A stretch of DNA of 64,000 nt from Deltaproteobacteria bacterium (GTDB lineage: Bacteria; Desulfobacterota; Dissulfuribacteria; Dissulfuribacterales; DYLC01). Positions 1 through 64,000 of this stretch are shown here, in pieces. The position numbers were made by a program, and so were the translations under genes. Location of the stretch: contig JAQVIJ010000001.1 in NCBI GenBank assembly GCA_028695735.1, positions 423,081-487,080 on the forward strand, read 5' to 3'. The notes beneath the pieces were generated by a model. That model was not told where the DNA came from and made no database searches. It worked only from the letters and a program-made list of their open reading frames with translations. Position 1 is the stretch's first letter; every line of letters begins with the position of its first letter.

Positions 1-1233
1 GGCCTTGGTGGAGGCCACGCCGATCTCAGGGCCTGCATGGGTATAGATGGTATTCCCTGCCTCCCTGGAAATGGTGCTGCCCAGCACATTGCAGATGGCA
101 ATCATTCTTGCCCCTGCCTCCCTGGCCTTTCGCAAGCCAGCCAAGGTATCGGCGGTCTCGCCTGACTGGGAGATGGGGATCACCAAGGTCTTTTCATTGA
201 CAGGCATGGCTCTATAGCGGAATTCCGAGGCCAGCTCCACACGGGCTGGAATGCCAATCCACTCCTCGAACCAATAGGTAGCCGTGAGGCCTGCATGCCA
301 GGAGGTGCCGCAGGCCAGAAACAAAATGTTCTGAATGGATTTCAGGTCAGTTGCAGACAAGTTAAGCTCTGAAAGCACCACCTCGCCTGTGTCAGGGGCT
401 ATGCGGCCAGCCAGGGTGTTTAAGATGGCCTGCGGCTGTTCAAAGATCTCCTTGAGCATGAAATGGCGATAGCCCGCCTTCTCCGCCATGGAGATGTCCC
501 AGGTTATGGTCTGCACAGGCCGTTTGACCGTTTGGTGTGTGAGAAGGGAGTAAAACTCCATTTTATCGGCGGACAAGACCACCAGGTCATCGTCCTCCAG
601 AAATACCACCTGTCTTGTGTACGGCAAAAGCGCCGGAATGTCTGAGGCCAGAAACACCTCATTGGCTCCGATGCCTAGGACCAGGGGGCTTTGTTTGCGC
701 ACTGCCACCAGCCTGCCTGGCCAGTCTTGAGCCATCACCACCATGGCATAGGAGCCCTTTAGTTCGGCCACAGCCCTCTCTACAGCGGATTTGAGGTCAT
801 CTTTCAGGTATTTTTCCACCAGGTGTGCGATGACCTCGGTATCGGTTTCGGACTGAAAGACATGACCTTCTGCCTCCAGGCCCTGGCGCAGGGAACGGTG
901 ATTCTCGATGATGCCGTTGTGCACCACCACTATACGGCCGGTGCAATCCACATGGGGATGGGCATTTTGCTCTGTGGGCTCGCCGTGAGTAGCCCAACGG
1001 GTGTGGCCTATGCCCGTGCACAGACCATTGACTAAAGATGAGGGCTCAGCTTCATGCGCCACCAGTTCCACTAAATTGGAGAGCTTGCCAGGGGCCCTGC
1101 GGCGCTGAAGACCTGTCTCAGTCAGCCAGGCTATGCCAGCGGAGTCATATCCCCTGTACTCCAGCTTGCCCAGACCCTCCAACAAAACGGCTGTCACCGG
1201 CCTTTTACCTATATAACCAACTATTCCACACAT
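1..1233 (-). CDS. glmS: Glucosamine-6-phosphate synthase (isomerising), 3' end outside window
   Basis: Converts fructose-6-phosphate and glutamine to glucosamine-6-phosphate, the first committed step to UDP-GlcNAc for peptidoglycan and lipid A. The reading frame is open from the start codon to the window edge (411 codons seen, about 610 usual), which is why the ORF track lacks it. The N-terminus reads MCGIVGYIGK, so Cys2 is the glutaminase nucleophile. RWATHGEP and the following residues are typical of the class II amidotransferase domain. The first sugar isomerase (SIS) domain begins near residue 290 and shows ISQSGETADT. The second SIS domain lies beyond position 1. The HNH gene ends 12 bases upstream on the same strand, so the two are probably co-transcribed. 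The ribosome site is weak (GGA). No glmS ribozyme leader is visible. Confidence 0.96.
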   Translation of the reverse strand, partial: MCGIVGYIGKRPVTAVLLEGLGKLEYRGYDSAGIAWLTETGLQRRRAPGKLSNLVELVAHEAEPSSLVNGLCTGIGHTRWATHGEPTEQNAHPHVDCTGRIVVVHNGIIENHRSLRQGLEAEGHVFQSETDTEVIAHLVEKYLKDDLKSAVERAVAELKGSYAMVVMAQDWPGRLVAVRKQSPLVLGIGANEVFLASDIPALLPYTRQVVFLEDDDLVVLSADKMEFYSLLTHQTVKRPVQTITWDISMAEKAGYRHFMLKEIFEQPQAILNTLAGRIAPDTGEVVLSELNLSATDLKSIQNILFLACGTSWHAGLTATYWFEEWIGIPARVELASEFRYRAMPVNEKTLVIPISQSGETADTLAGLRKAREAGARMIAICNVLGSTISREAGNTIYTHAGPEIGVASTKA

Positions 1234-1245
1234 GTTTTGTGTCCA

Positions 1246-1539
1246 TCAGATGTTTTTTAGATATTCCTCCCACTCCATGGGCAGAAGGTACTTCTTTTTG
1301 TTGTTGCACTCCTTGCAGACAGGAACCAGATTGTTCTTGGTGCTTGTACCCCCTCGAACAAGGGGCACCACATGGTCCATAGTGAGGTTCTCTTTGCCCA
1401 CCTTTTTTCCGCAATAGTGGCAGATTCCTGAAGCGCACTTCTCCTGCCACCAGCGGCTTTTGCGCAGCTCCTTGGCCTTGAGCCTTTCTCTTTTAACGGC
1501 CTCGTCGCTTATAGATGAGAAAAACAGAATATCACTCAT
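1246..1539 (-). CDS. Small HNH endonuclease family protein
   Basis: A 97-residue protein with a compact HNH (beta-beta-alpha metal) nuclease fold. It has a CxxC pair (CHYC), the core DHVVPLVRGGTSTKNN with the catalytic DH, then a second pair (CKEC) that should bind structural zinc. The N-terminal third is basic and helical. I chose the ATG at 1539 over the GTG at 1560 because GGA sits just upstream and the extra residues are unlike the family. It lies between the oxidase genes and glmS on the same strand. Free-standing HNH proteins like this occur in phage, repair and house-keeping settings; nothing here tells which substrate it cuts. Confidence 0.85.
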   Translation of the reverse strand: MSDILFFSSISDEAVKRERLKAKELRKSRWWQEKCASGICHYCGKKVGKENLTMDHVVPLVRGGTSTKNNLVPVCKECNNKKKYLLPMEWEEYLKNI

Positions 1540-1563
1540 TACCGTCCAAATATACAACACAAA

Positions 1564-1586
1564 GGGGCAGACACAAGGCCTGCCCC
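1564..1586. repeat. Hairpin GGGGCAG / CTGCCCC downstream of oxidase genes
   Basis: A 7-bp perfect inverted repeat with a 9-base loop (ACACAAGGC) lies between the oxidase gene and the HNH gene. Read on the minus strand it is followed by only three T residues, so it is at best a weak terminator. A similar sequence (AGGGCAGG...CCTGTCCCT) lies at about 33993-34017, so this is probably a dispersed repeat. Confidence 0.45.
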
Positions 1587-1615
1587 CTAAAGACTAAAGT
1601 ATATCTTCAGTTTCT

Positions 1616-2821
1616 CTAAAACAGCGTTCCGTTTTTAAGGGATATGACGATGCCCAGGCCGGCCACCACCAAAAACCATACCACCGGCAGGGCCGTGGCC
1701 AACTTGGCCAGGCCTTCATTGTTGGACTCCTTGCCGTTTTTGGCCACCTGTACCGCCACCAAAATGGGATAGGCCATGACAACGATTCCCATTACAAATG
1801 TGCCCAAGAACAAGACTGTGCTGCCCCAGTCCAGAGAGAGCTTGTAGTCAAAGATGTTGTAACCAACCTTGCCTGTATAGGTCATGCGCAGGGCCTCACG
1901 GGCATAAGACATCAAAAAGATGCTCAAAAAGGCGATTAGGGCGGCAACAGGCGCATTTTTTATGGGATTTGCACGAGCCGTCATCAAAAAGAGAAAGAAT
2001 GCGGCACCCATGCCTGCGCCCACCAAAAAGAACGGATTTTTATAAAAGGCAAACTCCATGGGCACCGAAAACAGCCACCAAAGACCGATGGCAATCTGGG
2101 CCGCCGTGGCATACAGGGCCAGGTTGGCGCCTAAGGTAGCGGTCTCCTGAAGATATGCCCTGTCGTAGTCCTTTCTGCCATTAAAAAACCAGGCATAGAG
2201 CATGAGATATACACCTGCCATGGCGATGGAAGGGGCAATAAAGTGCAGAAAACGATGCCACTCAAAGGCATACAAACCCTTACCCGAGGCGTTCACCTCC
2301 TGGCCTGATATGAGCCAGGTCTTCCACATCTGGGGCAAGAGCTGCTCCACTGACAGGGCGTGTATCACCGCTGCTGCGGCCAAAAGCGCAACAAGTGCAA
2401 GCACCGCCCAGCCCGATGCACCAGGGGCCTTGTCACTTCCCGAGAGATAAAAGACATAAGAGGCAGTAAAGGCCACGGCCAGAATGAGCAGAAATGCCAT
2501 GGCCCAGTAGGCGGACATGGAGTTGGCTGTGTACCAGAATGGGTCATAGATCACCTGCACAAAGAGCAGAGGCGCCACACCCAGCACCATGGCCAAAGAG
2601 GCATTTATGGTGGAGCCGCGGGCCAGGGCCTTGCTCAGGCGCAGGCTGTTGGGCGTGGCCTTGATGCGGGCCCAGATGGAGACCACCACACCACCCAGCA
2701 GGAAATTTACAAACATGATGTGCAATGCAAAGGTCAAGACCAGAAAGAATTGAAACACCACTGGATAGAACGGCACTCCGCTTGCGTCTCTCATGGCATT
2801 TAGATAGTTGGTTAATTCCAT
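1616..2821 (-). CDS. CydA-like membrane subunit of a bd-oxidase-type complex (no c-haem)
   Basis: A 401-residue integral membrane protein resembling the N-terminal part of cytochrome bd subunit I, with about nine or ten predicted hydrophobic helices. The first helix carries a histidine (FALHIMFVNFLLGG) in the place where CydA binds haem. No CxxCH motif and no quinol-loop GRQPW motif are seen. It starts 14 bases after the stop of the c-haem subunit, with GGAGCG in the spacer, so the two are surely one operon and probably form a heterodimer in place of CydA-CydB. Pairs of this kind have been described among the CydA-like families with c-haem (OR-C types) of Desulfobacterota and relatives; that assignment is by recollection of family features. 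Whether it reduces oxygen cannot be told from sequence. Confidence 0.75.
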   Translation of the reverse strand: MELTNYLNAMRDASGVPFYPVVFQFFLVLTFALHIMFVNFLLGGVVVSIWARIKATPNSLRLSKALARGSTINASLAMVLGVAPLLFVQVIYDPFWYTANSMSAYWAMAFLLILAVAFTASYVFYLSGSDKAPGASGWAVLALVALLAAAAVIHALSVEQLLPQMWKTWLISGQEVNASGKGLYAFEWHRFLHFIAPSIAMAGVYLMLYAWFFNGRKDYDRAYLQETATLGANLALYATAAQIAIGLWWLFSVPMEFAFYKNPFFLVGAGMGAAFFLFLMTARANPIKNAPVAALIAFLSIFLMSYAREALRMTYTGKVGYNIFDYKLSLDWGSTVLFLGTFVMGIVVMAYPILVAVQVAKNGKESNNEGLAKLATALPVVWFLVVAGLGIVISLKNGTLF

Positions 2822-2835
2822 AGCTCGCTCCTTTA

Positions 2836-4161
2836 CTATTTTTGCATTTTTGAGGCCAAAAAGGCCGCAACTGCCTGTTTTTCTTCCTCAGAGCCCAAAA
2901 ACGGCGGCATATAGGCATAACCCTCCATGGCATCCATCCAGCCTGCTATATCGTCCTTGGAGGTCATGCCCAATCGAGTAAAGAGGCCGGGAAGGGCACG
3001 CATTTTGCCATCTGCATCAAAGGTGTGACAGTTACCGCACTGGTGCCTGGCGATGATGTGGCCCACTGCCTTTTCATTTTCAGGCGTGATGGTGCGCAGT
3101 CCATCGGGCACGAAGTAGATGTGGGCAAGAAAACCATCCTTAAACAACTCCTTTTCGGATTTTATGGCCTTGGCAGGTACATCCGCTGCTATGATCTGAT
3201 TGCCATACATGAACTGGCTGATGATGTAGGGCCTTCTGACCCCCTCTCTAAAGCCCTCACCGGCACCGATACCCAAAAACAGCACTACGAGCATGAGAAT
3301 GCCCAGGGTCTTTCCGGCCAATTGAGGCCTTAAAAGCCCGGCTACGAGCATGTAGAGAAACACCAGTGCATAGCACACCACGGCTGCATAGAGCATGTTC
3401 TTGAGATAGGGCAGGCCACCTGAAAGCCCCAGGCCCTTGGCGGCATCAGGCATTTTGTAGAGAAACCAGGCGCTGAAGATGCCGCCGAACACCATGCCTG
3501 CCATACCCCAGATGGAGGCGGAGCGAATCACATCGTTTCTGTCCTTTTCATTCTCCATGCCGCTTGCGGAGATTATGGCATACAATCCGGCTATGCCCAG
3601 CATCAAGGCGGTGCGGCTAAAGAGCTGCGGCCAGTATGTGGAATTGAAGAAGCCGTCAAAGAAGCCGCCTGTGCGAATCCAGGAATCTGATGAGAGCATA
3701 AAGGCCAGAATGCCTGTGATGATGACCATGCTGATCCAGGCGCTCCAGGCATAGATCCAGCCGATGCGCATGTGAGTCTTGGGGCTCACCTTGTCCAGTG
3801 TGTAATAGTAGATGTAGATGGTTACGATCTCCAGAATGAAGAAGACCCATTCCGTAGCCCAGCCCCAGACATAGTTGTGTATCAGGGCGGAGATGGAGCG
3901 AGGGCTGGCCACCGTAGCCGCAAACCAGATACCCACGCCTGTAAGGGAGCCGTACACAAAACAGAAGATCAGAATCATCAGGGTGTATCGCTTGATGAAG
4001 TCCAGAAGCCCGGGTCTGTTTTCCTTCAATGCCTTGCGCTCGATAAATACATTGAACCAGAACGCACCGGTGGCCAAGTGGCTTGGCAGGATGTGAAAGG
4101 TGGCGATGAGGGCGATGAAGATGCCCGATGTCCAGACAGGCACTTCCCAAAATGGATACAT
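2836..4161 (-). CDS. CydA-like oxidase subunit I with C-terminal cytochrome c domain
   Basis: A 441-residue membrane protein. Residues 1-330 resemble cytochrome bd subunit I: histidines in helix I ([18 protein letters not shown]), then a helix with [13 protein letters not shown]. After the last helix comes a periplasmic cytochrome c domain of about 80 residues with CGNCH at 375-379 and a likely axial methionine in YMPPF (Met418). The GRQPW quinol-loop motif of canonical CydA is absent, so electrons may enter from a soluble cytochrome c or another periplasmic donor rather than directly from quinol; that is inference. Upstream is the cooT-like gene (61 bases away). The ribosome site is AAAAGGAGGTC. 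Start and frame look intact. Confidence 0.82.
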
Positions 4162-4222
4162 AATGACCTCCTTTTATTGGAATAGCGGCATGTAGGCCGA
4201 AAATACCATGAAAAACCGCATG

Positions 4223-4417
4223 TTAGCCCAAAAATGGCTCCAAGAGTATCTTGTGATGCTCTAAATCGATTTTGACGATGCGAGCGGCCACCTTTTTGGT
4301 GGGCGCCAGAAAGCCTCTCATGGATATGCCGTCTTCATGCACATCCATGTATAACACATCCCTCATTATTTCCTGTTCCTCTCCATCTTTCAACAGATAG
4401 GCGTGTGTCTGGCACAT
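4223..4417 (-). CDS. cooT: CooT-family small nickel-binding protein
   Basis: A 64-residue protein starting MCQTHAYLL, matching the CooT family, in which the N-terminal Met-Cys segment is invariant and Cys2 binds nickel in characterised members; the fold is a small RNA-binding-like beta barrel. The ATG at 4417 is favoured over the track start at 4435 because GGAGGACAAG lies directly before it and because Cys2 is the hallmark. The gene lies inside the 3' end of rlmN (83-base overlap in another frame). No carbon monoxide dehydrogenase or hydrogenase gene is in the window, so its client is unknown; it may simply be a nickel or small-ligand carrier. Confidence 0.72.
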   Translation of the reverse strand: MCQTHAYLLKDGEEQEIMRDVLYMDVHEDGISMRGFLAPTKKVAARIVKIDLEHHKILLEPFLG

Positions 4418-5483
4418 CTTGTCCTCCTTTTGCATATAATTGACCGCAGGCGGCCGCTATATCCTGGCCCTTGCTCTTGCGGATAATGGCCGTAAAGCCG
4501 GCATTTACCAGAATTGCCTGAAACTCCAGGACATTCTGCAAGGAAGGGGCATTGAATGGAATGCCTTCACTGGAATTAAATGGAATCAGATTGATCTTGC
4601 TTGGAATGTTGGAAAGTAGCCTGACCAGGCGCCTGGCGTCAGCAGGCGAGTCGTTCACATCTGCCAGGAGCAGGTATTCAAAGGTTATGCGCCTTCTCTT
4701 GGGCAAGGGATAGGCCTTGCAGGCGGAAAGCAGTGTGGCAATTGAATACCGTCGATTGATGGGCATGAGACGGTCTCTCACCTCGTCCGTGGTGGCGTGC
4801 AGAGAGATGGCCAGACCGGTCGCTGTCTTTGAGCCGAATTCCAGCATCTCCGGCACCAGACCGCAGGTGGAAACAGTGATGCGGCGGCTGGAAAAATTCA
4901 GACCCATATCGTCGCAGAGTATGTTCAGGCTGGTGAGCAGGTTGCCCAAATTGGCCAAGGGCTCACCCATGCCCATAAACACCAGATTGCGGGGCCGTTT
5001 ATGCGCCTCCACCAGGCCATGAACAGCCAAAACCTGGCCTGCTATCTCCGAGGGCAGAAGATTGCGCTTAAAACCCATGCGGGCCGTGTGGCAAAAGCTA
5101 CAGCCCATGGCGCACCCCACTTGACTGGAGAGACACAGGGTGTAGTGGTCTTCCTCTGGAATCAAGACCGACTCGATGGCCAGGCCGTCTGAGAGCAGAA
5201 AACCGAATTTTTCAGTGCCGTCCTGCGAGACCTGTCTCTTGTGCAGTTGCAGACTGTATATCTGGCCCCTTTCTGCAAAGAGCTGCCTGGTTGCCCTGGA
5301 GAGGTCAGTGGCCTGCTCCATATTTGCAAACCCTGGCCGCCACAGCCAGCGAAAGAGCTGCCTACCGCGAAAGCTGGAAAGACCCACAGAGACCGCTAAG
5401 CATTCCAGTTCCTCTCTGGTGAGAGAGCGGTAGTCCAATGGCATGTCTTTGGAGTACATGGCTATCAATCTTTCGGAGTTCAT
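4335..5483 (-). CDS. rlmN: Dual-specificity 23S rRNA/tRNA adenine-C2 methyltransferase RlmN
   Basis: A radical-SAM enzyme that methylates C2 of A2503 in 23S rRNA and A37 of some tRNAs. The 382-residue protein has the cluster motif CAMGCSFC in SSQVGCAMGCSFCHTARMG, the GMGEPLAN motif, and the C-terminal cysteine in IAAACGQL needed for the methyl-transfer intermediate. I use the ATG at 5483: it overlaps the pfk stop as ATGA, suggesting translational coupling; an ATG at 5459 is also possible, and the track start at 5678 lies inside pfk. After the usual end (CGQL) the protein runs about 40 residues further into the cooT gene in another frame, an unusual tail that may be a decayed stop. Confidence 0.95.
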   Translation of the reverse strand: MNSERLIAMYSKDMPLDYRSLTREELECLAVSVGLSSFRGRQLFRWLWRPGFANMEQATDLSRATRQLFAERGQIYSLQLHKRQVSQDGTEKFGFLLSDGLAIESVLIPEEDHYTLCLSSQVGCAMGCSFCHTARMGFKRNLLPSEIAGQVLAVHGLVEAHKRPRNLVFMGMGEPLANLGNLLTSLNILCDDMGLNFSSRRITVSTCGLVPEMLEFGSKTATGLAISLHATTDEVRDRLMPINRRYSIATLLSACKAYPLPKRRRITFEYLLLADVNDSPADARRLVRLLSNIPSKINLIPFNSSEGIPFNAPSLQNVLEFQAILVNAGFTAIIRKSKGQDIAAACGQLYAKGGQDVPDTRLSVERWRGTGNNEGCVIHGCA

Positions 5484-6853
5484 GTGTTCTTTAGACTGGA
5501 CTGGCCTGTGGCCTCCAGCACGCTCAGCCAGAAGCGGCTGGAGGTGTTCACCTGTTTTCTCCGCTTGATGGCCTCTTTTATGGGGACATGGACATATCGG
5601 TCGTTCCAGCGGCTCACCATCAGGCCTGTCTTGCCTGCCATGGCCGCATGCACGGCATTCTGGCCTAAATTGGCGCAATAGAGGCGATCATAGACATTGG
5701 CAGGCACGCTTCTCACCAGATAACTGGGGTCTATGTAGCGTATCACCATCTCCATGCCGATCTTCTTAAAGTATTCCTTAAAGGTATCCCGCAAAAACAG
5801 GCCGATGTCCCCAAGTTTTATATTGCCCGAGGCATCCCTGCTGATCTTGTCGCCTGTTACGTATTTCTGGCCTGCACCTTCTGCAACCAATATAACGGCA
5901 TGTGAACGCTGGCGCAATCTGCGCTCCACTGCCTTTAACAGGCCGTTTCCCCCTTCTAAATCAAAATCGCTTTCAGGAATCAGGCAGAAATTCACCTCTC
6001 TCAGGGCATGTGTGGCGGCAGCGGCTATGAAACCGGAGTGCCTGCCCATGACCTTTACCAGCCCGATGCAGTTGGGTGCGCCTACGGCCTCTGTATGTGC
6101 GCAGCGAATGGCATCACAGGCCATCTCTACAGCCGTCTCAAAGCCAAAGGTCTTGGAGACCAGATAGATGTCGTTGTCGATGGTCTTGGGAATGGTCACT
6201 ATGGCTATCTTGAGTGCCCGTTTTTCGATCTCCCTCTGAATGTCCACAGCCGCCCGGAATGTGCCGTCTCCGCCTATCATGAAGAGGATGTTGATATTCA
6301 TGCGCACCATGGCATCCACTATCTCTTCCACGGGCTGATTGCCACGGGATGACCCTAGAATCGTGCCGCCGTATTCATGGATGCGGTCCACAGCGGCAGG
6401 TGTGAGCTCCATGATGGGCAACTCATAGCTGGGTATAAAGCCCCGCAGGCCATAACGAATGCCCACAGCAGAGGAAATGCCGTAGCCATAGTTGAGGGTG
6501 AGGACGATGGAGCGAATGACATCGTTGATCCCCGGGCATAGACCGCCGCAGGTCACGATGGCGCACCGGGTCTTAGTGGGATCAAAATACAAAAATTGTC
6601 GAGGTCCTGCCAATTCAAAGGACTTGGCCAAGCCGGTCCTCTGCCAGTGTTCCACTGCGGCATAAGAGGCCCGAAGCAGTACTCGGCTCTCATCCGTGAC
6701 AAAGCAGGTCATGGCCCTTTTCATAAGGGGTGATTCGATGCGGGCATCTCCCAGTGTCTTGATAGTGGTGTCTATCTCGTCTTCGTCGGCAATCTCATCT
6801 ATGATGTCGGACATGGCCCATGGAGTTGGACAGGAGAGGTATTCGTCGGGCAT
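5480..6853 (-). CDS. pfkA: 6-phosphofructokinase, long group II type, probably ATP-dependent
   Basis: Phosphorylates fructose-6-phosphate in glycolysis. The 457-residue protein has an N-terminal extension of about 90 residues, then GGLCPGIND, GSSRGNQ, MIGGDGTFRAA, PKTIDND and GRHSGFIA. Gly in GGDGT, rather than the Asp of pyrophosphate enzymes, points to ATP as donor; the Lys of PKTIDND is shared by the pyrophosphate enzymes and by the ATP-using plant/trypanosome/spirochaete-like branch, so ATP is favoured but not proved. AAGGAGGATTTT precedes the ATG. It is the first gene of a minus-strand run (pfk-rlmN-cooT-oxidase pair-HNH-glmS). Confidence 0.92.
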   Translation of the reverse strand: MPDEYLSCPTPWAMSDIIDEIADEDEIDTTIKTLGDARIESPLMKRAMTCFVTDESRVLLRASYAAVEHWQRTGLAKSFELAGPRQFLYFDPTKTRCAIVTCGGLCPGINDVIRSIVLTLNYGYGISSAVGIRYGLRGFIPSYELPIMELTPAAVDRIHEYGGTILGSSRGNQPVEEIVDAMVRMNINILFMIGGDGTFRAAVDIQREIEKRALKIAIVTIPKTIDNDIYLVSKTFGFETAVEMACDAIRCAHTEAVGAPNCIGLVKVMGRHSGFIAAAATHALREVNFCLIPESDFDLEGGNGLLKAVERRLRQRSHAVILVAEGAGQKYVTGDKISRDASGNIKLGDIGLFLRDTFKEYFKKIGMEMVIRYIDPSYLVRSVPANVYDRLYCANLGQNAVHAAMAGKTGLMVSRWNDRYVHVPIKEAIKRRKQVNTSSRFWLSVLEATGQSSLKNT

Positions 6854-6906
6854 AAAATCCTCCTTGAGAATAATGTTGAAAGGAATTACTTTGAGAGCGT
6901 GAAGTA

Positions 6907-6936
6907 GGTAGGGGCGACCGGCCGGTCGCCCCTACC
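6907..6936. repeat. Perfect 30-bp palindrome (copy 1)
   Basis: Left arm GGTAGGGGCGACCGG, right arm its exact reverse complement. It lies in the 226-base gap between the divergent pfk and murI genes. The same core occurs at 43614-43649, so it is a dispersed REP-like or miniature element rather than a local operator. The rest of the gap holds no gene that I can see. Confidence 0.85.
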
Positions 6937-7079
6937 GCATATTTGATGAGTAATAAAACACATATCAGCTGAGAAAGCTATAATCTACATAACCCCCTAT
7001 TCGATCATTAGTTTCTTTGTTGAGCGGAATGCGTTGTGGCAGGGGGTTTGGTTTTTTACATTAAATTACGGAATTTGGA

Positions 7080-7904
7080 ATGAATAACAACCAGATACAT
7101 GACCATGAAGGGACGCCAGCAGTAATCGGCGTCTTTGATTCAGGTGTAGGCGGACTGACGGTGGTAAAAGAGCTTCGAAGGCTCATGCCTCATCAGCCCA
7201 TCATATACTTTGGAGACACCGCACGCACGCCCTACGGCACAAAAGGGCCTGAAACCATTACCAGATATGCCGAAGAGGACAGCCGCTTTCTTTTACAGCA
7301 GGGGGCCAAGATCCTGGTGATTGCATGCCACAGCGCCGCCAGCGTTGCAGCTGAGCACATCAAAAAGACCTTTGATGCCCCCCTTTTCGAGGTGATCACG
7401 CCCTCCATAGAGCAGGCATTGGCCTTTACAAAAAACAAAAAGATCGGCCTGATCGGCACTCGCGCCACCATAGGAAGCAGGGTCTATGAGGCCAAGATCG
7501 GGGCTATCGACTCAGAGATACAGGTCATCGATCAGGCCTGTCCTTTACTGGTGCCATTGGTGGAGGAGGGCTGGTTCAAGCGCCGTGAAACGCGCATGAT
7601 CGTCAAAAAGTATCTGCGGCCTCTGAAAGAACGGCATGTGGATACTCTGATACTTGGCTGCACGCATTACCCCTTGTTAAAGCCCGTCATTCAGGAAAAG
7701 ATCGGCAAACGGGTCACGCTGATAGACCCGTCCCATGAGGTGGCACGCGCTGTGCATACCTATTTGCTGAAAACAGGAGGTCTGGCAGGCGGCCCTACCA
7801 GTGTCGCCAACCGTTATTTCTTATCCGACCTGCACCAGACCAATCAGCGAATCGTGCAGACCTTTTTGGGTGAACGGATACAAATCGAACAGGGCGGGCC
7901 TTAA
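7080..7904 (+). CDS. murI: Glutamate racemase
   Basis: Makes D-glutamate for peptidoglycan. The 274-residue protein has the family motifs: GVFDSGVGGLTVV (Asp20/Ser21), GDTARTPYG, the first catalytic cysteine in IACHSAASV (Cys83) and the second in LGCTHYPLL (Cys194). The usual first motif is ACNTASA; here the Asn-Thr pair is His-Ser, which sits next to the substrate carboxylate in known structures. Both catalytic cysteines and the glycine-rich loops are kept, so activity is expected. ATG at 7080 has only a weak GGA site. It begins the plus-strand block. Confidence 0.93.
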   Translation: MNNNQIHDHEGTPAVIGVFDSGVGGLTVVKELRRLMPHQPIIYFGDTARTPYGTKGPETITRYAEEDSRFLLQQGAKILVIACHSAASVAAEHIKKTFDAPLFEVITPSIEQALAFTKNKKIGLIGTRATIGSRVYEAKIGAIDSEIQVIDQACPLLVPLVEEGWFKRRETRMIVKKYLRPLKERHVDTLILGCTHYPLLKPVIQEKIGKRVTLIDPSHEVARAVHTYLLKTGGLAGGPTSVANRYFLSDLHQTNQRIVQTFLGERIQIEQGGP

Positions 7905-7971
7905 GCCCATGCACGATCTGCTTTTGATTCTGGGCGTCTTAATGCGCCAAAATTTAGGAAATGGAGGCAAT

Positions 7972-8709
7972 ATGAAACACGATAAAGTGATGGCCTGCTG
8001 TCTGGCCGGTATATTGGCAGCGAGCGGCTTAACTGGCTGTTCCACCTATGAAAACCGGGTTGCACCCATACCCCTGCCCTCTGCACAGCGAGACCATGTG
8101 GAGGTAGATGGCGTCTTGATCTCAGCCAGGGCATACTTAAACGAAAAGGAGGCCAAGGAGGCCTTTGGCTTTGATGCACGTGGTGCAGGCATTTTGCCTG
8201 TTCAGTTGGTGTTGGACAACCGTTCAGGCCAGGAGGTCACCATAACTCCAAATCAGACCTTTTTGATAGACACATTGGGGCAGGCCTGGCCATTGCTTCA
8301 GTCTCAACAGCTCTATGACAGGGTGGGAAAACATGTGGACATAGCTGAAACAGGCAAGGGCAGCCTTAAGCCTGCTGTCTTGGCAGGCGCGGCAGGTGTC
8401 CTGGCAGGCCTGGCCATTGGAGTGGTCTCTGGCAGGAATGTGGGCAGCGCAGCAGGCACAGGGGCCGTAATAGGTGCCACAGCAGGGGCCATAGCAGGCG
8501 GGGCCACCAGCAGGGCAGAGCTGGATGAAAGGCTTCGCCAGGACCTCTCTCAAAAGACACTGAAAAACAGGTCCATCAAGCAGGGAGACCTGGCCTATGG
8601 TGCCCTGTTTTTTCCTGGTTTTGCTGAGGAGATTCAGGGTATCGTAGCCATAAGGCTCTCTTTGCACATCGGGCCTCATGACCGGATAGTGGAAGTGCCA
8701 TTGCGCTGA
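7972..8709 (+). CDS. Lipoprotein with glycine-zipper membrane segment
   Basis: Not a protein I can name. 245 residues; signal peptide ending in SGLTGC (lipobox, Cys at 23), then a beta-rich domain of about 100 residues (the DGVLISARAYLNEKEAKEAFG region) and a central glycine/alanine-rich stretch near 127-168 with many GxxxG spacings, like the glycine-zipper lipoproteins of the outer membrane. The C-terminal 70 residues are soluble. The start at 7972 is set by GGAGGCAAT just upstream; the track start at 7801 lies inside murI. lysE-like follows after 3 bases. Likely an envelope protein, function unknown. Confidence 0.8.
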   Translation: MKHDKVMACCLAGILAASGLTGCSTYENRVAPIPLPSAQRDHVEVDGVLISARAYLNEKEAKEAFGFDARGAGILPVQLVLDNRSGQEVTITPNQTFLIDTLGQAWPLLQSQQLYDRVGKHVDIAETGKGSLKPAVLAGAAGVLAGLAIGVVSGRNVGSAAGTGAVIGATAGAIAGGATSRAELDERLRQDLSQKTLKNRSIKQGDLAYGALFFPGFAEEIQGIVAIRLSLHIGPHDRIVEVPLR

Positions 8710-8712
8710 TAA

Positions 8713-9321
8713 ATGATCGCATACATTACAGCGGCCCTGATCTTCGGCGCATCAGGCGGATTGAGCCCAGGGCCGCTCAGCGTCATAGTCATTCACGAGA
8801 CCTTGACTCGCGGGTTTCGAGCCGGTGTGCTGGTTGCCCTGTCTCCGCTCTTTACGGATGTACCCATCATGTGTGCGGCAGTCATGCTTTTTTCCAGACT
8901 TCAGGACACCACCTGGCTACAGATAGGGCTGGGCGTCATCGGCGGCCTTTATCTACTGCGGTTGGGCTATAAAAGCCTGATTGTAACCCGTGTGCCCATG
9001 CCAAAGGCCCCTGATGTGCGGTTGGGTCCCCTACTGACCGGCATCAAAATGAACTTCTTGAACCCCAACCCCTATCTGTTTTGGTTTACCGTGGCCGGCC
9101 CATATCTCATTTCAGGCACTCTTTCGACAAATCTTGCCTTTCTTGCGACATTTTTGTCCGTTCTCATCAGTATAAAGGTCTCCATTGCCTACGGTGTCTC
9201 CCGTTTTCGCAGTTTCCTGCACGGCAGGACCTACGACCTGATCATGAAGGCCCTGGCCCTTTGTCTTTTGGGTTACGGAGCGGCCTTTTTGTTCAAGTCA
9301 TGCAGGCTCATACTCCGGTAA
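8713..9321 (+). CDS. LysE/RhtB-family exporter
   Basis: A 202-residue inner-membrane protein of the LysE/RhtB/CadD amino-acid export superfamily, with about six predicted helices. The N-terminal ASGGLSPGPLSVIVIHETL carries the family's PGP signature, and KMNFLNPNPYLFWF corresponds to the conserved NPK/NP segment before helix IV. Substrate cannot be assigned from sequence. It begins three bases after the lipoprotein stop and has no strong ribosome site of its own, so translation may be coupled. Confidence 0.85.
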   Translation: MIAYITAALIFGASGGLSPGPLSVIVIHETLTRGFRAGVLVALSPLFTDVPIMCAAVMLFSRLQDTTWLQIGLGVIGGLYLLRLGYKSLIVTRVPMPKAPDVRLGPLLTGIKMNFLNPNPYLFWFTVAGPYLISGTLSTNLAFLATFLSVLISIKVSIAYGVSRFRSFLHGRTYDLIMKALALCLLGYGAAFLFKSCRLILR

Positions 9322-9397
9322 CTCCATCTTCTTCCCTTGACATGACCAAGGCAATGTACCATACTTCTTCGATAATTTTTTGTAAGCGAGGATTAGA

Positions 9398-10393
9398 ATG
9401 CGTCAACGGGTTTTGAGTGGAATGCGGCCGTCGGGGAAACTGCATCTGGGTCATCTACATGGGGTTTTGCACAACTGGCGGAACATGCAGCATGATTATG
9501 ACTGTTTCTTCTTTGTAGCCGACTGGCACGCCCTGACCACCAATTATGAAAATCCCTGGTCAATCTCCGGAAACATAGGGGAAATGGTCATGGATTGGAT
9601 CGCATGCGGCATCGATCCTGAAAAAAGCACACTCTTTGTGCAATCAGACATAAAGGAGCATGCCGAACTGCACCTGTTGCTCTCCATGATCACGCCGGTC
9701 TCCTGGCTTGAACGCAATCCCACCTATAAGGAACAGCAGCAGCAGCTCAAGGAGATGGACCTGGCCACCTACGGTTTTTTGGGTTATCCGGTGCTGCAGG
9801 CCGCTGATATCATCATGTACAAGGCCCACAAGGTGCCTGTGGGCGTGGATCAATTGCCTCATGTTGAGCTGACAAGAGAGATAACCCGTCGTTTCAATTA
9901 CCTTTATGGCGAGGTCTTCCCTGTGCCCGAGGCCCTGTTAGCTGAGACCCCCAAGCTGCCGGGTCTGGATGGCAGAAAGATGAGCAAGAGCTACGGCAAC
10001 TCCATCTTCCTGTCGGATTCAGACGAGGATATCCGAAGCAAGATCGCCACCATGGTGACAGATATAGAGAGACCCCGCAAATCAGACCCAGGTGATCCTG
10101 AAAAACGCTGTGTGGCGTTTCAGCTTCACAAGCTCTATCTTTCTGCCGAAAGGCTCAAGGAGATCGAAGAGGACTGCAAGGCGGCCAAGCTTGGATGTGT
10201 GGCCTGTAAAAAGGAGCTGGCAGAGGCCTTAGTCCAAGGGCTGGCCGAAGTGCATGAAAGACGCCTGGCCCTGTCTGCAAACCCGCAAAAGATTCGCGAA
10301 ATCCTGCTGGAAGGCGCTGAAAAGGCCAGAAAGGTGGCTGGGTCAACCATTTCACAGGTGAGGGATGCCATTTGGATCCAGCGTGCCACATAA
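9398..10393 (+). CDS. trpS: Tryptophanyl-tRNA synthetase
   Basis: Class I aminoacyl-tRNA synthetase charging tRNA-Trp. The 331-residue length is normal. The HIGH motif is present as HLGHLHG (residues 16-22) after PSGK, and KMSKSYGN lies at 194-201. GVDQLPHVELTR is the conserved dimer/active-site segment. AGCGAGGATTAGA before the ATG gives a reasonable ribosome site. Its 3' end overlaps scpA by 22 bases, in the trpS-scpA order found in a number of related bacteria. Confidence 0.96.
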   Translation: MRQRVLSGMRPSGKLHLGHLHGVLHNWRNMQHDYDCFFFVADWHALTTNYENPWSISGNIGEMVMDWIACGIDPEKSTLFVQSDIKEHAELHLLLSMITPVSWLERNPTYKEQQQQLKEMDLATYGFLGYPVLQAADIIMYKAHKVPVGVDQLPHVELTREITRRFNYLYGEVFPVPEALLAETPKLPGLDGRKMSKSYGNSIFLSDSDEDIRSKIATMVTDIERPRKSDPGDPEKRCVAFQLHKLYLSAERLKEIEEDCKAAKLGCVACKKELAEALVQGLAEVHERRLALSANPQKIREILLEGAEKARKVAGSTISQVRDAIWIQRAT

Positions 10394-11193
10394 CCATTGA
10401 GGCATTTGACGGGCCGTTAGACCTGCTTTTGCACCTCATTCACAAAAACCAGATAGACATCGCAGACATCCCCATGTCCCTGGTGACCACCCAATATCTG
10501 CAATACCTGGACCTAATGCGGGAATTGAATATAGCCATAGCCGGAGAGTATCTGGCCATGGCCGCCACCCTGATACACATCAAGTCCCGTATGCTGCTGC
10601 CCAGACCCGAGCCACCCATGGACATGACGGACCCACGCGAAGAACTGGTGAGACCACTTCAGGACCTGGCCCGTTTCAAAGAGGCTGCCTCGGCCCTGGA
10701 GTCCCGAAATCTGTTAAATCGGGACGTGTTTGTGCGGACAGGCGCATTCAGGGAATTGCTGGCGGAAATGGGCGAGGATTTCGCTGTAGGGGTCAAGGAA
10801 ATCGGAGTGTTCGAGCTATTTACAGCCTTCAAAAACGCCATGGCAAGACAAAACGGCGTTCATGTGCTGGAGCTTGACAAGGAGGGCACAAACCTGCCGT
10901 CGCACATGGCCCTTCTATCCGGCATCCTGGCGCAGCGGAGGAAGGAATTCTTTTTACAGCTTGTCATGGGCCAGGGCCGAAACCTGATCATATTGACCTT
11001 TCTGGCCATTCTGGAGCTGACCAAAATGGGAAAACTACTGCTGTTACAGAAGGATGGGGAGGAAGACATCCTCATCTATTGGGTACCGATCAATCAGCCC
11101 CATGAAATCCCAGACGCCGGACACCCCCATGACAGGACGCCCGCCCTTGCCGGCGGGCATGAAGTGTGGCGGGAATTCGTGAATCCAGTATAA
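10372..11193 (+). CDS. scpA: Segregation and condensation protein A
   Basis: The kleisin subunit of the SMC-ScpAB condensin that compacts and separates the chromosome. The N-terminus (EAFDGPLDLLLHLIHKNQIDIADIPMS) is the diagnostic SMC-neck binding helix region; the C-terminal winged helix includes LTFLAILELTKMGKL. The 273-residue frame uses TTG at 10372, supported by GTGAGGG eight bases upstream, and overlaps trpS. The last 30 residues are proline/histidine/glycine-rich and look non-conserved. scpB, usually the next gene, is not here; a NUDIX gene follows instead. Confidence 0.92.
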   Translation: MDPACHITIEAFDGPLDLLLHLIHKNQIDIADIPMSLVTTQYLQYLDLMRELNIAIAGEYLAMAATLIHIKSRMLLPRPEPPMDMTDPREELVRPLQDLARFKEAASALESRNLLNRDVFVRTGAFRELLAEMGEDFAVGVKEIGVFELFTAFKNAMARQNGVHVLELDKEGTNLPSHMALLSGILAQRRKEFFLQLVMGQGRNLIILTFLAILELTKMGKLLLLQKDGEEDILIYWVPINQPHEIPDAGHPHDRTPALAGGHEVWREFVNPV

Positions 11194-11200
11194 TTCGATC

Positions 11201-11758
11201 ATGTCACCATGCAACGAACTGGTAGCCATTGTAAACGAAGCCAACGAGGTCATCGGAGCGCTTCCACGGGCCGAGATGCGCAGAAGACGGCTGCCTCATA
11301 GGGCGGTCTATGTCTTAGTCTTTAACCAAAGGCATGAACTCTTTGTGCAGAAACGCACACACACCAAGGATATCTACCCAGGTTATTATGACATTGCAGC
11401 AGGCGGCGTGGTATTGAGTGGCGAATCCTGGGAACAGGCGGCACAGCGGGAGCTCTGGGAGGAGATGGGGATTCAAGCCCGACTGACGCCCTTATTCGAG
11501 TTTCACCATGCCACTGATGAGAACGATGTCTGGGGTATGGCCTACGTGTGCCTTCACGATGGCCCGTTTGAACTCCAGGCAGAAGAGGTGGCGGACGGGG
11601 AGTTCATGCCAGTCAAGGACATTCTTGCCTTGGCCCAAAGGCATCCCTTTACCCCTGACGGCATGGAGCTTCTTCAGCGCTTCCTGGCACGCGAAGGGTT
11701 GAACCATGCACTTTTCACTGCAGATGGTAACTCTTTCGACTTAACTACAAAAGACTAA
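11201..11758 (+). CDS. NUDIX hydrolase, YfcD type
   Basis: A 185-residue pyrophosphohydrolase-like protein. The NUDIX box is complete: GGVVLSGESWEQAAQ followed by RELWEEMGI (GX5EX7REUXEEXGU). The N-terminal segment (VNEANEVIGALPRAEMRR) resembles the isopentenyl-diphosphate-isomerase-like YfcD branch rather than MutT. It lacks the histidine/cysteine set expected for a true IPP isomerase as far as I can see. Substrate unknown. It follows scpA after 7 bases. Confidence 0.85.
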   Translation: MSPCNELVAIVNEANEVIGALPRAEMRRRRLPHRAVYVLVFNQRHELFVQKRTHTKDIYPGYYDIAAGGVVLSGESWEQAAQRELWEEMGIQARLTPLFEFHHATDENDVWGMAYVCLHDGPFELQAEEVADGEFMPVKDILALAQRHPFTPDGMELLQRFLAREGLNHALFTADGNSFDLTTKD

Positions 11759-11771
11759 TACGAGGTATGTC

Positions 11772-12485
11772 ATGGAATGGCTTTTAAACCCAGAACACTG
11801 GGTCTCCCTCATCACATTGACGGCCCTGGAGATCGTGCTGGGCATAGATAACATCATCTTTCTTGCCATAATAGTCTCCAAGATGCCCTCACATCAGCAG
11901 CCATCTGCCCGCATCATTGGTTTGGGGGCCGCAATGATTATGCGCATCCTGCTGCTTCTGTCCCTGACATGGGTGATGCGCCTCACAGAACCCCTGTTTC
12001 ACCTCTTGGGCAGGGCATTTTCCGGCAGGGACATCATACTTATTCTGGGTGGGCTGTTTCTTATTGCAAAGAGCTCTCTCGAGATACACGAGAAGATGGA
12101 GGAGGCGCGAAGCGGCGGCCCGGATATTCAAATCAGGACAACGGCCTTCTGGGGTGTTATTGTGCAGATCATGCTGCTGGACATCATCTTTTCCCTGGAT
12201 TCCGTGATCACGGCAGTGGGAATGGCCCGAGAGATATGGATCATGATAGCCGCAATTGTCATAGCTGTGGGCATCATGATGTTTGCCGCAGGACCTATCG
12301 GAGATTTCGTGGACCAAAACCCCACCATCAAGGTGCTGGCCCTGAGTTTTCTCATTCTGGTGGGCGTGGCCCTGCTGGGCGATGGTTTTTCATTCCATAT
12401 CCCCAAGGGCTACATCTATTTTGCCATGGCCTTTTCCTTTGCTGTGGAGATGATCAACATACGCGTGAGAAAGGGCATGTCCTGA
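11772..12485 (+). CDS. TerC-family integral membrane protein
   Basis: A 237-residue protein with about seven helices and the TerC hallmark acidic helices: LEIVLGIDNIIFLAII near the start and LLDIIFSLDSVITAVGM in the middle, whose Asp/Asn residues are thought to bind or carry metal. Family members are linked to manganese export or metal loading of exported enzymes, and to tellurite resistance by name only. No ter cluster is nearby. GAGGTATGTC precedes the ATG. It ends convergently with kdsB, 32 bases apart. Confidence 0.88.
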   Translation: MEWLLNPEHWVSLITLTALEIVLGIDNIIFLAIIVSKMPSHQQPSARIIGLGAAMIMRILLLLSLTWVMRLTEPLFHLLGRAFSGRDIILILGGLFLIAKSSLEIHEKMEEARSGGPDIQIRTTAFWGVIVQIMLLDIIFSLDSVITAVGMAREIWIMIAAIVIAVGIMMFAAGPIGDFVDQNPTIKVLALSFLILVGVALLGDGFSFHIPKGYIYFAMAFSFAVEMINIRVRKGMS

Positions 12486-12517
12486 ATCATGCGCCCTTCG
12501 GCAGTGGTCGCCTACCT

Positions 12518-13303
12518 TCAGGAATGGGCCATCATGCGGTTAGCCGCCTCCAGGTCCTCCGGGGTATCGATCTCCAGCAGGGCGTCCGCCACCCTCACAA
12601 CTCCGATGGAATAACCGTTTTCCATAGCCCTGAGCTGTTCCAGGCACTCCATTTGCTCCAGAAAACCAGGGCCGAGCCGCACAAACTCCTGCAAAAAAAA
12701 CATACGAAAGGCATAAAGCCCCAGGTGCCTCAGGTAACCATGTCCCTGAAGCCGGGCTGCTGTATCAGGCCTGTTGAGGGTGCAGAGCACCTGGGCCTGC
12801 CCATCCCGATCAAAGGGAATGGCGGCGCGAGAGAAATACAGGGCCCTGCCCCTCTTGTCCACCACCACCTTCACCTTGTTTGGATTGCCCACATCCTCAA
12901 GCTTCATTGGACAGGCGGCTGTGGTCATGTGCAGCGTTTCGTCCTCCGACAGCAGCTCGAGCATGGCCCTCACTGCATCAGCGTGTAGAAACGGCTGGTC
13001 TCCCTGAATGTTCACAACGATATCCTCGGCGGCAAGCCCAAGGAGACGCGCAGCCTCCGCCACACGGTCCGTGCCGGAAGGGTGAGCTTTTGAGGTAAGA
13101 ACGGTCTTGTACCCAGCGTCCTGAACGCATTGGAGAATGCGTTGATCGTCTGTTGCCACCACCACATCGTCCAGCACCGGAATGGAAAGGCTGCGCTCCA
13201 CCACATGCAGGATCATAGGTCTTCCGGCTATCTTTGCCAGGGGTTTGCCCGGAAGACGCGTAGAGGCATATCTGGCTGGAATAACGGCGATTTTTTTACC
13301 CAT
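12518..13303 (-). CDS. kdsB: 3-deoxy-D-manno-octulosonate cytidylyltransferase (CMP-Kdo synthetase)
   Basis: Activates Kdo with CTP for transfer to lipid A, so the organism makes LPS. The 261-residue protein shows IPARYASTRLPGKPL, the nucleotide-binding N-terminal signature, VVATDDQRI, VNIQGDQPF and GLYAFR. GGGGAGAAATAGAAG precedes the ATG. The start overlaps rsmI by 8 bases, so translation is probably coupled. kdsA and waaA are not in the window. Confidence 0.95.
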   Translation of the reverse strand: MGKKIAVIPARYASTRLPGKPLAKIAGRPMILHVVERSLSIPVLDDVVVATDDQRILQCVQDAGYKTVLTSKAHPSGTDRVAEAARLLGLAAEDIVVNIQGDQPFLHADAVRAMLELLSEDETLHMTTAACPMKLEDVGNPNKVKVVVDKRGRALYFSRAAIPFDRDGQAQVLCTLNRPDTAARLQGHGYLRHLGLYAFRMFFLQEFVRLGPGFLEQMECLEQLRAMENGYSIGVVRVADALLEIDTPEDLEAANRMMAHS

Positions 13304-14153
13304 CTTCTATTTCTCCCCTGCCTTTGAGAAGTTGTTCATAAACCCAGCCCCTTGAAAGGCCGGTCAGCTCCGCAAGCACTCTGCTCAAATCCTTCATGGA
13401 AAGAGGTGCTTCTTTTGTGATATGCCCTATCAGGCGCAACGCCGACTGTTTGCCTGTTTCAGTCCGCTCTTCATGGCCGTGAATCGCCCCTTCCACCACA
13501 ATGACCCACTCGCCCCTGATGGGTATCTCCTTCAATCCCTCCTGAACCATGGAAAGCCGGGTAAAAAGCAGGGTTTCATGGAGTTTGGTCAGCTCTTTGG
13601 CCAGAAATACCGGCCTATCGCCCAGTACCGAGTAAATGGCTTCCAGGGAGGCCAACAGTCTGTGCGGCGCCTCCAGAAATACCAGGGTGTCCGGTAACGA
13701 CTGGATATTCTGCAAAAAATGCAGCCGTTCATTGTTTTTTGCCGGCAGAAAACCGCCGAAATAAAAACGGTTTGCAAACAACCCTGATACACTCAAGGCG
13801 GTCACAATGGAAGACGGTCCGGGCACCGGAACGATCTGTACGCCATTTTCCCGCATACAGGCCACAAATCTCGCCCCAGGGTCAGATATAGCCGGCGTGC
13901 CGGCATCCGTCACCAACGCCGCATTCATACCCTGGTTCAGCAGGCTCAACACCTGCCCGGCGGCATCGAGTTCCCTGTGTTCATGGGCTGAGAGGAGCCT
14001 GGCATGGATGTTCAGGTGAGAAAGCAGTCTGCGGGTTTCACGTGTGTCTTCGGCCACCACGACTCCACATTTTTTGAGGGTTTCCACAGCACGATACGTG
14101 ATGTCCTGAAGATTTCCTATGGGCGTCGCCACCACAAAAAGACAGCCTGGCAT
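13296..14153 (-). CDS. rsmI: 16S rRNA 2'-O-methyltransferase (C1402) RsmI
   Basis: Tetrapyrrole-methylase-fold enzyme methylating the ribose of C1402 in 16S rRNA. The 285-residue protein shows LFVVATPIGNLQDI at the start, VVAEDTRETRRLL, VTDAGTPAISDPG and VPGPSSIVTALSVSGL, all typical of RsmI. The C-terminal region (residues 230-280) carries the helical domain with LSRGWVYEQLL. It directly abuts the phosphatidyltransferase gene upstream (1-base spacing) and overlaps kdsB downstream. Confidence 0.95.
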   Translation of the reverse strand: MPGCLFVVATPIGNLQDITYRAVETLKKCGVVVAEDTRETRRLLSHLNIHARLLSAHEHRELDAAGQVLSLLNQGMNAALVTDAGTPAISDPGARFVACMRENGVQIVPVPGPSSIVTALSVSGLFANRFYFGGFLPAKNNERLHFLQNIQSLPDTLVFLEAPHRLLASLEAIYSVLGDRPVFLAKELTKLHETLLFTRLSMVQEGLKEIPIRGEWVIVVEGAIHGHEERTETGKQSALRLIGHITKEAPLSMKDLSRVLAELTGLSRGWVYEQLLKGRGEIEDG

Positions 14154-14867
14154 CTATTTTCCGTCATGAAGCGACGCGCTTTGTGCGGCCGATACTGAAA
14201 CAGGCATATGCAACACACCCACACCGCCTTCCTGTTTCAGGACATGTCTGATACGCTGTGCGGCCGTCAGATGTGCAAGTACTGCAAGCAGTGCAAGGGC
14301 CGGACGCACTACATCGAAGATCAGGGCAAAGGATATGAAAAATATGCGCTCAAAACGGGTCATCAAGCCGATTTTACACGAAAACCCCAAGGATTCGGCC
14401 CTGGAACGGGCATAGCTCACCAAAAGGGAACCGGAAAGGGCGGCCAGCACCAACAAGGCATTCAGCAGGGGCGTATTGCCATACGCCCTTTTTAGGGTAT
14501 CGCCGAACACCCATGGCGTATAATTATTGGCCCCTGTGTCCTGAAAAAGATAACAGAGCAATCCCAGAAACAGCAATACCTCGGCGTATCTGTCTAATGT
14601 GGAGTCAAGAAACGCACCCTTGTTGCCTGCCTGACCGGTTTTACGGGCCAACATACCATCTATGGCGTCCAAAGGCCCCAAAACAGCCAACGCCACTCCG
14701 GCTGTCCCTGGAAGGCCCATGATCAACAGCCATGCCACCACTCCGTAACTCAAAAAACCCACCCACGTCACCTGATTGGGCGTAACGCCTCTGACCGCCA
14801 GCAGGTTCACCAGAGGCGAAAATACGGCCTGGGCCGCCCTTCTACCAAGATTTTCAAACCAAAGCAT
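14154..14867 (-). CDS. CDP-alcohol phosphatidyltransferase family protein
   Basis: A 237-residue inner-membrane enzyme that would join a CDP-alcohol to an acceptor alcohol. The signature DxxDGxxARxxxxxxxxGxxxDxxxD is present as DAIDGMLARKTGQAGNKGAF plus LDSTLDR, near residues 67-93. About six helices follow the family plan. It could be phosphatidylglycerophosphate synthase or a phosphatidylinositol-phosphate-like synthase; the sequence alone does not decide. Its start overlaps the 3' end of ileS by 14 bases. Confidence 0.87.
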   Translation of the reverse strand: MLWFENLGRRAAQAVFSPLVNLLAVRGVTPNQVTWVGFLSYGVVAWLLIMGLPGTAGVALAVLGPLDAIDGMLARKTGQAGNKGAFLDSTLDRYAEVLLFLGLLCYLFQDTGANNYTPWVFGDTLKRAYGNTPLLNALLVLAALSGSLLVSYARSRAESLGFSCKIGLMTRFERIFFISFALIFDVVRPALALLAVLAHLTAAQRIRHVLKQEGGVGVLHMPVSVSAAQSASLHDGK

Positions 14868-17691
14868 CGGGGTTCATGGCCTTCAGGACACCTGCGCAGC
14901 GCTCGCAGACATCCGCAAACCGGTTGTCCGATCCCACCGTCTCACTCCATGTCCAGCAACGGGCGCATTTTTGCCCCCTGGCCTTGCATACCGAAATCTT
15001 CAGTCCTGGCACATCCTGGCTTTCCCAGATGAGCAAGGCATCCTCCTCAGGCTCTCCGAACTCCAGCTGAGAGACGATGGACAGGGTTTGCAGCAGGGGG
15101 GCGTCATCCGCCCCGACCGGCACCACATCCTCCCTGGGGAGCGTGACCACCACTCGACCATCCAGGGCCAGGCCTATCTTCTTCTCCTTTCGGGCCAGTT
15201 CCAGGGCCTTGGTGATCTCGAAACGCACCCGCCAGATTTCGTCCCATTTTCTGGATTCGGCGTCAGAAAGCTCGACCGCCCATTCATCATGGCCAAGTTC
15301 CGCCAGAAATATACTTTCAGCAGGTTCCTCTGCGGCCTTGTTCAGATGCAGCCAGGCCTCTTCCGCGGTAAAAGACAAGACAGGCGAGACCATGACCAGC
15401 AGCTCTCTGGCTATGCGGTAAAGCACTGTCTGAGCGGAACGCCGCTTTGTGCCGTCTGCAAGCTCACAATAGAGCCTGTCCTTTATGATGTCCAGATACA
15501 GGGCACTCATATCCACTGTGCAGAACTCATGCACTCTGTGATATATTTGGTGAAATTTATAATCGTTATAAGCAGTTAAAACACGCTTTTTAAGAAGGGC
15601 CAGGCGTGCGAGGGCCCATTTGTCCAGGACATCAAGTGCGCTTTCAGGCACTGCATCACTATCCGGATGGAAGTCATGGAGATTGCTGAGCAGATACCGG
15701 AAGGTATTTCGTATCTTGCGGTAAGACTCCACCATTCTTTGCAGGATCTCTTTAGATATCTTGATATCGTCCTGATAGTCCTCTGATGCAACCCAGAGCC
15801 TCAGTATCTCCGCTCCGTGCTCCTTGATGATATCCACAGGAGATATGACATTCCCAACGGACTTGGACATCTTTTTCCCCTGGCCGTCCACCACAAAGCC
15901 GTGAGTCAGCACGGCCTTGTAAGGCGCCCGATGGCGTGTGGCGACGGACGTGAGCAGGGAACTCTGAAACCATCCCCTGTGCTGATCGCTGCCTTCCAGA
16001 TATAGATCCGCAGGCCAGGACAGCTCAGGCCGCTGTCCCAATACGGCGGCATGGCTGACGCCCGAATCAAACCAGACGTCCAGTATATCCGTTTCCTTTC
16101 GAATCCTTTTGCCCCCGCATTTGGCGCAGCAGGCATCGGCTGGCAGCAATTCCTCGGCGGATCTGGCGAACCAGGCGTCCGCACCCTCCGCGGAAAAGAC
16201 CTCATAGAGCCTTTGGGCCGCGGCCTCGTTCATGAACGGGGTCTCACAGTCCTCACACATAAATACGGTCACAGGCACGCCCCACGCCCTTTGACGGGAG
16301 ACGCACCAGTCGGGTCTGGCCTCCACCATGCCGCGAATACGGTCCTTGCCCCATTCGGGTATCCAACGTACCTGTTCAATGGCGGAAAGGGCATTTTTCC
16401 GCAGAGGCTGCTCTCCGTCCATGGCAATGAACCACTGGGCGGTGGCCCGAAAGATCACTGGTCTCTTGCAGCGCCAGCAATGAGGATAGCTGTGAGTCAG
16501 GGATTCCGCAGCCACCAGGACCCCTTTGTCCCTCAGCAACTCTATGATTCTTGAATTGGCATCAAAGATGTTTGTACCCGCAAATCCTGGGACATCTGGT
16601 GTAAATCTGCCGCGGTCATCCACCGGGGCGTATATCTCCAGGCCATAGCGAAGCCCTGTGGCATAGTCGTCCGCACCGTGCCCAGGGGCCGTGTGAACGC
16701 AGCCAGTGCCTGCATCCAGGGTTACATAACCGGCTGTCACCAACAGGCTGTCCCTTTCGATGAATGGATGCAGGAGGTGCATGCCCTCCAGTTCCCTGCC
16801 CTGAAAACGGGCCAAGACCCGAGCGTCCATAGGCTCCATACCAGCGGAAAGCAGGGTGGCGGACAGCCTGGCCTCAGCCACTACCCATATCTCTTGCCCG
16901 ATTTTCACTGCAACATAGTCGAAATCAGGGTGCAGGGCCACGGCCAGGTTTGCCGGAAGCGTCCATGGCGTAGTGGTCCAGATGAGCACAGACACGGGCG
17001 AGTCCGCTCCGAATCTTTTGGCGCACCAGGCCTGAAGGTCCTCTTTGGCGGCAAATTTGACGGTGATGGAAGGGGATTTGTGGTCTGCATACTCCACCTC
17101 GGCCTCAGCCAGGGCGGTCACACAGGTGGGGCACCAGTAAACAGGCTTCTTGCTTTTGACCACATAACCTTTGAGAAAGATGTCACAAAACTCGCGGCAG
17201 ATGGCCGCCTCATAGTCATAAGACATGGTGAGGTAGGGATGGGCCCAATCCCCCAGCACACCCAGACGTTTGAACTCCTCCCGCTGAATGTCCACGAACT
17301 TCTCTGCATAACGGCGGCAGGCCTTTCGTATCTCCAGCTTGCTCATTTCCTTTTTCCTGGAACCCAGCTCCTTTTCCACGTTGTGCTCTATGGGTAGACC
17401 ATGACAGTCCCAGCCCGGCACATAGGGGGCGTCAAACCCCTGAAGCTGACGGGACTTGACAATCATGTCTTTCAGCACCTTGTTTATGGTATGCCCCAGA
17501 TGAATGCGGCCATTGGCGTATGGAGGGCCGTCATGCAGAATAAAACGGGGCTTGCCTTCGCAATGCCTGCGAAGGCGGCTGTAAAGCCCCATTTCCGCCC
17601 ATTTTTTCAGGGTTTCCGGCTCTTTTTGTGAGAGATTGGCCTTCATTGGAAAGGCCGTCTGGGGTAGATTCAATGTATCCTTGTAATCCAT
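14854..17691 (-). CDS. ileS: Isoleucyl-tRNA synthetase
   Basis: Charges tRNA-Ile, with an editing domain to clear valine. The 945-residue protein has DGPPYANGRIHLGH (HIGH motif 64-67), the WCPTC segment, the CP1 editing region (GTGCVHTAPGHGADDY) and GKKMSKSVGN. A C-terminal zinc site is formed by CARCW and CERC, as in the bacterial type. AAGGATAAAATACACAT precedes the ATG at 17691. It heads the ileS-phosphatidyltransferase-rsmI-kdsB operon. In many bacteria lspA follows ileS; here it does not. Confidence 0.97.
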   Translation of the reverse strand: MDYKDTLNLPQTAFPMKANLSQKEPETLKKWAEMGLYSRLRRHCEGKPRFILHDGPPYANGRIHLGHTINKVLKDMIVKSRQLQGFDAPYVPGWDCHGLPIEHNVEKELGSRKKEMSKLEIRKACRRYAEKFVDIQREEFKRLGVLGDWAHPYLTMSYDYEAAICREFCDIFLKGYVVKSKKPVYWCPTCVTALAEAEVEYADHKSPSITVKFAAKEDLQAWCAKRFGADSPVSVLIWTTTPWTLPANLAVALHPDFDYVAVKIGQEIWVVAEARLSATLLSAGMEPMDARVLARFQGRELEGMHLLHPFIERDSLLVTAGYVTLDAGTGCVHTAPGHGADDYATGLRYGLEIYAPVDDRGRFTPDVPGFAGTNIFDANSRIIELLRDKGVLVAAESLTHSYPHCWRCKRPVIFRATAQWFIAMDGEQPLRKNALSAIEQVRWIPEWGKDRIRGMVEARPDWCVSRQRAWGVPVTVFMCEDCETPFMNEAAAQRLYEVFSAEGADAWFARSAEELLPADACCAKCGGKRIRKETDILDVWFDSGVSHAAVLGQRPELSWPADLYLEGSDQHRGWFQSSLLTSVATRHRAPYKAVLTHGFVVDGQGKKMSKSVGNVISPVDIIKEHGAEILRLWVASEDYQDDIKISKEILQRMVESYRKIRNTFRYLLSNLHDFHPDSDAVPESALDVLDKWALARLALLKKRVLTAYNDYKFHQIYHRVHEFCTVDMSALYLDIIKDRLYCELADGTKRRSAQTVLYRIARELLVMVSPVLSFTAEEAWLHLNKAAEEPAESIFLAELGHDEWAVELSDAESRKWDEIWRVRFEITKALELARKEKKIGLALDGRVVVTLPREDVVPVGADDAPLLQTLSIVSQLEFGEPEEDALLIWESQDVPGLKISVCKARGQKCARCWTWSETVGSDNRFADVCERCAGVLKAMNPDALV

Positions 17692-17762
17692 ATGTGTATT
17701 TTATCCTTTCTGTTCAAACGCGAGATTTAATGGAACCAACGGGCAAACCTGCAAAACCAGCA

Positions 17763-18008
17763 TCAGATGGAGCCGGGTTCGAACCAGTGAAAGACCAGCC
17801 TGCCTTCCTTGTCACGAAACGCACCGGCTATGATCAGAATGAGGTCGATAATGACCCACAGCCCGAAACCTCCGAATGTCACCAGCATCAAGATGCCTGT
17901 GCCTATCTTTCCCACATAAAATCTGTGGACTCCAAAGGCGCCGAGAAAAAAACAGAATAGAAGGGCTACCAGTCTGGACTTGGGTGAGAAATCCTGTTCA
18001 TAATACAT
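17763..18008 (-). CDS. TM2-domain membrane protein
   Basis: An 81-residue protein made almost wholly of a TM2 domain: two membrane helices joined by a short loop with FGVHRFYVGKIGTGILML, then VIIDLILIIAGAF. The start at 18008 (MYYEQDF) is preferred to the track start at 18041 because GGAAGGAGCC sits seven bases before it. Function of bacterial TM2 proteins is generally unknown. It is 71 bases upstream of ileS on the same strand and might share a transcript. Confidence 0.85.
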   Translation of the reverse strand: MYYEQDFSPKSRLVALLFCFFLGAFGVHRFYVGKIGTGILMLVTFGGFGLWVIIDLILIIAGAFRDKEGRLVFHWFEPGSI

Positions 18009-18213
18009 GCAAAGGCTCCTTCCGCTGGCTTCAGCAATCAAAATGCACCGGCTTTTTTTATTGTAATACAGTTTTTTATGCCAAAATGAAAGGACTCTTT
18101 GAACTGAAATCTATAAAAAGTAGCCTCCCCCTTTATTTGACTTTCTGAGCAGGCCAGATTATTATTAATATATATTTTTAGCTAACATATGTAAAAAATA
18201 TAAGGAGCAGGAC

Positions 18214-18813
18214 ATGCAGGCCACAGCAGATAAATTTAAGATAACCCCCACTATCAAGAGAGAAATAGTGAAGATAATAGATGAGCGGATAAGGGAGGCT
18301 CATATAACAAGGGAAGACTTTTCTGAATTAAAAGCAATTGTAAGGGATCTTGCCGAAGCTCAAAAAAGGACTGAAGAAGAGGTTCGTAAGCTTGCAATAG
18401 GCCTAAACAGAACAAGAGAGGACTTAGGGGGTGTAACAAGGACATTGGGTTATGCCTTTGAAAACGAGGCATACAGAATGCTGCCCAGGCTATTAAAGGA
18501 GAAATATGACTTAGAGTTAAAAGAGAGAATTATCAGGGCAGAGATTGGAGGCAAGGAGATAAACTTTTTTGGCAAGGCAGAGAAGCAAGGCAAAGAGGTT
18601 TACATAGTAGGTGAAGCCAAGGTAAGGCTTGATGATACAAAGAGGAGGGAAGATGTATTGCAAGAGATACAAGAGAAGATAATGGCAGTGAAGGCAGAGT
18701 ATGGAGAGGTGGAGATAATGGCCATTTTAGTAACCCATTTTGCCACAAAGGGATTTTTGAAGATGGCAAACGAAAGGGGAATAATAGTAGTGCAGAGTTA
18801 TGAGTGGAATTAA
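18214..18813 (+). CDS. Coiled-coil plus PD-(D/E)XK nuclease-like protein (DUF3782 type), AT-rich
   Basis: A 199-residue protein. Residues 15-70 are charged and helical with heptad-like spacing (DLAEAQKRTEEEVRKLA); residues 80-199 resemble the nuclease-fold domain found in DUF3782-type proteins: FENEAYRMLPRLL, then an EINFFGKA strand and YIVGEAKVRLDD, where E-x-K fits the PD-(D/E)XK core. Base use is unlike the neighbours: rich in A, with AGA/AGG arginine codons and ATA isoleucine codons, against GC-rich surroundings. Flanks of about 170 and 230 bases are also AT-rich. Likely acquired by transfer. AAGGAGCAGGAC precedes the ATG. Its role is unknown. Confidence 0.75.
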   Translation: MQATADKFKITPTIKREIVKIIDERIREAHITREDFSELKAIVRDLAEAQKRTEEEVRKLAIGLNRTREDLGGVTRTLGYAFENEAYRMLPRLLKEKYDLELKERIIRAEIGGKEINFFGKAEKQGKEVYIVGEAKVRLDDTKRREDVLQEIQEKIMAVKAEYGEVEIMAILVTHFATKGFLKMANERGIIVVQSYEWN

Positions 18814-19040
18814 AGGAAAGATTATAGCCACCGTTGTGTTTGTTACCACACCTTGAGTCATTTCAGCAGCAGTGGGCATGGCATATCTTCAAAAAACCTT
18901 GTTCACACAACATCAAATGGCATAAAAACAATTCATAAGAACAATAACAAGATTGCCTTTTGCACTTTTCAATTTGTATTGCAATCCGCCATTTAAGATA
19001 TATTATTTAATTATTCTAAATCCATCTAAAGGAGGCAATT

Positions 19041-19412
19041 ATGAAAGAGGTTCTCAAAAAGCAGTCCTGGCTGCATCGATTCGCTGTCCCCTGTGTAGCT
19101 ATCCCCATGCTCCTGTCCATGGCCGGCTGCGGTCTGAATCAGGCCGACAGGGACCTGGTGCAACGTTCTCTTCAAAAGGCCGATGAGGCCAAGGCCTCGG
19201 CTGAAAAGGCTGAAAGCGCTGCGCAGAGGGCTGAAAATGCCGCTATGCGTATCGAACCCCTCATATCCTCCACCTCTGATGCTGCAAGAAGGGCTGAAAG
19301 CGCTGCCGTAAGGGCGGAGTCTGCGGCAAATCGTGCAGCGGATGCAGCGGAAAGGGCGGCTGCTGCGGCCACCAAGATGGAACGGATATTCGAAAAATCC
19401 CTCAAAAAATAA
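19041..19412 (+). CDS. Alanine-rich coiled-coil (Lpp-like) outer-membrane lipoprotein
   Basis: A 123-residue lipoprotein. The signal peptide ends in SMAGC (lipobox, Cys at 30); the mature part is a nearly continuous alanine-rich coiled coil built of AESAA/AENAA/AERAA repeats, and ends in EKSLKK. This is the plan of Braun's lipoprotein: lipid anchor, trimeric coiled coil, C-terminal lysine joined to peptidoglycan. It is longer than E. coli Lpp (mature 58 residues). The convergent neighbour is an L,D-transpeptidase, the enzyme class that makes the Lpp link. AAAGGAGGCAATT precedes the ATG. The tethering role is inference. Confidence 0.78.
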   Translation: MKEVLKKQSWLHRFAVPCVAIPMLLSMAGCGLNQADRDLVQRSLQKADEAKASAEKAESAAQRAENAAMRIEPLISSTSDAARRAESAAVRAESAANRAADAAERAAAAATKMERIFEKSLKK

Positions 19413-19468
19413 CTCTTAAGGAAGCCCTGAGGACAGCCACAAGGCCGGGCAGTCAGCTGTATCAAAAT

Positions 19469-20383
19469 CTATTTTTTGACGGGCGCTGTGCTGACAGGAA
19501 CAGGAATCCCCTTCTTTTCAGCCAGCGCCTTTTTTACGGCCTGCATGTCCAATGTCCCTCCGTTTTCAGCCACGGCTTCGCAGCCGCTTTTGATGCGCGA
19601 TACGGCCTCTTCAAGGGGATTCGCGATCCTGTTATCGAAATCCTCGAAGACCTGTAACCAGCACCGGCCGTCACTCCAGCCTGCCTTTATGGGTTCATAG
19701 GTGATACGCACCATGGAACCCACTGGCACCAGCCTGAAAAGGGTGGCGATGTCCTCAGGGTAGAGCCTGATACAGCCATGGCTCACTCTTCTGCCCACAC
19801 CCCACGGCTTATTGGTGCCATGAATGCCATAGGAAAGCCTGGAAAGCCTGAAGATATAGTCTCCCAAGGGATTGTCCGGGCCTGGTGGCACGAATGCAGG
19901 GAGCTCCGGGTCTTCGGTGCGAATAGACTCAGGCACATACCAGGTGGGGTGTATATCCGCACTTTTTATGGTATAGACCCCCAGTTCCGTCAGCAACCCC
20001 TCTCTGCCCACACCCACTGGCGCTGTGAACACATACTCGCTGGCCCCATCGAAATTGAAATAATAAAGCCGCATCTCGGCCAGATTCACCACAATGCCCA
20101 CTGAAAGCCTGTCCTGAGGCAGCAAAAACGCCCCTGGTACCAATGCCTTGCCGTCTTTTGGGGCAAGCCATGGGTCAACACCTGGATTGGCCGCTGTTAT
20201 CTGGTTGTAGCCCAGGTCGTAATCCCTCGCTATGTCCAGCAGGGTGTCATCTTTGTTCATGACCACCCAGCGGGTAGCGCCATAAAGGGCCTGATTTGAA
20301 ACGAGCTCAAAGGTACGCAGGGCCCACCCGTCAGCGCAATTAAGACAAAAAAACAACAAAAACAGCGTGATCTTTGCAGACAT
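19469..20383 (-). CDS. L,D-transpeptidase (YkuD/ErfK family) with LysM-like domain
   Basis: A 304-residue periplasmic enzyme. Signal peptide 1-19, a LysM-like peptidoglycan-binding segment near 40-70 (NKDDTLLDIARDYDLGYNQI), then the YkuD catalytic domain at about 95-225 with HGTN and SHGCIRLYPEDI; the Cys of SHGC is the nucleophile. The layout matches ErfK/YbiS/YcfS enzymes that attach Braun-type lipoprotein to meso-diaminopimelate. A lysine-rich tail follows. AAGGAAATTGAGAC precedes the ATG. It faces the Lpp-like gene tail to tail, 56 bases apart. Confidence 0.92.
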   Translation of the reverse strand: MSAKITLFLLFFCLNCADGWALRTFELVSNQALYGATRWVVMNKDDTLLDIARDYDLGYNQITAANPGVDPWLAPKDGKALVPGAFLLPQDRLSVGIVVNLAEMRLYYFNFDGASEYVFTAPVGVGREGLLTELGVYTIKSADIHPTWYVPESIRTEDPELPAFVPPGPDNPLGDYIFRLSRLSYGIHGTNKPWGVGRRVSHGCIRLYPEDIATLFRLVPVGSMVRITYEPIKAGWSDGRCWLQVFEDFDNRIANPLEEAVSRIKSGCEAVAENGGTLDMQAVKKALAEKKGIPVPVSTAPVKK

Positions 20384-20478
20384 GTCTCAATTTCCTTGCA
20401 AAATCAAACAATTTGGTCGATAAATATATAAAAGCATATTCAGAAGTACAAAATAACATACTTCACTGCGGATTGACC

Positions 20479-22065
20479 ATGACAAAAGACGAACTTTTTA
20501 AGGGAGTAGAGGTGCTAAATGGAACCGCTGTTTTGAAGGTCTCCACCAACGCCATGGAGGTGGTGCTTTCGCCGGCCAAGCCTGGCACGGTCCTGAAGGC
20601 CACCAAGGCGGAACTGCAACAGCTCCTGCAGGAAGCAGGCATTACTCATGGCATACTTGCCTATCCTGATATAGAAGGCACCTCATGGGTCATCGCCAGG
20701 GGAAAGACCCCTGAAAAGGGAGAAGATGCCCAAATCGTCTTTGACGTGGAGATTCCGGCAGACCCCAAGGACAAACGCATTATCTGCTGTGTAAAGGAAC
20801 AGCAGTTGGCCAGGAAGTTGCCTCCGGGCCCAGGTGTACCGGGTTTTAATGTCTTTGGTGAAGAACTCCCTGCGATTTCAGGCAAATGGGTGGTCTTCAA
20901 GGCCGGAGAGGGGACAGAGGTCGTGGCCGATGACATGACTCTGAGGGCCGCTCGCTCTGGCAAACTGGAACTGAAAAACGGCAAGATCTGCGTGATCGAA
21001 AACTATGTGTTCTCAGGGGACTTGACCAAAGACATCGGTGCAGAGGGGATACACTTCACCGGCAAGCGATTGGAGATAACGGGTTCCATCAAAATGGGGG
21101 TCTCATTACAGGTGGACGGAGACCTCATCGTAAAAAATGATGTGGAGGATGGGTGCAATATATCTGTTCAAGGGAATTTGGAGTTAGAAGGCGCCCTGTA
21201 TCCTGCCTGTTCCAGAGTGGAGGTGAAAGGCAATCTGACCTGCACCTCCATAGAAAGCCCTCGCAGCCTGGCGTGTGCATTGCTTGAAGACGAAAAGGCC
21301 AAGAAGGCAAAAAAGGAATACGACCATGAGATCGCCATAAACGGTGATCTATCGGTCAAACGCAATATCGAAGACGGAGTGAGATTGATGATTCAAGGTT
21401 CCGTGAGCGTGGGAGGCATCATCCGTTCCGAAAAGACCGAGATCAGAATAGGAGGTAACCTCACATGTAACAGCGTGGAGAAGGCGTATCTCTTCGTGGA
21501 AGGGGATCTCATCGTCACCAACTATCTTTTGGATGCCCGCTGCTCTGTAAGGGGGGATGTGCATGCTACGCAGGGCAAGGGCATGATAGCCGGCGGAATA
21601 CTGCGGGCAGGAAGGTCCATCGAGGTAAATATCCTTGGAAACGAGGCCAACGTGCCTACGGAAATATATGCAGGGAACGACCCTGTACTAATTCAAAAAT
21701 ATGAAAAGACCGTTCAACAGATAGAGGAGCTAAGCGCCCAGCTCCAAAAGATCACACAAGGGCTCAAGACCATAAAGGCATTGGAGGCCAAGGGGCCTTT
21801 AGATGAAAGAAAGGCCTTCATCAAACAGACACTTAAAAAGGCCATGCTGCCCGTGGTAGAGGAATTTCATGCCCAAAAGGCTGTCTTGGCCAGCCTTGAG
21901 ACAGAACTGGCAAACCTTTCCACTGCCACCATAATCGTGCGTAAAACAGCTTACATGAACACCGAAGTGCACATAGCAAATACATTTTATCCTGTCAAAA
22001 GCGATCTTTCGGAGCTGAGGTTTTATGTAAAAGACGGCATTCTGGAGGCAACACCCCTGCGATAA
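20479..22065 (+). CDS. FapA/DUF342-family protein
   Basis: A 528-residue cytoplasmic protein of the FapA (flagellar assembly protein A, DUF342) family. The N-terminal half includes GKTPEKGEDAQI and the LPPGPGVPGFNVFGEELP segment; the middle (200-430) is a right-handed beta-helix of repeated GDL/GNL turns (VQGNLELEG, VKGNLTC, INGDLSVK, VRGDVHAT); the C-terminus has a coiled coil (YEKTVQQIEELSAQLQ). I use the ATG at 20479; the track's TTG start lies inside the opposite gene. No flagellar genes are in the window, and DUF342 proteins also occur without flagella, possibly in envelope or polymer functions. Confidence 0.85.
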   Translation: MTKDELFKGVEVLNGTAVLKVSTNAMEVVLSPAKPGTVLKATKAELQQLLQEAGITHGILAYPDIEGTSWVIARGKTPEKGEDAQIVFDVEIPADPKDKRIICCVKEQQLARKLPPGPGVPGFNVFGEELPAISGKWVVFKAGEGTEVVADDMTLRAARSGKLELKNGKICVIENYVFSGDLTKDIGAEGIHFTGKRLEITGSIKMGVSLQVDGDLIVKNDVEDGCNISVQGNLELEGALYPACSRVEVKGNLTCTSIESPRSLACALLEDEKAKKAKKEYDHEIAINGDLSVKRNIEDGVRLMIQGSVSVGGIIRSEKTEIRIGGNLTCNSVEKAYLFVEGDLIVTNYLLDARCSVRGDVHATQGKGMIAGGILRAGRSIEVNILGNEANVPTEIYAGNDPVLIQKYEKTVQQIEELSAQLQKITQGLKTIKALEAKGPLDERKAFIKQTLKKAMLPVVEEFHAQKAVLASLETELANLSTATIIVRKTAYMNTEVHIANTFYPVKSDLSELRFYVKDGILEATPLR

Positions 22066-22113
22066 ACAATAAGGGCCGGCGGGTTCTTCCTGGCAAAAGA
22101 CCCGTAAAGGTTC

Positions 22114-22142
22114 TTGACTTCTCTTCAAGGGTTGTTTATATT
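22114..22142 (+). promoter_or_regulatory. Sigma-70-type promoter for tRNA-Ala
   Basis: TTGACT, a 17-base spacer, then TATATT, ending about 60 bases before the tRNA. The match to the consensus and the placement make it the likely tRNA promoter. Confidence 0.65.
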
Positions 22143-22204
22143 GGCTGCCAATTATTTTGCATAATGTGTTGCCTTGAGTTTTATCAGAGATTTCAATTTG
22201 TTGT

Positions 22205-22280
<76 letters not shown>

Positions 22281-22440
22281 ATTACTTACATTACTTACAC
22301 GGCGGCTTAAAAATTGACGAGTTATAAAAAAGGATGGCCGAGGAGGTTATTCTTTTTATCCCCTTGTTTATACATCTGATTTATGTCAGAGCCTTCTTCC
22401 CCTGTATGAACAAGGGTTTTTTGCGTTTTAAGGAGGTCTT

Positions 22441-22641
22441 GTGCCCAAAGAAACACCACATGCCCACACAAAAGAGGATTTCAAGGAGCTGGAGCTGGCC
22501 GTCAAGACCACCAAGGAAATAGTCATAAAATTCATAGAAGTTGACAAGATCTCGCCTGCTTCCTTTCCTGATGTCTTCAACACCATATTTGAAACCGTGT
22601 GCAGGGCCGTCAAATCGCCGACAGGCCGGTCACAGGCGTAG
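22441..22641 (+). CDS. Small protein of unknown function (66 aa)
   Basis: A GTG-start frame with a near-perfect ribosome site (AAGGAGGTCTT directly before it). The product is charged and helical: a lysine/glutamate-rich start, then the amphipathic stretch KEIVIKFIEVDKISPASF followed by PDVFNTIFETV. The pattern of the core seems familiar from short conserved proteins of Desulfobacterota, but I cannot name a family. The last ten codons overlap the 3' end of nadK on the other strand. The gap upstream, after tRNA-Ala, shows no other gene. Confidence 0.65.
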   Translation: MPKETPHAHTKEDFKELELAVKTTKEIVIKFIEVDKISPASFPDVFNTIFETVCRAVKSPTGRSQA

Positions 22642-23467
22642 GGGGCGCAATACCCTTGCCCCACCCCAATTTGCCCCTCAATATCTCAAAATAATCCCTC
22701 GAGGGCGAACGCACCAGCTTCAGCATCCTGTCTGCGCGTCGTATGAGGACCTGTCCGCCTTTTTGCAGCTCGTGGTGATTCTGCCCGTCTATGATGAGGG
22801 TTATCTCCTCATTCCACTTCCGCACATCCATGCGGATGGTCATATGGGCCGGCAGGATGACAGGCCTTATCCCAAGGGCGAATGGACAGATGGGTGTCAC
22901 CACAATGGCCTCCAGAGACGGATGCAGAATGGGGCCGCCGGCTGAAAGGCTGTAGGCGGTGGAACCGGTGGGCGTAGCAACGATCAGGCCGTCTCCCCTG
23001 TAGGACGCAAGAAACGCCTCATTCGCCCATACCGGAATCTCGATGATCTTGCCTATGCTGCCCTTGGTTACAACCGCCTCGTTCAGGGCCACGAAATGCA
23101 TGGCCTGGCCTTCAAAGGGCAGAAGGGTCACCTCCAGCACCATCCGCTCCTCCAGCTCGAAGGCACCGGAGCAGAGCATCTCCACCACAAGGTTCAGCTC
23201 ATCTGCGGCAAATTCGGTCAAAAAACCCAGGGCACCCAGATTGATCCCCAATATTGGAATATCGAAGTCATAGGCCGCTGCGGCTGCATGGAGAAGTGTG
23301 CCGTCTCCACCAAGAACCACAGCCATGTCCGTTGTATCGCTCAATTCGCCCCTTGTGGTTGCCACGCCTCGCGCCTGAAACAACTCCTCCAGACGCCGGG
23401 CGCAGGCAACAGCCTCCTGAGAGGCATGTTTGAGAATAACGGCTATTCTGCCTGTAGAGGAAGACAT
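22610..23467 (-). CDS. nadK: NAD kinase
   Basis: Phosphorylates NAD to NADP. The 285-residue protein has the GGDGT motif (VVLGGDGTLLHAA), ILGINLGALGFLTE, ALNEAVVTKGS and GSTAYSLSAGGPI, all conserved in the diacylglycerol-kinase-like fold of NAD kinases. It begins seven bases after the ddl stop on the same strand, so the two form an operon. The C-terminal tail (GKGIAPPTPVTGL) is variable. Confidence 0.95.
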   Translation of the reverse strand: MSSSTGRIAVILKHASQEAVACARRLEELFQARGVATTRGELSDTTDMAVVLGGDGTLLHAAAAAYDFDIPILGINLGALGFLTEFAADELNLVVEMLCSGAFELEERMVLEVTLLPFEGQAMHFVALNEAVVTKGSIGKIIEIPVWANEAFLASYRGDGLIVATPTGSTAYSLSAGGPILHPSLEAIVVTPICPFALGIRPVILPAHMTIRMDVRKWNEEITLIIDGQNHHELQKGGQVLIRRADRMLKLVRSPSRDYFEILRGKLGWGKGIAPPTPVTGLSAI

Positions 23468-23474
23468 GGCTGTA

Positions 23475-24428
23475 TCAGCGGGGCCTGCGAACGGTCAAGG
23501 CCATCTCGATGAGTCTATCCAGAAGCCCTGAAAAGGAAATACCCATTGCCTGGGCCGCCTGGGGCAAAAGACTGGTGGGGGTCATGCCGGGGATGGTATT
23601 GGTCTCCAGCACAAAAAGCTCCCCTGCCTCGGTTAAAATCATGTCCGTGCGGCTGTAACCCCTGAGCCCCAATGCCCTGTGAGCCCTGACAGCCAGTTCC
23701 TGGGCCTTGTGTGCGATATCTTCGTGAACAGGCGCGGGGCACAACTCCTGAGTAGCCCCTTTTCGATACTTGGCTTCGTAATCAAAAAAGGCATAGGATG
23801 GATTGGGCCGAATCTCCACGATGGGGAGGGCCGTGAGTTCCTTGAGGCCCAGGACTCCGGCGGTCAACTCCCTGCCGGCAATAAACCGTTCGACAACCAC
23901 CTGTTCGTCCCACTTGAAGGCCTCCTCAAGGGCGGGAATCAGGCCACTCGTGTCCTCGACCTTACCCATGCCGATACTGGAGCCCTGATTGGCAGGTTTT
24001 ATCATCACAGGCGTGCCCAACCGCCTTTGCACATCCTCCACTGAAAGGCCGTCCATTCCATCGTACACCAGCCAATCCGGAGTGGGGATGCCGGCATTTC
24101 TATACATGACCTTGCTGTAGTGTTTGTTCATGGCAAGGGCGCTTCCCAGCACTCCGCTGCCCTGATATGGAATGCCGAGCAGGTCCAACAGGCCCTGGAC
24201 AGCACCGTCCTCGCCAAACCTGCCATGCAGCAATATAAAGGCTGCATCCAGGTCATTAGCCCGTTCCACCAGTCTCGGCAGGTCGGTGGCCGTATCGAAG
24301 ACCTCCACCTCATACCGCTCCTTGTTCAATGCCTCGATCACCCCTTTTGCGCCGGAAAGCGAGACCTCCCGTTCCGAGGAGATACCCCCACACAGCAGTG
24401 CCAATCTGATTTTTTTATGCTGATTCAT
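23475..24428 (-). CDS. ddl: D-alanine-D-alanine ligase
   Basis: ATP-grasp enzyme joining two D-alanines for the peptidoglycan stem peptide. The 317-residue protein has LLCGGISSEREVSLSGA, LHGRFGEDGAVQGLL, MIKPANQGSSIGMGKV, the R-GYSRTDMI segment and LETNTIPGMTPTSLLPQAA. The ligase loop has Tyr-x-Ala-Lys-Tyr (YEAKYRKGA), as in the D-Ala-D-Ala rather than the D-lactate type. GAGAGGCT precedes the ATG. It is probably the first gene of a ddl-nadK operon. Confidence 0.95.
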   Translation of the reverse strand: MNQHKKIRLALLCGGISSEREVSLSGAKGVIEALNKERYEVEVFDTATDLPRLVERANDLDAAFILLHGRFGEDGAVQGLLDLLGIPYQGSGVLGSALAMNKHYSKVMYRNAGIPTPDWLVYDGMDGLSVEDVQRRLGTPVMIKPANQGSSIGMGKVEDTSGLIPALEEAFKWDEQVVVERFIAGRELTAGVLGLKELTALPIVEIRPNPSYAFFDYEAKYRKGATQELCPAPVHEDIAHKAQELAVRAHRALGLRGYSRTDMILTEAGELFVLETNTIPGMTPTSLLPQAAQAMGISFSGLLDRLIEMALTVRRPR

Positions 24429-24627
24429 AGCCTCTCTGACAGATGTGCCTTGTAACAGGCAACAGATTTTAAAATATTACATGTAATCTTGAGACAATAA
24501 CCTGTCAAGACAGCCAACTGCCCCAAATTCCAGGACGGAATCTGTCATAAGAGTAATAACTCCTTGTTTAACATCGACAACAAACAGGCAACTTGTTCCT
24601 TTACAAATTCACTTTTTAAAATTAAAA

Positions 24628-24759
24628 TTGTCAATTACTGTCTCCCTCGATGTCGCGGCCCGTGCAGAGATGGCTGAAACCAGGCCTGAAGATCTTTTTA
24701 GACTGTATCCGCCGCCGTTAGTCCTGAATGAAATCCAATACGCCCCTGCCTTTTTCCGT
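24628..24759 (+). pseudogene. Decayed fragment of a DUF4143/AAA_14-type ATPase
   Basis: In the 366-base gap before cbiET, one frame reads VSLDVAARAEMAETRPEDLF followed by RLYPPPLVLNEIQYAPAFF. This matches the region around Walker B of the AAA_14/DUF4143 ATPases, which usually read ...LDEIQYAPEL. No Walker A is present before it (the upstream sequence is AT-rich and stopped) and the frame loses similarity right after YAPAFF. I read it as a relic of about 44 codons, with Asp changed to Asn in Walker B. The rest of the gap shows no gene and no cobalamin riboswitch. Confidence 0.5.
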
Positions 24760-24794
24760 TGTGATATTTTCAGGGTTCCCAGAAAGGAGATGGA

Positions 24795-26006
24795 ATGCAT
24801 AAAATCCATGTAGTAAGCCTGGGCATATATGAAGACGACATCGGTCCAAGGGCAAGGGAACTGATTCGTTCCGCCCGATTCATTGCCGGCGGCGCCAGAC
24901 ATCTCGATCGCCTCGCCCCTGTTACGGCATGCCGAATTCCTCTTGCCAGGGACATGGACCAGGCCATTGAACGCATTCGAGACTGTCTGAAGACAGATGA
25001 TGTGGTGGTATTGGCCTCAGGAGACGCCCTGTTCTTTGGTATCGGCCAGAAATTACTCGAAAACTTCGATGCAAACCACCTCATTTTTCATTCAAACATC
25101 ACCACGGTTCAGGCAGCCTTTGCAAGACTCGGAATGCCATGGAATGACGTCATGACTGTAAGTCTGCACGGCAGGGCATTCAGTGGCCTCAGATACGCCT
25201 TGTTGCGTTCTGAAAACAGGCCCATAGCGGTCTTCACGGACTCCGTCAACTCCCCTGCAAAACTCGCCCTGTGGCTTGAAGAAAACGGCCTTGAAGACAC
25301 GACCGTTTTCATTCTGGAAGAACTGGGCGGCCCGAACGAACGAATCCGCCGTATGTCCGTGAGGGAGATGCAGGGGCAGGAATTTTCGCCCCTAAACCTC
25401 GTAATAATCGATGCAAGACCATCGAAACCCATGCTCTTCCCCGGTATGCCTGAAGAGGCATACGCCCACAACTCCGGCCTCATAACCAAGAGAGAGGTGC
25501 GCACCATAGCTGTCTCCAGACTCATGCCGTTACATGACCAGATATTTTGGGATATCGGCGCTGGAAGCGGCTCCATAGGGCTGGAAGCCAGCCTCTTTCT
25601 GCCCAAAGGCATGGTTTTCTGTGTGGAAAAGGACGCACAACGCTGCCTGATGATTGAAGAAAACCGTAAAAAATATGGCCGGCTCAATGTAAAAACCATA
25701 CAAGGCAACGCCCCCGAGTGCCTGGCGGACCTGCCCGATCCGCACCGTATATTCATAGGGGGAGGCGGAGAGCGCCTGCAGGACATCCTCGATATCTGCT
25801 GGCAACGCCTGGAAATCCATGGTAAATTGGTTGTATCCGTCATACTCCTGCAAAACATTTGCATCGCCCAGGAATTCTTTCAGGACAAAAACCCGGAGGC
25901 CATTCACATACAGATATCCCGTTCCAGGGCGTTGGCCTCCTCCGCCTATGCCAAGGCCGAAAACCCTGTATGGCTCTTTGTGGCGGAAAAGGCAGGGCAC
26001 TCATGA
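24795..26006 (+). CDS. cbiET: Cobalt-precorrin-7 C5-methyltransferase / C15-methyltransferase (decarboxylating) fusion
   Basis: A 403-residue bifunctional enzyme of corrin-ring synthesis. Residues 1-210 are the CbiE tetrapyrrole methylase (VVSLGIYEDDIGPRARELI, VVLASGDALFFGIG); residues 220-403 are the CbiT Rossmann methylase (KREVRTIAVSRLMP, FWDIGAGSGSIGLEASLF, GNAPECLADLPDPHRIFIGG). The fused order equals CobL of the aerobic route, but the neighbouring cbiG places it in the cobalt-early pathway. GAAAGGAGATGGA precedes the ATG. First gene of cbiET-F-G-H. Confidence 0.95.
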   Translation: MHKIHVVSLGIYEDDIGPRARELIRSARFIAGGARHLDRLAPVTACRIPLARDMDQAIERIRDCLKTDDVVVLASGDALFFGIGQKLLENFDANHLIFHSNITTVQAAFARLGMPWNDVMTVSLHGRAFSGLRYALLRSENRPIAVFTDSVNSPAKLALWLEENGLEDTTVFILEELGGPNERIRRMSVREMQGQEFSPLNLVIIDARPSKPMLFPGMPEEAYAHNSGLITKREVRTIAVSRLMPLHDQIFWDIGAGSGSIGLEASLFLPKGMVFCVEKDAQRCLMIEENRKKYGRLNVKTIQGNAPECLADLPDPHRIFIGGGGERLQDILDICWQRLEIHGKLVVSVILLQNICIAQEFFQDKNPEAIHIQISRSRALASSAYAKAENPVWLFVAEKAGHS

Positions 26007-26086
26007 CTCAGGCATCGGGTATTTCAGGACAACAACACAATCTTGAGAGGCATGCGGCAGCGTGCCCAACAGGGGAGAGGACAGAC

Positions 26087-26845
26087 ATGAAACAATCCCC
26101 CATTTTATTTGTGGGAGCAGGGCCGGGAGACCCGGAACTCATCACTGTAAAGGGCCAACTGGCGTTACAACGGGCTGATGCCGTTTTCTATGCCGGCTCC
26201 CTGGTATCACAGGCAGTGCTTCAGTGGGTGAGACCCGGCACTGAATGCATAGACACCGCTCCCATGGCATTGGACGCCATCACCAGCGGCATGATACAGC
26301 GATATGAGGCCGGTAAACGCGTGGTGCGGCTGCACTCAGGAGACCCCGGCATCTACGGTGCCATTAACGAACAGATCGCCTTGCTCAAGAAAAAAAACGC
26401 GGCATATGAAATCATTCCAGGGGTCACCTCAGCCCTGGCCGCTGCAGCTGCCATGGGCTGCGAATTGACCGTGCCTGACGCCACACAGACAGTGATCCTC
26501 ACGCGACTCAGCGGCAGGACACCTGTTCCAGAGACAGAGACCCTGGAGCGATTGGCCAGACATAAAAGCTCTATGGCCATCTATTTGAGTGTGCACAGGA
26601 TTCACGAGATATGCTCCACCCTTGCCAGCATATACGGCGAGGAGGCGGAGGCCGTAGTGGCGCACAGAATAAGCCTGCCCGATGAACAGATATTGCGAGG
26701 CACATTGAAGACCCTGCCGGATCTGGTGGAAAAGGCTGATATAAAACGTCAGGCCCTGATCCTGATCGGGCCATTTCTCAATGCGGACTCCAATGCCCGC
26801 TCCAGGCTCTATGACAGCTCTTTCAGCCACGGATTCCGCCCATAA
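26087..26845 (+). CDS. cbiF: Cobalt-precorrin-4 C11-methyltransferase
   Basis: SAM-dependent methylase acting at C11 of the corrin precursor. 252 residues from the ATG at 26087, which follows GGGGAGAGGACAG; the track start runs into cbiET. Motifs: ILFVGAGPGDPELITVKG at the N-terminus, the VRLHSGDPGIYG loop that binds SAM, EIIPGVTSALAAAA and QTVILTRLSGRTPVPE, the last being typical of CbiF/CobM. cbiG overlaps its 3' end by 35 bases. Confidence 0.95.
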   Translation: MKQSPILFVGAGPGDPELITVKGQLALQRADAVFYAGSLVSQAVLQWVRPGTECIDTAPMALDAITSGMIQRYEAGKRVVRLHSGDPGIYGAINEQIALLKKKNAAYEIIPGVTSALAAAAAMGCELTVPDATQTVILTRLSGRTPVPETETLERLARHKSSMAIYLSVHRIHEICSTLASIYGEEAEAVVAHRISLPDEQILRGTLKTLPDLVEKADIKRQALILIGPFLNADSNARSRLYDSSFSHGFRP

Positions 26846-27938
26846 CCGTATATTTATTCTGGCTCTGACACCCGACGGCATGGCCCTGGGAGGCCGTGTA
26901 CAAAGGCTGTTACAGTCCACAGGCGCAAATGTCACCCTTTGGCTGCACAGAACCCTTTTGACAGCCGAAAACTGTTGCAGTGGCGGCGATACAGCGGCGG
27001 CAAAGGGATTCGACAGCCTTTCGCCTGTAATAAAACAGGCCTTTGAATGCAACATCGATCTGGTCTGCATCATGGCTGCGGGCATCGTGGTGCGCTCCAT
27101 AGCGCCGTTCATCAAGGGCAAGGATCAGGACCCTGCGGTTGTGGTAATGGATGAGGCCGGCAGGTTTGTAATCAGTCTGCTTTCGGGGCATATAGGCGGG
27201 GCCAACGACCTGGCCATGAAAGTGGCGGGGCTTATAAACGCAACACCTGTGATCACCACGGCATCAGACGTAAAAGGTCTTCCCGCCCTGGATGTCCTGG
27301 CCCAAAAGGCTGGGCTGGTCATTGAGGACCTGAAGGCCGTGAAACGGGTGCAATCAGCCCTCTTAAGACATAAACCGGTTTATGTCCTGAATGAACTGGG
27401 CGGTATTTCAGAAAGTCTTCGGGCCTACGGCCTTGATAATCTGCATTTTTTAGATAATTTGCCTGTGGTTGGGCATGAAACGGGTATATACGCCGGTTTC
27501 CGAACCATGCCTCACCTGAAGAATTGGCTGATGCTCCGGCCCAAAGAACTGGCGGTGGGAGTGGGTTGCAATCGGGGCACAGAGGCGGGGGAGATCCTCT
27601 CAGCCATCAAGAAGATATTTGAACGGTTCGAGTTCTCCCTGACGTGCATAAAAACATTTGCCAGCATAGATGCGAAACAGGATGAAACCGGTCTGCTCGA
27701 GGCGGCGAATAAACTGAGGGTTGAAATCGTATGGTATTCAAAAGAACAGCTGAAAGAGATAAAGACGCCGAATCCATCCAGCACAGTGGAACGGCACATG
27801 GGAGTGGCCAGTGTGTGCGAGGCGGCGGCCCTGCTGACAGCCCGGAATGCAGGCCACATGAATGCCCGGCTCCTGATTCCCAAACAGAAGGCGGGGAACG
27901 TGACAGTGGCGGTGGCGGGCCCATGCTCTACATCATAA
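26811..27938 (+). CDS. cbiG: Cobalt-precorrin-5A hydrolase
   Basis: Opens the delta-lactone ring and releases acetaldehyde, the step unique to the anaerobic corrin pathway. The 375-residue product includes the N-terminal domain with CIMAAGIVVRSIAPFIKGK, VVVMDEAGRFVISLLSGHIG and GGANDLAMKVA, then the C-terminal domain with ELAVGVGCNRGT and TVERHMGVASVCEAAALL. I prefer the ATG at 26811 (AGG five bases upstream) to that at 26781. It overlaps cbiF before it and cbiH after it. Confidence 0.94.
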   Translation: MTALSATDSAHNRIFILALTPDGMALGGRVQRLLQSTGANVTLWLHRTLLTAENCCSGGDTAAAKGFDSLSPVIKQAFECNIDLVCIMAAGIVVRSIAPFIKGKDQDPAVVVMDEAGRFVISLLSGHIGGANDLAMKVAGLINATPVITTASDVKGLPALDVLAQKAGLVIEDLKAVKRVQSALLRHKPVYVLNELGGISESLRAYGLDNLHFLDNLPVVGHETGIYAGFRTMPHLKNWLMLRPKELAVGVGCNRGTEAGEILSAIKKIFERFEFSLTCIKTFASIDAKQDETGLLEAANKLRVEIVWYSKEQLKEIKTPNPSSTVERHMGVASVCEAAALLTARNAGHMNARLLIPKQKAGNVTVAVAGPCSTS

Positions 27939-28738
27939 GCCTTGGCCCTGGCCGGCTGGAGCACATGACCCTGCGCGGGCATGAGGCATTGAAGGCCAGC
28001 GATGTGATCGTGGGCTATGGCACCTATCTCGACCTGATTCAACCCCTGCTGGCCGGGAAAGAGGTCTTTTCCACCGGCATGAAAAAGGAGATCGAGCGCT
28101 GTGAAAAGGCCATAGAATCGGCCATGCAGGGCAGGACAGTGGCCGTAGTCTCCAGCGGAGACGCTGGTATCTACGGCATGGCTGGCTTGATTCTGGAGCT
28201 GTGTGCCAGGAGGGGGATAAAGCCGAGGCTTGTTACACGGGCAGCAGGGCAAACAACATCACATTGTGCCGAAGACGAATCTGAATGCCCACCAACCATC
28301 GCTATAGAGGTCATACCCGGCGTTCCGGCCCTGGCGGCAGGTGCGGCCCTCCTGGGCGCTCCACTCATGCACGACTTTGCGGTCATCTCCATGAGCGATC
28401 TCCTGACCCCCTGGGAGACCATTGAAACCCGAGTGAAGGCGGCTGCAGAGGCGGATTTTGTGGTGGTCATCTATAATCCCAAAAGCAGGGGCAGGGACTG
28501 GCAGCTCGGCAGGGCGCAAGAGATACTGCTGCGTCATCGGCCTGCGAACACACCCGTAGGCATAGTGAAAAAGGCCATGAGAGAGGGAGAAGATGTGACC
28601 CTCACCACCCTGCAACACATGACGGAATGCCATATCGACATGCAGACCATCATATTCGTGGGCAACTCTTCCAGCTTCACCTTCTGGAATCTGCTGGTAA
28701 CACCTCGTGGTTACAGAAAGAAATATGACACAGACTGA
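27923..28738 (+). CDS. cbiH: Cobalt-precorrin-3 C17-methyltransferase
   Basis: Ring-contracting SAM methylase of the corrin pathway. 271 residues from the ATG at 27923, in a good position after GGCGGTGGCGGG and overlapping cbiG by 16 bases. Motifs: LYIISLGPGRLEHMTLRG, VIVGYGTYLDLI, VAVVSSGDAGIYGMAG, VIPGVPALAAGAALLGAPLMHDF and VVIYNPKSRGRDWQL. It is the last gene of the operon; cbiD, cbiJ, cbiC and cbiL are not in this window. The sequence immediately after it leads into the sigma-54 small RNA region. Confidence 0.95.
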   Translation: MLYIISLGPGRLEHMTLRGHEALKASDVIVGYGTYLDLIQPLLAGKEVFSTGMKKEIERCEKAIESAMQGRTVAVVSSGDAGIYGMAGLILELCARRGIKPRLVTRAAGQTTSHCAEDESECPPTIAIEVIPGVPALAAGAALLGAPLMHDFAVISMSDLLTPWETIETRVKAAAEADFVVVIYNPKSRGRDWQLGRAQEILLRHRPANTPVGIVKKAMREGEDVTLTTLQHMTECHIDMQTIIFVGNSSSFTFWNLLVTPRGYRKKYDTD

Positions 28739-28820
28739 AAACAGCGGCTGGCTCGTTCCTGAAACCTTCGTCTGAAGGCATGAGACGAATGGCATGGGCT
28801 GAAAACAGCTTGCCAAAATC

Positions 28821-28836
28821 TGGCACGAAGCTTGCT
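28821..28836 (+). promoter_or_regulatory. Sigma-54 promoter P1
   Basis: TGGCACGAAGCTTGCT is an exact match to the -24/-12 consensus TGGCACG-N4-TTGCW, including the preceding pyrimidine. GG and GC are ten bases apart, as sigma-54 needs. Expected start of transcription is near 28847. There is no coding sequence downstream before a terminator. Confidence 0.8.
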
Positions 28837-28846
28837 TTATATAAAA

Positions 28847-28919
28847 TCAAACAGCACACACAACTTCATAACCCTCCTCTCCCTCCTAACCCTTCTGGCG
28901 CAAGTCAGAAGGGTTTTTT
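28847..28919 (+). ncRNA. Candidate sigma-54-dependent small RNA 1 (about 73 nt)
   Basis: A unit from the predicted P1 start to the U-run of a Rho-independent terminator. It has no start codon or plausible frame. The 5' part is unstructured and CU-rich, with CATAACCCTCCTCTCCCTCC; the 3' hairpin has loop GCGCAAGT. Unit 2, 390 bases downstream, shares the promoter type, GCTTTATAT after the -12 element, ACTTCATAAC, CCCTCCTCTCC and the terminator. The CCUCC runs equal the anti-Shine-Dalgarno sequence, which suggests pairing with ribosome sites of target mRNAs (inference). I do not recognise it as a known RNA family. Confidence 0.62.
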
Positions 28920-28920
28920 A
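28888..28920 (+). terminator. Rho-independent terminator of small RNA 1
   Basis: Stem AACCCTTCTG / CAGAAGGGTT with loop GCGCAAGT, then a run of T. It may also end the cbi operon transcript. Confidence 0.85.
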
Positions 28921-29023
28921 ATTCATACAGGTCAATAGCCCCCTATCACACCATTTCCGGCATAACTCACAACACAACGGGCCATATTTAAGGCAAGACA
29001 GCATGAGGCAAAAAAGCACAAGG

Positions 29024-29077
29024 TGCATTTCGCTGTATGCAAAAACTGCAAACAGTGCATTTTTTGCATGATGCAAA
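29024..29077. promoter_or_regulatory. TGCA half-site array, candidate enhancer for a sigma-54 activator
   Basis: Six TGCA tetramers start at 29024, 29038, 29047, 29056, 29065 and 29072, four of them spaced exactly nine bases. The last pair forms a perfect 7+1+7 palindrome TTTGCATGATGCAAA at 29063-29077, which contains TTGCA-N3-TGCAA, the form reported for LuxO sites; NtrC sites also use TGCA-type arms. The array lies about 135-185 bases upstream of promoter P2, a normal enhancer distance, and between the two promoters. The likely binder is the NtrC-family protein encoded next door (inference). Confidence 0.5.
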
Positions 29078-29209
29078 GACAGACATACAGGGGCTTATGG
29101 CCGGGCAAAGCTGCATGAATCGCCTAAAACTGTCAAAAGAAAGGACCGAATATCTCCATTTGAATGCCAAAGCAAACCAGGACGCCAAAAAACATGGGCA
29201 TCAAAAACA

Positions 29210-29225
29210 TGGCACAACTATTGCT
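29210..29225 (+). promoter_or_regulatory. Sigma-54 promoter P2
   Basis: TGGCACAACTATTGCT matches the -24/-12 consensus with one change (A for G at the last base of TGGCACG). Spacing between GG and GC is ten bases. Expected start near 29236. Alignment with P1 continues through GCTTTATAT. Confidence 0.76.
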
Positions 29226-29235
29226 TTATATATTA

Positions 29236-29318
29236 TCAACCAAGACAAACTTCATAACTCTCCCTAACCCTCCTCTCCATGAAGCCCCTTCTGATGCAAG
29301 TCAGAAGGGGCTTTTTTT
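29236..29318 (+). ncRNA. Candidate sigma-54-dependent small RNA 2 (about 83 nt)
   Basis: Homologous to unit 1. From the predicted P2 start it reads through ACTTCATAACTCTCCC and AACCCTCCTCTCC to a terminator with the same stem core CCCTTCTG/CAGAAGGG and loop ending GCAAGT. It has one ATG in the body but no frame of useful length. It ends 27 bases from the stop codon of the convergent sigma-54 regulator gene. Differences from unit 1 are concentrated in the stretch between the shared blocks, as expected of duplicated regulatory RNAs that have diverged. Confidence 0.62.
29282..29318 (+). terminator. Rho-independent terminator of small RNA 2
   Basis: Stem AAGCCCCTTCTG / CAGAAGGGGCTT with loop ATGCAAGT followed by seven T. 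On the minus strand it lacks a T-run, so it probably does not serve the regulator gene. Confidence 0.87.
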
Positions 29319-29344
29319 ATCCCATGGAAATACAAGGACAAAAA

Positions 29345-30718
29345 TCACCCCTGATCCAGGTTATACTGTTTGAGTTTGTATTGCAGGGTGCGAAGTGATA
29401 TGCCCAATATCTCCGATGTTTTACGCCTGTGTCCACCGGTGGACCTCAATGCATTCTGAATGGCGGCCTTTTCCATGGCGTCAAGGGTTGTAAGAGGCAG
29501 AGGCAACCCTTCCTGTAATGTGGCAGGCTGCACATCCTGCTGCCCGGCTGTCATCTCCCGGCCCTGCAAATGGGGCAGCACCAGACCATCCATGCCCAGA
29601 ATCACCGCCCTTTCCAGGACGTTGTGCAGCTCTCTGACGTTTCCAGGCCAGGAATAGGCGGCCAGGCTCTGCAATTGTTCGTTGGTCAACTGCATGTTTT
29701 TCTTGCCTGTTTTGGCGCAGATCACCTGCACCAGATAGGGGGCGAGTTTCTCCACAGCGCCGGGCCGCTGCCTGAGGGGTGGAATGGTGACAGGAAATAC
29801 GCTCAAACGATAATAGAGGTCTTCCCTGAACCGTTTCTCCCTCATAAGGGCGAGGAGGTTCTGGTTGGTGGCGGCAAGCACGCGAGCCGAGGTGGTGATG
29901 GTGGTCATACCGCCCACTCGCTCGAAGGCCCTTTCCTGAAGCACCCGCAGAAGTTTTGACTGAAGGGCCGTGGCCATCTCTCCGATCTCGTCCAGAAAAA
30001 TCGTGCCCTGGCTGGCCAGCTCGAATTTTCCTTGTTTGGTCTTGATGGCGCCTGTAAATGCCCCTTTTTCATGGCCGAACAGCTCGGATTCTATGAGATT
30101 TTCCGGCATGGCAGCGCAGTTTATCTCTACGAACGGCCCCTTTCTCTCGCTCAACTTATGGATATATTTAGCGATAAGGGTCTTGCCCGTGCCGCTTTCC
30201 CCCAGCAAAAGCACCGTGGCATCGGTCTGAGCCACCTGACGGATTTCATACTGTATGTGCTCCATGCCTGCAAACAGGATATCAGGCCCAGGAATGCCGT
30301 CTGCAAGCTGCTTCTGCCAAAGGCTGTTAGCGGCCAGAAGGGATTGGCGCTCCAGAATACGGGCGACTGACAGCCGAATCTCATCGGGGTCCTTAAGGGG
30401 TTTGATGAGATAATCTATGGCGCCTTCCTTCATGGCCTGAACCGCTGTTTCCACTGTAGCAAAGGCTGTGATGAGAATGAAATCCATCTCAGGCCGCCTG
30501 GAGCGAATCTGATGCATGACGTCTATGCCGCTCATGTCCGGCAATTTAAGGTCGGTTATGACCACATTTGGTGAAAAATCCTCACACCCGCGCACAGCAT
30601 CCTTGCCGCAGTACACCGTCTGCACCTCATGCCCTGCCTGCTGAAGGATACGCTGCAAAAGGGTGGCAAAGGTCTTTTCATCATCCACCACCAGTATCCG
30701 GGCCTTTTCCTGTTCCAT
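29345..30718 (-). CDS. Sigma-54-dependent response regulator, NtrC family
   Basis: A 457-residue transcription activator. Receiver domain 1-120 with Asp12/Asp13, phospho-acceptor Asp56 (ITDLKLPDMSG) and Lys106; AAA+ domain at about 145-385 with Walker A GESGTGKT (173-180), the sigma-54 contact loop GAFTGA (219-224) and Walker B FLDEIGE; C-terminal Fis-type helix-turn-helix (HRRKTSEILGISLRTLQYKL). All activating residues are present. No histidine kinase is adjacent, so the signal is unknown. It converges on the two sigma-54 small RNA units and is the natural candidate to control them (inference from context). The ribosome site is weak. Confidence 0.93.
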   Translation of the reverse strand: MEQEKARILVVDDEKTFATLLQRILQQAGHEVQTVYCGKDAVRGCEDFSPNVVITDLKLPDMSGIDVMHQIRSRRPEMDFILITAFATVETAVQAMKEGAIDYLIKPLKDPDEIRLSVARILERQSLLAANSLWQKQLADGIPGPDILFAGMEHIQYEIRQVAQTDATVLLLGESGTGKTLIAKYIHKLSERKGPFVEINCAAMPENLIESELFGHEKGAFTGAIKTKQGKFELASQGTIFLDEIGEMATALQSKLLRVLQERAFERVGGMTTITTSARVLAATNQNLLALMREKRFREDLYYRLSVFPVTIPPLRQRPGAVEKLAPYLVQVICAKTGKKNMQLTNEQLQSLAAYSWPGNVRELHNVLERAVILGMDGLVLPHLQGREMTAGQQDVQPATLQEGLPLPLTTLDAMEKAAIQNALRSTGGHRRKTSEILGISLRTLQYKLKQYNLDQG

Positions 30719-30804
30719 GGCAAGCGTAATTCCTTGTTCTTTTGAAATTTATCGTATTATAATTATAAAAAGCTTATCTGCAAAACAAAAAACAGGGGAA
30801 CACG

Positions 30805-31752
30805 ATGAAATCCACACAACACTGGCTGGAATTGACCATTTTTCTTCCATCTCCTTCAAAGACAGCCTTACAGGGACAACAGGATACGGGGCCGGACGAT
30901 CTTTCAAAGACCCTGCAAGAGACCATTGCGGAAGAGCTGGTCACACTTCTGGGCAGAGGGGTGGAGATAATTGAAGACCCACCTGAAATCAAGGCATATC
31001 TGCTTCAGCAGGAGGCTGTGACTCAACTGCCTCATATCCATGACCTGCTGCAAAGGCTTTTGCCAGCGAAATCACTGGACCATCTCAGCATACAGATTCG
31101 CTACATGGAAAACAAGGACTGGATGGAGGAGTGGAAAAAGGGGTTTCAACCCCTGAGAATCGGCGAACGACTGGTCGTCAAGCCCAGCTGGATCCCCATG
31201 AATCCGGCACCCGGCGACCTGATTATCGAGATCGATCCAGGGCAGGCATTCGGGACAGGCACCCATGCCACCACTCAACTAGTCCTGAAGGCAATGGAGG
31301 AACTCTGCAATGAAATGCCGATGACGAAAAAATGCCTTCTGGATGTGGGGACAGGCACAGGCATTCTGGCCATAGGCGCAGCCAGACTGGGCTTTTTGCC
31401 TGTCCTGTGCATCGACAATGATCCACTGGCAGTGGAGGCGGCCAAAGAGAATGTGCAGAAAAACAGTGTTGAAGAGGCGGTTAAAGTGTCGAATCAAGAC
31501 CTATCAGCCATAGACGGACACTTCGACGTAATCCTGGCCAATCTGGACAAAAACACCCTTTTGTCCCTGGCTGAACCGCTCGTTCAACGTCTTGCACTCA
31601 AAGGCATCCTCATCCTCTCCGGCATCCTGACAAACCAGCAGGCTGAGGTGCAGGCGTGTTTTTCGAGTAAAGGCTTGCAGCTTGTTCGCGAACTCCTGGA
31701 ACACAGCCCCTCACCTGAATGGGTTTGTATGGTCATGCAAAAGACATCTTGA
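30805..31752 (+). CDS. prmA: Ribosomal protein L11 methyltransferase
   Basis: Methylates ribosomal protein L11 on lysines and its N-terminus. The 315-residue protein has an N-terminal substrate-recognition domain with WMEEWKKGFQPLRIGERLVV, the PGQAFGTGTHATTQL motif and the SAM-binding LLDVGTGTGILAIGAARLG; ILANL stands at motif IV. AGGGGAACACG precedes the ATG. It is divergent from the sigma-54 regulator and begins the prmA-rsmE-manC unit. Confidence 0.94.
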   Translation: MKSTQHWLELTIFLPSPSKTALQGQQDTGPDDLSKTLQETIAEELVTLLGRGVEIIEDPPEIKAYLLQQEAVTQLPHIHDLLQRLLPAKSLDHLSIQIRYMENKDWMEEWKKGFQPLRIGERLVVKPSWIPMNPAPGDLIIEIDPGQAFGTGTHATTQLVLKAMEELCNEMPMTKKCLLDVGTGTGILAIGAARLGFLPVLCIDNDPLAVEAAKENVQKNSVEEAVKVSNQDLSAIDGHFDVILANLDKNTLLSLAEPLVQRLALKGILILSGILTNQQAEVQACFSSKGLQLVRELLEHSPSPEWVCMVMQKTS

Positions 31753-31759
31753 CAAAATT

Positions 31760-32527
31760 ATGCCGACTCCACCCCGTCTTTTTGTAGAGCCTGACACCCT
31801 GATGACAAATCAGGAGGCATTCCTGCTGCAAGGCCGAGAGATGGTTCATGCCGTGCGTGTGCTGCGTATGAGGCCAGGAGAGGAGGTAATTCTGACAGAC
31901 GGTCTGGGACACCTGGCTCGCACTCGAATAATCAGCGTAAAGAAAAACGGACTGCTGCTGCAATATATGGAGCGCCTCTCTCTGGCAGACGACAGACTCC
32001 CCATCAGCCTGCTGGCAGCCCTATTAAAACCGGAAAAAATGGACATGGTGATACAGAAGGCCACTGAGCTGGGTGTAAAGGAGATTTGGCCGGTCAGCAC
32101 GGAATACAGCACGAATAAAAACCATTTCACTCACACCGGCCAGCAGGCCAGACAGGCCCGATGGCTTGAAATAGCCCGCCAGGCTCTCAAGCAGTGCAAG
32201 GGTGCATTTCTGCCCGAAATACATGCAATAATGCCCTTAAAGACCGCCTGTTCAGCCCTCGATGAAAAGAATTGCGACTATACTCGGTTATTTTGCTGGG
32301 AAGCCGCAGCATTCACGACCAATGCGACCTGGCCTGAAATCACTCCGCCGTGTATTCTGGCCTTGGGCCCTGAAGGCGGATTTTCCGACTCCGACTGCCG
32401 TGTCCTGCATGACCAAAAATTTTTACCCGTATCTTTGGGGCCGCGAATCCTGCGCGCTGAAACAGCCGCCATTGCAGCCATCTCCATAACGACCCATCTC
32501 ATCTCAAGGAGCAAAACCAATGACTGA
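31760..32527 (+). CDS. rsmE: 16S rRNA m3U1498 methyltransferase
   Basis: SPOUT-class enzyme methylating N3 of U1498 in 16S rRNA. 255 residues from the ATG at 31760, seven bases after the prmA stop; the ribosome site is weak, so coupling is likely. The N-terminal PUA-like domain reads RLFVEPDTL...HAVRVLRMRPGEEV; the knot domain has KATELGVKEIWPV, LALGPEGGFSDSD and LGPRILRAETAAIAA. It overlaps manC by eight bases. Confidence 0.94.
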   Translation: MPTPPRLFVEPDTLMTNQEAFLLQGREMVHAVRVLRMRPGEEVILTDGLGHLARTRIISVKKNGLLLQYMERLSLADDRLPISLLAALLKPEKMDMVIQKATELGVKEIWPVSTEYSTNKNHFTHTGQQARQARWLEIARQALKQCKGAFLPEIHAIMPLKTACSALDEKNCDYTRLFCWEAAAFTTNATWPEITPPCILALGPEGGFSDSDCRVLHDQKFLPVSLGPRILRAETAAIAAISITTHLISRSKTND

Positions 32528-33611
32528 CAGCCATGCCCTGATACTGGCAGGAGGATTCGGGACTCGGCTCTGGCCGTTCAGCCGCCAGGAATGCCCCAAG
32601 CAGTTTCTGCCGGTCCTGGGAGGAAACAGTTCTCTGTTACAAGAAACCGTCAAGAGACTTCTGCCCATATTCCCATATGAAAGGATCTGGGTCATCGCCA
32701 AGCCCGAACACAGGGAAAAGGTATTGTCCCAAATCCCTCAACTCTTACAGGACAGGCTCCTTCTGGAGCCCGTTGCCAAGGGCACCCTTGCCGCCATCAC
32801 ATGGGCTACAAGACACATAACAGACCGTTATGGTGATGTCACCATGGGCGCATTCCCCACCGACCACTTTATTCCAACCGTTCAACGCTTTCAGAAGGCC
32901 ATTCAAATCGCCCTGAACTGGGCTGCGGCGCACGATCATCTGGTGGTCTTCGGCATTCAACCCACTCGGGCCGAAACCAACTACGGCTATATAGAAAAAG
33001 GACTGACATTGGATTTGATAGATGGTCAGAAGGTAGTGAACGCAGCATCCTTTCATGAAAAGCCCTCCATTGAACAGGCCGAACAATACATTCACACAGG
33101 CCAATTCCTGTGGAACAGCGGTATATTCGTATTTCGCGCTCAGACGCTTCTGAAGGCCGTAAAAATCCATCTCCCTGGCCTGAATGACCTGTTGACGCAG
33201 ATGACACATGCCTTTGAACACGACAGGAACGACTCGTCCGCTCACCTCAAAGACATATATGAACGGATGCCTGACACCTCCATCGACAAAGGGCTGGTGG
33301 AAAAGATGCACAACATCGTGGTGATGCCATGTGGATGGACATGGTCGGACATAGGGCTCTGGGCCACCTGCTACGGATTATCCCCAAAGGATGAGGCAGG
33401 AAATGTACTGTCCGGCAACGTGTTTCAGAGGGGTTGTTCCGGCTGTCTGGCACGCAACGAGGAAACAGGTTTGATTGCAATGATAGGCCTGAAGGACATG
33501 TTTGTGGTGCACAAAGGCGATGTGATACTGATCTGCCCAAAAGACCAGCTTTCAAGCATTCCGGAAATACTGAACGACCTGCAGAAAGAGGGATTGGACA
33601 AATTTATGTAA
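32520..33611 (+). CDS. manC: Mannose-1-phosphate guanylyltransferase (single-domain)
   Basis: Makes GDP-mannose from mannose-1-phosphate and GTP for surface polysaccharides. The 363-residue protein has the pyrophosphorylase motif LILAGGFGTRLWPFSRQECPKQFL, FPTDHFI, ETNYGYIEKG, FHEKPS and LWNSGIFVFR. It lacks the C-terminal cupin isomerase domain of the bifunctional ManC/AlgA proteins, so a separate phosphomannose isomerase is expected elsewhere. It ends 13 bases before the convergent ihfA-like gene. Confidence 0.93.
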   Translation: MTDSHALILAGGFGTRLWPFSRQECPKQFLPVLGGNSSLLQETVKRLLPIFPYERIWVIAKPEHREKVLSQIPQLLQDRLLLEPVAKGTLAAITWATRHITDRYGDVTMGAFPTDHFIPTVQRFQKAIQIALNWAAAHDHLVVFGIQPTRAETNYGYIEKGLTLDLIDGQKVVNAASFHEKPSIEQAEQYIHTGQFLWNSGIFVFRAQTLLKAVKIHLPGLNDLLTQMTHAFEHDRNDSSAHLKDIYERMPDTSIDKGLVEKMHNIVVMPCGWTWSDIGLWATCYGLSPKDEAGNVLSGNVFQRGCSGCLARNEETGLIAMIGLKDMFVVHKGDVILICPKDQLSSIPEILNDLQKEGLDKFM

Positions 33612-33624
33612 GACGTCTCACCCA

Positions 33625-33909
33625 TTATTGCGGGTTGAGTTTCTTCCGCAGCACTCCCGAGGGCTTGAAGGTGATCACGCGTCGCGGCTCCAGCGTGATG
33701 ACGTCCCCTGTATGAGGGTTTCTGCCTTTTCTGGCCTTTTTGTCCTTCACCACAAACTTTCCGAAACCGCTTATGAGTATATCCTCACCGTCACTCAGCC
33801 GCGACTTTATAATCTCCAGAAAGGTCTCGACCGCCTTGGTTGCATCAGGCTTGCTCAGAACATCTTTTTCGTAGATTTGTTTTACGAGATCTGCCTTTGT
33901 AAGCGTCAT
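33625..33909 (-). CDS. ihfA: Integration host factor/HU-family DNA-bending protein
   Basis: A 94-residue nucleoid protein. It begins MTLTKADLVKQIYEK, has the SGFGKFVVKDKKARKGRNPHTG arm and beta-ribbon region, with the Pro of RNPHTG that intercalates into DNA, and a tail KPSGVLRKKL; this fits the IHF-alpha branch better than HU. IHF commonly bends DNA between enhancers and sigma-54 promoters, which is relevant to the region at 28.8-29.3 kb. GAGGGGGGACGTT precedes the ATG. Confidence 0.9.
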   Translation of the reverse strand: MTLTKADLVKQIYEKDVLSKPDATKAVETFLEIIKSRLSDGEDILISGFGKFVVKDKKARKGRNPHTGDVITLEPRRVITFKPSGVLRKKLNPQ

Positions 33910-34015
33910 AACGTCCCCCCTCTATTTGCATAAAAAATAAATGACAAGTACAATAATGTCAACAGATTACTTTATTCTAATTTCCCCGCATCAGGGCAGG
34001 CACATAGGCCTGTCC

Positions 34016-37000
34016 CTACTCCCCATACTCCACAGCACAACCCGCATAACCCAGCATCCGCTGCATCTCATCAATAAATTCGGCCTTAATACAGGTCCTG
34101 TAGCACTCCGGAAGGCAGATGGCCACACTGCCTCTATCAGGCAAAAAGACCGTCATGTTTATGGGATATTCGCCTGGATAGCGGGAGATGAGTCTTTTCA
34201 TGTCATCCAGTATCCACGGCCCTGTCTTGTCAGCATGAAGGGTTATTCTTACGGCCTTCGCCTTTTTGTTCGTAATTGTGTTCAAATCCATTACCTTTTG
34301 GGCCAGTATCTTAAACATAGCCTCCCGCTCCTCATCCTCGTCATCCCCCTTTTTTTCCCGTTGCAGCTCACCTTCGATCCAGAGGGGACCTTCCTGTTCA
34401 ATGGCATTTTTGAGCCTTGCAAAGACCTCAGGGAAACAAACCACCTCCACTGAACCATTCAGGTCTTCCAGGGTCAAAAAGGCCATTCTGTCCCCCTTCT
34501 TGGTGGTGATTTCTTTTATGGTTCTCATCAGGCCGACTACGCTTACAACGGCCCCGTCCGGCGCGGAATTGAGTGTGGCGGTGGTATGGCTGGCCACCCG
34601 GCCTATGACATCGGCATAGGTGTCCAGTGGATGACGGCTTACATAAAAGCCGATGGCATCCTTTTCTTTTTTTAAAAGTTCCTCTTCAGGCCACTCGGAA
34701 ATCTCGGGCAGCCGCAGAAAACCCATGCGGTTCCCCCTGGATTGCCCTTCTTCGGAACAATCAGCTGCATCAAAAAGGCCGGGCGAGGGGGCTGCGCAAC
34801 CCAGTTTTTTCTTGACCTGAGAGATGTTAAGGCCCTGCTCCAGTGCAGCGAAAAGCTGTGAGCGTTTATGCCCCATGGTATCGAAGGCCCCGCACATGAT
34901 GAGGCTCTCCATGACCCTTTTATTTACACGCCTGGTGTCTATTCTGAGGCAAAAGTCCTCGAAATCCCGAAATGGTCCGTTGGTGCTCCGCTCCTCTTGA
35001 ATGGCCTGTATGGCCCCTGCACCCACATTCTTTATGGCCGCCAGGCCAAAACGGATGCCGTCTCCGTCCAGTGTAAAACTGTCATGACTTCGATTGATAT
35101 CGGGCGGCAGGATTCGAATATTGCTTTTCTTGCACTCGGCTATGAACTTCATGACACCGTCCGTATTGCCCAACTCGTTGGAGAGCAGCGCCGCCAAAAA
35201 AGGCGCGCGGTAGTGGGCCTTCAGCCATGCCGTCTGATATGCTATGAGGGCATAGGCAGCGGAATGGCTCTTGTTGAAGCCATATCCGGCAAACTTCGCC
35301 ATGAGTTCAAATATCTCCTCCGCCTTGTCCAATGGAAGATTCTTTCTGGCCGCCCCCTGTAAAAAACGTTCCTTCTGTGCGGCCATCTCCTCTGGTTTCT
35401 TCTTGCCCATGGCCCTGCGCAACAGATCGCCTTCTCCAAGGCTGTAGCCAGCCAGCTCCTGGGCGATCTTCATGACCTGTTCCTGATAGACTATGACGCC
35501 ATAGGTGTCCTTGAGTATGGGCTCTAATTGGGGCAGCAGGTATTTTACCTGAATCCGGCCGTGTTTGGCCTGAACATATTGATCCACCATGCCACTATCC
35601 AGAGGGCCGGGCCTGTAAAGGGCCACAAGTGCGATGAGGTCATCGAAACAGGAAGGCCGCATACTCCGAATCAGGCCCTTCATGCCCGAACTCTCCAGCT
35701 GAAACACGCCGGTGGTATCGCCATTGGACAAAAGATTGTAGGTGGCCTCGTCATCCATGGGAATGCCTGACAGGTCTATGGCCTCACCGGACTGCTCCCT
35801 TATAAAACGCAGCGTCATGTCCATGACCGTCAGGGTCTTGAGGCCGAGAAAGTCGAATTTGATAAGACCCACATGCTCCACACCTTTCATGTCGAACTGA
35901 GTCACGGTCTCACCTTTCTGCCCTTTTGCCAGGGGCAGATATTCTGTCATGGGCTTGTCAGAGATCACCACGCCCGCTGCATGGGTTGAAGAATGCCTGG
36001 GCAGCCCCTCCAATGCCAGGGCTATGCGCCACAACTCTTTGACATTGGCGTCATTCTCCACCAGCTCCCGCAGTTTCGGCTCTTCCTCCAGGGCGCGCTC
36101 CAGGGTCATACCCAGGTCCGAAGGTACGAGTTTGGCAATCCTGTCCACGTCTCCATAAGGCATTCCAAGTCCTCTTCCAACATCCCGAATGACAGCCCTT
36201 GCCTTCATCTGGCCAAAGGTGGCTATCTGAGATACATAGTCCTCGCCGCCGTATTTTTCAGCCACATATGCAAGCACCTCGTCCCTGCGATTCATACAGA
36301 AATCCACGTCTATATCAGGGAATGACGGCCGTTCGGGATTCAGAAAACGCTCGAAATAAAGGCCATAGCGCACCGGATCCAGATCCGTGATGCCCATGGC
36401 GTATGCGGTGAGAGAACCCGCCGCCGACCCCCTCCCAGGCCCAACCGGTATGCCCCGCTGCTTGGCCCAGTTGATGAAGTCTGCCACTATGAGAAAATAC
36501 GATGCAAAACCCTTCTGTTTGATGACCTCAAGCTCTTCTCTCAGCCTTTTTCTGTACTCTTCAGCCTTTTCAGGGACGAGTCCAAGCCCAGCCAAACGCC
36601 TCTCCAGTCCGGCGACAGCCTGTCTGTCGAACAATTCTTCATAGGTCTCATGCTCTGCAATGGGATAACGGGGAAAGTGATGATTTTTGAGGTCCAGTTC
36701 CACATTGCAGCGATCTGCTATCTCCACTGTGTTGCGCAGGGCCTCGGGGCAGTAATGAAAACGTCTTTCCAATTCCCCTGGCGCTGCAAAATAGAGCTGG
36801 TCCGTGGAAAAACGCATACGGTTAGCATCGTTAACCGTCTTGCCTGTCTGAATGCACAAAAGCACGTCGTGCGCCGATGCATGTTCCGCACTGAGATAAT
36901 GACAGTCGCATGTGGCAACCAGAGGCAGCCCCTTGCGCTGGGCCAATTCCATGAGCCCCTTATTTGCGATGGCCTGCTCCGGAATACCGTTTTCCTGCAG

Positions 37001-37519
37001 CTCCAGGTAAAAACGATGGGGAAAGATGGAGGCGTATTCCTCTGCCAGCTTCTCCGCTGTCTCCATATCTCCCTGCACCACATGGTGAGTGACCTCGCCG
37101 TGCAGGCAGGCGGACAGGGCTATGAGCCCGGCATTGTGCAGCCGCAACAGCTCCTTGTCCACACGAGGCTTGTAATAAAACCCTTCGAACTGGGCCAAAG
37201 ACACCAGCTTCAGCAGATTTTTATAGCCCTCATTGTTTTCAGCCAGCAATACCAGGTGATAACCCGCCTCTTTGGGTCCTTTGGCGGTCCTGTCGAAGCG
37301 GGAGCCAGGCGCCACATAGACCTCACAGCCCAAAATGGGCTTAATGCCCTGTTTCAGGGCGGTTTCATAGAAGTTCAGCACTCCGTGCATGGTGCCGTGA
37401 TCTGTGATGGCCACGGTATCATAGCCATATTCCTTTGCCCTTGGAAATAGGTCCTTCAGCCGAATGGAACCATCCAGCAGGCTGTATTCGGTGTGCAGAT
37501 GCAGGTGTACAAAACTCAT
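34016..37519 (-). CDS. dnaE: DNA polymerase III alpha subunit
   Basis: Replicative polymerase, 1167 residues from the ATG at 37519. I reject the track start at 37573 because GTGGGAGTGAT sits right before 37519 and MSFVHLHLHTEYSLLDGS is the usual N-terminus. Domains: PHP (1-220), the palm with PGRGSAAGS and the catalytic aspartates in FPDIDVDFC, fingers, the beta-binding/HhH region (residues ~800-900), and an OB fold near 960-1060 (VSVVGLMRTIKEITTKKGD). No intein or frameshift. It begins one base after the guaA stop. Confidence 0.97.
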   Translation of the reverse strand: MSFVHLHLHTEYSLLDGSIRLKDLFPRAKEYGYDTVAITDHGTMHGVLNFYETALKQGIKPILGCEVYVAPGSRFDRTAKGPKEAGYHLVLLAENNEGYKNLLKLVSLAQFEGFYYKPRVDKELLRLHNAGLIALSACLHGEVTHHVVQGDMETAEKLAEEYASIFPHRFYLELQENGIPEQAIANKGLMELAQRKGLPLVATCDCHYLSAEHASAHDVLLCIQTGKTVNDANRMRFSTDQLYFAAPGELERRFHYCPEALRNTVEIADRCNVELDLKNHHFPRYPIAEHETYEELFDRQAVAGLERRLAGLGLVPEKAEEYRKRLREELEVIKQKGFASYFLIVADFINWAKQRGIPVGPGRGSAAGSLTAYAMGITDLDPVRYGLYFERFLNPERPSFPDIDVDFCMNRRDEVLAYVAEKYGGEDYVSQIATFGQMKARAVIRDVGRGLGMPYGDVDRIAKLVPSDLGMTLERALEEEPKLRELVENDANVKELWRIALALEGLPRHSSTHAAGVVISDKPMTEYLPLAKGQKGETVTQFDMKGVEHVGLIKFDFLGLKTLTVMDMTLRFIREQSGEAIDLSGIPMDDEATYNLLSNGDTTGVFQLESSGMKGLIRSMRPSCFDDLIALVALYRPGPLDSGMVDQYVQAKHGRIQVKYLLPQLEPILKDTYGVIVYQEQVMKIAQELAGYSLGEGDLLRRAMGKKKPEEMAAQKERFLQGAARKNLPLDKAEEIFELMAKFAGYGFNKSHSAAYALIAYQTAWLKAHYRAPFLAALLSNELGNTDGVMKFIAECKKSNIRILPPDINRSHDSFTLDGDGIRFGLAAIKNVGAGAIQAIQEERSTNGPFRDFEDFCLRIDTRRVNKRVMESLIMCGAFDTMGHKRSQLFAALEQGLNISQVKKKLGCAAPSPGLFDAADCSEEGQSRGNRMGFLRLPEISEWPEEELLKKEKDAIGFYVSRHPLDTYADVIGRVASHTTATLNSAPDGAVVSVVGLMRTIKEITTKKGDRMAFLTLEDLNGSVEVVCFPEVFARLKNAIEQEGPLWIEGELQREKKGDDEDEEREAMFKILAQKVMDLNTITNKKAKAVRITLHADKTGPWILDDMKRLISRYPGEYPINMTVFLPDRGSVAICLPECYRTCIKAEFIDEMQRMLGYAGCAVEYGE

Positions 37520-37520
37520 A

Positions 37521-39071
37521 TCACTCCCACTCGATGGTAGCCGGTGGCTTGGAGCTGATGTCATAACACACACGGTTTACGCCCCTCACCTCGTTTATAA
37601 TGCGGTTTGAGATGGTGCCCAGCAGGTCATAAGGCAGTTTGGCCCAGTCTGCGGTCATGGCATCCAGGCTGGTGACAGCCCGTAGCGCCACTACGTTTTC
37701 ATATGTGCGCTCGTCTCCCATGACCCCAACGGTCTTGATGGGCAAGAGCACTGCAAAGGCCTGCCAGACCTGATAGTACCACCCGCTCTTTTTCATCTCT
37801 TCCAGCACGATGGCGTCGGCTTCCCGCAGAATCTCCAGCCGCTCTCTGGTTACATCCCCAAGAATGCGAATGGCCAGTCCTGGCCCTGGAAACGGGTGCC
37901 GATGAATCAGTTCCTCCGGCATACCCAGCTCCTTGGCCACTCCTCTCACCTCATCCTTGAAGAGCTCCCGCAGGGGTTCTATGAGCTTCAGCTTCATGCG
38001 CTCCGGCAGCCCGCCCACATTGTGATGACTCTTGATCACAGCGGACGGACCCTTGAAGGAGACACTCTCGATCACATCGGGATATAGGGTGCCCTGCGCC
38101 AGATAGTGCACATCTCCAAGGGCATTGGCCTCCTCCTCAAAGATATGAATGAATTCCTCGCCGATAATGCGCCTCTTTTTTTCAGGCTCCACGACACCGG
38201 CCAGTTTTGCAAGAAAACGCTCAGATGCATTCACATAGCGTACATTCAGGTTCAATGCCTTCAAAAAGGCCAAAACCGTCTCGGCCTCGTTCTTTCTCAG
38301 AAGCCCGTTGTTGACAAAAATGGATGTGAGCTGGTGACCAATGGCCTTGTTGATGAGCAAGGCGGTGACCGTGCTGTCAACCCCACCCGAAAGGGCGCAG
38401 ATTACACGTTCCTGTCCCACACGTTCCTGAATCTCTCTTACGGCTGTATCAACAAAGGAATGCATATCCCAGTCAGGGACACAACCCGCTATTCGAAACA
38501 GAAAGTTTTTGAGTATGTCCATGCCGATCTCGGTATGCACCACCTCAGGATGAAACTGCACACCGAATAACGGCAAGGATTCGTGCCGCATGGCCGCTGC
38601 CGGCGTATTCTCACTCCAGGCTATGGCCTTAAAGCCAGTGGGCAACACCTCTATGCGGTCACCGTGACTCATCCAGACCTGGTGGGATGCAGGCTTTACG
38701 GCAAGGCCATAAAAGAGTTCGTTGGATTCGGCAAAGTAAAGGCGTGCATGACCGTACTCCCTTCTCACCCCCTTTTCCACCTGGCCTCCCATGGATTGAG
38801 CCATGAGCTGCATGCCATAGCAGATGCCCAAAACAGGCAGGCCCATTCGGAATATGGCCTTATTTACGGAGGGTGCATCGGGGTCATATACACTGGCAGG
38901 CCCGCCGGACAATATAATAGCCTTGGGAGAAATGGCCCGAATCCTTTCCAGGGAAAGGTTGAAGGGATGCATCTCGCAATAAACCCCTGCCTCGCGCACA
39001 CGCCTCGCTATGAGCTGTGTGGTCTGCGACCCGAAATCCAGTATCAAAACGCGATTTTTTACATTAGTCAT
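37521..39071 (-). CDS. guaA: GMP synthase (glutamine-hydrolysing)
   Basis: Converts XMP to GMP. The 516-residue protein has an N-terminal class I glutaminase ([19 protein letters not shown] with nucleophile Cys84, HPEVVHT), the ATP pyrophosphatase P-loop SGGVDSTV, and the C-terminal dimer domain ending in [22 protein letters not shown] precedes the ATG. It lies between gspD and dnaE on the minus strand; the combination with secretion genes is positional rather than functional. Confidence 0.97.
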
Positions 39072-39092
39072 ATATTTTAACCCTTGTCATTC

Positions 39093-41546
39093 CTACTTTG
39101 GGGCATCTTCCCCTGTCTTTTTCTCTTCCATTACCTCCGCCTTCCCCTTGCTTGCATCCAGATACTGCCTGAGTTCTGAAACGCGTTGGGCGAATTCCTG
39201 TGTCAGGGCATCGGCCTGCTCCCGTGTCTTCAGCACATGGGGGGTTATGGCTATGAGCAGTTCGGTCTTGTTGTTGTTGCTTCCATGACCTCCGAACGCA
39301 TAACCCAGCACAGGGATGTCCTTCAAAAACGGAACGCCTGAACTGGACTTGGTCTTTTGAGTCTGTATCAACCCGCCGATGACAATGGTCTGGCCGTCCT
39401 TGGCCACGAGATATGTGGTGGCCTTTCGAGTGCGGAAACGAGGGGAATTTATGGAGCCGGTGGTCTCACTGGTGACAGCACTGACCTCCTGCGTGATCTC
39501 CATACGGGCCACTCCGCTGTCGTTTATAAATGGCTTGACCTTGAGGATTATACCGGCGTTTCTATACTGTACCGATTGAGTGGTCAGACCTCCATCGGTA
39601 GTGCTGGTGGCTGTGAGCGTGGGCACCTCATCCCCCACCTCGATACTGGACTCCTGACCATCCACCGCCAAAATGGTTGGACTGGACAGGATATTGACAT
39701 CCGTCTTTTCGGCCAATGCCGTCACCAGACCCCTCAAGCCACCGGCCGCATTGTAAAGTCCATAAGAAAAGCCGGCCAGACCCTTGCCCAGTTCGGTATT
39801 CTGGGCCAGTGTCGTGCCATTGGAAAGGGCGGCGTCTGCACTGTAAACGGCGTTGTCGATCTTGATCCCCTTGTTTTTCAAAAACCACTCCACGCCAAAG
39901 GAGATGTCGTCCTTCAGATTCACATCCACAATCAGGACATCTATCAGCACCTGACGTGGCAGCACATCCAATTGCTTCAGCACCTCGGAGATGATGTTGT
40001 AGTCCCTGGGCCTGGCCTTGATGAGGATGGCGTTGTTGATCTCGTCAGGTATGATCTCCACCTCGTCCGAGAGTTCGCCAGTGGCAGTCACATCCAGATT
40101 GAGGTCAGGCCGTTCGGTTTTTTGAGTAGAGGTGGTGCTGGTCCTGCCCTGCACCAGGACGTTTTTGCTGCTGGTGCTGCTGGTCTTGCTCTTGGATGTG
40201 CTGGAAGACGTCCTGCTGGAACCGCCTGTGGTGCGCAGCCCGTAAACCATCTGAAGGGTCTGGGCTATATCCGTTGCCTGGGCGTTCTGCACAAAATAAA
40301 CATACACCTTGGCGCCCTTGTTGAGCTGGCTTTTATCCAATTCCTGTACCCAATTGGCCATGAGTTCTATGATCTCGGGCCATCTCGAGACCACTATTAT
40401 GCCGTTCAGGCTCTTGAGCGGCAGGATATGAAATGCAGCAGGGTCAAGACCAGGCCGACGGTAAATACCGTTTACCTGAAAGAGCTTCTCCAGCTCCTTA
40501 CCCACCTCTGTGGCATCGGTCTTTTCAAAGGTGAAGACCCGCCAGTGAATGTCCTTAAATACATCGGCATCTATCAGAGGCAATATCTTTCCGATCTTGT
40601 TGATATTTTCCGCTGTATCCGCCACGATCAGGGCGTTTACGCTGGTCTCAGCCACTACGGTTGCGCCGTTTGAAAGGAAGTTCTTGATGTTGTTAGCCGC
40701 ATTTGGGGCATAGATATACTTCAATTGAAAGATCGCTACCGTATCCCCCCGATAGGCCCCTTCTCCAGGCCTATAAATCACTACATCCGAACCCATCTTG
40801 GAGGAATCAGGTTTTCTGGCCACCTTATAGAGGTCACTGTCGCCTCGAATCAAGGCCAGGCCCTGCATCTGCAGCACTGAATTCAGGAGGTTTAAGAGCT
40901 CAGCGCGAGTATATGAGCCGCTGATATGCAGCGAAATGGTACCCTTTATGGCTGGATCCACCACATAATTGATGCCCAATATCTGATTTAACACCAGGTC
41001 CAGCACGGGATAGATGTCCATGTTGTCCAGGGCGATGTCTATGGAGCGTTTGTCTGTCTCACTGGCACCGGCAAAGGGCGACTGGGCCGAGACTTGTTTG
41101 GCCGCAGGAGGTGGCGCTGGTGGAGTGAGTGCGGCTGCCTGATTAGATGAGGGTGTTTGAGCGGCTGGCGCCTGTGCCGATGCCTGGCCGGCAGGGGTTG
41201 AGGGTGCTGGTGGAGGTGCTGCGGGCTGTGCGGCTGCCTTTGGCGGTGTAGAAGGTGCCTGAGTTTCTGGAGTCACAGTTGGGGTTGCGCCTTGCGTAAC
41301 TTTAGCCTGCCCTTCAGGCTGGGAGTCCGCAGGTCTTGGCCCGAAGGGGGTGGCATTGGCATTTGCCTGTGTAGCCGAAGGCACTGGAATGGGGATGGGC
41401 GGCCTGTCCACAGGGGCCTTGGATTTCCCGGCATCCTGATTCACACCTGGCTTGACTCCGCCACCGAATATCTGGTCTGCGGCCAGGGCGGCCTGAAAAC
41501 ACATCAGGCTCAGGCACAACACAACGATTATTCGATAAAATTGCAT
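39093..41546 (-). CDS. gspD: Type II secretion secretin GspD
   Basis: Outer-membrane channel of the type II secretion system, 817 residues. Signal peptide 1-22; a long Ala/Pro/Gln-rich linker (about 25-160); N0-N3 periplasmic ring domains (IDIALDNMDIYPVLDLVLNQ is N0; IFQLKYIYAPNAANNIKNFL, VFTFEKTDATEVGKELEKL and later modules are N1-N3) with a Ser/Thr-rich insert GGSSRTSSSTSKSKTSSTSS; then the secretin barrel with VPTLTATSTTDGGL, VAKDGQTIVIGGLIQ and SSGVPFLKDIPVLGYAFGG. It has no lipobox. GTGGAGGAATT precedes the ATG. gspK and gspJ lie upstream. Confidence 0.94.
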   Translation of the reverse strand: MQFYRIIVVLCLSLMCFQAALAADQIFGGGVKPGVNQDAGKSKAPVDRPPIPIPVPSATQANANATPFGPRPADSQPEGQAKVTQGATPTVTPETQAPSTPPKAAAQPAAPPPAPSTPAGQASAQAPAAQTPSSNQAAALTPPAPPPAAKQVSAQSPFAGASETDKRSIDIALDNMDIYPVLDLVLNQILGINYVVDPAIKGTISLHISGSYTRAELLNLLNSVLQMQGLALIRGDSDLYKVARKPDSSKMGSDVVIYRPGEGAYRGDTVAIFQLKYIYAPNAANNIKNFLSNGATVVAETSVNALIVADTAENINKIGKILPLIDADVFKDIHWRVFTFEKTDATEVGKELEKLFQVNGIYRRPGLDPAAFHILPLKSLNGIIVVSRWPEIIELMANWVQELDKSQLNKGAKVYVYFVQNAQATDIAQTLQMVYGLRTTGGSSRTSSSTSKSKTSSTSSKNVLVQGRTSTTSTQKTERPDLNLDVTATGELSDEVEIIPDEINNAILIKARPRDYNIISEVLKQLDVLPRQVLIDVLIVDVNLKDDISFGVEWFLKNKGIKIDNAVYSADAALSNGTTLAQNTELGKGLAGFSYGLYNAAGGLRGLVTALAEKTDVNILSSPTILAVDGQESSIEVGDEVPTLTATSTTDGGLTTQSVQYRNAGIILKVKPFINDSGVARMEITQEVSAVTSETTGSINSPRFRTRKATTYLVAKDGQTIVIGGLIQTQKTKSSSGVPFLKDIPVLGYAFGGHGSNNNKTELLIAITPHVLKTREQADALTQEFAQRVSELRQYLDASKGKAEVMEEKKTGEDAPK

Positions 41547-41632
41547 AATTCCTCCACATGTTTTTTGTAGAGCACATTACAATGCGCCCTTATGTGTGAT
41601 GCGGGGTCCCCAACGATGAGGATGGGGAATCC

Positions 41633-42637
41633 CTACTGTATTTTCAATCCCAGCAGCCACGGATGCGGCTGGGCCAGTTCGATCCATCGCACGACATTAA
41701 ATGGAAGCCCGTCAGACGGCTGACCCAAGACAGGCTGACTGCCACCTGGCTTCCAGTAAACTTCGTAGTTCATGTTACCGATACGTATATAACAGCGCAA
41801 TACACCACCAGACACCAGCTGGCCTGACTGCACCGGCTGATTTATGCGTGCCCCGGCCTGTCCGGGTGCCGCCGAGGCATTTTGCATCTCTATCTTGTCA
41901 CCGATGAGATTCAACAGCAATTCCGGCGCATAATCCTTTATAACCTTTCCGGAATCGTTGTAAACAGTGAAAATGTGTCTCATGCCCAGGCCAAGTGGGT
42001 TCACGGCAGAAACCTCACCGGCATCCGATGCACCGGTACCCTCGCGCATGACGGATCTGCCGTAAAACATTTCGTATGTGACGCCCTCCACCAACAGCAG
42101 CTCCTCTACGGACTTAAACGGCCCGTTGGCAGCCACATAGGCAGGACGCCTCTGTTCGTATGTCTCGTCCTCTGCCCCACCCTCTCGCGGAAGGTTGTCC
42201 GAATCCTTCCAGTCCAAAATGGCGTTCAGCAGCCTGTCTGCCATAGCAGGGGGCTCTCCCTGAAGTTCCAGCATTCCGCGTAACACCAGCCGAATGTCCT
42301 CATCAGGCGCCTTATTCAGGTCGATTTTACCCCTTTCGTCCTCCAAAATGAAGTCTATGGCCGTCTGATTCAAAAAAATCCTGTGTGGCAGGCCGTCCGG
42401 CACAAAAAGTCCCTTTTCCCAGGCATCCTCCGGTTTCATATCAGGTGTGGCCAATCTCGTGGCCAGAATACAGAGCAGGGCCTTTACCTCCTCTCTGGTG
42501 CGCAGGGATTCCAGGGCCTGACTGCCCAGATTCCGGCGCACCTTGGCCTCAGAGGCATAAAAACCCGCCACAAGCCCAAGTATGGTCAGGACCCACAGCA
42601 CCAGGACCAGCACAGCACCCTTCTGATGCCCAAGCAT
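41633..42637 (-). CDS. gspK: Type II secretion minor pseudopilin GspK
   Basis: Large pseudopilin that caps the pseudopilus tip. 334 residues from the ATG at 42637 (an ATG at 42682 would add 15). I prefer 42637 because GAGGTG stands before it and it gives a seven-residue leader (MLGHQKG) before AVLVLVLWVLTILGLV, the prepilin-like helix. The large domain has RGKIDLNKAPDEDIRLVL and LDWKDSDNLPREGGAEDETY, hallmark GspK segments that include calcium-binding acidic residues. It follows gspJ without a gap. Confidence 0.88.
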   Translation of the reverse strand: MLGHQKGAVLVLVLWVLTILGLVAGFYASEAKVRRNLGSQALESLRTREEVKALLCILATRLATPDMKPEDAWEKGLFVPDGLPHRIFLNQTAIDFILEDERGKIDLNKAPDEDIRLVLRGMLELQGEPPAMADRLLNAILDWKDSDNLPREGGAEDETYEQRRPAYVAANGPFKSVEELLLVEGVTYEMFYGRSVMREGTGASDAGEVSAVNPLGLGMRHIFTVYNDSGKVIKDYAPELLLNLIGDKIEMQNASAAPGQAGARINQPVQSGQLVSGGVLRCYIRIGNMNYEVYWKPGGSQPVLGQPSDGLPFNVVRWIELAQPHPWLLGLKIQ

Positions 42638-42683
42638 ACTCACACCTCGGCCTTTTTTAGTCTTAACATGGTGTAAGCGCATC

Positions 42684-43385
42684 TCATGAAATGGACCTGG
42701 TGATAAACTGTGTGGTGTAAAAGATGCTCATATTGGCTTCTTCTCCCCAGAACACCGCCACTGCCACGGGCATGTTGTAAGTGGCCTCCCATTTATTGTC
42801 CCACTCATCCGGCCGTTTGGACACAGAGGCAGGTGATAGAAAGGCAAAACGTACCTCAGGCACATCGGAGACCACCTCCACCTCCCAGCCATCTTTAAGC
42901 TGCCGTTCCATGTCCTTGGAGCCTGTTTGAGTGGTGAATTCCTCTGGAATAGCCTGGGGAAAGGCATCCCTGCGAGTGATGATCTTCTGGGCAAAGATCA
43001 GGCTCTTGGTGGCTGCATCATAGCGGTAACACACCAGAAATGAGCCGCCTGCCAGATTGCCCAGGGGTGTATAATTGGTGAGAAATGCGATCTGGGTTTC
43101 ATCGCCCTTGAAAAAGGCAAAGCTCGTGGGGTCCATCGGGTTTCGAATCACCGCTGAGCGCAGCTGACGGGACAAGAGGCCCTCTATGGCGGCAATGGGC
43201 ATGTTCTGCAGATTGGCCTCCTTGCCACGACTCCAGGCCTGAATGCCTGTGCGCAGGGCAAGGGACAAAATGACCACCAGAACCGCTATGAGGGTGGTGG
43301 AGATGAGCAGCTCCAAAAGGGTAAAGCCGCCCTCGCCTGTGATTGGGCGGGTATTTCTATGAAATTTCCTGTGGCGCAAGTGCAT
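42684..43385 (-). CDS. gspJ: Type II secretion minor pseudopilin GspJ
   Basis: Pseudopilin with a prepilin peptidase site, EGGFTLLELLISTTLIAVLV, where cleavage is expected before Phe. From the ATG at 43385 it has 233 residues and a leader of 20, longer than usual; a TTG at 43433 with TGAGG upstream is an alternative. The C-terminal domain has WEVEVVSDVPEVRFAFL and an ending (AVAVFWGEEANMSIFYTTQFI) consistent with GspJ. The upstream gap to the repeat elements shows no other gene, so this locus begins with gspJ, while gspG-H-I lie elsewhere. Confidence 0.8.
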   Translation of the reverse strand: MHLRHRKFHRNTRPITGEGGFTLLELLISTTLIAVLVVILSLALRTGIQAWSRGKEANLQNMPIAAIEGLLSRQLRSAVIRNPMDPTSFAFFKGDETQIAFLTNYTPLGNLAGGSFLVCYRYDAATKSLIFAQKIITRRDAFPQAIPEEFTTQTGSKDMERQLKDGWEVEVVSDVPEVRFAFLSPASVSKRPDEWDNKWEATYNMPVAVAVFWGEEANMSIFYTTQFITRSIS

Positions 43386-43569
43386 GGAGTCAATTAACAC
43401 AAAAATGGGTTCAGAGGCAAGAAATCTGTGCAAAAAGAATGCCTCAACGCTGCAGCCCTTCCCTGTCTCTACGGAACTCTATGCTCATAATGGGTTCCCT
43501 ATCCCTTTTTACTGCGTTCCCTTTAATATCCGATAACTCATTTGGATATTAAGACCAACTATCTGTCTG

Positions 43570-43693
43570 TGTCATTACGAGACGAGCGAAATGAAGCAAT
43601 CCTCTGCGCAAAAGATAGTAGGGGCGACCGGCCGGTCGCCCCTACTATCGCCGCCCTGCCTGGGCGTTGCACGCAGACAGGCTCGCAATGACA
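43570..43693. repeat. REP-like element with inverted ends
   Basis: Ends TGTCATTACGAG and CTCGCAATGACA are inverted repeats with one mismatch, and an inner GAAGCAATC follows the left end, in the style of dispersed TCATTGCGAG...GAAGCAATC repeats known from many bacterial genomes. The centre is filled by the 36-bp palindrome. It carries no gene; the ORFs listed here on the minus strand are repeat sequence. Confidence 0.6.
43614..43649. repeat. Perfect 36-bp palindrome (copy 2)
   Basis: Left arm GATAGTAGGGGCGACCGG, right arm its exact reverse complement. The central 28 bases are identical to the palindrome at 6907-6936, while outer bases differ but remain symmetrical, so each copy has kept its own pairing. 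Confidence 0.85.
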
Positions 43694-43751
43694 ATGCAAA
43701 GGGCATATGGTGTTTTTGAACGTCTTCTGAGTCTGGACGTGGAGTTCCCGA

Positions 43752-43868
43752 AGGGCGAGGGCAGCCGGTGTTTGTGAAATAGGCGCCATGAAGGGCGCCG
43801 GCCACACATTCTCCGCCATGGAGGGCGGTTATGTGTGGCATGGAACAAATGCCGGCTGCCCTCGCCCT
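43752..43868. repeat. 117-base branched inverted-repeat element
   Basis: Outer arms AGGGCGAGGGCAGCCGG and CCGGCTGCCCTCGCCCT pair perfectly (17 bp). Inside are two hairpins: GGCGCC/GGCGCC (loop ATGAAG), then a 9-bp stem GCCACACAT/ATGTGTGGC topped by CCGCC/GGCGG (loop ATGGAG). The two inner loops are near copies of each other. The whole would fold into a multibranch junction as DNA or RNA. It lies between the gspJ and purL genes; the rest of that gap (43869-44055) shows nothing but the purL leader. Confidence 0.6.
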
Positions 43869-44055
43869 AATTATCGAATATCAGAGGAGTGCCTTTTTTC
43901 TTGAATTTCCCCTCCATTGAACATAGAATAACTTTCTTGTTGAATGAATAAAACCACATGCCTACCGGCATTACAATTGTAGGGGCAGGGCAGCGCTTAA
44001 GCTCAATATGGGAATATGGGGCGCATACAATAATCCCTACCTCAAGGAGGTCCCT

Positions 44056-47000
44056 TTGACATACACCGTAAATCGCGTAGAAGTGGGCATCAGGCCTGAT
44101 CTAAAAGACAGTTTGGGTGAAAAGACCGCCAGGCGCATTCAAAATGACCTGGGCATTTCAGGCGTTTGCGTCAAGACCATCAAGGTATATCTGATTCATG
44201 CAGCAATAGACGAGACAGGGCTTTTTCAGTATGTGAAAAGCGCCCTCTCTGACCCTGTGCTGCATCGAGTCTCTGTAAATGACTTCTTGGCCATTTTATG
44301 GTTAAAGGAAGGCCTTCATGATTGGAATTGGCTCATCGAGGTGGGCTTTCGGCCTGGAGTAACGGACAACGAGGGCAGGGTGGCAGCCCATGCCCTGTCC
44401 TTAAGTCTTAAGCGGCCCCTGAAAGAGGACGAGGCGGTCTATACAGCGATTCAATACTGCCTCAAGGGCCATCTGAACAGGGAGCAGGTAGAAGGCATTG
44501 CCCAGAACCTGCTGGCCAATGACCTGATTCAACGAGTCATCGTGCGCTCCAGTGACGAATTGCTGCAAAACTGGCAGACACACAGGCCCTCCTTTTATGC
44601 CATTCCACAGGTCACCTCACAACAGCCTCCTCGAGTGGAGACCATTCGGCTCGCAGGGCTTTCCGACGAGGAATTGATTCGGCTCTCAAAGGAAAGGCTT
44701 TTGGCCCTGTCTTTAGAGGAGATGAAGGCGATTTGCGCCTATTATCAACGCCCAGAGGTACAGATGGAGCGCCAAAAGGTGGGGCTCGGCCCGAATCCCA
44801 CGGATGTGGAGCTGGAGGCCCTGGCCCAGACCTGGTCAGAACACTGTAAACACAAGATCTTCAATGCCCTCATCGAATACGAGGAAGAAGGCCAAAAGGA
44901 ACTCATAGACAGCCTATTTAACACCCATATCAAGGGAGGCACAGAGGTCATTCGCAAAACAAAGGGAGACAAAGACTTCTGCCTCTCGGTCTTTAAGGAC
45001 AACTCCGGTGTCATCTCCTTTAACGACCGCTGGAACATCGCATTTAAGGTGGAGACCCACAACAGCCCCTCTGCCCTGGACCCATACGGCGGCGCCCTCA
45101 CAGGCATAGTGGGCGTCAATCGTGACCCCTTTGGCACAGGCATGGGCGCTCGGCTCATCTTCAATACGGATGTCTTTTGTTTTGGGCCACCAGACTACAA
45201 AAAACCCTTGCCCAAGGGCCTACTGCACCCCAAACGCATCTTTGAGGGCGTCAGAGAGGGGGTGGAGCACGGAGGCAATCAAAGCGGCATTCCCACGGTA
45301 AACGGCTCCATCGTGTTTGATGAACGGTATGTGGGAAAACCCCTGGTCTTCTGTGGAACCGGAGGCATTCTGCCCAAAGAGGTGTGCGCAAGGCCGAGCT
45401 TTGAAAAAAAGGCACAGCCGGGTGACTATATCGTGATGTGCGGTGGCCGCATCGGAAAGGACGGCATACACGGCGCCACCTTCTCATCCGAAGAGCTGCA
45501 CGAGGGCTCCCCTGCCACCGCGGTGCAGATAGGGGATGCCATCACTCAAAAGAAGATGACGGATTTTCTGTTGCGGGCCAGGGACCTCTGCCTCTACAAC
45601 TCCATCACAGACAATGGGGCAGGCGGGCTTTCCTCCTCCGTGGGAGAGATGGCTGAGGACACAGGTGGCTTTCAACTGCATCTGGACAAGGCCCCATTGA
45701 AATACCACGGGCTGCAACCCTGGGAGATCCTTCTTTCAGAGGCACAGGAGCGCATGACCGTGGCCGTTCCACCAGAAAAACTCGATGAATTCCTGGCATT
45801 GAGTCAAAAGATGGATGTGGAGTCCACGGTGTTAGGGCAATTTGATAGCAATGGAAGATTCCATTGCCTGTACGAGGGCCGAACCGTTGCCTATCTGGAC
45901 ATGGATTTTATGCACAAAGGCAGCCCACGCATGCATCTCAAGGCCGTCTGGCAGGCCCCTTTCCATGAGGAGCCTGATTTTTCTGAACCATCGGACTTGA
46001 AGGCCGAACTAAAGGCCATTTTAGGCAGTTACAATGTGGCGAGCAAGGAATATGTGGTTCGTCAGTATGACCACGAGGTACAGGCAGGAAGCGTTATAAA
46101 GCCCTTGATGGGCAATCAGTGTGACGGCCCCAGTGACGCAGCTGTCTTGCGCATAGACCTACATGCCTTTGACGGACTGGTTGTAGCCCATGGCATCTGC
46201 CCCAAATACAGCGATATAGACACTTACTGGATGGCAGCATGCGCCGTGGATGAGGCTGTGCGAAACGCCCTGTGCGTAGGAGGCACCATAGAACACATGG
46301 CAGGGCTGGACAATTTCTGCTGGTGTGACCCTGTGCAATCTGAAAAGACACCAGACGGCCATTACAAATTGGCTCAACTGGTGCGGGCCAACAAGGCCCT
46401 CTATGAGATCTGCACCACCTATGGTGTGCCTTGTATCTCAGGCAAGGACAGCATGAAAAACGATGCCATCATCGGTGGAGTCAAGATCTCCATTCCTCCG
46501 ACCCTGCTCTTCTCCGTGATAAGCCGCGTGCCGGACATTAGGCGCTGCGTGTCCATGGATGCCAAGAAGGCAGGCGACCTGGTCTATGTGCTGGGAATGA
46601 CCTATGCCGAGTTGGGGGGCTCTGAGTACTACAGGCTCAAGGGGTTTGTGGGAAATGCGGTGCCACGAGTGCGGGCCAAGGAACACCTGCAGACATTTCA
46701 AGCCATACAAACCGCCATTCAAGAAGGGCTTGTGGCCTCGTGCCACGACTGTTCTGACGGAGGCCTGGCCGTGGCCATGGCCGAGACGGCCTTTGCAGGG
46801 GGCCTTGGCATGGAGATAGAGCTCTCCTCTGTGCCGCAGAAGGATATCACGCGACTGGATACACTCTTGTTCAGCGAAAGCCAGGGCAGGTTTGTTTTGA
46901 CCATACCTGCACACTTGCGCTCAGCCTTTGAAAGGCTGATTCATGGCCTGCCAGCCGCCTGTGTTGGTCAAGTCACAGCGAATCAGGACCTTATATGCCG

Positions 47001-47076
47001 CATGAATGGGCAAGTGCTTCTCAAGGCCTCAGTAGGGGAGTTGAAAGCGGCATGGCAGGCCCCGCTTGCGTGGTAA
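44056..47076 (+). CDS. purL: Phosphoribosylformylglycinamidine synthase with fused PurS-like domain
   Basis: Converts FGAR to FGAM in purine synthesis. I use TTG at 44056 because AAGGAGGTCCC stands exactly before it and the product then begins TYTVNRVEVGIRPDL, a PurS-like domain; the track start at 44008 lacks a ribosome site. The 1006-residue protein has PurS-like repeats (1-180), the linker with SEHCKHK, VETHNSPSALDPYGGA, GVREGVEHGGNQSG and a second synthetase half with GNQCDGPSDAAV and GKDSMKND. The C-terminal glutaminase domain of the long (about 1300) enzymes is absent, so a separate PurQ must supply ammonia. Confidence 0.93.
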   Translation: MTYTVNRVEVGIRPDLKDSLGEKTARRIQNDLGISGVCVKTIKVYLIHAAIDETGLFQYVKSALSDPVLHRVSVNDFLAILWLKEGLHDWNWLIEVGFRPGVTDNEGRVAAHALSLSLKRPLKEDEAVYTAIQYCLKGHLNREQVEGIAQNLLANDLIQRVIVRSSDELLQNWQTHRPSFYAIPQVTSQQPPRVETIRLAGLSDEELIRLSKERLLALSLEEMKAICAYYQRPEVQMERQKVGLGPNPTDVELEALAQTWSEHCKHKIFNALIEYEEEGQKELIDSLFNTHIKGGTEVIRKTKGDKDFCLSVFKDNSGVISFNDRWNIAFKVETHNSPSALDPYGGALTGIVGVNRDPFGTGMGARLIFNTDVFCFGPPDYKKPLPKGLLHPKRIFEGVREGVEHGGNQSGIPTVNGSIVFDERYVGKPLVFCGTGGILPKEVCARPSFEKKAQPGDYIVMCGGRIGKDGIHGATFSSEELHEGSPATAVQIGDAITQKKMTDFLLRARDLCLYNSITDNGAGGLSSSVGEMAEDTGGFQLHLDKAPLKYHGLQPWEILLSEAQERMTVAVPPEKLDEFLALSQKMDVESTVLGQFDSNGRFHCLYEGRTVAYLDMDFMHKGSPRMHLKAVWQAPFHEEPDFSEPSDLKAELKAILGSYNVASKEYVVRQYDHEVQAGSVIKPLMGNQCDGPSDAAVLRIDLHAFDGLVVAHGICPKYSDIDTYWMAACAVDEAVRNALCVGGTIEHMAGLDNFCWCDPVQSEKTPDGHYKLAQLVRANKALYEICTTYGVPCISGKDSMKNDAIIGGVKISIPPTLLFSVISRVPDIRRCVSMDAKKAGDLVYVLGMTYAELGGSEYYRLKGFVGNAVPRVRAKEHLQTFQAIQTAIQEGLVASCHDCSDGGLAVAMAETAFAGGLGMEIELSSVPQKDITRLDTLLFSESQGRFVLTIPAHLRSAFERLIHGLPAACVGQVTANQDLICRMNGQVLLKASVGELKAAWQAPLAW

Positions 47077-48212
47077 CAGCGAGGGAACTCTTTTTTTCCT
47101 TCTTAAGGCTTGGGCTGACAGCCTTTGGCGGACCAGCCATGGTTGCCCACATCAAGCAGCTGGCCCTGGCCAAGAAATGGCTTTCTGAAGAGGCCTTCAA
47201 AGACGGCATCGGCCTGTGCCAATTCATTCCAGGGGCCACGGCCATGCAGATGGCGGCCTATGTGGGCCTGTGCTCTACACAAAGGATTCGAGGGGCCCTG
47301 GCCGCCTACACAGGTTTCGGGCTTCCAGCCTTTTTGCTAATGCTGTTTCTTTCAGGATTATATGTAAAGACCCATGAGCTTCGCCAGGTGGCTGCCATCT
47401 TTCAGGGGCTGCAGGTGGTCATCGTGGCGTTGATGACACATGCCCTGTGGTCATTGGGCAAAAACACTCTGACCGACATGCGTGACACAGCTATAGCCGT
47501 GACAGCAGCCCTGCTTTTTACACTTAAAGTCAACCCATTCCTCGTGGTAATAATCTCTGGAATAGCGGGGTTAGTGCTTCAAAGGCGGCACAATACCCCT
47601 GAAATCAGCAAACAGGGCATGACCTACGGCAGTTCCTTGAAGGGATTGGCCATGTGTCTTGCTGTAGTGCTCACAGGGTTGCTGGCATTAGCTGTCTTTG
47701 CATATGAGCTTTTCGGCCTTGCCATCTCCATGATGAAGATTGACCTGTTTGCCTTTGGAGGCGGCTACAGCTCCCTGCCCCTCATGCTGCACGAGATAAC
47801 CGCCAGGGGCTGGCTGAATGTCAAGACCTTCATGGATGGTATCGCCCTTGGCCAGGTCACACCAGGCCCCATCGTCATCACAGCCACCTTTGTAGGCTAT
47901 GTATATGCAGGCCTGGCAGGGGCAATCATCGCCACAATCGCTGTATTTACGCCGTCATTTCTCATTTTGGTGACAGCAGCACCGGTCTTTGACAGGCTCA
48001 AGACATCCTCACATTATCAAGGGCTTTCAAAGGGCATATCCGCATCCTTTATAGGTCTGTTGCTGTTTGCGACCTATAAATTTGCATCAGCTGTCCCCTG
48101 GGATATCATGCGTGTTGTCCTTGCAGCGGCAGCATTTTTAATGCTTTTAAGGCGAATCAACATGTTATACATAATACTTGCAGCCGTGATTCTGTCTCTT
48201 GTGGTGTTTTGA
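47052..48212 (+). CDS. chrA: Chromate transporter family protein (two CHR domains)
   Basis: A 386-residue inner-membrane protein with two homologous CHR halves. The first has FLRLGLTAFGGPAMVAHIK and GLCQFIPGATAMQMAAYVG; the second FFAFGGGYSSLPLM-like KIDLFAFGGGYSSLP and IALGQVTPGPIVITATFVG. The halves share the FGG and PGP signature motifs. Members export chromate, but many homologues have unknown anion substrates. The ATG at 47052 overlaps purL by 25 bases. It ends about 100 bases before the fluoride riboswitch; whether it shares an anion-related role is open. Confidence 0.85.
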   Translation: MAGPACVVTARELFFSFLRLGLTAFGGPAMVAHIKQLALAKKWLSEEAFKDGIGLCQFIPGATAMQMAAYVGLCSTQRIRGALAAYTGFGLPAFLLMLFLSGLYVKTHELRQVAAIFQGLQVVIVALMTHALWSLGKNTLTDMRDTAIAVTAALLFTLKVNPFLVVIISGIAGLVLQRRHNTPEISKQGMTYGSSLKGLAMCLAVVLTGLLALAVFAYELFGLAISMMKIDLFAFGGGYSSLPLMLHEITARGWLNVKTFMDGIALGQVTPGPIVITATFVGYVYAGLAGAIIATIAVFTPSFLILVTAAPVFDRLKTSSHYQGLSKGISASFIGLLLFATYKFASAVPWDIMRVVLAAAAFLMLLRRINMLYIILAAVILSLVVF

Positions 48213-48311
48213 AGGGGTCATTGCTGTTACTCTCACCCCCCAATCCCAAAATTCAAGGTTGCATTTTCCACTTGTTTTTTTCGCAGGTTTCATTTAGATT
48301 CAAGATTCATA

Positions 48312-48381
48312 TTGGCGATGGGGTTCGCCCTTAACCGCACCTGCTTTCATAAGCAGCGGCTAATGACTCCTATCCTTAAAA
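48312..48381 (+). promoter_or_regulatory. Fluoride riboswitch (crcB motif)
   Basis: The leader reads GGCGATGGGGTTCGCC, then TTAACCGC, a hairpin (CTGCTT...AAGCAG) and GCGGCTAATGACTCCTAT, which follows the conserved crcB-motif order GGCGAUGG-G-UUCGCC, AACCGC, GCGGCUGAUGACUCCU. Its 3' end shares bases with the 5' arm of the terminator that follows, so fluoride binding should block termination and turn on the downstream genes. One difference from the common form is CTAATGAC for CTGATGAC. Confidence 0.88.
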
Positions 48382-48410
48382 TTTTAATTTTTAAGGATAG
48401 GAGTTTTTTT
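48366..48410 (+). terminator. Riboswitch-controlled intrinsic terminator
   Basis: Perfect 16-bp stem ACTCCTATCCTTAAAA / TTTTAAGGATAGGAGT, loop TTTTAAT, then seven T. It starts in the last aptamer bases and ends 25 bases before the antiporter start, the usual expression platform. Confidence 0.9.
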
Positions 48411-48435
48411 ATGCCTATCCGAAAGGAGAGTAGTT

Positions 48436-49605
48436 ATGCATGAGGTCTGGGGTATAGCGGCGCTATGGTTGGGTCTTGCCTTGATTGCCACTCTGCTTTC
48501 CCTCTGGTTTCGTATAGCCACCGCACTTTCCGAAATTGTAGTGGGCACGGTGGCACAGCTCCTAATCGGCGCCTTTTTCGGGCGGTCATTAAGTGCGGGT
48601 GAGCCGTGGATCGTGTTTTTGTCAGGCGCAGGGGCCATAGTGCTCACATTTCTGGCAGGCGCGGAGCTGGATCCGGATGTCTTCAAGGTCAAGTGGAAAG
48701 AGGCCACGGTCATCGGCGTCATCGCCTTTTTTGCGCCCTTTTTGGGGTGTGCGGCCCTGGCCTATTATCTCCTTGGCTGGTCGAGCCAGGCAAGCTGGCT
48801 TGCAGGGGTGGCGCTTTCAACCACCTCTGTCGCGGTCGTCTATGCGGTCATGCTGGAACTCGGGCTAAACAAGACTGATTTTGGCAAGGCCGTTTTAGCC
48901 GCATGTTTTATAAATGACCTCGGAACAGTCATTGCTCTGGGCCTGATATTTGCGCCATTTACCATCAAAACAGTCATCTTTATTGTATCCACCATAGTGG
49001 TACTCGTCTTTCTCTACTATATTACCCCGAGATTTTTCAAAAGATACGGAAACCGCCCGTCTGAACTGGAGGCCAAATTTCTGCTGCTGGCCCTTTTCGG
49101 CCTGGGCTCCCTGGCCATTTGGTCTGAAAGCGAGGCGGTCCTGCCGGCATATCTCGTGGGCATGGTGCTTGCCGGAACAGTGGGCAAAGACCATGCGCTT
49201 ATCAGGAGATTGAGGACCCTCACATTCGGCCTTCTGACACCCTTCTATTTCATAAGGGCGGGGTCTTATGTGTCCGTCTCGGCCCTCTTCGCCGCGCCCT
49301 TCGCCCTCTTCGTCCTCTTTATGGGCAAGATGCTTACCAAGGGCATAGGTGTCTATCCAGCCACAAAACTCTATAAATATGCCCAAAAGGAGGCGGTTTA
49401 CACCACCCTTCTCATGTCCACAGGCCTGACCTTCGGCTCCATATCGGCCCTTTTCGGCCTAAACCATGGTATAATCACTCAAGCGCAATACTCCATTTTG
49501 GTAGCAGTGGTCATAGGAAGCGCAGTAGTGCCAACGCTCATTGCCAACGCCTTTTTTATTCCTCACTACCTCTTGCCCGAGAGAAAGGATGAGGACAAAA
49601 AATAA
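48436..49605 (+). CDS. Cation/proton antiporter, CPA2 family, in fluoride operon
   Basis: A 389-residue membrane protein with about 12 helices of the Kef/NapA type. The paired Asn-Asp motif in ACFINDLGTVIALG marks the ion-binding helix; a glycine-rich helix (VALSTTSVAVVYAVM) precedes it. No TrkA-N regulatory domain follows. Antiporters of this type are among the known gene classes found downstream of fluoride riboswitches, so it probably helps keep ions or protons balanced, or exports fluoride in some exchange, during fluoride stress; the substrate is not proved. GAAAGGAGAGTAGTT precedes the ATG. Confidence 0.88.
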   Translation: MHEVWGIAALWLGLALIATLLSLWFRIATALSEIVVGTVAQLLIGAFFGRSLSAGEPWIVFLSGAGAIVLTFLAGAELDPDVFKVKWKEATVIGVIAFFAPFLGCAALAYYLLGWSSQASWLAGVALSTTSVAVVYAVMLELGLNKTDFGKAVLAACFINDLGTVIALGLIFAPFTIKTVIFIVSTIVVLVFLYYITPRFFKRYGNRPSELEAKFLLLALFGLGSLAIWSESEAVLPAYLVGMVLAGTVGKDHALIRRLRTLTFGLLTPFYFIRAGSYVSVSALFAAPFALFVLFMGKMLTKGIGVYPATKLYKYAQKEAVYTTLLMSTGLTFGSISALFGLNHGIITQAQYSILVAVVIGSAVVPTLIANAFFIPHYLLPERKDEDKK

Positions 49606-49631
49606 AGGACAACTTCAACAGGAGGGTGCAT

Positions 49632-50063
49632 ATGCTTAAAAAGATTCTCGTCGCATTTGATGGCTCCAACCAGTCCCACAAGGCCTTTGACTTCGCCCTT
49701 GAACTGGCCAGGCGCTGTGCTGGTGCAGAAGAAGGGCCAGAGGTCACAGTCATTTCTGTAGCCCAGCCGCCTGAACTAAGTGAAATCGTGGAGATGGATG
49801 CAGTCATCGACAACGCAACCAACTATTACAAAGGGCTTCATGCGGAGCTTGTGAAAAAGGCGGCAGAAAAGGGCATTAAAATAGAAACAGACATACTTGT
49901 AGGCCACCCTGCCGACCAACTCATTCGATGCGCCAGTGAAAAGAAGGCAGATATGATTGTCATGGGCCAGAGGGGCAAGTCTGGCATCTCCGGCTGGCTC
50001 ATGGGCTCTGTATCCAAAAGGGTGACCACCTATGCGCCATGTACCGTCACCGTGGTGAAATAA
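49632..50063 (+). CDS. Universal stress protein, UspA family
   Basis: A 143-residue cytoplasmic protein of the UspA fold. The start ILVAFDGSNQSHKAFDFAL and the ATP-binding G-x2-G-x9-G-S motif (GQRGKSGISGWLMGSVS) are intact, so nucleotide binding is expected. The ATG at 49632 follows GGAGGGTGCAT; the GTG listed at 49626 is less likely. It sits 26 bases after the antiporter in the riboswitch operon, a known combination in fluoride-responsive operons. Confidence 0.9.
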   Translation: MLKKILVAFDGSNQSHKAFDFALELARRCAGAEEGPEVTVISVAQPPELSEIVEMDAVIDNATNYYKGLHAELVKKAAEKGIKIETDILVGHPADQLIRCASEKKADMIVMGQRGKSGISGWLMGSVSKRVTTYAPCTVTVVK

Positions 50064-50075
50064 AAGGGGGAATAA

Positions 50076-51278
50076 GTGCAAGAAAAAAAGACGGTTATTG
50101 AATCCTTCAGGGGATTCAATAAAAATGTGGTCATCACGGGCCTTGTGAGTTTTTTCATGGACCTGAGTTCAGAGATGGTCTATCCCCTTGTGCCCCTGTT
50201 TCTGGCCAATGTCCTTGGCGCAGACAAGGCGGTCATAGGCCTTATCGAGGGCATTGCGGAATCCACCGCCAGCATCCTGAAGGTCTTTTCCGGATGGCTC
50301 TCCGACCGCATCGGCAGCAGAAAATGGCTCATGGCAGCGGGATATGGCCTGGCGGTCTTGAGCAGGCCCATAATGGCCATGTCCGTCTCGTGGCGTGAAG
50401 TCCTGGCCTCAAGGTTCGTAGATCGGCTGGGGAAAGGGGTGAGAACCGCCCCACGAGACGCCATACTGGCCGAGTCCACAGAGACGGCCTATCTTGCCAG
50501 GGCATTCAGCCTGCACCGTTCCATGGATACCCTGGGCGCAGTGGTGGGGCCGCTTACGGCCTTTTTCATTCTGGGACTTTTTCAGAACAATTACAGGCTG
50601 GTCTTCTGGATGTCCATAATCCCAGGGATTATCGCTGTTCTGCTCATCATATTTTTTATCACGGAAAAGGGAAAGGAAAGGACCCTGGCAGCCCAAAGGC
50701 CCCGTCTCACTCTCAGGCATTTCAACTGGAGATTCAGGATCTTCATAGTAATCGCCGCCATATTCGCCTTTGGCAATTCAAGCGACGCATTTCTGATATT
50801 AAAGGCGCAACAGACAGGGATTCAGCCCACGCTCATTCCCATCGTCTATCTCACATTCAACCTGCTCTATGCCCTCTCAGCCATTCCCGCGGGTATGGCC
50901 GCTGACAGATTTGGGAAAAGACGCATAATCCTCCTGGGTTTTATTCTGTTTAGCCTCGTCTATTATGGTTTTGCAGTCACTGAAGACAGCCGTGGCATCT
51001 GGGGCCTGTTTGTCCTGTATGGTATCTTCATGGGGCTTACCGAGGGCATTCAGAAGGCATACCTTGCCACCATCATACCCCCGGACTTCAAGGCCACTGC
51101 ATTCGGCGTTTACAACACCGTTGTGGGCCTCGCCACACTTCCGGCAAGCATCATCGGAGGCTGGCTCTGGGATGCTTTCTCTTCGTCTGCGACCTTCTAT
51201 TTTGGCTCGGCCATGGCGGCCGTTGCGGCGGTGCTCTTTGTGGCGTTTATTTCCACAGCAAAGGGGCAAAAGGCCTGA
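50076..51278 (+). CDS. Major facilitator superfamily transporter in fluoride operon
   Basis: A 400-residue membrane protein with 12 predicted helices. The first half has the MFS motif A variant GWLSDRIGSRKWLM between helices 2 and 3; the second half repeats it as GMAADRFGKRRIILL. VDRLGKGVRTAPRDAILAEST is seen in a subgroup of uncharacterised MFS proteins. GTG start with AAGGGGGAATAA, 12 bases after uspA. Third gene of the riboswitch operon; substrate unknown. Confidence 0.86.
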   Translation: MQEKKTVIESFRGFNKNVVITGLVSFFMDLSSEMVYPLVPLFLANVLGADKAVIGLIEGIAESTASILKVFSGWLSDRIGSRKWLMAAGYGLAVLSRPIMAMSVSWREVLASRFVDRLGKGVRTAPRDAILAESTETAYLARAFSLHRSMDTLGAVVGPLTAFFILGLFQNNYRLVFWMSIIPGIIAVLLIIFFITEKGKERTLAAQRPRLTLRHFNWRFRIFIVIAAIFAFGNSSDAFLILKAQQTGIQPTLIPIVYLTFNLLYALSAIPAGMAADRFGKRRIILLGFILFSLVYYGFAVTEDSRGIWGLFVLYGIFMGLTEGIQKAYLATIIPPDFKATAFGVYNTVVGLATLPASIIGGWLWDAFSSSATFYFGSAMAAVAAVLFVAFISTAKGQKA

Positions 51279-51305
51279 TAGTGGAATTTGGTGGCTTGTT
51301 CTATC

Positions 51306-51334
51306 TTGCATTTTGGCCGCAATGTGACTACTAT
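51306..51334 (+). promoter_or_regulatory. Sigma-70-type promoter very close to lepB
   Basis: TTGCAT, 17 bases, TACTAT. The -10 element ends nine bases before the lepB ATG and no Shine-Dalgarno sequence lies between, which would make the lepB mRNA leaderless or nearly so. Alternatively lepB is read from the upstream operon. Confidence 0.4.
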
Positions 51335-51343
51335 CGTTAACCT

Positions 51344-51988
51344 ATGTTTAAGTCTCCCTCTGCACAGAACAGCCCCAAGACCAAACAGCAGATCTTCTGG
51401 GAGTATGCCCAGTCCATTATTATCGCCCTGTTGTTGGCCATGCTCATTCGCACCTTTGTGGTGCAGGCATTTAAGATTCCATCGGGTTCCATGTTAAACA
51501 CCCTGCTCATAGGCGATCACCTCTTTGTAAATAAAATGGCCTATGGCATTCGCAACCCCTTTACCAAGGCCGTTTGGATTGCGGGGGAAAACCCAAGGCA
51601 CGGGGATGTCATAGTCTTCATATATCCGGTGGATCCCTCAAAGGACTTCATCAAACGCGTAATCGGTGTGCCGGGGGATGTGGTAGAGATTCGAGACAAA
51701 AAGCTCTTTGTAAACGGCAAACCCTTTCCAGATCCACCCACTGCCCAGTGGACAGACTCGCGCATCTTGCCCGCCAATGTGCAGCCGCGAGACAACTTCG
51801 GCCCTATTACGGTGCCCAAGGATTCACTTTTTGTCATGGGAGACAATCGGGACCACAGCTATGACAGCCGTTTTTGGGGATTTGTGCCCATACAGGATGT
51901 AAAAGGCAAGGCCCTTTTCATCTATTGGTCATGGGATAATGAAAACTTCAGTCCCCGGCTTAATCGCATAGGCAATATAATCCATTAA
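51344..51988 (+). CDS. lepB: Signal peptidase I
   Basis: Cleaves Sec and Tat signal peptides at the outer face of the inner membrane. 214 residues: one membrane anchor (SIIIALLLAMLIRTFVV), then box B with the catalytic Ser49 in KIPSGSM, box D with the general-base Lys104 in DFIKRVIGVPGD, and box E MGDNRDHSYDSRFWG. It lacks the large extra loops of the E. coli enzyme. No ribosome site stands before the ATG. Confidence 0.95.
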   Translation: MFKSPSAQNSPKTKQQIFWEYAQSIIIALLLAMLIRTFVVQAFKIPSGSMLNTLLIGDHLFVNKMAYGIRNPFTKAVWIAGENPRHGDVIVFIYPVDPSKDFIKRVIGVPGDVVEIRDKKLFVNGKPFPDPPTAQWTDSRILPANVQPRDNFGPITVPKDSLFVMGDNRDHSYDSRFWGFVPIQDVKGKALFIYWSWDNENFSPRLNRIGNIIH

Positions 51989-52010
51989 ATTTCAACTCAT
52001 GGAGGGCAAC

Positions 52011-52328
52011 ATGAAAAAGGCCTTGATTCTGGCAATGGCACTGATGGTTCTCTTTCTCAATGGCCTGGCGGTAAATGCCTATGAGTGGTGGGCGGATTAC
52101 CCCTACAGCCCTGATAAAAGTGAGGTCATAGACCGCTTCAGTTGGGATGGCAGAAACCATGTCACCATCACATGGAACAACTCTGCCTACACGGCATCCG
52201 CAGTGGAAATGGACCCAGATGGGGTGCCCGTAGTCCATTGGTGGGCAAAGGTCTATTCCACTTACTATGACCTCTACTATTCCTACAATGGCCAGGATTG
52301 GTATTATTATGGATATGCCTATTATTGA
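52011..52328 (+). CDS. Small secreted aromatic-rich protein
   Basis: A 105-residue protein with a clear signal peptide (MKKALILAMALMVLFLNGLAVNA). The mature 82 residues are very rich in Tyr and Trp, ending in YYDLYYSYNGQDWYYYGYAYY, with no cysteine. The pattern suggests an all-beta secreted domain. I know no family. GGAGGGCAAC precedes the ATG at 52011. It lies 22 bases after lepB and may share its transcript. Confidence 0.75.
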   Translation: MKKALILAMALMVLFLNGLAVNAYEWWADYPYSPDKSEVIDRFSWDGRNHVTITWNNSAYTASAVEMDPDGVPVVHWWAKVYSTYYDLYYSYNGQDWYYYGYAYY

Positions 52329-52681
52329 TTCTGACCGCCCACCTTCTGCCTTATAAAGATGCCCAATCTTTCCTTGAGCCTCTCCGCCTTCTCCTCCGAA
52401 ATTTGCGCATGGGAGGGAGGCGGCCCCTCATGGACAATGCCAGGGGGAAGGCCGGATTCCGACCTCTGTAGCAAAAAAGGCGGTAAAGGGCCTTTTTGGC
52501 CCTTCTGTTCATTTTGTGAACTTGGCATGTCTGGGCCTGCCTTTACTGGCTTGTGTATCTCCGCATCCCTTTGAACAACAGGTGTAGGGATGGAAGGCCG
52601 CTGGTCTTTCTGAAGAAAAAGCCAGTAAAAGGCCATGAGCAAGCTGGCTATCAAGAAAAATAGAATATATCTCATCGCCAT
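52322..52681 (-). CDS. Small membrane-anchored protein, unknown function
   Basis: A 119-residue protein with one N-terminal helix (MAMRYILFFLIASLLMAFYWLFL) and a proline/glutamine/lysine-rich periplasmic part, ending in a charged helix (SEEKAERLKERLGIF). It starts three bases after the stop of the cysteine desulfurase, so it is probably coupled to it. It overlaps the 3' end of the aromatic-rich gene on the other strand by seven bases. No family recognised. Confidence 0.6.
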   Translation of the reverse strand: MAMRYILFFLIASLLMAFYWLFLQKDQRPSIPTPVVQRDAEIHKPVKAGPDMPSSQNEQKGQKGPLPPFLLQRSESGLPPGIVHEGPPPSHAQISEEKAERLKERLGIFIRQKVGGQNQ

Positions 52682-52684
52682 AGG

Positions 52685-53821
52685 CTAATTACTTACCTCT
52701 TTGAGTTGTTGGCCTAATATAGCCAGGACTGCATCTATCTGGTCTTCAGTGGTGGTCCTGCCCAAGGAAAAACGCACTGTCCCCTGTGCCACTTCCTGGC
52801 CCACTCCCATGGCAGCCAGCACATGGGAGATGCGCACAGACCTGTCATGACACGCAGCACCAGTGGAGACACAGAACTCCTTTTCACAACGGGCCAAAAG
52901 CCCTGTGGCATTCACTCCCACAAAGGACACACTTAGAGTATTGGGCAAGGTGGCCTGACCCTGGCCATGGCGACGAAGATGAGGCCATATCTGCTGTAGG
53001 CCTTGCCAGAGCCGTTCTTTCAATGCCTCCTGGCGCTTCATCTCTCGGTCTATGTCCTTTGAGAGCAGCTCGCAGGCACGGCCCAACCCCGCGGCCAGGG
53101 CCACTGCCTCTGTTCCAGCCCTGCGGCCCTTTTCTTGGCCGCCGCCCAGTAAAAATGGTGTAAAGGGTGCGTCTTTGGCCACAAAAAGGGCGCCTATGCC
53201 CTTGGGTGCATATAACTTATGGCCAGCCAGAGTGAGATAGTCCACTTGCAGCTCCCTCACATTTATGGGAATCTTGCCCAGGGCCTGGGCTGCATCCGTG
53301 TGCACCAAGATTCCCCTGGGCTTGACCAATCGGGCTATCTCTGAAACAGGCTGCATAATACCTGTCTCATTGTTGGCCAACATCACGGAGACCAATGCCG
53401 TATTTGGCCGCAAAAGCCTTTGAATCTCCTCACATGTCACCACACCTGCTGAATTCACTCGCGCAAAGTCCACTGAAACACCCTGTTCCATCAGGCGAAT
53501 GGCGGCATTTAACACAGAGGGATGCTCTATCTCGCTTACTATCAAATGTCTGCCCATTGAAGCCGACAAGCCCAGCAGATTAAAAAGCACGGTATTATTG
53601 GATTCGGTTCCGCCGCTGGTGAAGATGAGCTCATCAGAAGAGGCATTCATCAATGAGGACACTCGCATTCGTGCCTCCTCCAGACATGCCTTGGCCTTTA
53701 GGCCCATCAAATGGGAGCTGCTGGCATTGCCCCAATGATTGCGCCACACCCCTACCATGGCATCTATGACCTCTGGCAGGCATGGCGTGGTGGCATTGAA
53801 ATCTAAGTAGATAGGATACAT
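52685..53821 (-). CDS. Cysteine desulfurase / selenocysteine lyase-like PLP enzyme
   Basis: A 378-residue class V aminotransferase-fold enzyme (NifS/IscS family). From the ATG at 53821 (GAGGACTATT before it) it starts MYPIYLDFNATTP. PLP site: GGTESNN, HTDAAQALGK and Lys202 in LAGHKLYAPKG; the catalytic Cys324 lies in STGAACHDRS. The AACH loop and several other stretches (GLLARCEKEF, LGRTTTEDQIDAVL) recall selenocysteine lyases more than IscS. It could supply sulfur for clusters or selenide for selenoproteins; no iscU or sel genes are nearby. Confidence 0.88.
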   Translation of the reverse strand: MYPIYLDFNATTPCLPEVIDAMVGVWRNHWGNASSSHLMGLKAKACLEEARMRVSSLMNASSDELIFTSGGTESNNTVLFNLLGLSASMGRHLIVSEIEHPSVLNAAIRLMEQGVSVDFARVNSAGVVTCEEIQRLLRPNTALVSVMLANNETGIMQPVSEIARLVKPRGILVHTDAAQALGKIPINVRELQVDYLTLAGHKLYAPKGIGALFVAKDAPFTPFLLGGGQEKGRRAGTEAVALAAGLGRACELLSKDIDREMKRQEALKERLWQGLQQIWPHLRRHGQGQATLPNTLSVSFVGVNATGLLARCEKEFCVSTGAACHDRSVRISHVLAAMGVGQEVAQGTVRFSLGRTTTEDQIDAVLAILGQQLKEVSN

Positions 53822-53964
53822 AATAGTCCTCGAAAACAATCGAAAAAATCTTTATGATATGTTACAACAAAATCTGCAAAAATACAGGGAACCTTTAATG
53901 TAAAACGCTAATGGTTTATTTTTCAAGGAACCCTTCAGGAAATCCTCTTGTCAACAGACAATTC

Positions 53965-54738
53965 ATGAAAAAACACTATAAAAATAGGGTGATTTGGTTG
54001 CTGAGTGCCTGCTATCTAAGTGGCAGCCTTTTTGCATGTGCCAAGGCCAAGGCACCTGTGGCACCCAGGGGTTATGCCCCTCCGCCCTACAAGGTCCCTG
54101 CCACTCAACGACCGTACACTGTAAACGGCAAGACATACTATCCCCTGCCTTCAGCAGAGGGTTTTGTGGAGGAGGGCTACGCCTCCTGGTATGGCAGGGA
54201 TTTTCACAACAAAAACACGGCCAACGGCGAGAGGTTCGATATGTACGGCATCAGCGCCGCCCACAAGATACTGCCCATAAACACCATGGTGCGGGTCACT
54301 AATCTGGAAAACGGCAAGGATATCCTCTGCCGGATAAACGACCGGGGTCCTTTTGTAAAAGACCGCATTCTGGACCTGAGCTATGGGGCAGCCCAGCAAT
54401 TGGGCATAGCCGGCAAAGGCCTGGCCCGTGTACGGGTCGAGGCCTTGAGCGAAGGCTCCATGACAGGCAATCGCATCACATACGTCAACCGGCCAGATAT
54501 AAGGCACGGCAGATTCTATGTGCAGGTGGGCGCATTCCTGGAAAGGGACCGGGCCTATGCCTTTAGAGACAGCTTGAGCAGGGAGTACAAGACCGTCGAG
54601 GTGGCCGAAGGCAATGTGGGTGCGCAGACCTTCTACCGGGTTCAGATATTTGTGTCCAATGACTATGATGAGGCGCAGAGGCTGGAAAAACAAATAGAAC
54701 AGCGCATAAATCCCAATGCCTTTTTGATTGCAAAATAA
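53965..54738 (+). CDS. rlpA: RlpA-like lytic transglycosylase lipoprotein with SPOR domain
   Basis: Septal peptidoglycan protein, 257 residues from the ATG at 53965. Signal peptide ending in SGSLFAC gives a lipobox. The double-psi beta-barrel (about 65-160) has EGYASWYGRDFHNKNTANGE, the site of the catalytic Asp/His in RlpA, and RINDRGPFVKDRILDLS. A SPOR domain (about 185-257, RFYVQVGAFLERDRAYAF) binds denuded glycan at the division site. The ORF could start at 53911, but the short form gives a proper lipoprotein signal. Confidence 0.92.
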   Translation: MKKHYKNRVIWLLSACYLSGSLFACAKAKAPVAPRGYAPPPYKVPATQRPYTVNGKTYYPLPSAEGFVEEGYASWYGRDFHNKNTANGERFDMYGISAAHKILPINTMVRVTNLENGKDILCRINDRGPFVKDRILDLSYGAAQQLGIAGKGLARVRVEALSEGSMTGNRITYVNRPDIRHGRFYVQVGAFLERDRAYAFRDSLSREYKTVEVAEGNVGAQTFYRVQIFVSNDYDEAQRLEKQIEQRINPNAFLIAK

Positions 54739-54778
54739 TGGTTTGTCTATATAATTCATTAAATTTACGGAGGTTCCC

Positions 54779-55234
54779 ATGCTATCCAACAAATTAAAAC
54801 ACGATGCGGTCAAGACACCGGTCCTGAATAGAGAAAAGGGCTTCACCCTCATAGAGCTTCTGGTCGTAGTCATCATCATAGGTCTGTTGGCCTCTTTGGT
54901 GGCCCCAAAATTCTTTGGAAAGCTCGGGGCAAGCAAGCAGAAAACCGCCAAGGCCCAGATAGAACTCTTCGGTTCGGCCCTGGATTCCTTCAGGCTGGAT
55001 GTGGGACGTTATCCCACTACAGAGGAAGGTCTCAATGCCCTGCGCGAAAAACCATCTTCAGCGGAGAAGTGGCAGGGGCCATATCTACCCAAGGCCATTC
55101 CCAAGGACCCCTGGGGCAGGGATTATGTCTATAAATGCCCTGGTGAACACGGGGAGTACGACATCATAAGCTATGGACTGGACGGCCAGCCCGGCGGTGA
55201 AGGCGAAAACGCAGATGTCAACAGTTGGGAGTAA
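54779..55234 (+). CDS. gspG: Type II secretion major pseudopilin GspG
   Basis: Main subunit of the pseudopilus, 151 residues. Prepilin site REKGFTLIELLVVVIIIGLL after a leader of about 20 residues; the C-terminal domain has RYPTTEEGLNAL, WQGPYLPKAIPKDPWG and SYGLDGQPGGEGENADVNSW, which is the GspG calcium-site pattern. TTACGGAGGTTCCC precedes the ATG. First gene of gspG-E-F-H-I. Confidence 0.95.
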   Translation: MLSNKLKHDAVKTPVLNREKGFTLIELLVVVIIIGLLASLVAPKFFGKLGASKQKTAKAQIELFGSALDSFRLDVGRYPTTEEGLNALREKPSSAEKWQGPYLPKAIPKDPWGRDYVYKCPGEHGEYDIISYGLDGQPGGEGENADVNSWE

Positions 55235-55243
55235 CCTCCTGTC

Positions 55244-56929
55244 ATGAACGAGGTCATTACAGCCCCAACCACTCTGCTGACCGGCGGATCACAGGCAGAT
55301 ACTAACGCTATGGCGGCCAACACCCCGCTTACGGAGTCACAGGTGCGGAGCGAACAGGACAAAATCCAATCCGTCGGGGAACCTGCTGAAAGACAAGGCC
55401 AGATGCCATCAGTTCAGGGGATCCTTGGCGCTGATTTTCCGGAAAAGCCCCCTGCCGTCAACATCGACGGCCTGTCCCCGCGCCTCATGAAACAATGGCG
55501 GCTCGCACCACTTGAGGCTACACCCGACTTTCTGCGCGTGGCCATGGCAAACCCCAATGACCTCTATGCCATAGAGGCCATGGAAATGCTCTATGGTGCT
55601 CGCGTGATACCGGTAAAGGCCAACGAAGATGACATCCTGGCAGCCATCTACCGGTGGTACGAGGCGGACATGGACCTGGCAGCCAGCGACACAGACCAGG
55701 ATGAGCGTAACGAAGAAGGTCTGTGGGATGACCCGGAGCAGCTCAAGGACATGGCTTCCGAGGCCCCTGTCATCCGTCTCGTAAATCACCTCATCAGCCA
55801 GGCGATAGAAGTCGGGGCTTCAGACATACACTTCGAACCGTTTCGGGACAACATGAAGGTGCGTTACCGTATAGACGGTGTGCTGCACGAGATGGAAACC
55901 ATAGCCAAACGCCTACAGCCGGCCATCACATCCCGCGTAAAACTCATGTCCAAGATGAACATAGCAGAGATGCGTCTTCCCCAGGACGGCCGCATAAAGA
56001 TCAAGGAGCGCTCTCGCGAGATAGACATCCGTGTCTCCTCCCTTCCCACCCTTTTTGGTGAAAGCCTGGTCCTGCGCCTCTTAAACAGGGACGAGGTGAA
56101 ATTGGACCTGGAAAGCCTGGGGCTCTCAGAAGAGATGCGCAATAAATTCGACAGGGTCATTACAAGGCCATACGGCATGATTCTGGTCACAGGTCCAACG
56201 GGAAGCGGCAAGACCACCACCCTCTATGCGGTCATGAACCGCATCAACTCACCTGACAAAAAGATCGTGACAGTGGAAGACCCAGTAGAATACCAGTTGG
56301 ACGGCATAAATCAGATACACGTCAAGACCAATATCGGCCTGACCTTCGCCTCCGCCCTGCGCACCATTCTGCGACAGGACCCGGATGTGATTCTGGTGGG
56401 CGAGATTCGAGATGGAGAAACCGCAGAGATAGCCATCCAGTCCGCCCTGACAGGCCATCTGGTCTTTTCCACACTTCATACCAACGACGCCCCAAGCGCC
56501 ATCACCAGGCTTCAGGAAATGGGCGTAGAGTCCTATCTGCTCTCATCATGCCTGCTGGCGGTGGTGGCACAGCGTTTGGTCAGGCGTATCTGCCCCCATT
56601 GCAAGACAAAGGTACCTGTCAACGATACCCTTTGGGATGAAATGCGACATCTGGGCGGGAATACGGTTTCAGAGAGGCCTGAGGCCGTCTGGAAGGGCGC
56701 TGGCTGCAGTCACTGCGCCGGCACAGGCTATTCCGGAAGAATCGGTATCTACGAATTCATGGAGATATCTCCCGGCATACACAGGCTCATCATGCAAGGC
56801 GCCGACAGCTCCACCATCATGTCAGAGGCGAGGCAAGAGGGCATGCGCACTCTGCGGGAAGACGGAATGCTGCATGTATTACATGGCATGACCACGTTGG
56901 AAGAGGTCATTCGCGTCACAAACAACTGA
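55244..56929 (+). CDS. gspE: Type II secretion ATPase GspE
   Basis: Cytoplasmic motor ATPase that powers pseudopilus assembly, 561 residues. The first 60 residues are low in similarity; then the N1E-like domain (GLSPRLMKQWRLAPLEATPDFL), the N2 domain with ASDIHFEPFRDNMKVRYRIDG, Walker A GPTGSGKTTTLYAVM, Asp box EDPVEYQLDGINQIHV, Walker B ILVGEIRDGETAEIA and the His box. Zinc tetracysteine motif: CPHC and CSHC. It begins nine bases after gspG. Confidence 0.95.
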   Translation: MNEVITAPTTLLTGGSQADTNAMAANTPLTESQVRSEQDKIQSVGEPAERQGQMPSVQGILGADFPEKPPAVNIDGLSPRLMKQWRLAPLEATPDFLRVAMANPNDLYAIEAMEMLYGARVIPVKANEDDILAAIYRWYEADMDLAASDTDQDERNEEGLWDDPEQLKDMASEAPVIRLVNHLISQAIEVGASDIHFEPFRDNMKVRYRIDGVLHEMETIAKRLQPAITSRVKLMSKMNIAEMRLPQDGRIKIKERSREIDIRVSSLPTLFGESLVLRLLNRDEVKLDLESLGLSEEMRNKFDRVITRPYGMILVTGPTGSGKTTTLYAVMNRINSPDKKIVTVEDPVEYQLDGINQIHVKTNIGLTFASALRTILRQDPDVILVGEIRDGETAEIAIQSALTGHLVFSTLHTNDAPSAITRLQEMGVESYLLSSCLLAVVAQRLVRRICPHCKTKVPVNDTLWDEMRHLGGNTVSERPEAVWKGAGCSHCAGTGYSGRIGIYEFMEISPGIHRLIMQGADSSTIMSEARQEGMRTLREDGMLHVLHGMTTLEEVIRVTNN

Positions 56930-56930
56930 C

Positions 56931-58238
56931 ATGCCCTCACTCAACCCCCTTTCACGTTTCATCACATCAGCAAATTCCAGGGCTGCTTCCGGCGCAGACG
57001 GCAAACAAGGCACCCGCAAAACCCCTGGACAGACAAAATTTTCCTATGAAGCAATAAACGCGGCCGGCGCAAGGGTAAACGGCACAGAGGAGGCGGCAAA
57101 CGAACAGGCCCTCATAAACAAACTGCTTGCACTCGGCCTGCAACCCATAAGAATCAAGAAACAGCGCACCCTTGAGGGTCTGCTGCGGCTGCATACAGGG
57201 CCGAAGCTGACGCAGGATGACCTGCTGTTCTTTACGCGCGAACTGGCGGACCTGCTGGAGGCCGGCGTGCCCCTGGAACGCGCCATGACGGTCATCGTGG
57301 ATTCCACAGACAAACCAGCGGTCAAAGAATTGGTAACCACCATCCGCAGAGATATTCAGGGCGGCAAAGGGCTCTCAGGGGCATTATCCAATCATCCTGC
57401 GCTATTTGACAAATTATATATAAACATGGTGACAGTGGGTGAAATGGGCGGTGTTCTGCCGGAGGTGCTGCGCAGACTCGGCACATTTCTGGAACGCTCC
57501 CGTCAGATTCGCAGATTCATCCTGACCTCTTCCATCTATCCCGGAATGTTACTCCTGGTGGGCCTTGCATCCATCACCATCCTTGTGACATTTGTCGTGC
57601 CTAAATTCGGCCAGATATTCAAGGACCTGAACCAACCAATGCCCCTTGCAACAGAACTCATCGTCAATACCAGCTCCTTCATAAAGGACTGGTGGTGGCT
57701 GATCGCTGTATTCATCGCTGGCGCTGTAGGCGGCTTATACACCTCCTTTCACACTCCAAACAGCAGAATCTGGTGGGACAAGACCCTGCTGCGCCTTCCC
57801 TTGGTAGGCGGCATGATCCTGCGCATGGAACTGGCAAGACTCACACGCACGCTGGGCACCCTGCTGGAAAGCGGCGTACCCATTCTCTCCTCCATTTCCC
57901 TTGCATCCGATGTACTGGAAAACACACAGATCAGGGCGCAGATGGAGGTTATGCACAAGGGCGTTAGACAGGGCAGGGCATTGAGCCAGATTATGAAACA
58001 ATCCAGCCTGTTTCCTCCTCTGGTAGTGCACCTCGTCTCCATTGGCGAGGAAACAGGAGACATGGGTAAAATGCTGTTAAAGGTAGCGGACGACCTGGAA
58101 GAAAAGATTCAGCACGATACAAAACTTTATCTCTCCATGGTGGAGCCTGTCACCATAGTGGTCATGGGTCTTCTGATAGGAGGCATCATCCTGTCCATGC
58201 TTCTGGCCATCTTTGGAATAAACGATGTATCCCTGTAA
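56931..58238 (+). CDS. gspF: Type II secretion inner-membrane platform protein GspF
   Basis: Platform protein of 435 residues that couples GspE to the pseudopilus. It has two T2SF repeats with FFTRELADLLEAGVPLERAM and MELARLTRTLGTLLESGVPIL, and about three membrane helices. The N-terminal 35 residues are unlike the family and may be trimmed. It begins one base after gspE and overlaps gspH by 14 bases. Confidence 0.93.
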   Translation: MPSLNPLSRFITSANSRAASGADGKQGTRKTPGQTKFSYEAINAAGARVNGTEEAANEQALINKLLALGLQPIRIKKQRTLEGLLRLHTGPKLTQDDLLFFTRELADLLEAGVPLERAMTVIVDSTDKPAVKELVTTIRRDIQGGKGLSGALSNHPALFDKLYINMVTVGEMGGVLPEVLRRLGTFLERSRQIRRFILTSSIYPGMLLLVGLASITILVTFVVPKFGQIFKDLNQPMPLATELIVNTSSFIKDWWWLIAVFIAGAVGGLYTSFHTPNSRIWWDKTLLRLPLVGGMILRMELARLTRTLGTLLESGVPILSSISLASDVLENTQIRAQMEVMHKGVRQGRALSQIMKQSSLFPPLVVHLVSIGEETGDMGKMLLKVADDLEEKIQHDTKLYLSMVEPVTIVVMGLLIGGIILSMLLAIFGINDVSL

Positions 58239-58701
58239 TATAGGCGGGGCACGCTGCAAGGCGCCCTATTCTGAAAAGGGCTTTACCCTCATGGAACTGC
58301 TGGTGGTCATGGTCATAGTGGGCCTCATGAGTTCCCTTGTCTTTGTAGCCGTGGGCAGCGGAATACTGAAATCCGAAGAAACCCGTTTCGAGGCCAACTT
58401 TTTGAGTACCCTCAAACATGCAAGAAGCGCTGCCATCGGCAGAGGAAAGGCCGTCAGAGTCATCATAGATGAAGAAAACCGACGCATCTTCATGGATGAA
58501 GGCAAACCCACCGCCATTCCGGAAACAGTACAGATCGAAGGCAGCGGCGTCATAGAGCTCGCAGGCGGTGGCTATGCCGTTCTCTTCTTCCCTGACGGGA
58601 GTTCAACCGGTGCGGAATTGGATCTCAAGTATAACAATGCCGTCAGACAGATTCGCGTCAATAAACTGCTCGGCACAGTGGATGTGGGGCCACAGGCATG
58701 A
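58225..58701 (+). CDS. gspH: Type II secretion minor pseudopilin GspH
   Basis: 158 residues; prepilin site EKGFTLMELLVVMVIVGLM after an 18-residue leader; the C-terminal domain has LKHARSAAIGRGKAVRVIID and IFFDG-like VLFFPDGSSTG, the GspH/FimT pattern. It lies between gspF and gspI with 14- and 4-base overlaps. Leader residues include two cysteines, of no known role. Confidence 0.88.
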   Translation: MYPCNIGGARCKAPYSEKGFTLMELLVVMVIVGLMSSLVFVAVGSGILKSEETRFEANFLSTLKHARSAAIGRGKAVRVIIDEENRRIFMDEGKPTAIPETVQIEGSGVIELAGGGYAVLFFPDGSSTGAELDLKYNNAVRQIRVNKLLGTVDVGPQA

Positions 58702-59225
58702 CAACAGCGGCGCGGCACACACTTAAACACGAAAATGGCTTCACCCTCATGGAGGTGCTCATCGCCACTGCCATAACAGGCATAGCCCTCGGCGTGATCC
58801 TCTCCATCATCAGCCAGGGGCACAGGGAATTTTTTCGAGGCGTCATGGCGGAAGAGGCAGGCAGCATAGCCAACCAATTGATTTTACAGCTATCCTCACC
58901 TGACGAATGGAAAAACGGCAACGGCTCGCTGGACACACATCCAGACTGGTCTTATGAAATAACCCCTTTGGATGAAATCATAGTGCGTGATACGGTGCCA
59001 GGCATGGGGGAAAGGGAGATAAAGGTGGATGACCTGCTGGCCGCAGACATCGTTCTAAAGGCCCCACAGGAGGCAGGCCGATTCAGTTTTTCCGCCTATT
59101 ACCCAAAGACAGTCCGGAAGGAAACCACAACATCAGGGGATTCAGGCAAGACACAGGGAAAAGGCTCGGGGGTGAACAATCCGTTCCCCTCCTCAGGACC
59201 GGCTCCATTCCCGTTTGGGAAATAA
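58698..59225 (+). CDS. gspI: Type II secretion minor pseudopilin GspI
   Basis: 175 residues; prepilin site ENGFTLMEVLIATAITGIAL after a short leader. The order after gspH and the size suggest GspI, though the C-terminal domain is only weakly like the family and the last 40 residues are Ser/Gly/Pro-rich (FPSSGPAPFPFGK). It could instead be another type IV pilin-like minor subunit. ATGA overlap with gspH. gspJ, K and D, which often follow, are in the other locus at 39-43 kb. Confidence 0.8.
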   Translation: MTTAARHTLKHENGFTLMEVLIATAITGIALGVILSIISQGHREFFRGVMAEEAGSIANQLILQLSSPDEWKNGNGSLDTHPDWSYEITPLDEIIVRDTVPGMGEREIKVDDLLAADIVLKAPQEAGRFSFSAYYPKTVRKETTTSGDSGKTQGKGSGVNNPFPSSGPAPFPFGK

Positions 59226-59253
59226 CATAAAGAACAATTTAGAGAGACTTCCC

Positions 59254-59282
59254 TTGACATTTTCAAGCGGATACCTTATAAA
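59254..59282 (+). promoter_or_regulatory. Sigma-70 promoter for tRNA-Val/tRNA-Asp
   Basis: TTGACA, 17-base spacer, TATAAA, ending 19 bases before tRNA-Val. It is close to the ideal consensus. Confidence 0.8.
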
Positions 59283-59300
59283 GTTAACTCACTCAAGCGC

Positions 59301-59375
59301 GGGCGGGTAGCTCAGCGGGAGAGCATCGGCCTTACAAGCCGAGGGTCACAGGTTCAATCCCTGTTCCGCCTACCA
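59301..59375 (+). tRNA. tRNA-Val(TAC), CCA encoded
   Basis: 75 bases: acceptor GGGCGGG/TCCGCCT, D arm GCTCAGCGGGAGAGC, anticodon stem TCGGC/GCCGA with loop CTTACAA giving TAC, T arm ACAGG TTCAATC CCTGT, discriminator A and CCA. The first and last acceptor pairs are G-U. Confidence 0.96.
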
Positions 59376-59388
59376 ATATCGTCACTGC

Positions 59389-59465
59389 GGGGTCGTAGTT
59401 CAGCCGGTTAGAACGCTGGCCTGTCACGCCAGAGGTCGCGAGTTCGAGCCTCGTCGGCCCCGCCA
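59389..59465 (+). tRNA. tRNA-Asp(GTC), CCA encoded
   Basis: 77 bases: acceptor GGGGTCG/CGGCCCC, D arm GTTCAGCCGGTTAGAAC, anticodon stem CTGGC/GCCAG with loop CTGTCAC giving GTC, T arm with AGTTCGAGCCT, discriminator G and CCA. 13 bases after tRNA-Val. Confidence 0.97.
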
Positions 59466-59468
59466 CTT

Positions 59469-59639
59469 CTACTTTTTCCATAAAATCTTCGAAAAAACCT
59501 CTCGAAACAACACCTTGTTGAAAAGCCGCCTGAGCACAGGTTGAGGATTCCCTGTTTTGACGCCCTTCAAAACCGCATTTACATCCCTCATACGAATGGC
59601 TATGCGGGATAAAAGGCTGCTCAATTGTGAAAAAGTCAT
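59469..59639 (-). CDS. Small basic protein (56 aa), below the ORF-track cut-off
   Basis: Not listed in the track because it is under 60 residues. ATG at 59639 with TAGGAGGGTAATTTC before it, a near-perfect ribosome site. The product begins MTFSQLSSLLSRIAIR and ends in KILWKK, has about a dozen Lys/Arg and almost no acid residue (one Asp, one Glu), and includes VLKGVKTGNPQPVLRRLFNK. It looks like a small nucleic-acid or membrane-surface-binding protein; no family is known to me. Stop lies four bases from the tRNA-Asp 3' end on the other strand. Confidence 0.6.
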   Translation of the reverse strand: MTFSQLSSLLSRIAIRMRDVNAVLKGVKTGNPQPVLRRLFNKVLFREVFSKILWKK

Positions 59640-59778
59640 GAAATTACCCTCCTAATCTAACGCGGGAGTACCGGCCGCAACCAAGCAAAAACCTGCGAAT
59701 GCAAAACCACGGTGCAAATCAACACCCTTACCAATCACTACAATCTCTTTGAAAATCAGCAAGTTAAAACAGCGCCCG

Positions 59779-62700
59779 TCAATTCCGAATGCTGAAACCC
59801 GCTACCGACGCCCCTATGACATCTCCTGTCACCAGAGGATGGCCGCCAGGTCTTGTGAAAACCACCGATACCATACCGGCTCCCCCATAACCACCGGGCT
59901 TAGGCAGAGAAATCAGGGGCAGATACAGGTTTTTGATGTTGAAACCCGGCCATGAGGCGATCAAGGGCTGAGGCGGAGTGGAGTTCACGCTTCCACCCCA
60001 TGAGTTAAATCCAAGCATACCATTGCTTGCCGTGGTATAGAAGTGATAAGTGCTTGTATCGCCTGTCAGACGATAATCCAACAGGATATGAACATCGCAA
60101 AGCGCCTGTTCCAGCACATCCAGATTGAGGTTCAACCAGATGTCGTCCCCTGGGTTGAAGACGGCGGCCCTGTCGCGATTGGCCTTGGTCAGCACCAGAA
60201 CAGGCTGCATTCTGTTCAGAGAGCCGATTGCATCCGTGAACAAAGATGTGCCGTAATATACGAATCTGGCAATGCCGTCCTCTCCAACCACAGCGAGGTC
60301 ATACACGCCTGAAGGCAGGGCCGTGTTCAGCACCAACTGGCTGTTGCCATTGGAATCCGTGCCGGCGTTGAGGACATCAGTGAAGCCCTGGGCCGTCCAA
60401 AGGCGATAATTCTGTTGAGTGTTCGGCAAAAGCCTGGCGAAATCTACGGACAGGTTTACGGTTTCCTGACCCTGCTCCGGCAGCGGCAGGACATAAAAAC
60501 CATTTGCGGTTGCAAGCATCAACCCCGCAGACCATCTGTTATTCACACGCTGTCTGATGGGCAGCAGATCGAATATCTCACCGGGCAACTGCATCGAGGA
60601 GGTCTGAATGGGCACATTGTCTGTGATCTCCACAGTGAAAAGCCTGTCTCCGGCCAAGCCGAAACCGAAGGCCTTTTTGCCTATCGCCAGCGTGCTCAAT
60701 CTGCCTGTCTGTTTGTCTATGCGCAGGGACATACCGGACGACAATGTGTCGGGAGAGGTAAGGGAGGGCCCGGAGGCCTGACCCAATGTCCTCATGCCCG
60801 AGAAACGTATGGGATGCAACATGGAGTTGGTGTCCGCTATAATGCCTGCCGGAGAGATTGCCGAGGCATTGCGGGGTATATAGCCCAACTCCCCTATCCC
60901 CGTCACCACCGGAAGTTCCAGGGCACTGATGTCAATCCCCACTACTTTACCAGAGTCACTCACCCCGTAGAGCCCAGGCCCTATCTTCATGAGGGCCCTC
61001 ACCGGCGTCGTTACATAGCTCACCATGGCCGGCGCTATCTTGCCATCACTGCCTGCCAGACGATAGAAAAAGACGCCTGCGGTGGAGGAGACAGCCAGAC
61101 CGTTATATAGCAACACCGCATCGGTTATCTCGCCTGCAACGGTCAGTGTGGTGACGAGGCCCACTGATGCGCCGGAAACGGCCTGACATTGATAAATAGT
61201 TAGAGTGCCCTGTCCTGTCTGCACCAAGGCCAGATATGGTGTCTGCGACATGACCTGCCTCTGAACGGCCCCCAAAGGCGCCAATCCAAAACCCAACAGC
61301 TTCGCAGTAGCTGAAGCGAGCCTGGCCTGCGCCTGTCTGCGCACCTCCAGCCTGATGGGGTCGTATGAAAATACCGTCAACAAATCCTGGGATTGTACTA
61401 TACACTGACCGCCCGGCATACACTTGACCACGCCCGGCTGTATCCCATCAGGATTGGCGATAGCAGTGAAAGCTGCCCCCGGGGTCATGGCATACAGGGC
61501 ATATTTCACTGCTGCGGCGGTTGTAGCGGCACCCACCTGTGTCTGCCCCGGCTGCAACGGCCCCTGTGTCTGAGGCAAATAGTTGCCGGCCTTGATATCC
61601 AGATAGACCGGGCCAAGGCTGTCCATGTCCTCCAGCGTGAAAAAACCTGTGTCGGCAGTAAATGACCTGCCCGCTACAGCCTGCCCCTTAGCATCCTTGA
61701 CACCTATGGCAACGCCTGTCAAAGGCTCGAAGGTCTGTCCATTCACCACAACGGCCTTGAGCTGACTGGAACCGCTGGATTGCTCCAGCACCCCAAGACT
61801 CGGCTTGAAAAGGTCCGGCAGCATCACCTGCCATGCAAAGTGATTACCAGCCCAAATCATCAGGTCATTCATGGCCATCTCCAGACGATTGGCGGCATGG
61901 ATATGCAGGGCGTAACTGCCCGTTGCAAGGCGTTCAAAGGAGACACGGCCCTGCGTATCAGTATAGGCACTCTGAAGTATGCGACCCGTTGCATTCATGA
62001 GGTCCACCTGCACGTTCGCAAGAGGCCGCTTTTGCAGGTCAACAACAGCCAGCAGAATGCCGGCAGAGGCATCCACACCACCTCCCGGTGCGGTCGAAGA
62101 AACCAGGGTTGCGTTGGGGGCTGCATAGAAGGTGACCACCTCTCTGTAACCGGCCTTGAGCGACAAACCGGCCTTCACCTGCGTTTCACGCCAGCCGCCC
62201 GCAACTTGCCATGATATCTCAGCCGACACTGTCTGCGGTGACAGGCTGTCCTGTGCCCAGAGGCCGTTGACATCCGTCACCCCCTGGAATATGGCCTGAT
62301 TCTGCGTGTTCAATATGCGCACGGTCACATTGGAGACAGGAAGACCGGTAAAACCATTCAAAACCTGCACCTTGACACCGCTCTTGATATCAACTCCACC
62401 CCCACCGGAAGAACACGACACATAAGAAGGCCGCAGCACCGTGGGCACCACAGGCAATTTCAGGTTATAGGTAGGCCTCTGCCCCAATCCCAGGATAATA
62501 TCCAGAACCATGCCCTGATAACCGGCGGGCAAGGCCTTGATTCGATATTTTCCAGGCAGATCATGGCTGAAAACGGCCTTGCCGGTCCCATCTGTGACCA
62601 GATCCAGGACGACCCCATCCCCCAGGCTCTCCACCTTAAATTTGGTATTGGCAATGGGCATGCCTGCCCCGTCCTTGAGCACAAGGGCCGCACTCACCAG

Positions 62701-64000
62701 GGATGGATTGTCGCCGGCCCCGTCCTGACGCACCACAGCAGTGCTGTTTGAGGCAAAATAGAGGCTATATCCGGCCACATTGTCACTGGGAATGCTGATG
62801 GGTAGAAACTCCCTGACCTCCTGCCAGGTCAAATTGCCTGTAGCGGCAGAGGCAGGCACTGTTGCAGAGAGACGGATGCCGTATGCAGTGGATGCAGTAA
62901 GCCCCATACCCTGATACCGTCCGGATACATCTGTCAAGCCTGATTGCACCACAGCGCCGTTGGTGAGCGTGTATATCTCCACCATGACCCCGGCGACGGG
63001 TTGACCTGTGTATGGGTTCAGGACATCTATGGCAAGACCAGGGCAGGTCTGGGAGGTATTGCCGCCGTTTACGGGAAGCAACTCTTCCGTCACCTGCGGA
63101 TTCAAAACCTGAGGCAACTGGACATAACGGGCCGACTGCTGCCCTGCAGCCAGGGTCAAATCAAATGTGACCCCCTCATAACCTGCCTTTGTAACGGCCA
63201 CGGAATACTGACCTGGATACAGGCCGCTTATTTCCACCTTGCCGGAGGAATTACTCACAAAATCCCCTATGACTGATTCGGCCTTGTAAAGCCTGACCAT
63301 AGCGCCCGAAAGCGCCTTTGCCGATGTATCGAAGACGGAGATACTCAAGCTGGCAGTGGAACTCGAATTAGATGGAACAGAGCCGTTTAGGCTGGATATA
63401 CCGGCATATTTCCCCAAAAACGAAAGAAACACCGGCAAAACCTTGCCCTGCACAATCTGATTGTAGGAGATGTCGATGTCCTGCCATGCCTGCCATGTCC
63501 CTCCATCAGGCCCGGGCTGACCAGGCGTAGCCACTCGCAGGGTATAGGCCCTGCCGGCAGGCAGCGGCGAAAGCACGGCCTTGCCGACGCCGTCCGTCAC
63601 TCCTGAGGCAGCCACTGTATCGGAAGACAAGGCGCTGACCTCCATGCCGGAAGCAGGGGCAAGGGTCAGGGCATCCCTGGCCTCCATGCGCAGACCAGTC
63701 GTCATCAGAGGATTGACCACCAGGTTCAGGGTTGTCTTGTCAAGGGTCAGAGAAAACTGATTGATCTCCGAGAACAACGAGCCTGTGTAGGCCACCCAGT
63801 AGAATTTGATCCCCTTTCTGACTCGGGCCACGCTGCAACAGCCGGTAATATCTGTCCGGCAGCCATAGGTACCCCGCAGATCCACGACCTGTGCATCCGC
63901 CACAGCCGTTCCGCTGCCGGACCCCTCCTTCACACATAGCTTCAGATTGCCATACTCATAGACATCCGTGCTGGGCGCAACCAGGGCCAAAATGCGCAGG
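59779..64000 (-). CDS. Very large exported repeat protein with carboxypeptidase-regulatory-like (Cna-B-type) domains, 5' end outside window
   Basis: At least 1407 codons; the frame stays open past the right edge, so the true start is not seen. The visible first 850 residues are a string of beta-sandwich modules of two alternating kinds, one with GQYSVAVTKAGYEGVTFDL, GKYRIKALPAGYQGMVLDI and GSYALHIHAANRLEMAMND, the other with NPYTGQPVAGVMVEI, NGFTGLPVSNVTVRI and a G-LTDVSG turn. About 860-1190 looks like beta-propeller repeats; the end (about 1300-1407) is a Gly-rich domain ending SVAGFSIRN. Few cysteines. Probably a secreted or surface-bound adhesin-like protein, possibly a client of the nearby secretion system (inference). 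Confidence 0.8.
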   Translation of the reverse strand, partial: LRILALVAPSTDVYEYGNLKLCVKEGSGSGTAVADAQVVDLRGTYGCRTDITGCCSVARVRKGIKFYWVAYTGSLFSEINQFSLTLDKTTLNLVVNPLMTTGLRMEARDALTLAPASGMEVSALSSDTVAASGVTDGVGKAVLSPLPAGRAYTLRVATPGQPGPDGGTWQAWQDIDISYNQIVQGKVLPVFLSFLGKYAGISSLNGSVPSNSSSTASLSISVFDTSAKALSGAMVRLYKAESVIGDFVSNSSGKVEISGLYPGQYSVAVTKAGYEGVTFDLTLAAGQQSARYVQLPQVLNPQVTEELLPVNGGNTSQTCPGLAIDVLNPYTGQPVAGVMVEIYTLTNGAVVQSGLTDVSGRYQGMGLTASTAYGIRLSATVPASAATGNLTWQEVREFLPISIPSDNVAGYSLYFASNSTAVVRQDGAGDNPSLVSAALVLKDGAGMPIANTKFKVESLGDGVVLDLVTDGTGKAVFSHDLPGKYRIKALPAGYQGMVLDIILGLGQRPTYNLKLPVVPTVLRPSYVSCSSGGGGVDIKSGVKVQVLNGFTGLPVSNVTVRILNTQNQAIFQGVTDVNGLWAQDSLSPQTVSAEISWQVAGGWRETQVKAGLSLKAGYREVVTFYAAPNATLVSSTAPGGGVDASAGILLAVVDLQKRPLANVQVDLMNATGRILQSAYTDTQGRVSFERLATGSYALHIHAANRLEMAMNDLMIWAGNHFAWQVMLPDLFKPSLGVLEQSSGSSQLKAVVVNGQTFEPLTGVAIGVKDAKGQAVAGRSFTADTGFFTLEDMDSLGPVYLDIKAGNYLPQTQGPLQPGQTQVGAATTAAAVKYALYAMTPGAAFTAIANPDGIQPGVVKCMPGGQCIVQSQDLLTVFSYDPIRLEVRRQAQARLASATAKLLGFGLAPLGAVQRQVMSQTPYLALVQTGQGTLTIYQCQAVSGASVGLVTTLTVAGEITDAVLLYNGLAVSSTAGVFFYRLAGSDGKIAPAMVSYVTTPVRALMKIGPGLYGVSDSGKVVGIDISALELPVVTGIGELGYIPRNASAISPAGIIADTNSMLHPIRFSGMRTLGQASGPSLTSPDTLSSGMSLRIDKQTGRLSTLAIGKKAFGFGLAGDRLFTVEITDNVPIQTSSMQLPGEIFDLLPIRQRVNNRWSAGLMLATANGFYVLPLPEQGQETVNLSVDFARLLPNTQQNYRLWTAQGFTDVLNAGTDSNGNSQLVLNTALPSGVYDLAVVGEDGIARFVYYGTSLFTDAIGSLNRMQPVLVLTKANRDRAAVFNPGDDIWLNLNLDVLEQALCDVHILLDYRLTGDTSTYHFYTTASNGMLGFNSWGGSVNSTPPQPLIASWPGFNIKNLYLPLISLPKPGGYGGAGMVSVVFTRPGGHPLVTGDVIGASVAGFSIRN

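Follow-up and report, generated by a model that had tools for sequence, protein, structure and literature searches.

The locus lies within a 64-kb stretch of DNA, which was analysed as a whole and is referred to here as the window. Between cobalamin genes located upstream of the region and prmA on its other side there are two tandem predicted small RNAs (R1 and R2), an array of TGCA tetramers separating them and the gene of a response regulator (REG), which converges on the R2 unit. The R1 unit starts with the sigma-54 promoter P1 (TGGCACGAAGCTTGCT, positions 28821–28836 of the plus strand), followed on the same strand by R1 at 28847–28919, with its start placed from the -12 element and its end from the terminator T-run. 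The array occupies positions 29024–29075 (neither it nor its parts being assigned to a strand). The R2 unit consists of the sigma-54 promoter P2 (TGGCACAACTATTGCT, 29210–29225, plus strand) and R2 at 29236–29318 (plus strand, inferred start), and REG is encoded at 29345–30718 on the minus strand. The two RNA units, mentioned in an earlier note on this DNA, and their sigma-54 promoters proved real as sequence. R2 and REG converge, with about 26 bp between the terminator of the former and the stop codon of the latter (29312–29345), and this proximity makes transcriptional interference or antisense effects possible. Elsewhere in the window, at 48305–48379, a fluoride riboswitch was found, scoring above the Rfam gathering score.

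P1 and P2 (TGGCAC-N5-TTGCT) were the only strict matches to the sigma-54 consensus within the 64 kb, and both are conserved in the RNA family described below. R1 and R2, predicted on the basis of folding, alignments and cmsearch, are units of approximately 73–83 nt whose leader is unstructured and whose terminator is strong (folding z about -5). They have AACCCTCCTCTCC and the terminator stem in common, and the core AACCCUCCUCUCC is located at 28870–28882 in R1 and at 29266–29278 in R2, upstream of the terminator hairpin of the latter. A third copy was found 91 kb away in the same genome; upstream it has a sigma-54 promoter and a TGCA cluster of its own, and the sequence GTGCA(W)6TGCATGATG is common to this cluster and the array in the window. 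Downstream of the third copy lies a gene encoding a small protein named here YDENT, followed by a 5-formyltetrahydrofolate cyclo-ligase gene, the latter assigned by eye. Further matches to the core pattern in this genome, when inspected, had no sigma-54 promoter and were read as protein-coding sequence.

A covariance model built on the three copies was used to search 46 genomes of the order, the genome of the window included, and 53 genomes of other orders of the phylum. The family was present in 41 of the former and in none (0/53) of the latter. The exact core pattern, searched for in 84,980 species, occurred almost exclusively in Deltaproteobacteria/Thermodesulfobacteriota MAGs, one of them labelled SeepSRB2. 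Neither search revealed an sRNA homologue outside the order; three odd matches to the core pattern (L093, L102 and L109) had no sigma-54 promoter or AT-rich dyad and were taken as chance. In the alignment of 49 copies, the core was near-invariant and compensatory changes were present at 11 of 14 terminator pairs, and the promoters of 44 out of 48 family members fitted TGGYAY-N5-NTGC. The core AACCCUCCUCUCC, the 3' terminator hairpin and the sigma-54 promoter thus characterize an order-specific sRNA family. No Rfam family matched the sRNA in the window or in the relatives, and a search of open-licence papers revealed no description of it for the order; the family appears to be undescribed and restricted to a single order of bacteria with sulfur metabolism. 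In about 17 relatives (L036, L037, L041, L043, L045, L047–L049, L052–L055, L060 and L063–L066), a second sigma-54-like promoter was noticed approximately 50–65 bp upstream of the sRNA promoter, which suggests a longer form of the sRNA or tandem promoters. In one genome (G008), a group II intron signature was located near the sRNA (L057:1712–1782, minus strand), and the REG ortholog of this genome was on another contig.

The array comprises six TGCA tetramers starting at 29024, 29038, 29047, 29056, 29065 and 29072, with gaps of 14, 9, 9, 9 and 7, and the palindrome TTTGCATGATGCAAA located at its 3' end; both the four copies spaced by exactly nine bases and the terminal palindrome had been pointed out in the earlier note, and the coordinates agree with it. 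Two TGCA-N5-TGCA dyads can be distinguished, dyad 1 (TGCAAAAACTGCA, 29038–29050) and dyad 2 (TGCATTTTTTGCA, 29056–29068), with an overlapping element of the same geometry (TGCAAACAGTGCA, 29047–29059) between them. Dyad 2 is the closest to the conserved AT-rich form; with its context it reads GTGCATTTTTTGCATGATG, compared with GTGCAAAAAATGCATGATG at the third sRNA. The 3' part, TGCATGATGCA (29065–29075), is the LuxO-like N3 dyad of the earlier note. The array is the densest TGCA cluster within the window. Among 300 order-2 Markov shuffles, none contained six TGCA in an equal span or four at the exact spacing of nine; in shuffles preserving local composition, six TGCA occurred in 1 of 20,000 and the 9-9-9 chain in 0 of 20,000. 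The pattern TGCA-N5-TGCA-N(2-32)-TGCA-N5-TGCA had a single match in the 2.22-Mb genome, namely the array, and the reversed pattern used as a control gave no match in the same 2.22 Mb. A search for further regulon members with TGCA-W5-TGCA returned four sites in this genome, two at sRNA loci and two inside coding sequences, and the latter were rejected.

The phylogenetic footprint covered 39 intergenic regions at orthologous sRNA loci from about 20 genera. These regions contained 260 TGCA (118.8 expected) and 86 pairs with a start distance of 9 (0.94 expected), the latter being present in 37 of 39 regions. As the regions come from related genomes and are not independent, fewer evolutionary events lie behind these counts than the figures suggest, yet they span some 20 genera. 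The exact N5 dyad was absent from two of the 39 loci (G003 and G041). Of 20 genomes searched for the double dyad, 18 had it at their sRNA locus, stray matches mostly having G+C-containing spacers, and the distance between the two dyads was typically 22–24 bp in the relatives and 18 bp in the window. The nine-base spacing is thereby supported as a conserved feature of the array by the kind of footprinting check that the earlier note had proposed. The proposal that TTGCA-N3-TGCAA is the recognition unit did not survive: the LuxO geometry, a start distance of 7, was seen in 5 pairs (1.1 expected), and the full form occurred only in the window, where its spacer is TGA/TCA and not W3. An N3 dyad of the LuxO type is rejected as functional unit by the spacing histogram, and the conserved spacing being N5, the array does not belong to the LuxO sites. 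Judged by the comparative evidence, the array is real and functionally conserved, and the TGCA motif is very probably a genuine and deeply conserved docking site of the sigma-54 activator encoded next to it.

This neighbour, REG, was recognized as an NtrC/AtoC-type response regulator by its Pfam domains. It possesses a receiver domain, a sigma-54 AAA+ domain with the GAFTGA motif (read in the translation) and a Fis-type HTH. The best NCBIfam models all scored below their cut-offs: AtoC 440 bits (cut-off 714, the best match), NtrC 373 (558.6), LuxO 350.1 (800), ZraR 331 (760) and GlrR 298 (763). REG was not called LuxO because of the 350 bits obtained against the cut-off of 800 for the LuxO equivalog model NF041946. 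A single copy of REG was found in each of 42 of the 46 order genomes, with relatives 54–67% identical (53–66% in the comparisons of locus architecture); orthologs from the order scored at least 513 bits and the best matches from outside it at most 407. In nearly all resolved loci of the order, REG adjoins the sRNA. Among the order members inspected, none was seen to have a histidine kinase gene next to REG; in one outgroup genome (G054), a kinase gene lies directly upstream of the REG homologue. The rpoN gene was found in 10 of 10 genomes. Hfq (PF17209) was not detected in any of 12 order genomes (G000, G001, G004–G006, G008, G010, G012, G016, G018, G020 and G023), whereas control genomes gave matches.

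In relatives with enough flanking sequence, the usual order was REG, sRNA, TGCA dyads and the YDENT gene, followed where inspected by the cyclo-ligase gene. In most order members, the dyads are located downstream of the sRNA and roughly 95–225 bp upstream of the YDENT promoter, which is of the sigma-54 type (GG-N10-GC) in 26 of 31 loci (0.7 expected). The arrangement in the window is atypical, with closely set dyads, a convergent REG and a locus split in two, so that the YDENT gene is 91 kb from the array. Other variants were a tandem repeat of sRNA-array-sRNA-array-sRNA (G006), an array between divergent sRNA and YDENT genes (G019) and an array between two sRNA copies (G040).

YDENT is a small predicted secreted protein with a GYDENTE motif and a membrane anchor or signal helix preceding a predicted OB-fold (pLDDT 80); Foldseek matches of the model include the OB-domain proteins LysRS and Stn1. 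It belongs to an undescribed family of predicted secreted OB-fold proteins (L003:2819–3283 and homologues), which displays the pattern GYDENTE...GSKFYG...RPVW, had no Pfam match and occurs in several classes of the phylum, most often next to regulators resembling REG. A cyclo-ligase gene recognized by eye follows YDENT at L003:3253–3843 and occupies an equivalent position in L067, L075 and L080–L083; in E. coli, the 5-formyltetrahydrofolate cyclo-ligase gene follows 6S RNA. The REG homologues that adjoin most YDENT homologues in other classes are 36–54% identical to REG over the available part. At several of these out-of-order loci there is a sigma-54 promoter together with two TGCA-N5 or N6 dyads spaced by about 22 bp; several outgroup REG homologues were found without dyads, and no sRNA was recognised at any out-of-order REG/YDENT locus. 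Since these loci have no recognisable sRNA, REG, the dyads and the OB-protein gene look like an older module, into which the sRNA was inserted in the order.

The observed presence, significance, unique location and conservation of the array, the conserved promoters and the linkage of REG, sRNA, dyads and OB-protein gene are, taken as a whole, most probably explained by the array acting as a sigma-54 enhancer for the adjacent REG, common to P1 and P2. Tandem dyads near sigma-54 promoters, linked to a bacterial enhancer-binding protein with receiver, GAFTGA-containing AAA+ and HTH domains, are what characterizes sigma-54 upstream activating sequences, and both traits are present in the window and conserved in relatives. 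The binding unit would be the AT-rich dyad TGCA-N5-TGCA in two or more copies. Activated REG would bind the dyads, oligomerise and loop the DNA, driving open-complex formation by RNA polymerase-sigma54 at P1, about 200–250 bp upstream of the array, and at P2, about 135–185 bp downstream. The enhancer suggested in the earlier note is favoured by conservation, and its description as lying upstream of P2 gives only part of the picture, because the array is also downstream of R1 and, in most relatives, downstream of the sole sRNA. From P2, the array lies upstream at a customary distance. For P1, and likewise for the lone sRNA promoter of most relatives, activation would come from a downstream position. 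Sigma-54 enhancers are able to act from downstream by looping. That one enhancer may serve two promoters is indicated by the position of the dyads in most relatives, between the sRNA and the sigma-54 promoter of the OB-protein gene.

The products would be two short Hfq-independent sRNAs, in which the single-stranded C-rich core AACCCUCCUCUCC may mimic the anti-Shine-Dalgarno sequence. Such sRNAs would probably act as translational repressors of mRNAs whose GGAGG ribosome-binding site is strong, an idea drawn from the core sequence itself. No single target with long complementarity to the sRNA was found in nine genomes. The search for a recurrent target with a strong Shine-Dalgarno sequence (GAGGAGGGT near ATG) returned scattered genes without recurrence, among them, as assigned by eye, nuoA and a galT-like gene in the genome of the window and ftsZ in another genome.

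In most relatives, the dyads have the normal upstream distance only to the OB-protein promoter, and for this reason they may serve mainly that gene, with the sRNA activated weakly or differently. Taken further, they would be an enhancer of the OB-protein gene only, beside which the sRNA was inserted, and the array in the window would be a relic of the locus split. This is in line with the dyads lying 95–225 bp before the OB-protein promoter and past the sRNA in most order members, and with their occurrence before an operon for the OB-fold or secreted protein in other classes, where the sRNA is missing. It is nevertheless unlikely: the array flanked by R1 and R2 surpasses every other in its genome even though the OB-protein gene is 91 kb away, the array was duplicated along with the sRNA in G006 and stands between two sRNA copies in G040, and the sRNA promoters, being sigma-54-type in 44 of 48 cases, need some enhancer.

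Binding of the array by a protein other than REG is still less probable. Such a TGCA-recognising regulator could be a repressor or a paralogue resembling LuxO or NtrC. Paralogues of the NtrC family abound in these genomes, and LuxO (PMC10162802) and NtrC (PMC4987338) likewise use TGCA half-sites; however, the dyad spacing of 9 is unlike that of LuxO (7) and NtrC (13), and REG alone has a conserved one-to-one link with the dyads across the order and partly outside it. It is highly improbable that the array works at the RNA level, by forming a palindromic hairpin once read-through transcription includes it. Palindromic dyads can form hairpins and Rfam gave chance-level miRNA-precursor matches on two arrays, but a terminator separates R1 from the array, the dyads of G019 are upstream of both divergent genes and hence in neither transcript, and the DNA motif is kept while its position relative to the RNAs varies. 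A chance build-up of TGCA in AT-rich intergenic DNA, for which nothing but the AT-richness of the region speaks, is refuted by the shuffles, the uniqueness in the genome and the footprint, and its probability is negligible.

The proposed enhancer of REG can be compared with several known systems. In LuxO-Qrr of Vibrionaceae, LuxO recognizes TTGCAW3TGCAA and qrr1 adjoins luxO (PMC11443567, PMC10162802, PMC10328515). Both circuits have a group I sigma-54 response regulator beside an sRNA gene, several sibling sRNAs with sigma-54 promoters and TGCA half-sites with an AT spacer, often with two sites close by. They differ in the half-site spacing (N5 here, N3 for LuxO), in the LuxO score of REG, which is below the cut-off, and in the position of the enhancer, which here mostly follows the sRNA and is held in common with the OB-fold protein gene. 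The sRNA is unrelated in sequence to Qrr, and with no match to Rfam sequence and structure models and no Hfq detected in the 12 order genomes it does not qualify as a Qrr. The circuit probably resembles LuxO/Qrr through convergence.

The NtrC enhancer, TGCACC(A/T)4TGGTGCA (PMC4987338), also has TGCA half-sites with an AT-rich centre near sigma-54 promoters and is bound by a protein of the same family, but its half-sites start 13 bases apart and not 9, REG is below the NtrC cut-off and the linked genes are not nitrogen genes; the TGCACC-N-GGTGCA form with spacing 13 was not what the array displayed. As in the enterobacterial GlrR-GlmY/GlmZ system, an NtrC-family regulator would drive sibling sRNAs from sigma-54 promoters, whereas the GlrR site is TGTC-N10-GACA, the sRNAs and gene context are different and REG is below the GlrR cut-off. 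In site spacing, regulator cut-off or sRNA sequence, the circuit matches none of LuxO-Qrr, GlrR-GlmY/GlmZ and NtrC. With ZraR/AtoC-type regulators REG shares the domain layout, AtoC being its best NCBIfam model, although it scores below both cut-offs. ZraR-ZraP, a regulator linked to a small secreted protein, is a loose parallel to REG-YDENT, with the difference that the linked secreted protein here is an OB-fold protein. C-rich anti-Shine-Dalgarno sRNAs are represented by the cuckoo RNAs of alphaproteobacteria and RsaE/RoxS of Firmicutes. They share with the present family an unpaired CCUCC-type motif that can base-pair with ribosome-binding sites, and differ from it in that the latter has no Rfam match, a sigma-54 promoter and a distribution limited to one order.

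TGCA-N5-TGCA is a candidate DNA recognition code for the regulator clade of REG, a clade tied to an undescribed sRNA family present almost throughout one order. The tight conservation over about 20 genera makes the binding site and the sRNA core easily testable, and the shared, often downstream enhancer would allow the position-independence of natural sigma-54 enhancers to be tested. Methane-oxidising archaea have SEEP-SRB2 as a group of syntrophic partners, and this label is borne by one of the records with the locus. SEEP-SRB2 belongs to Dissulfuribacteraceae (PMC11747844), and the order is thus probably Dissulfuribacterales. Tentatively, a sulfur-metabolising order lacking Hfq may have independently evolved a LuxO/Qrr-like circuit composed of a response regulator, an anti-Shine-Dalgarno sRNA and a mainly downstream enhancer that also drives a secreted OB-fold protein. 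The circuit would then parallel the LuxO/Qrr design while having arisen independently, in bacteria in which Hfq was not detected, and one signal would repress the translation of many mRNAs and induce an envelope factor.
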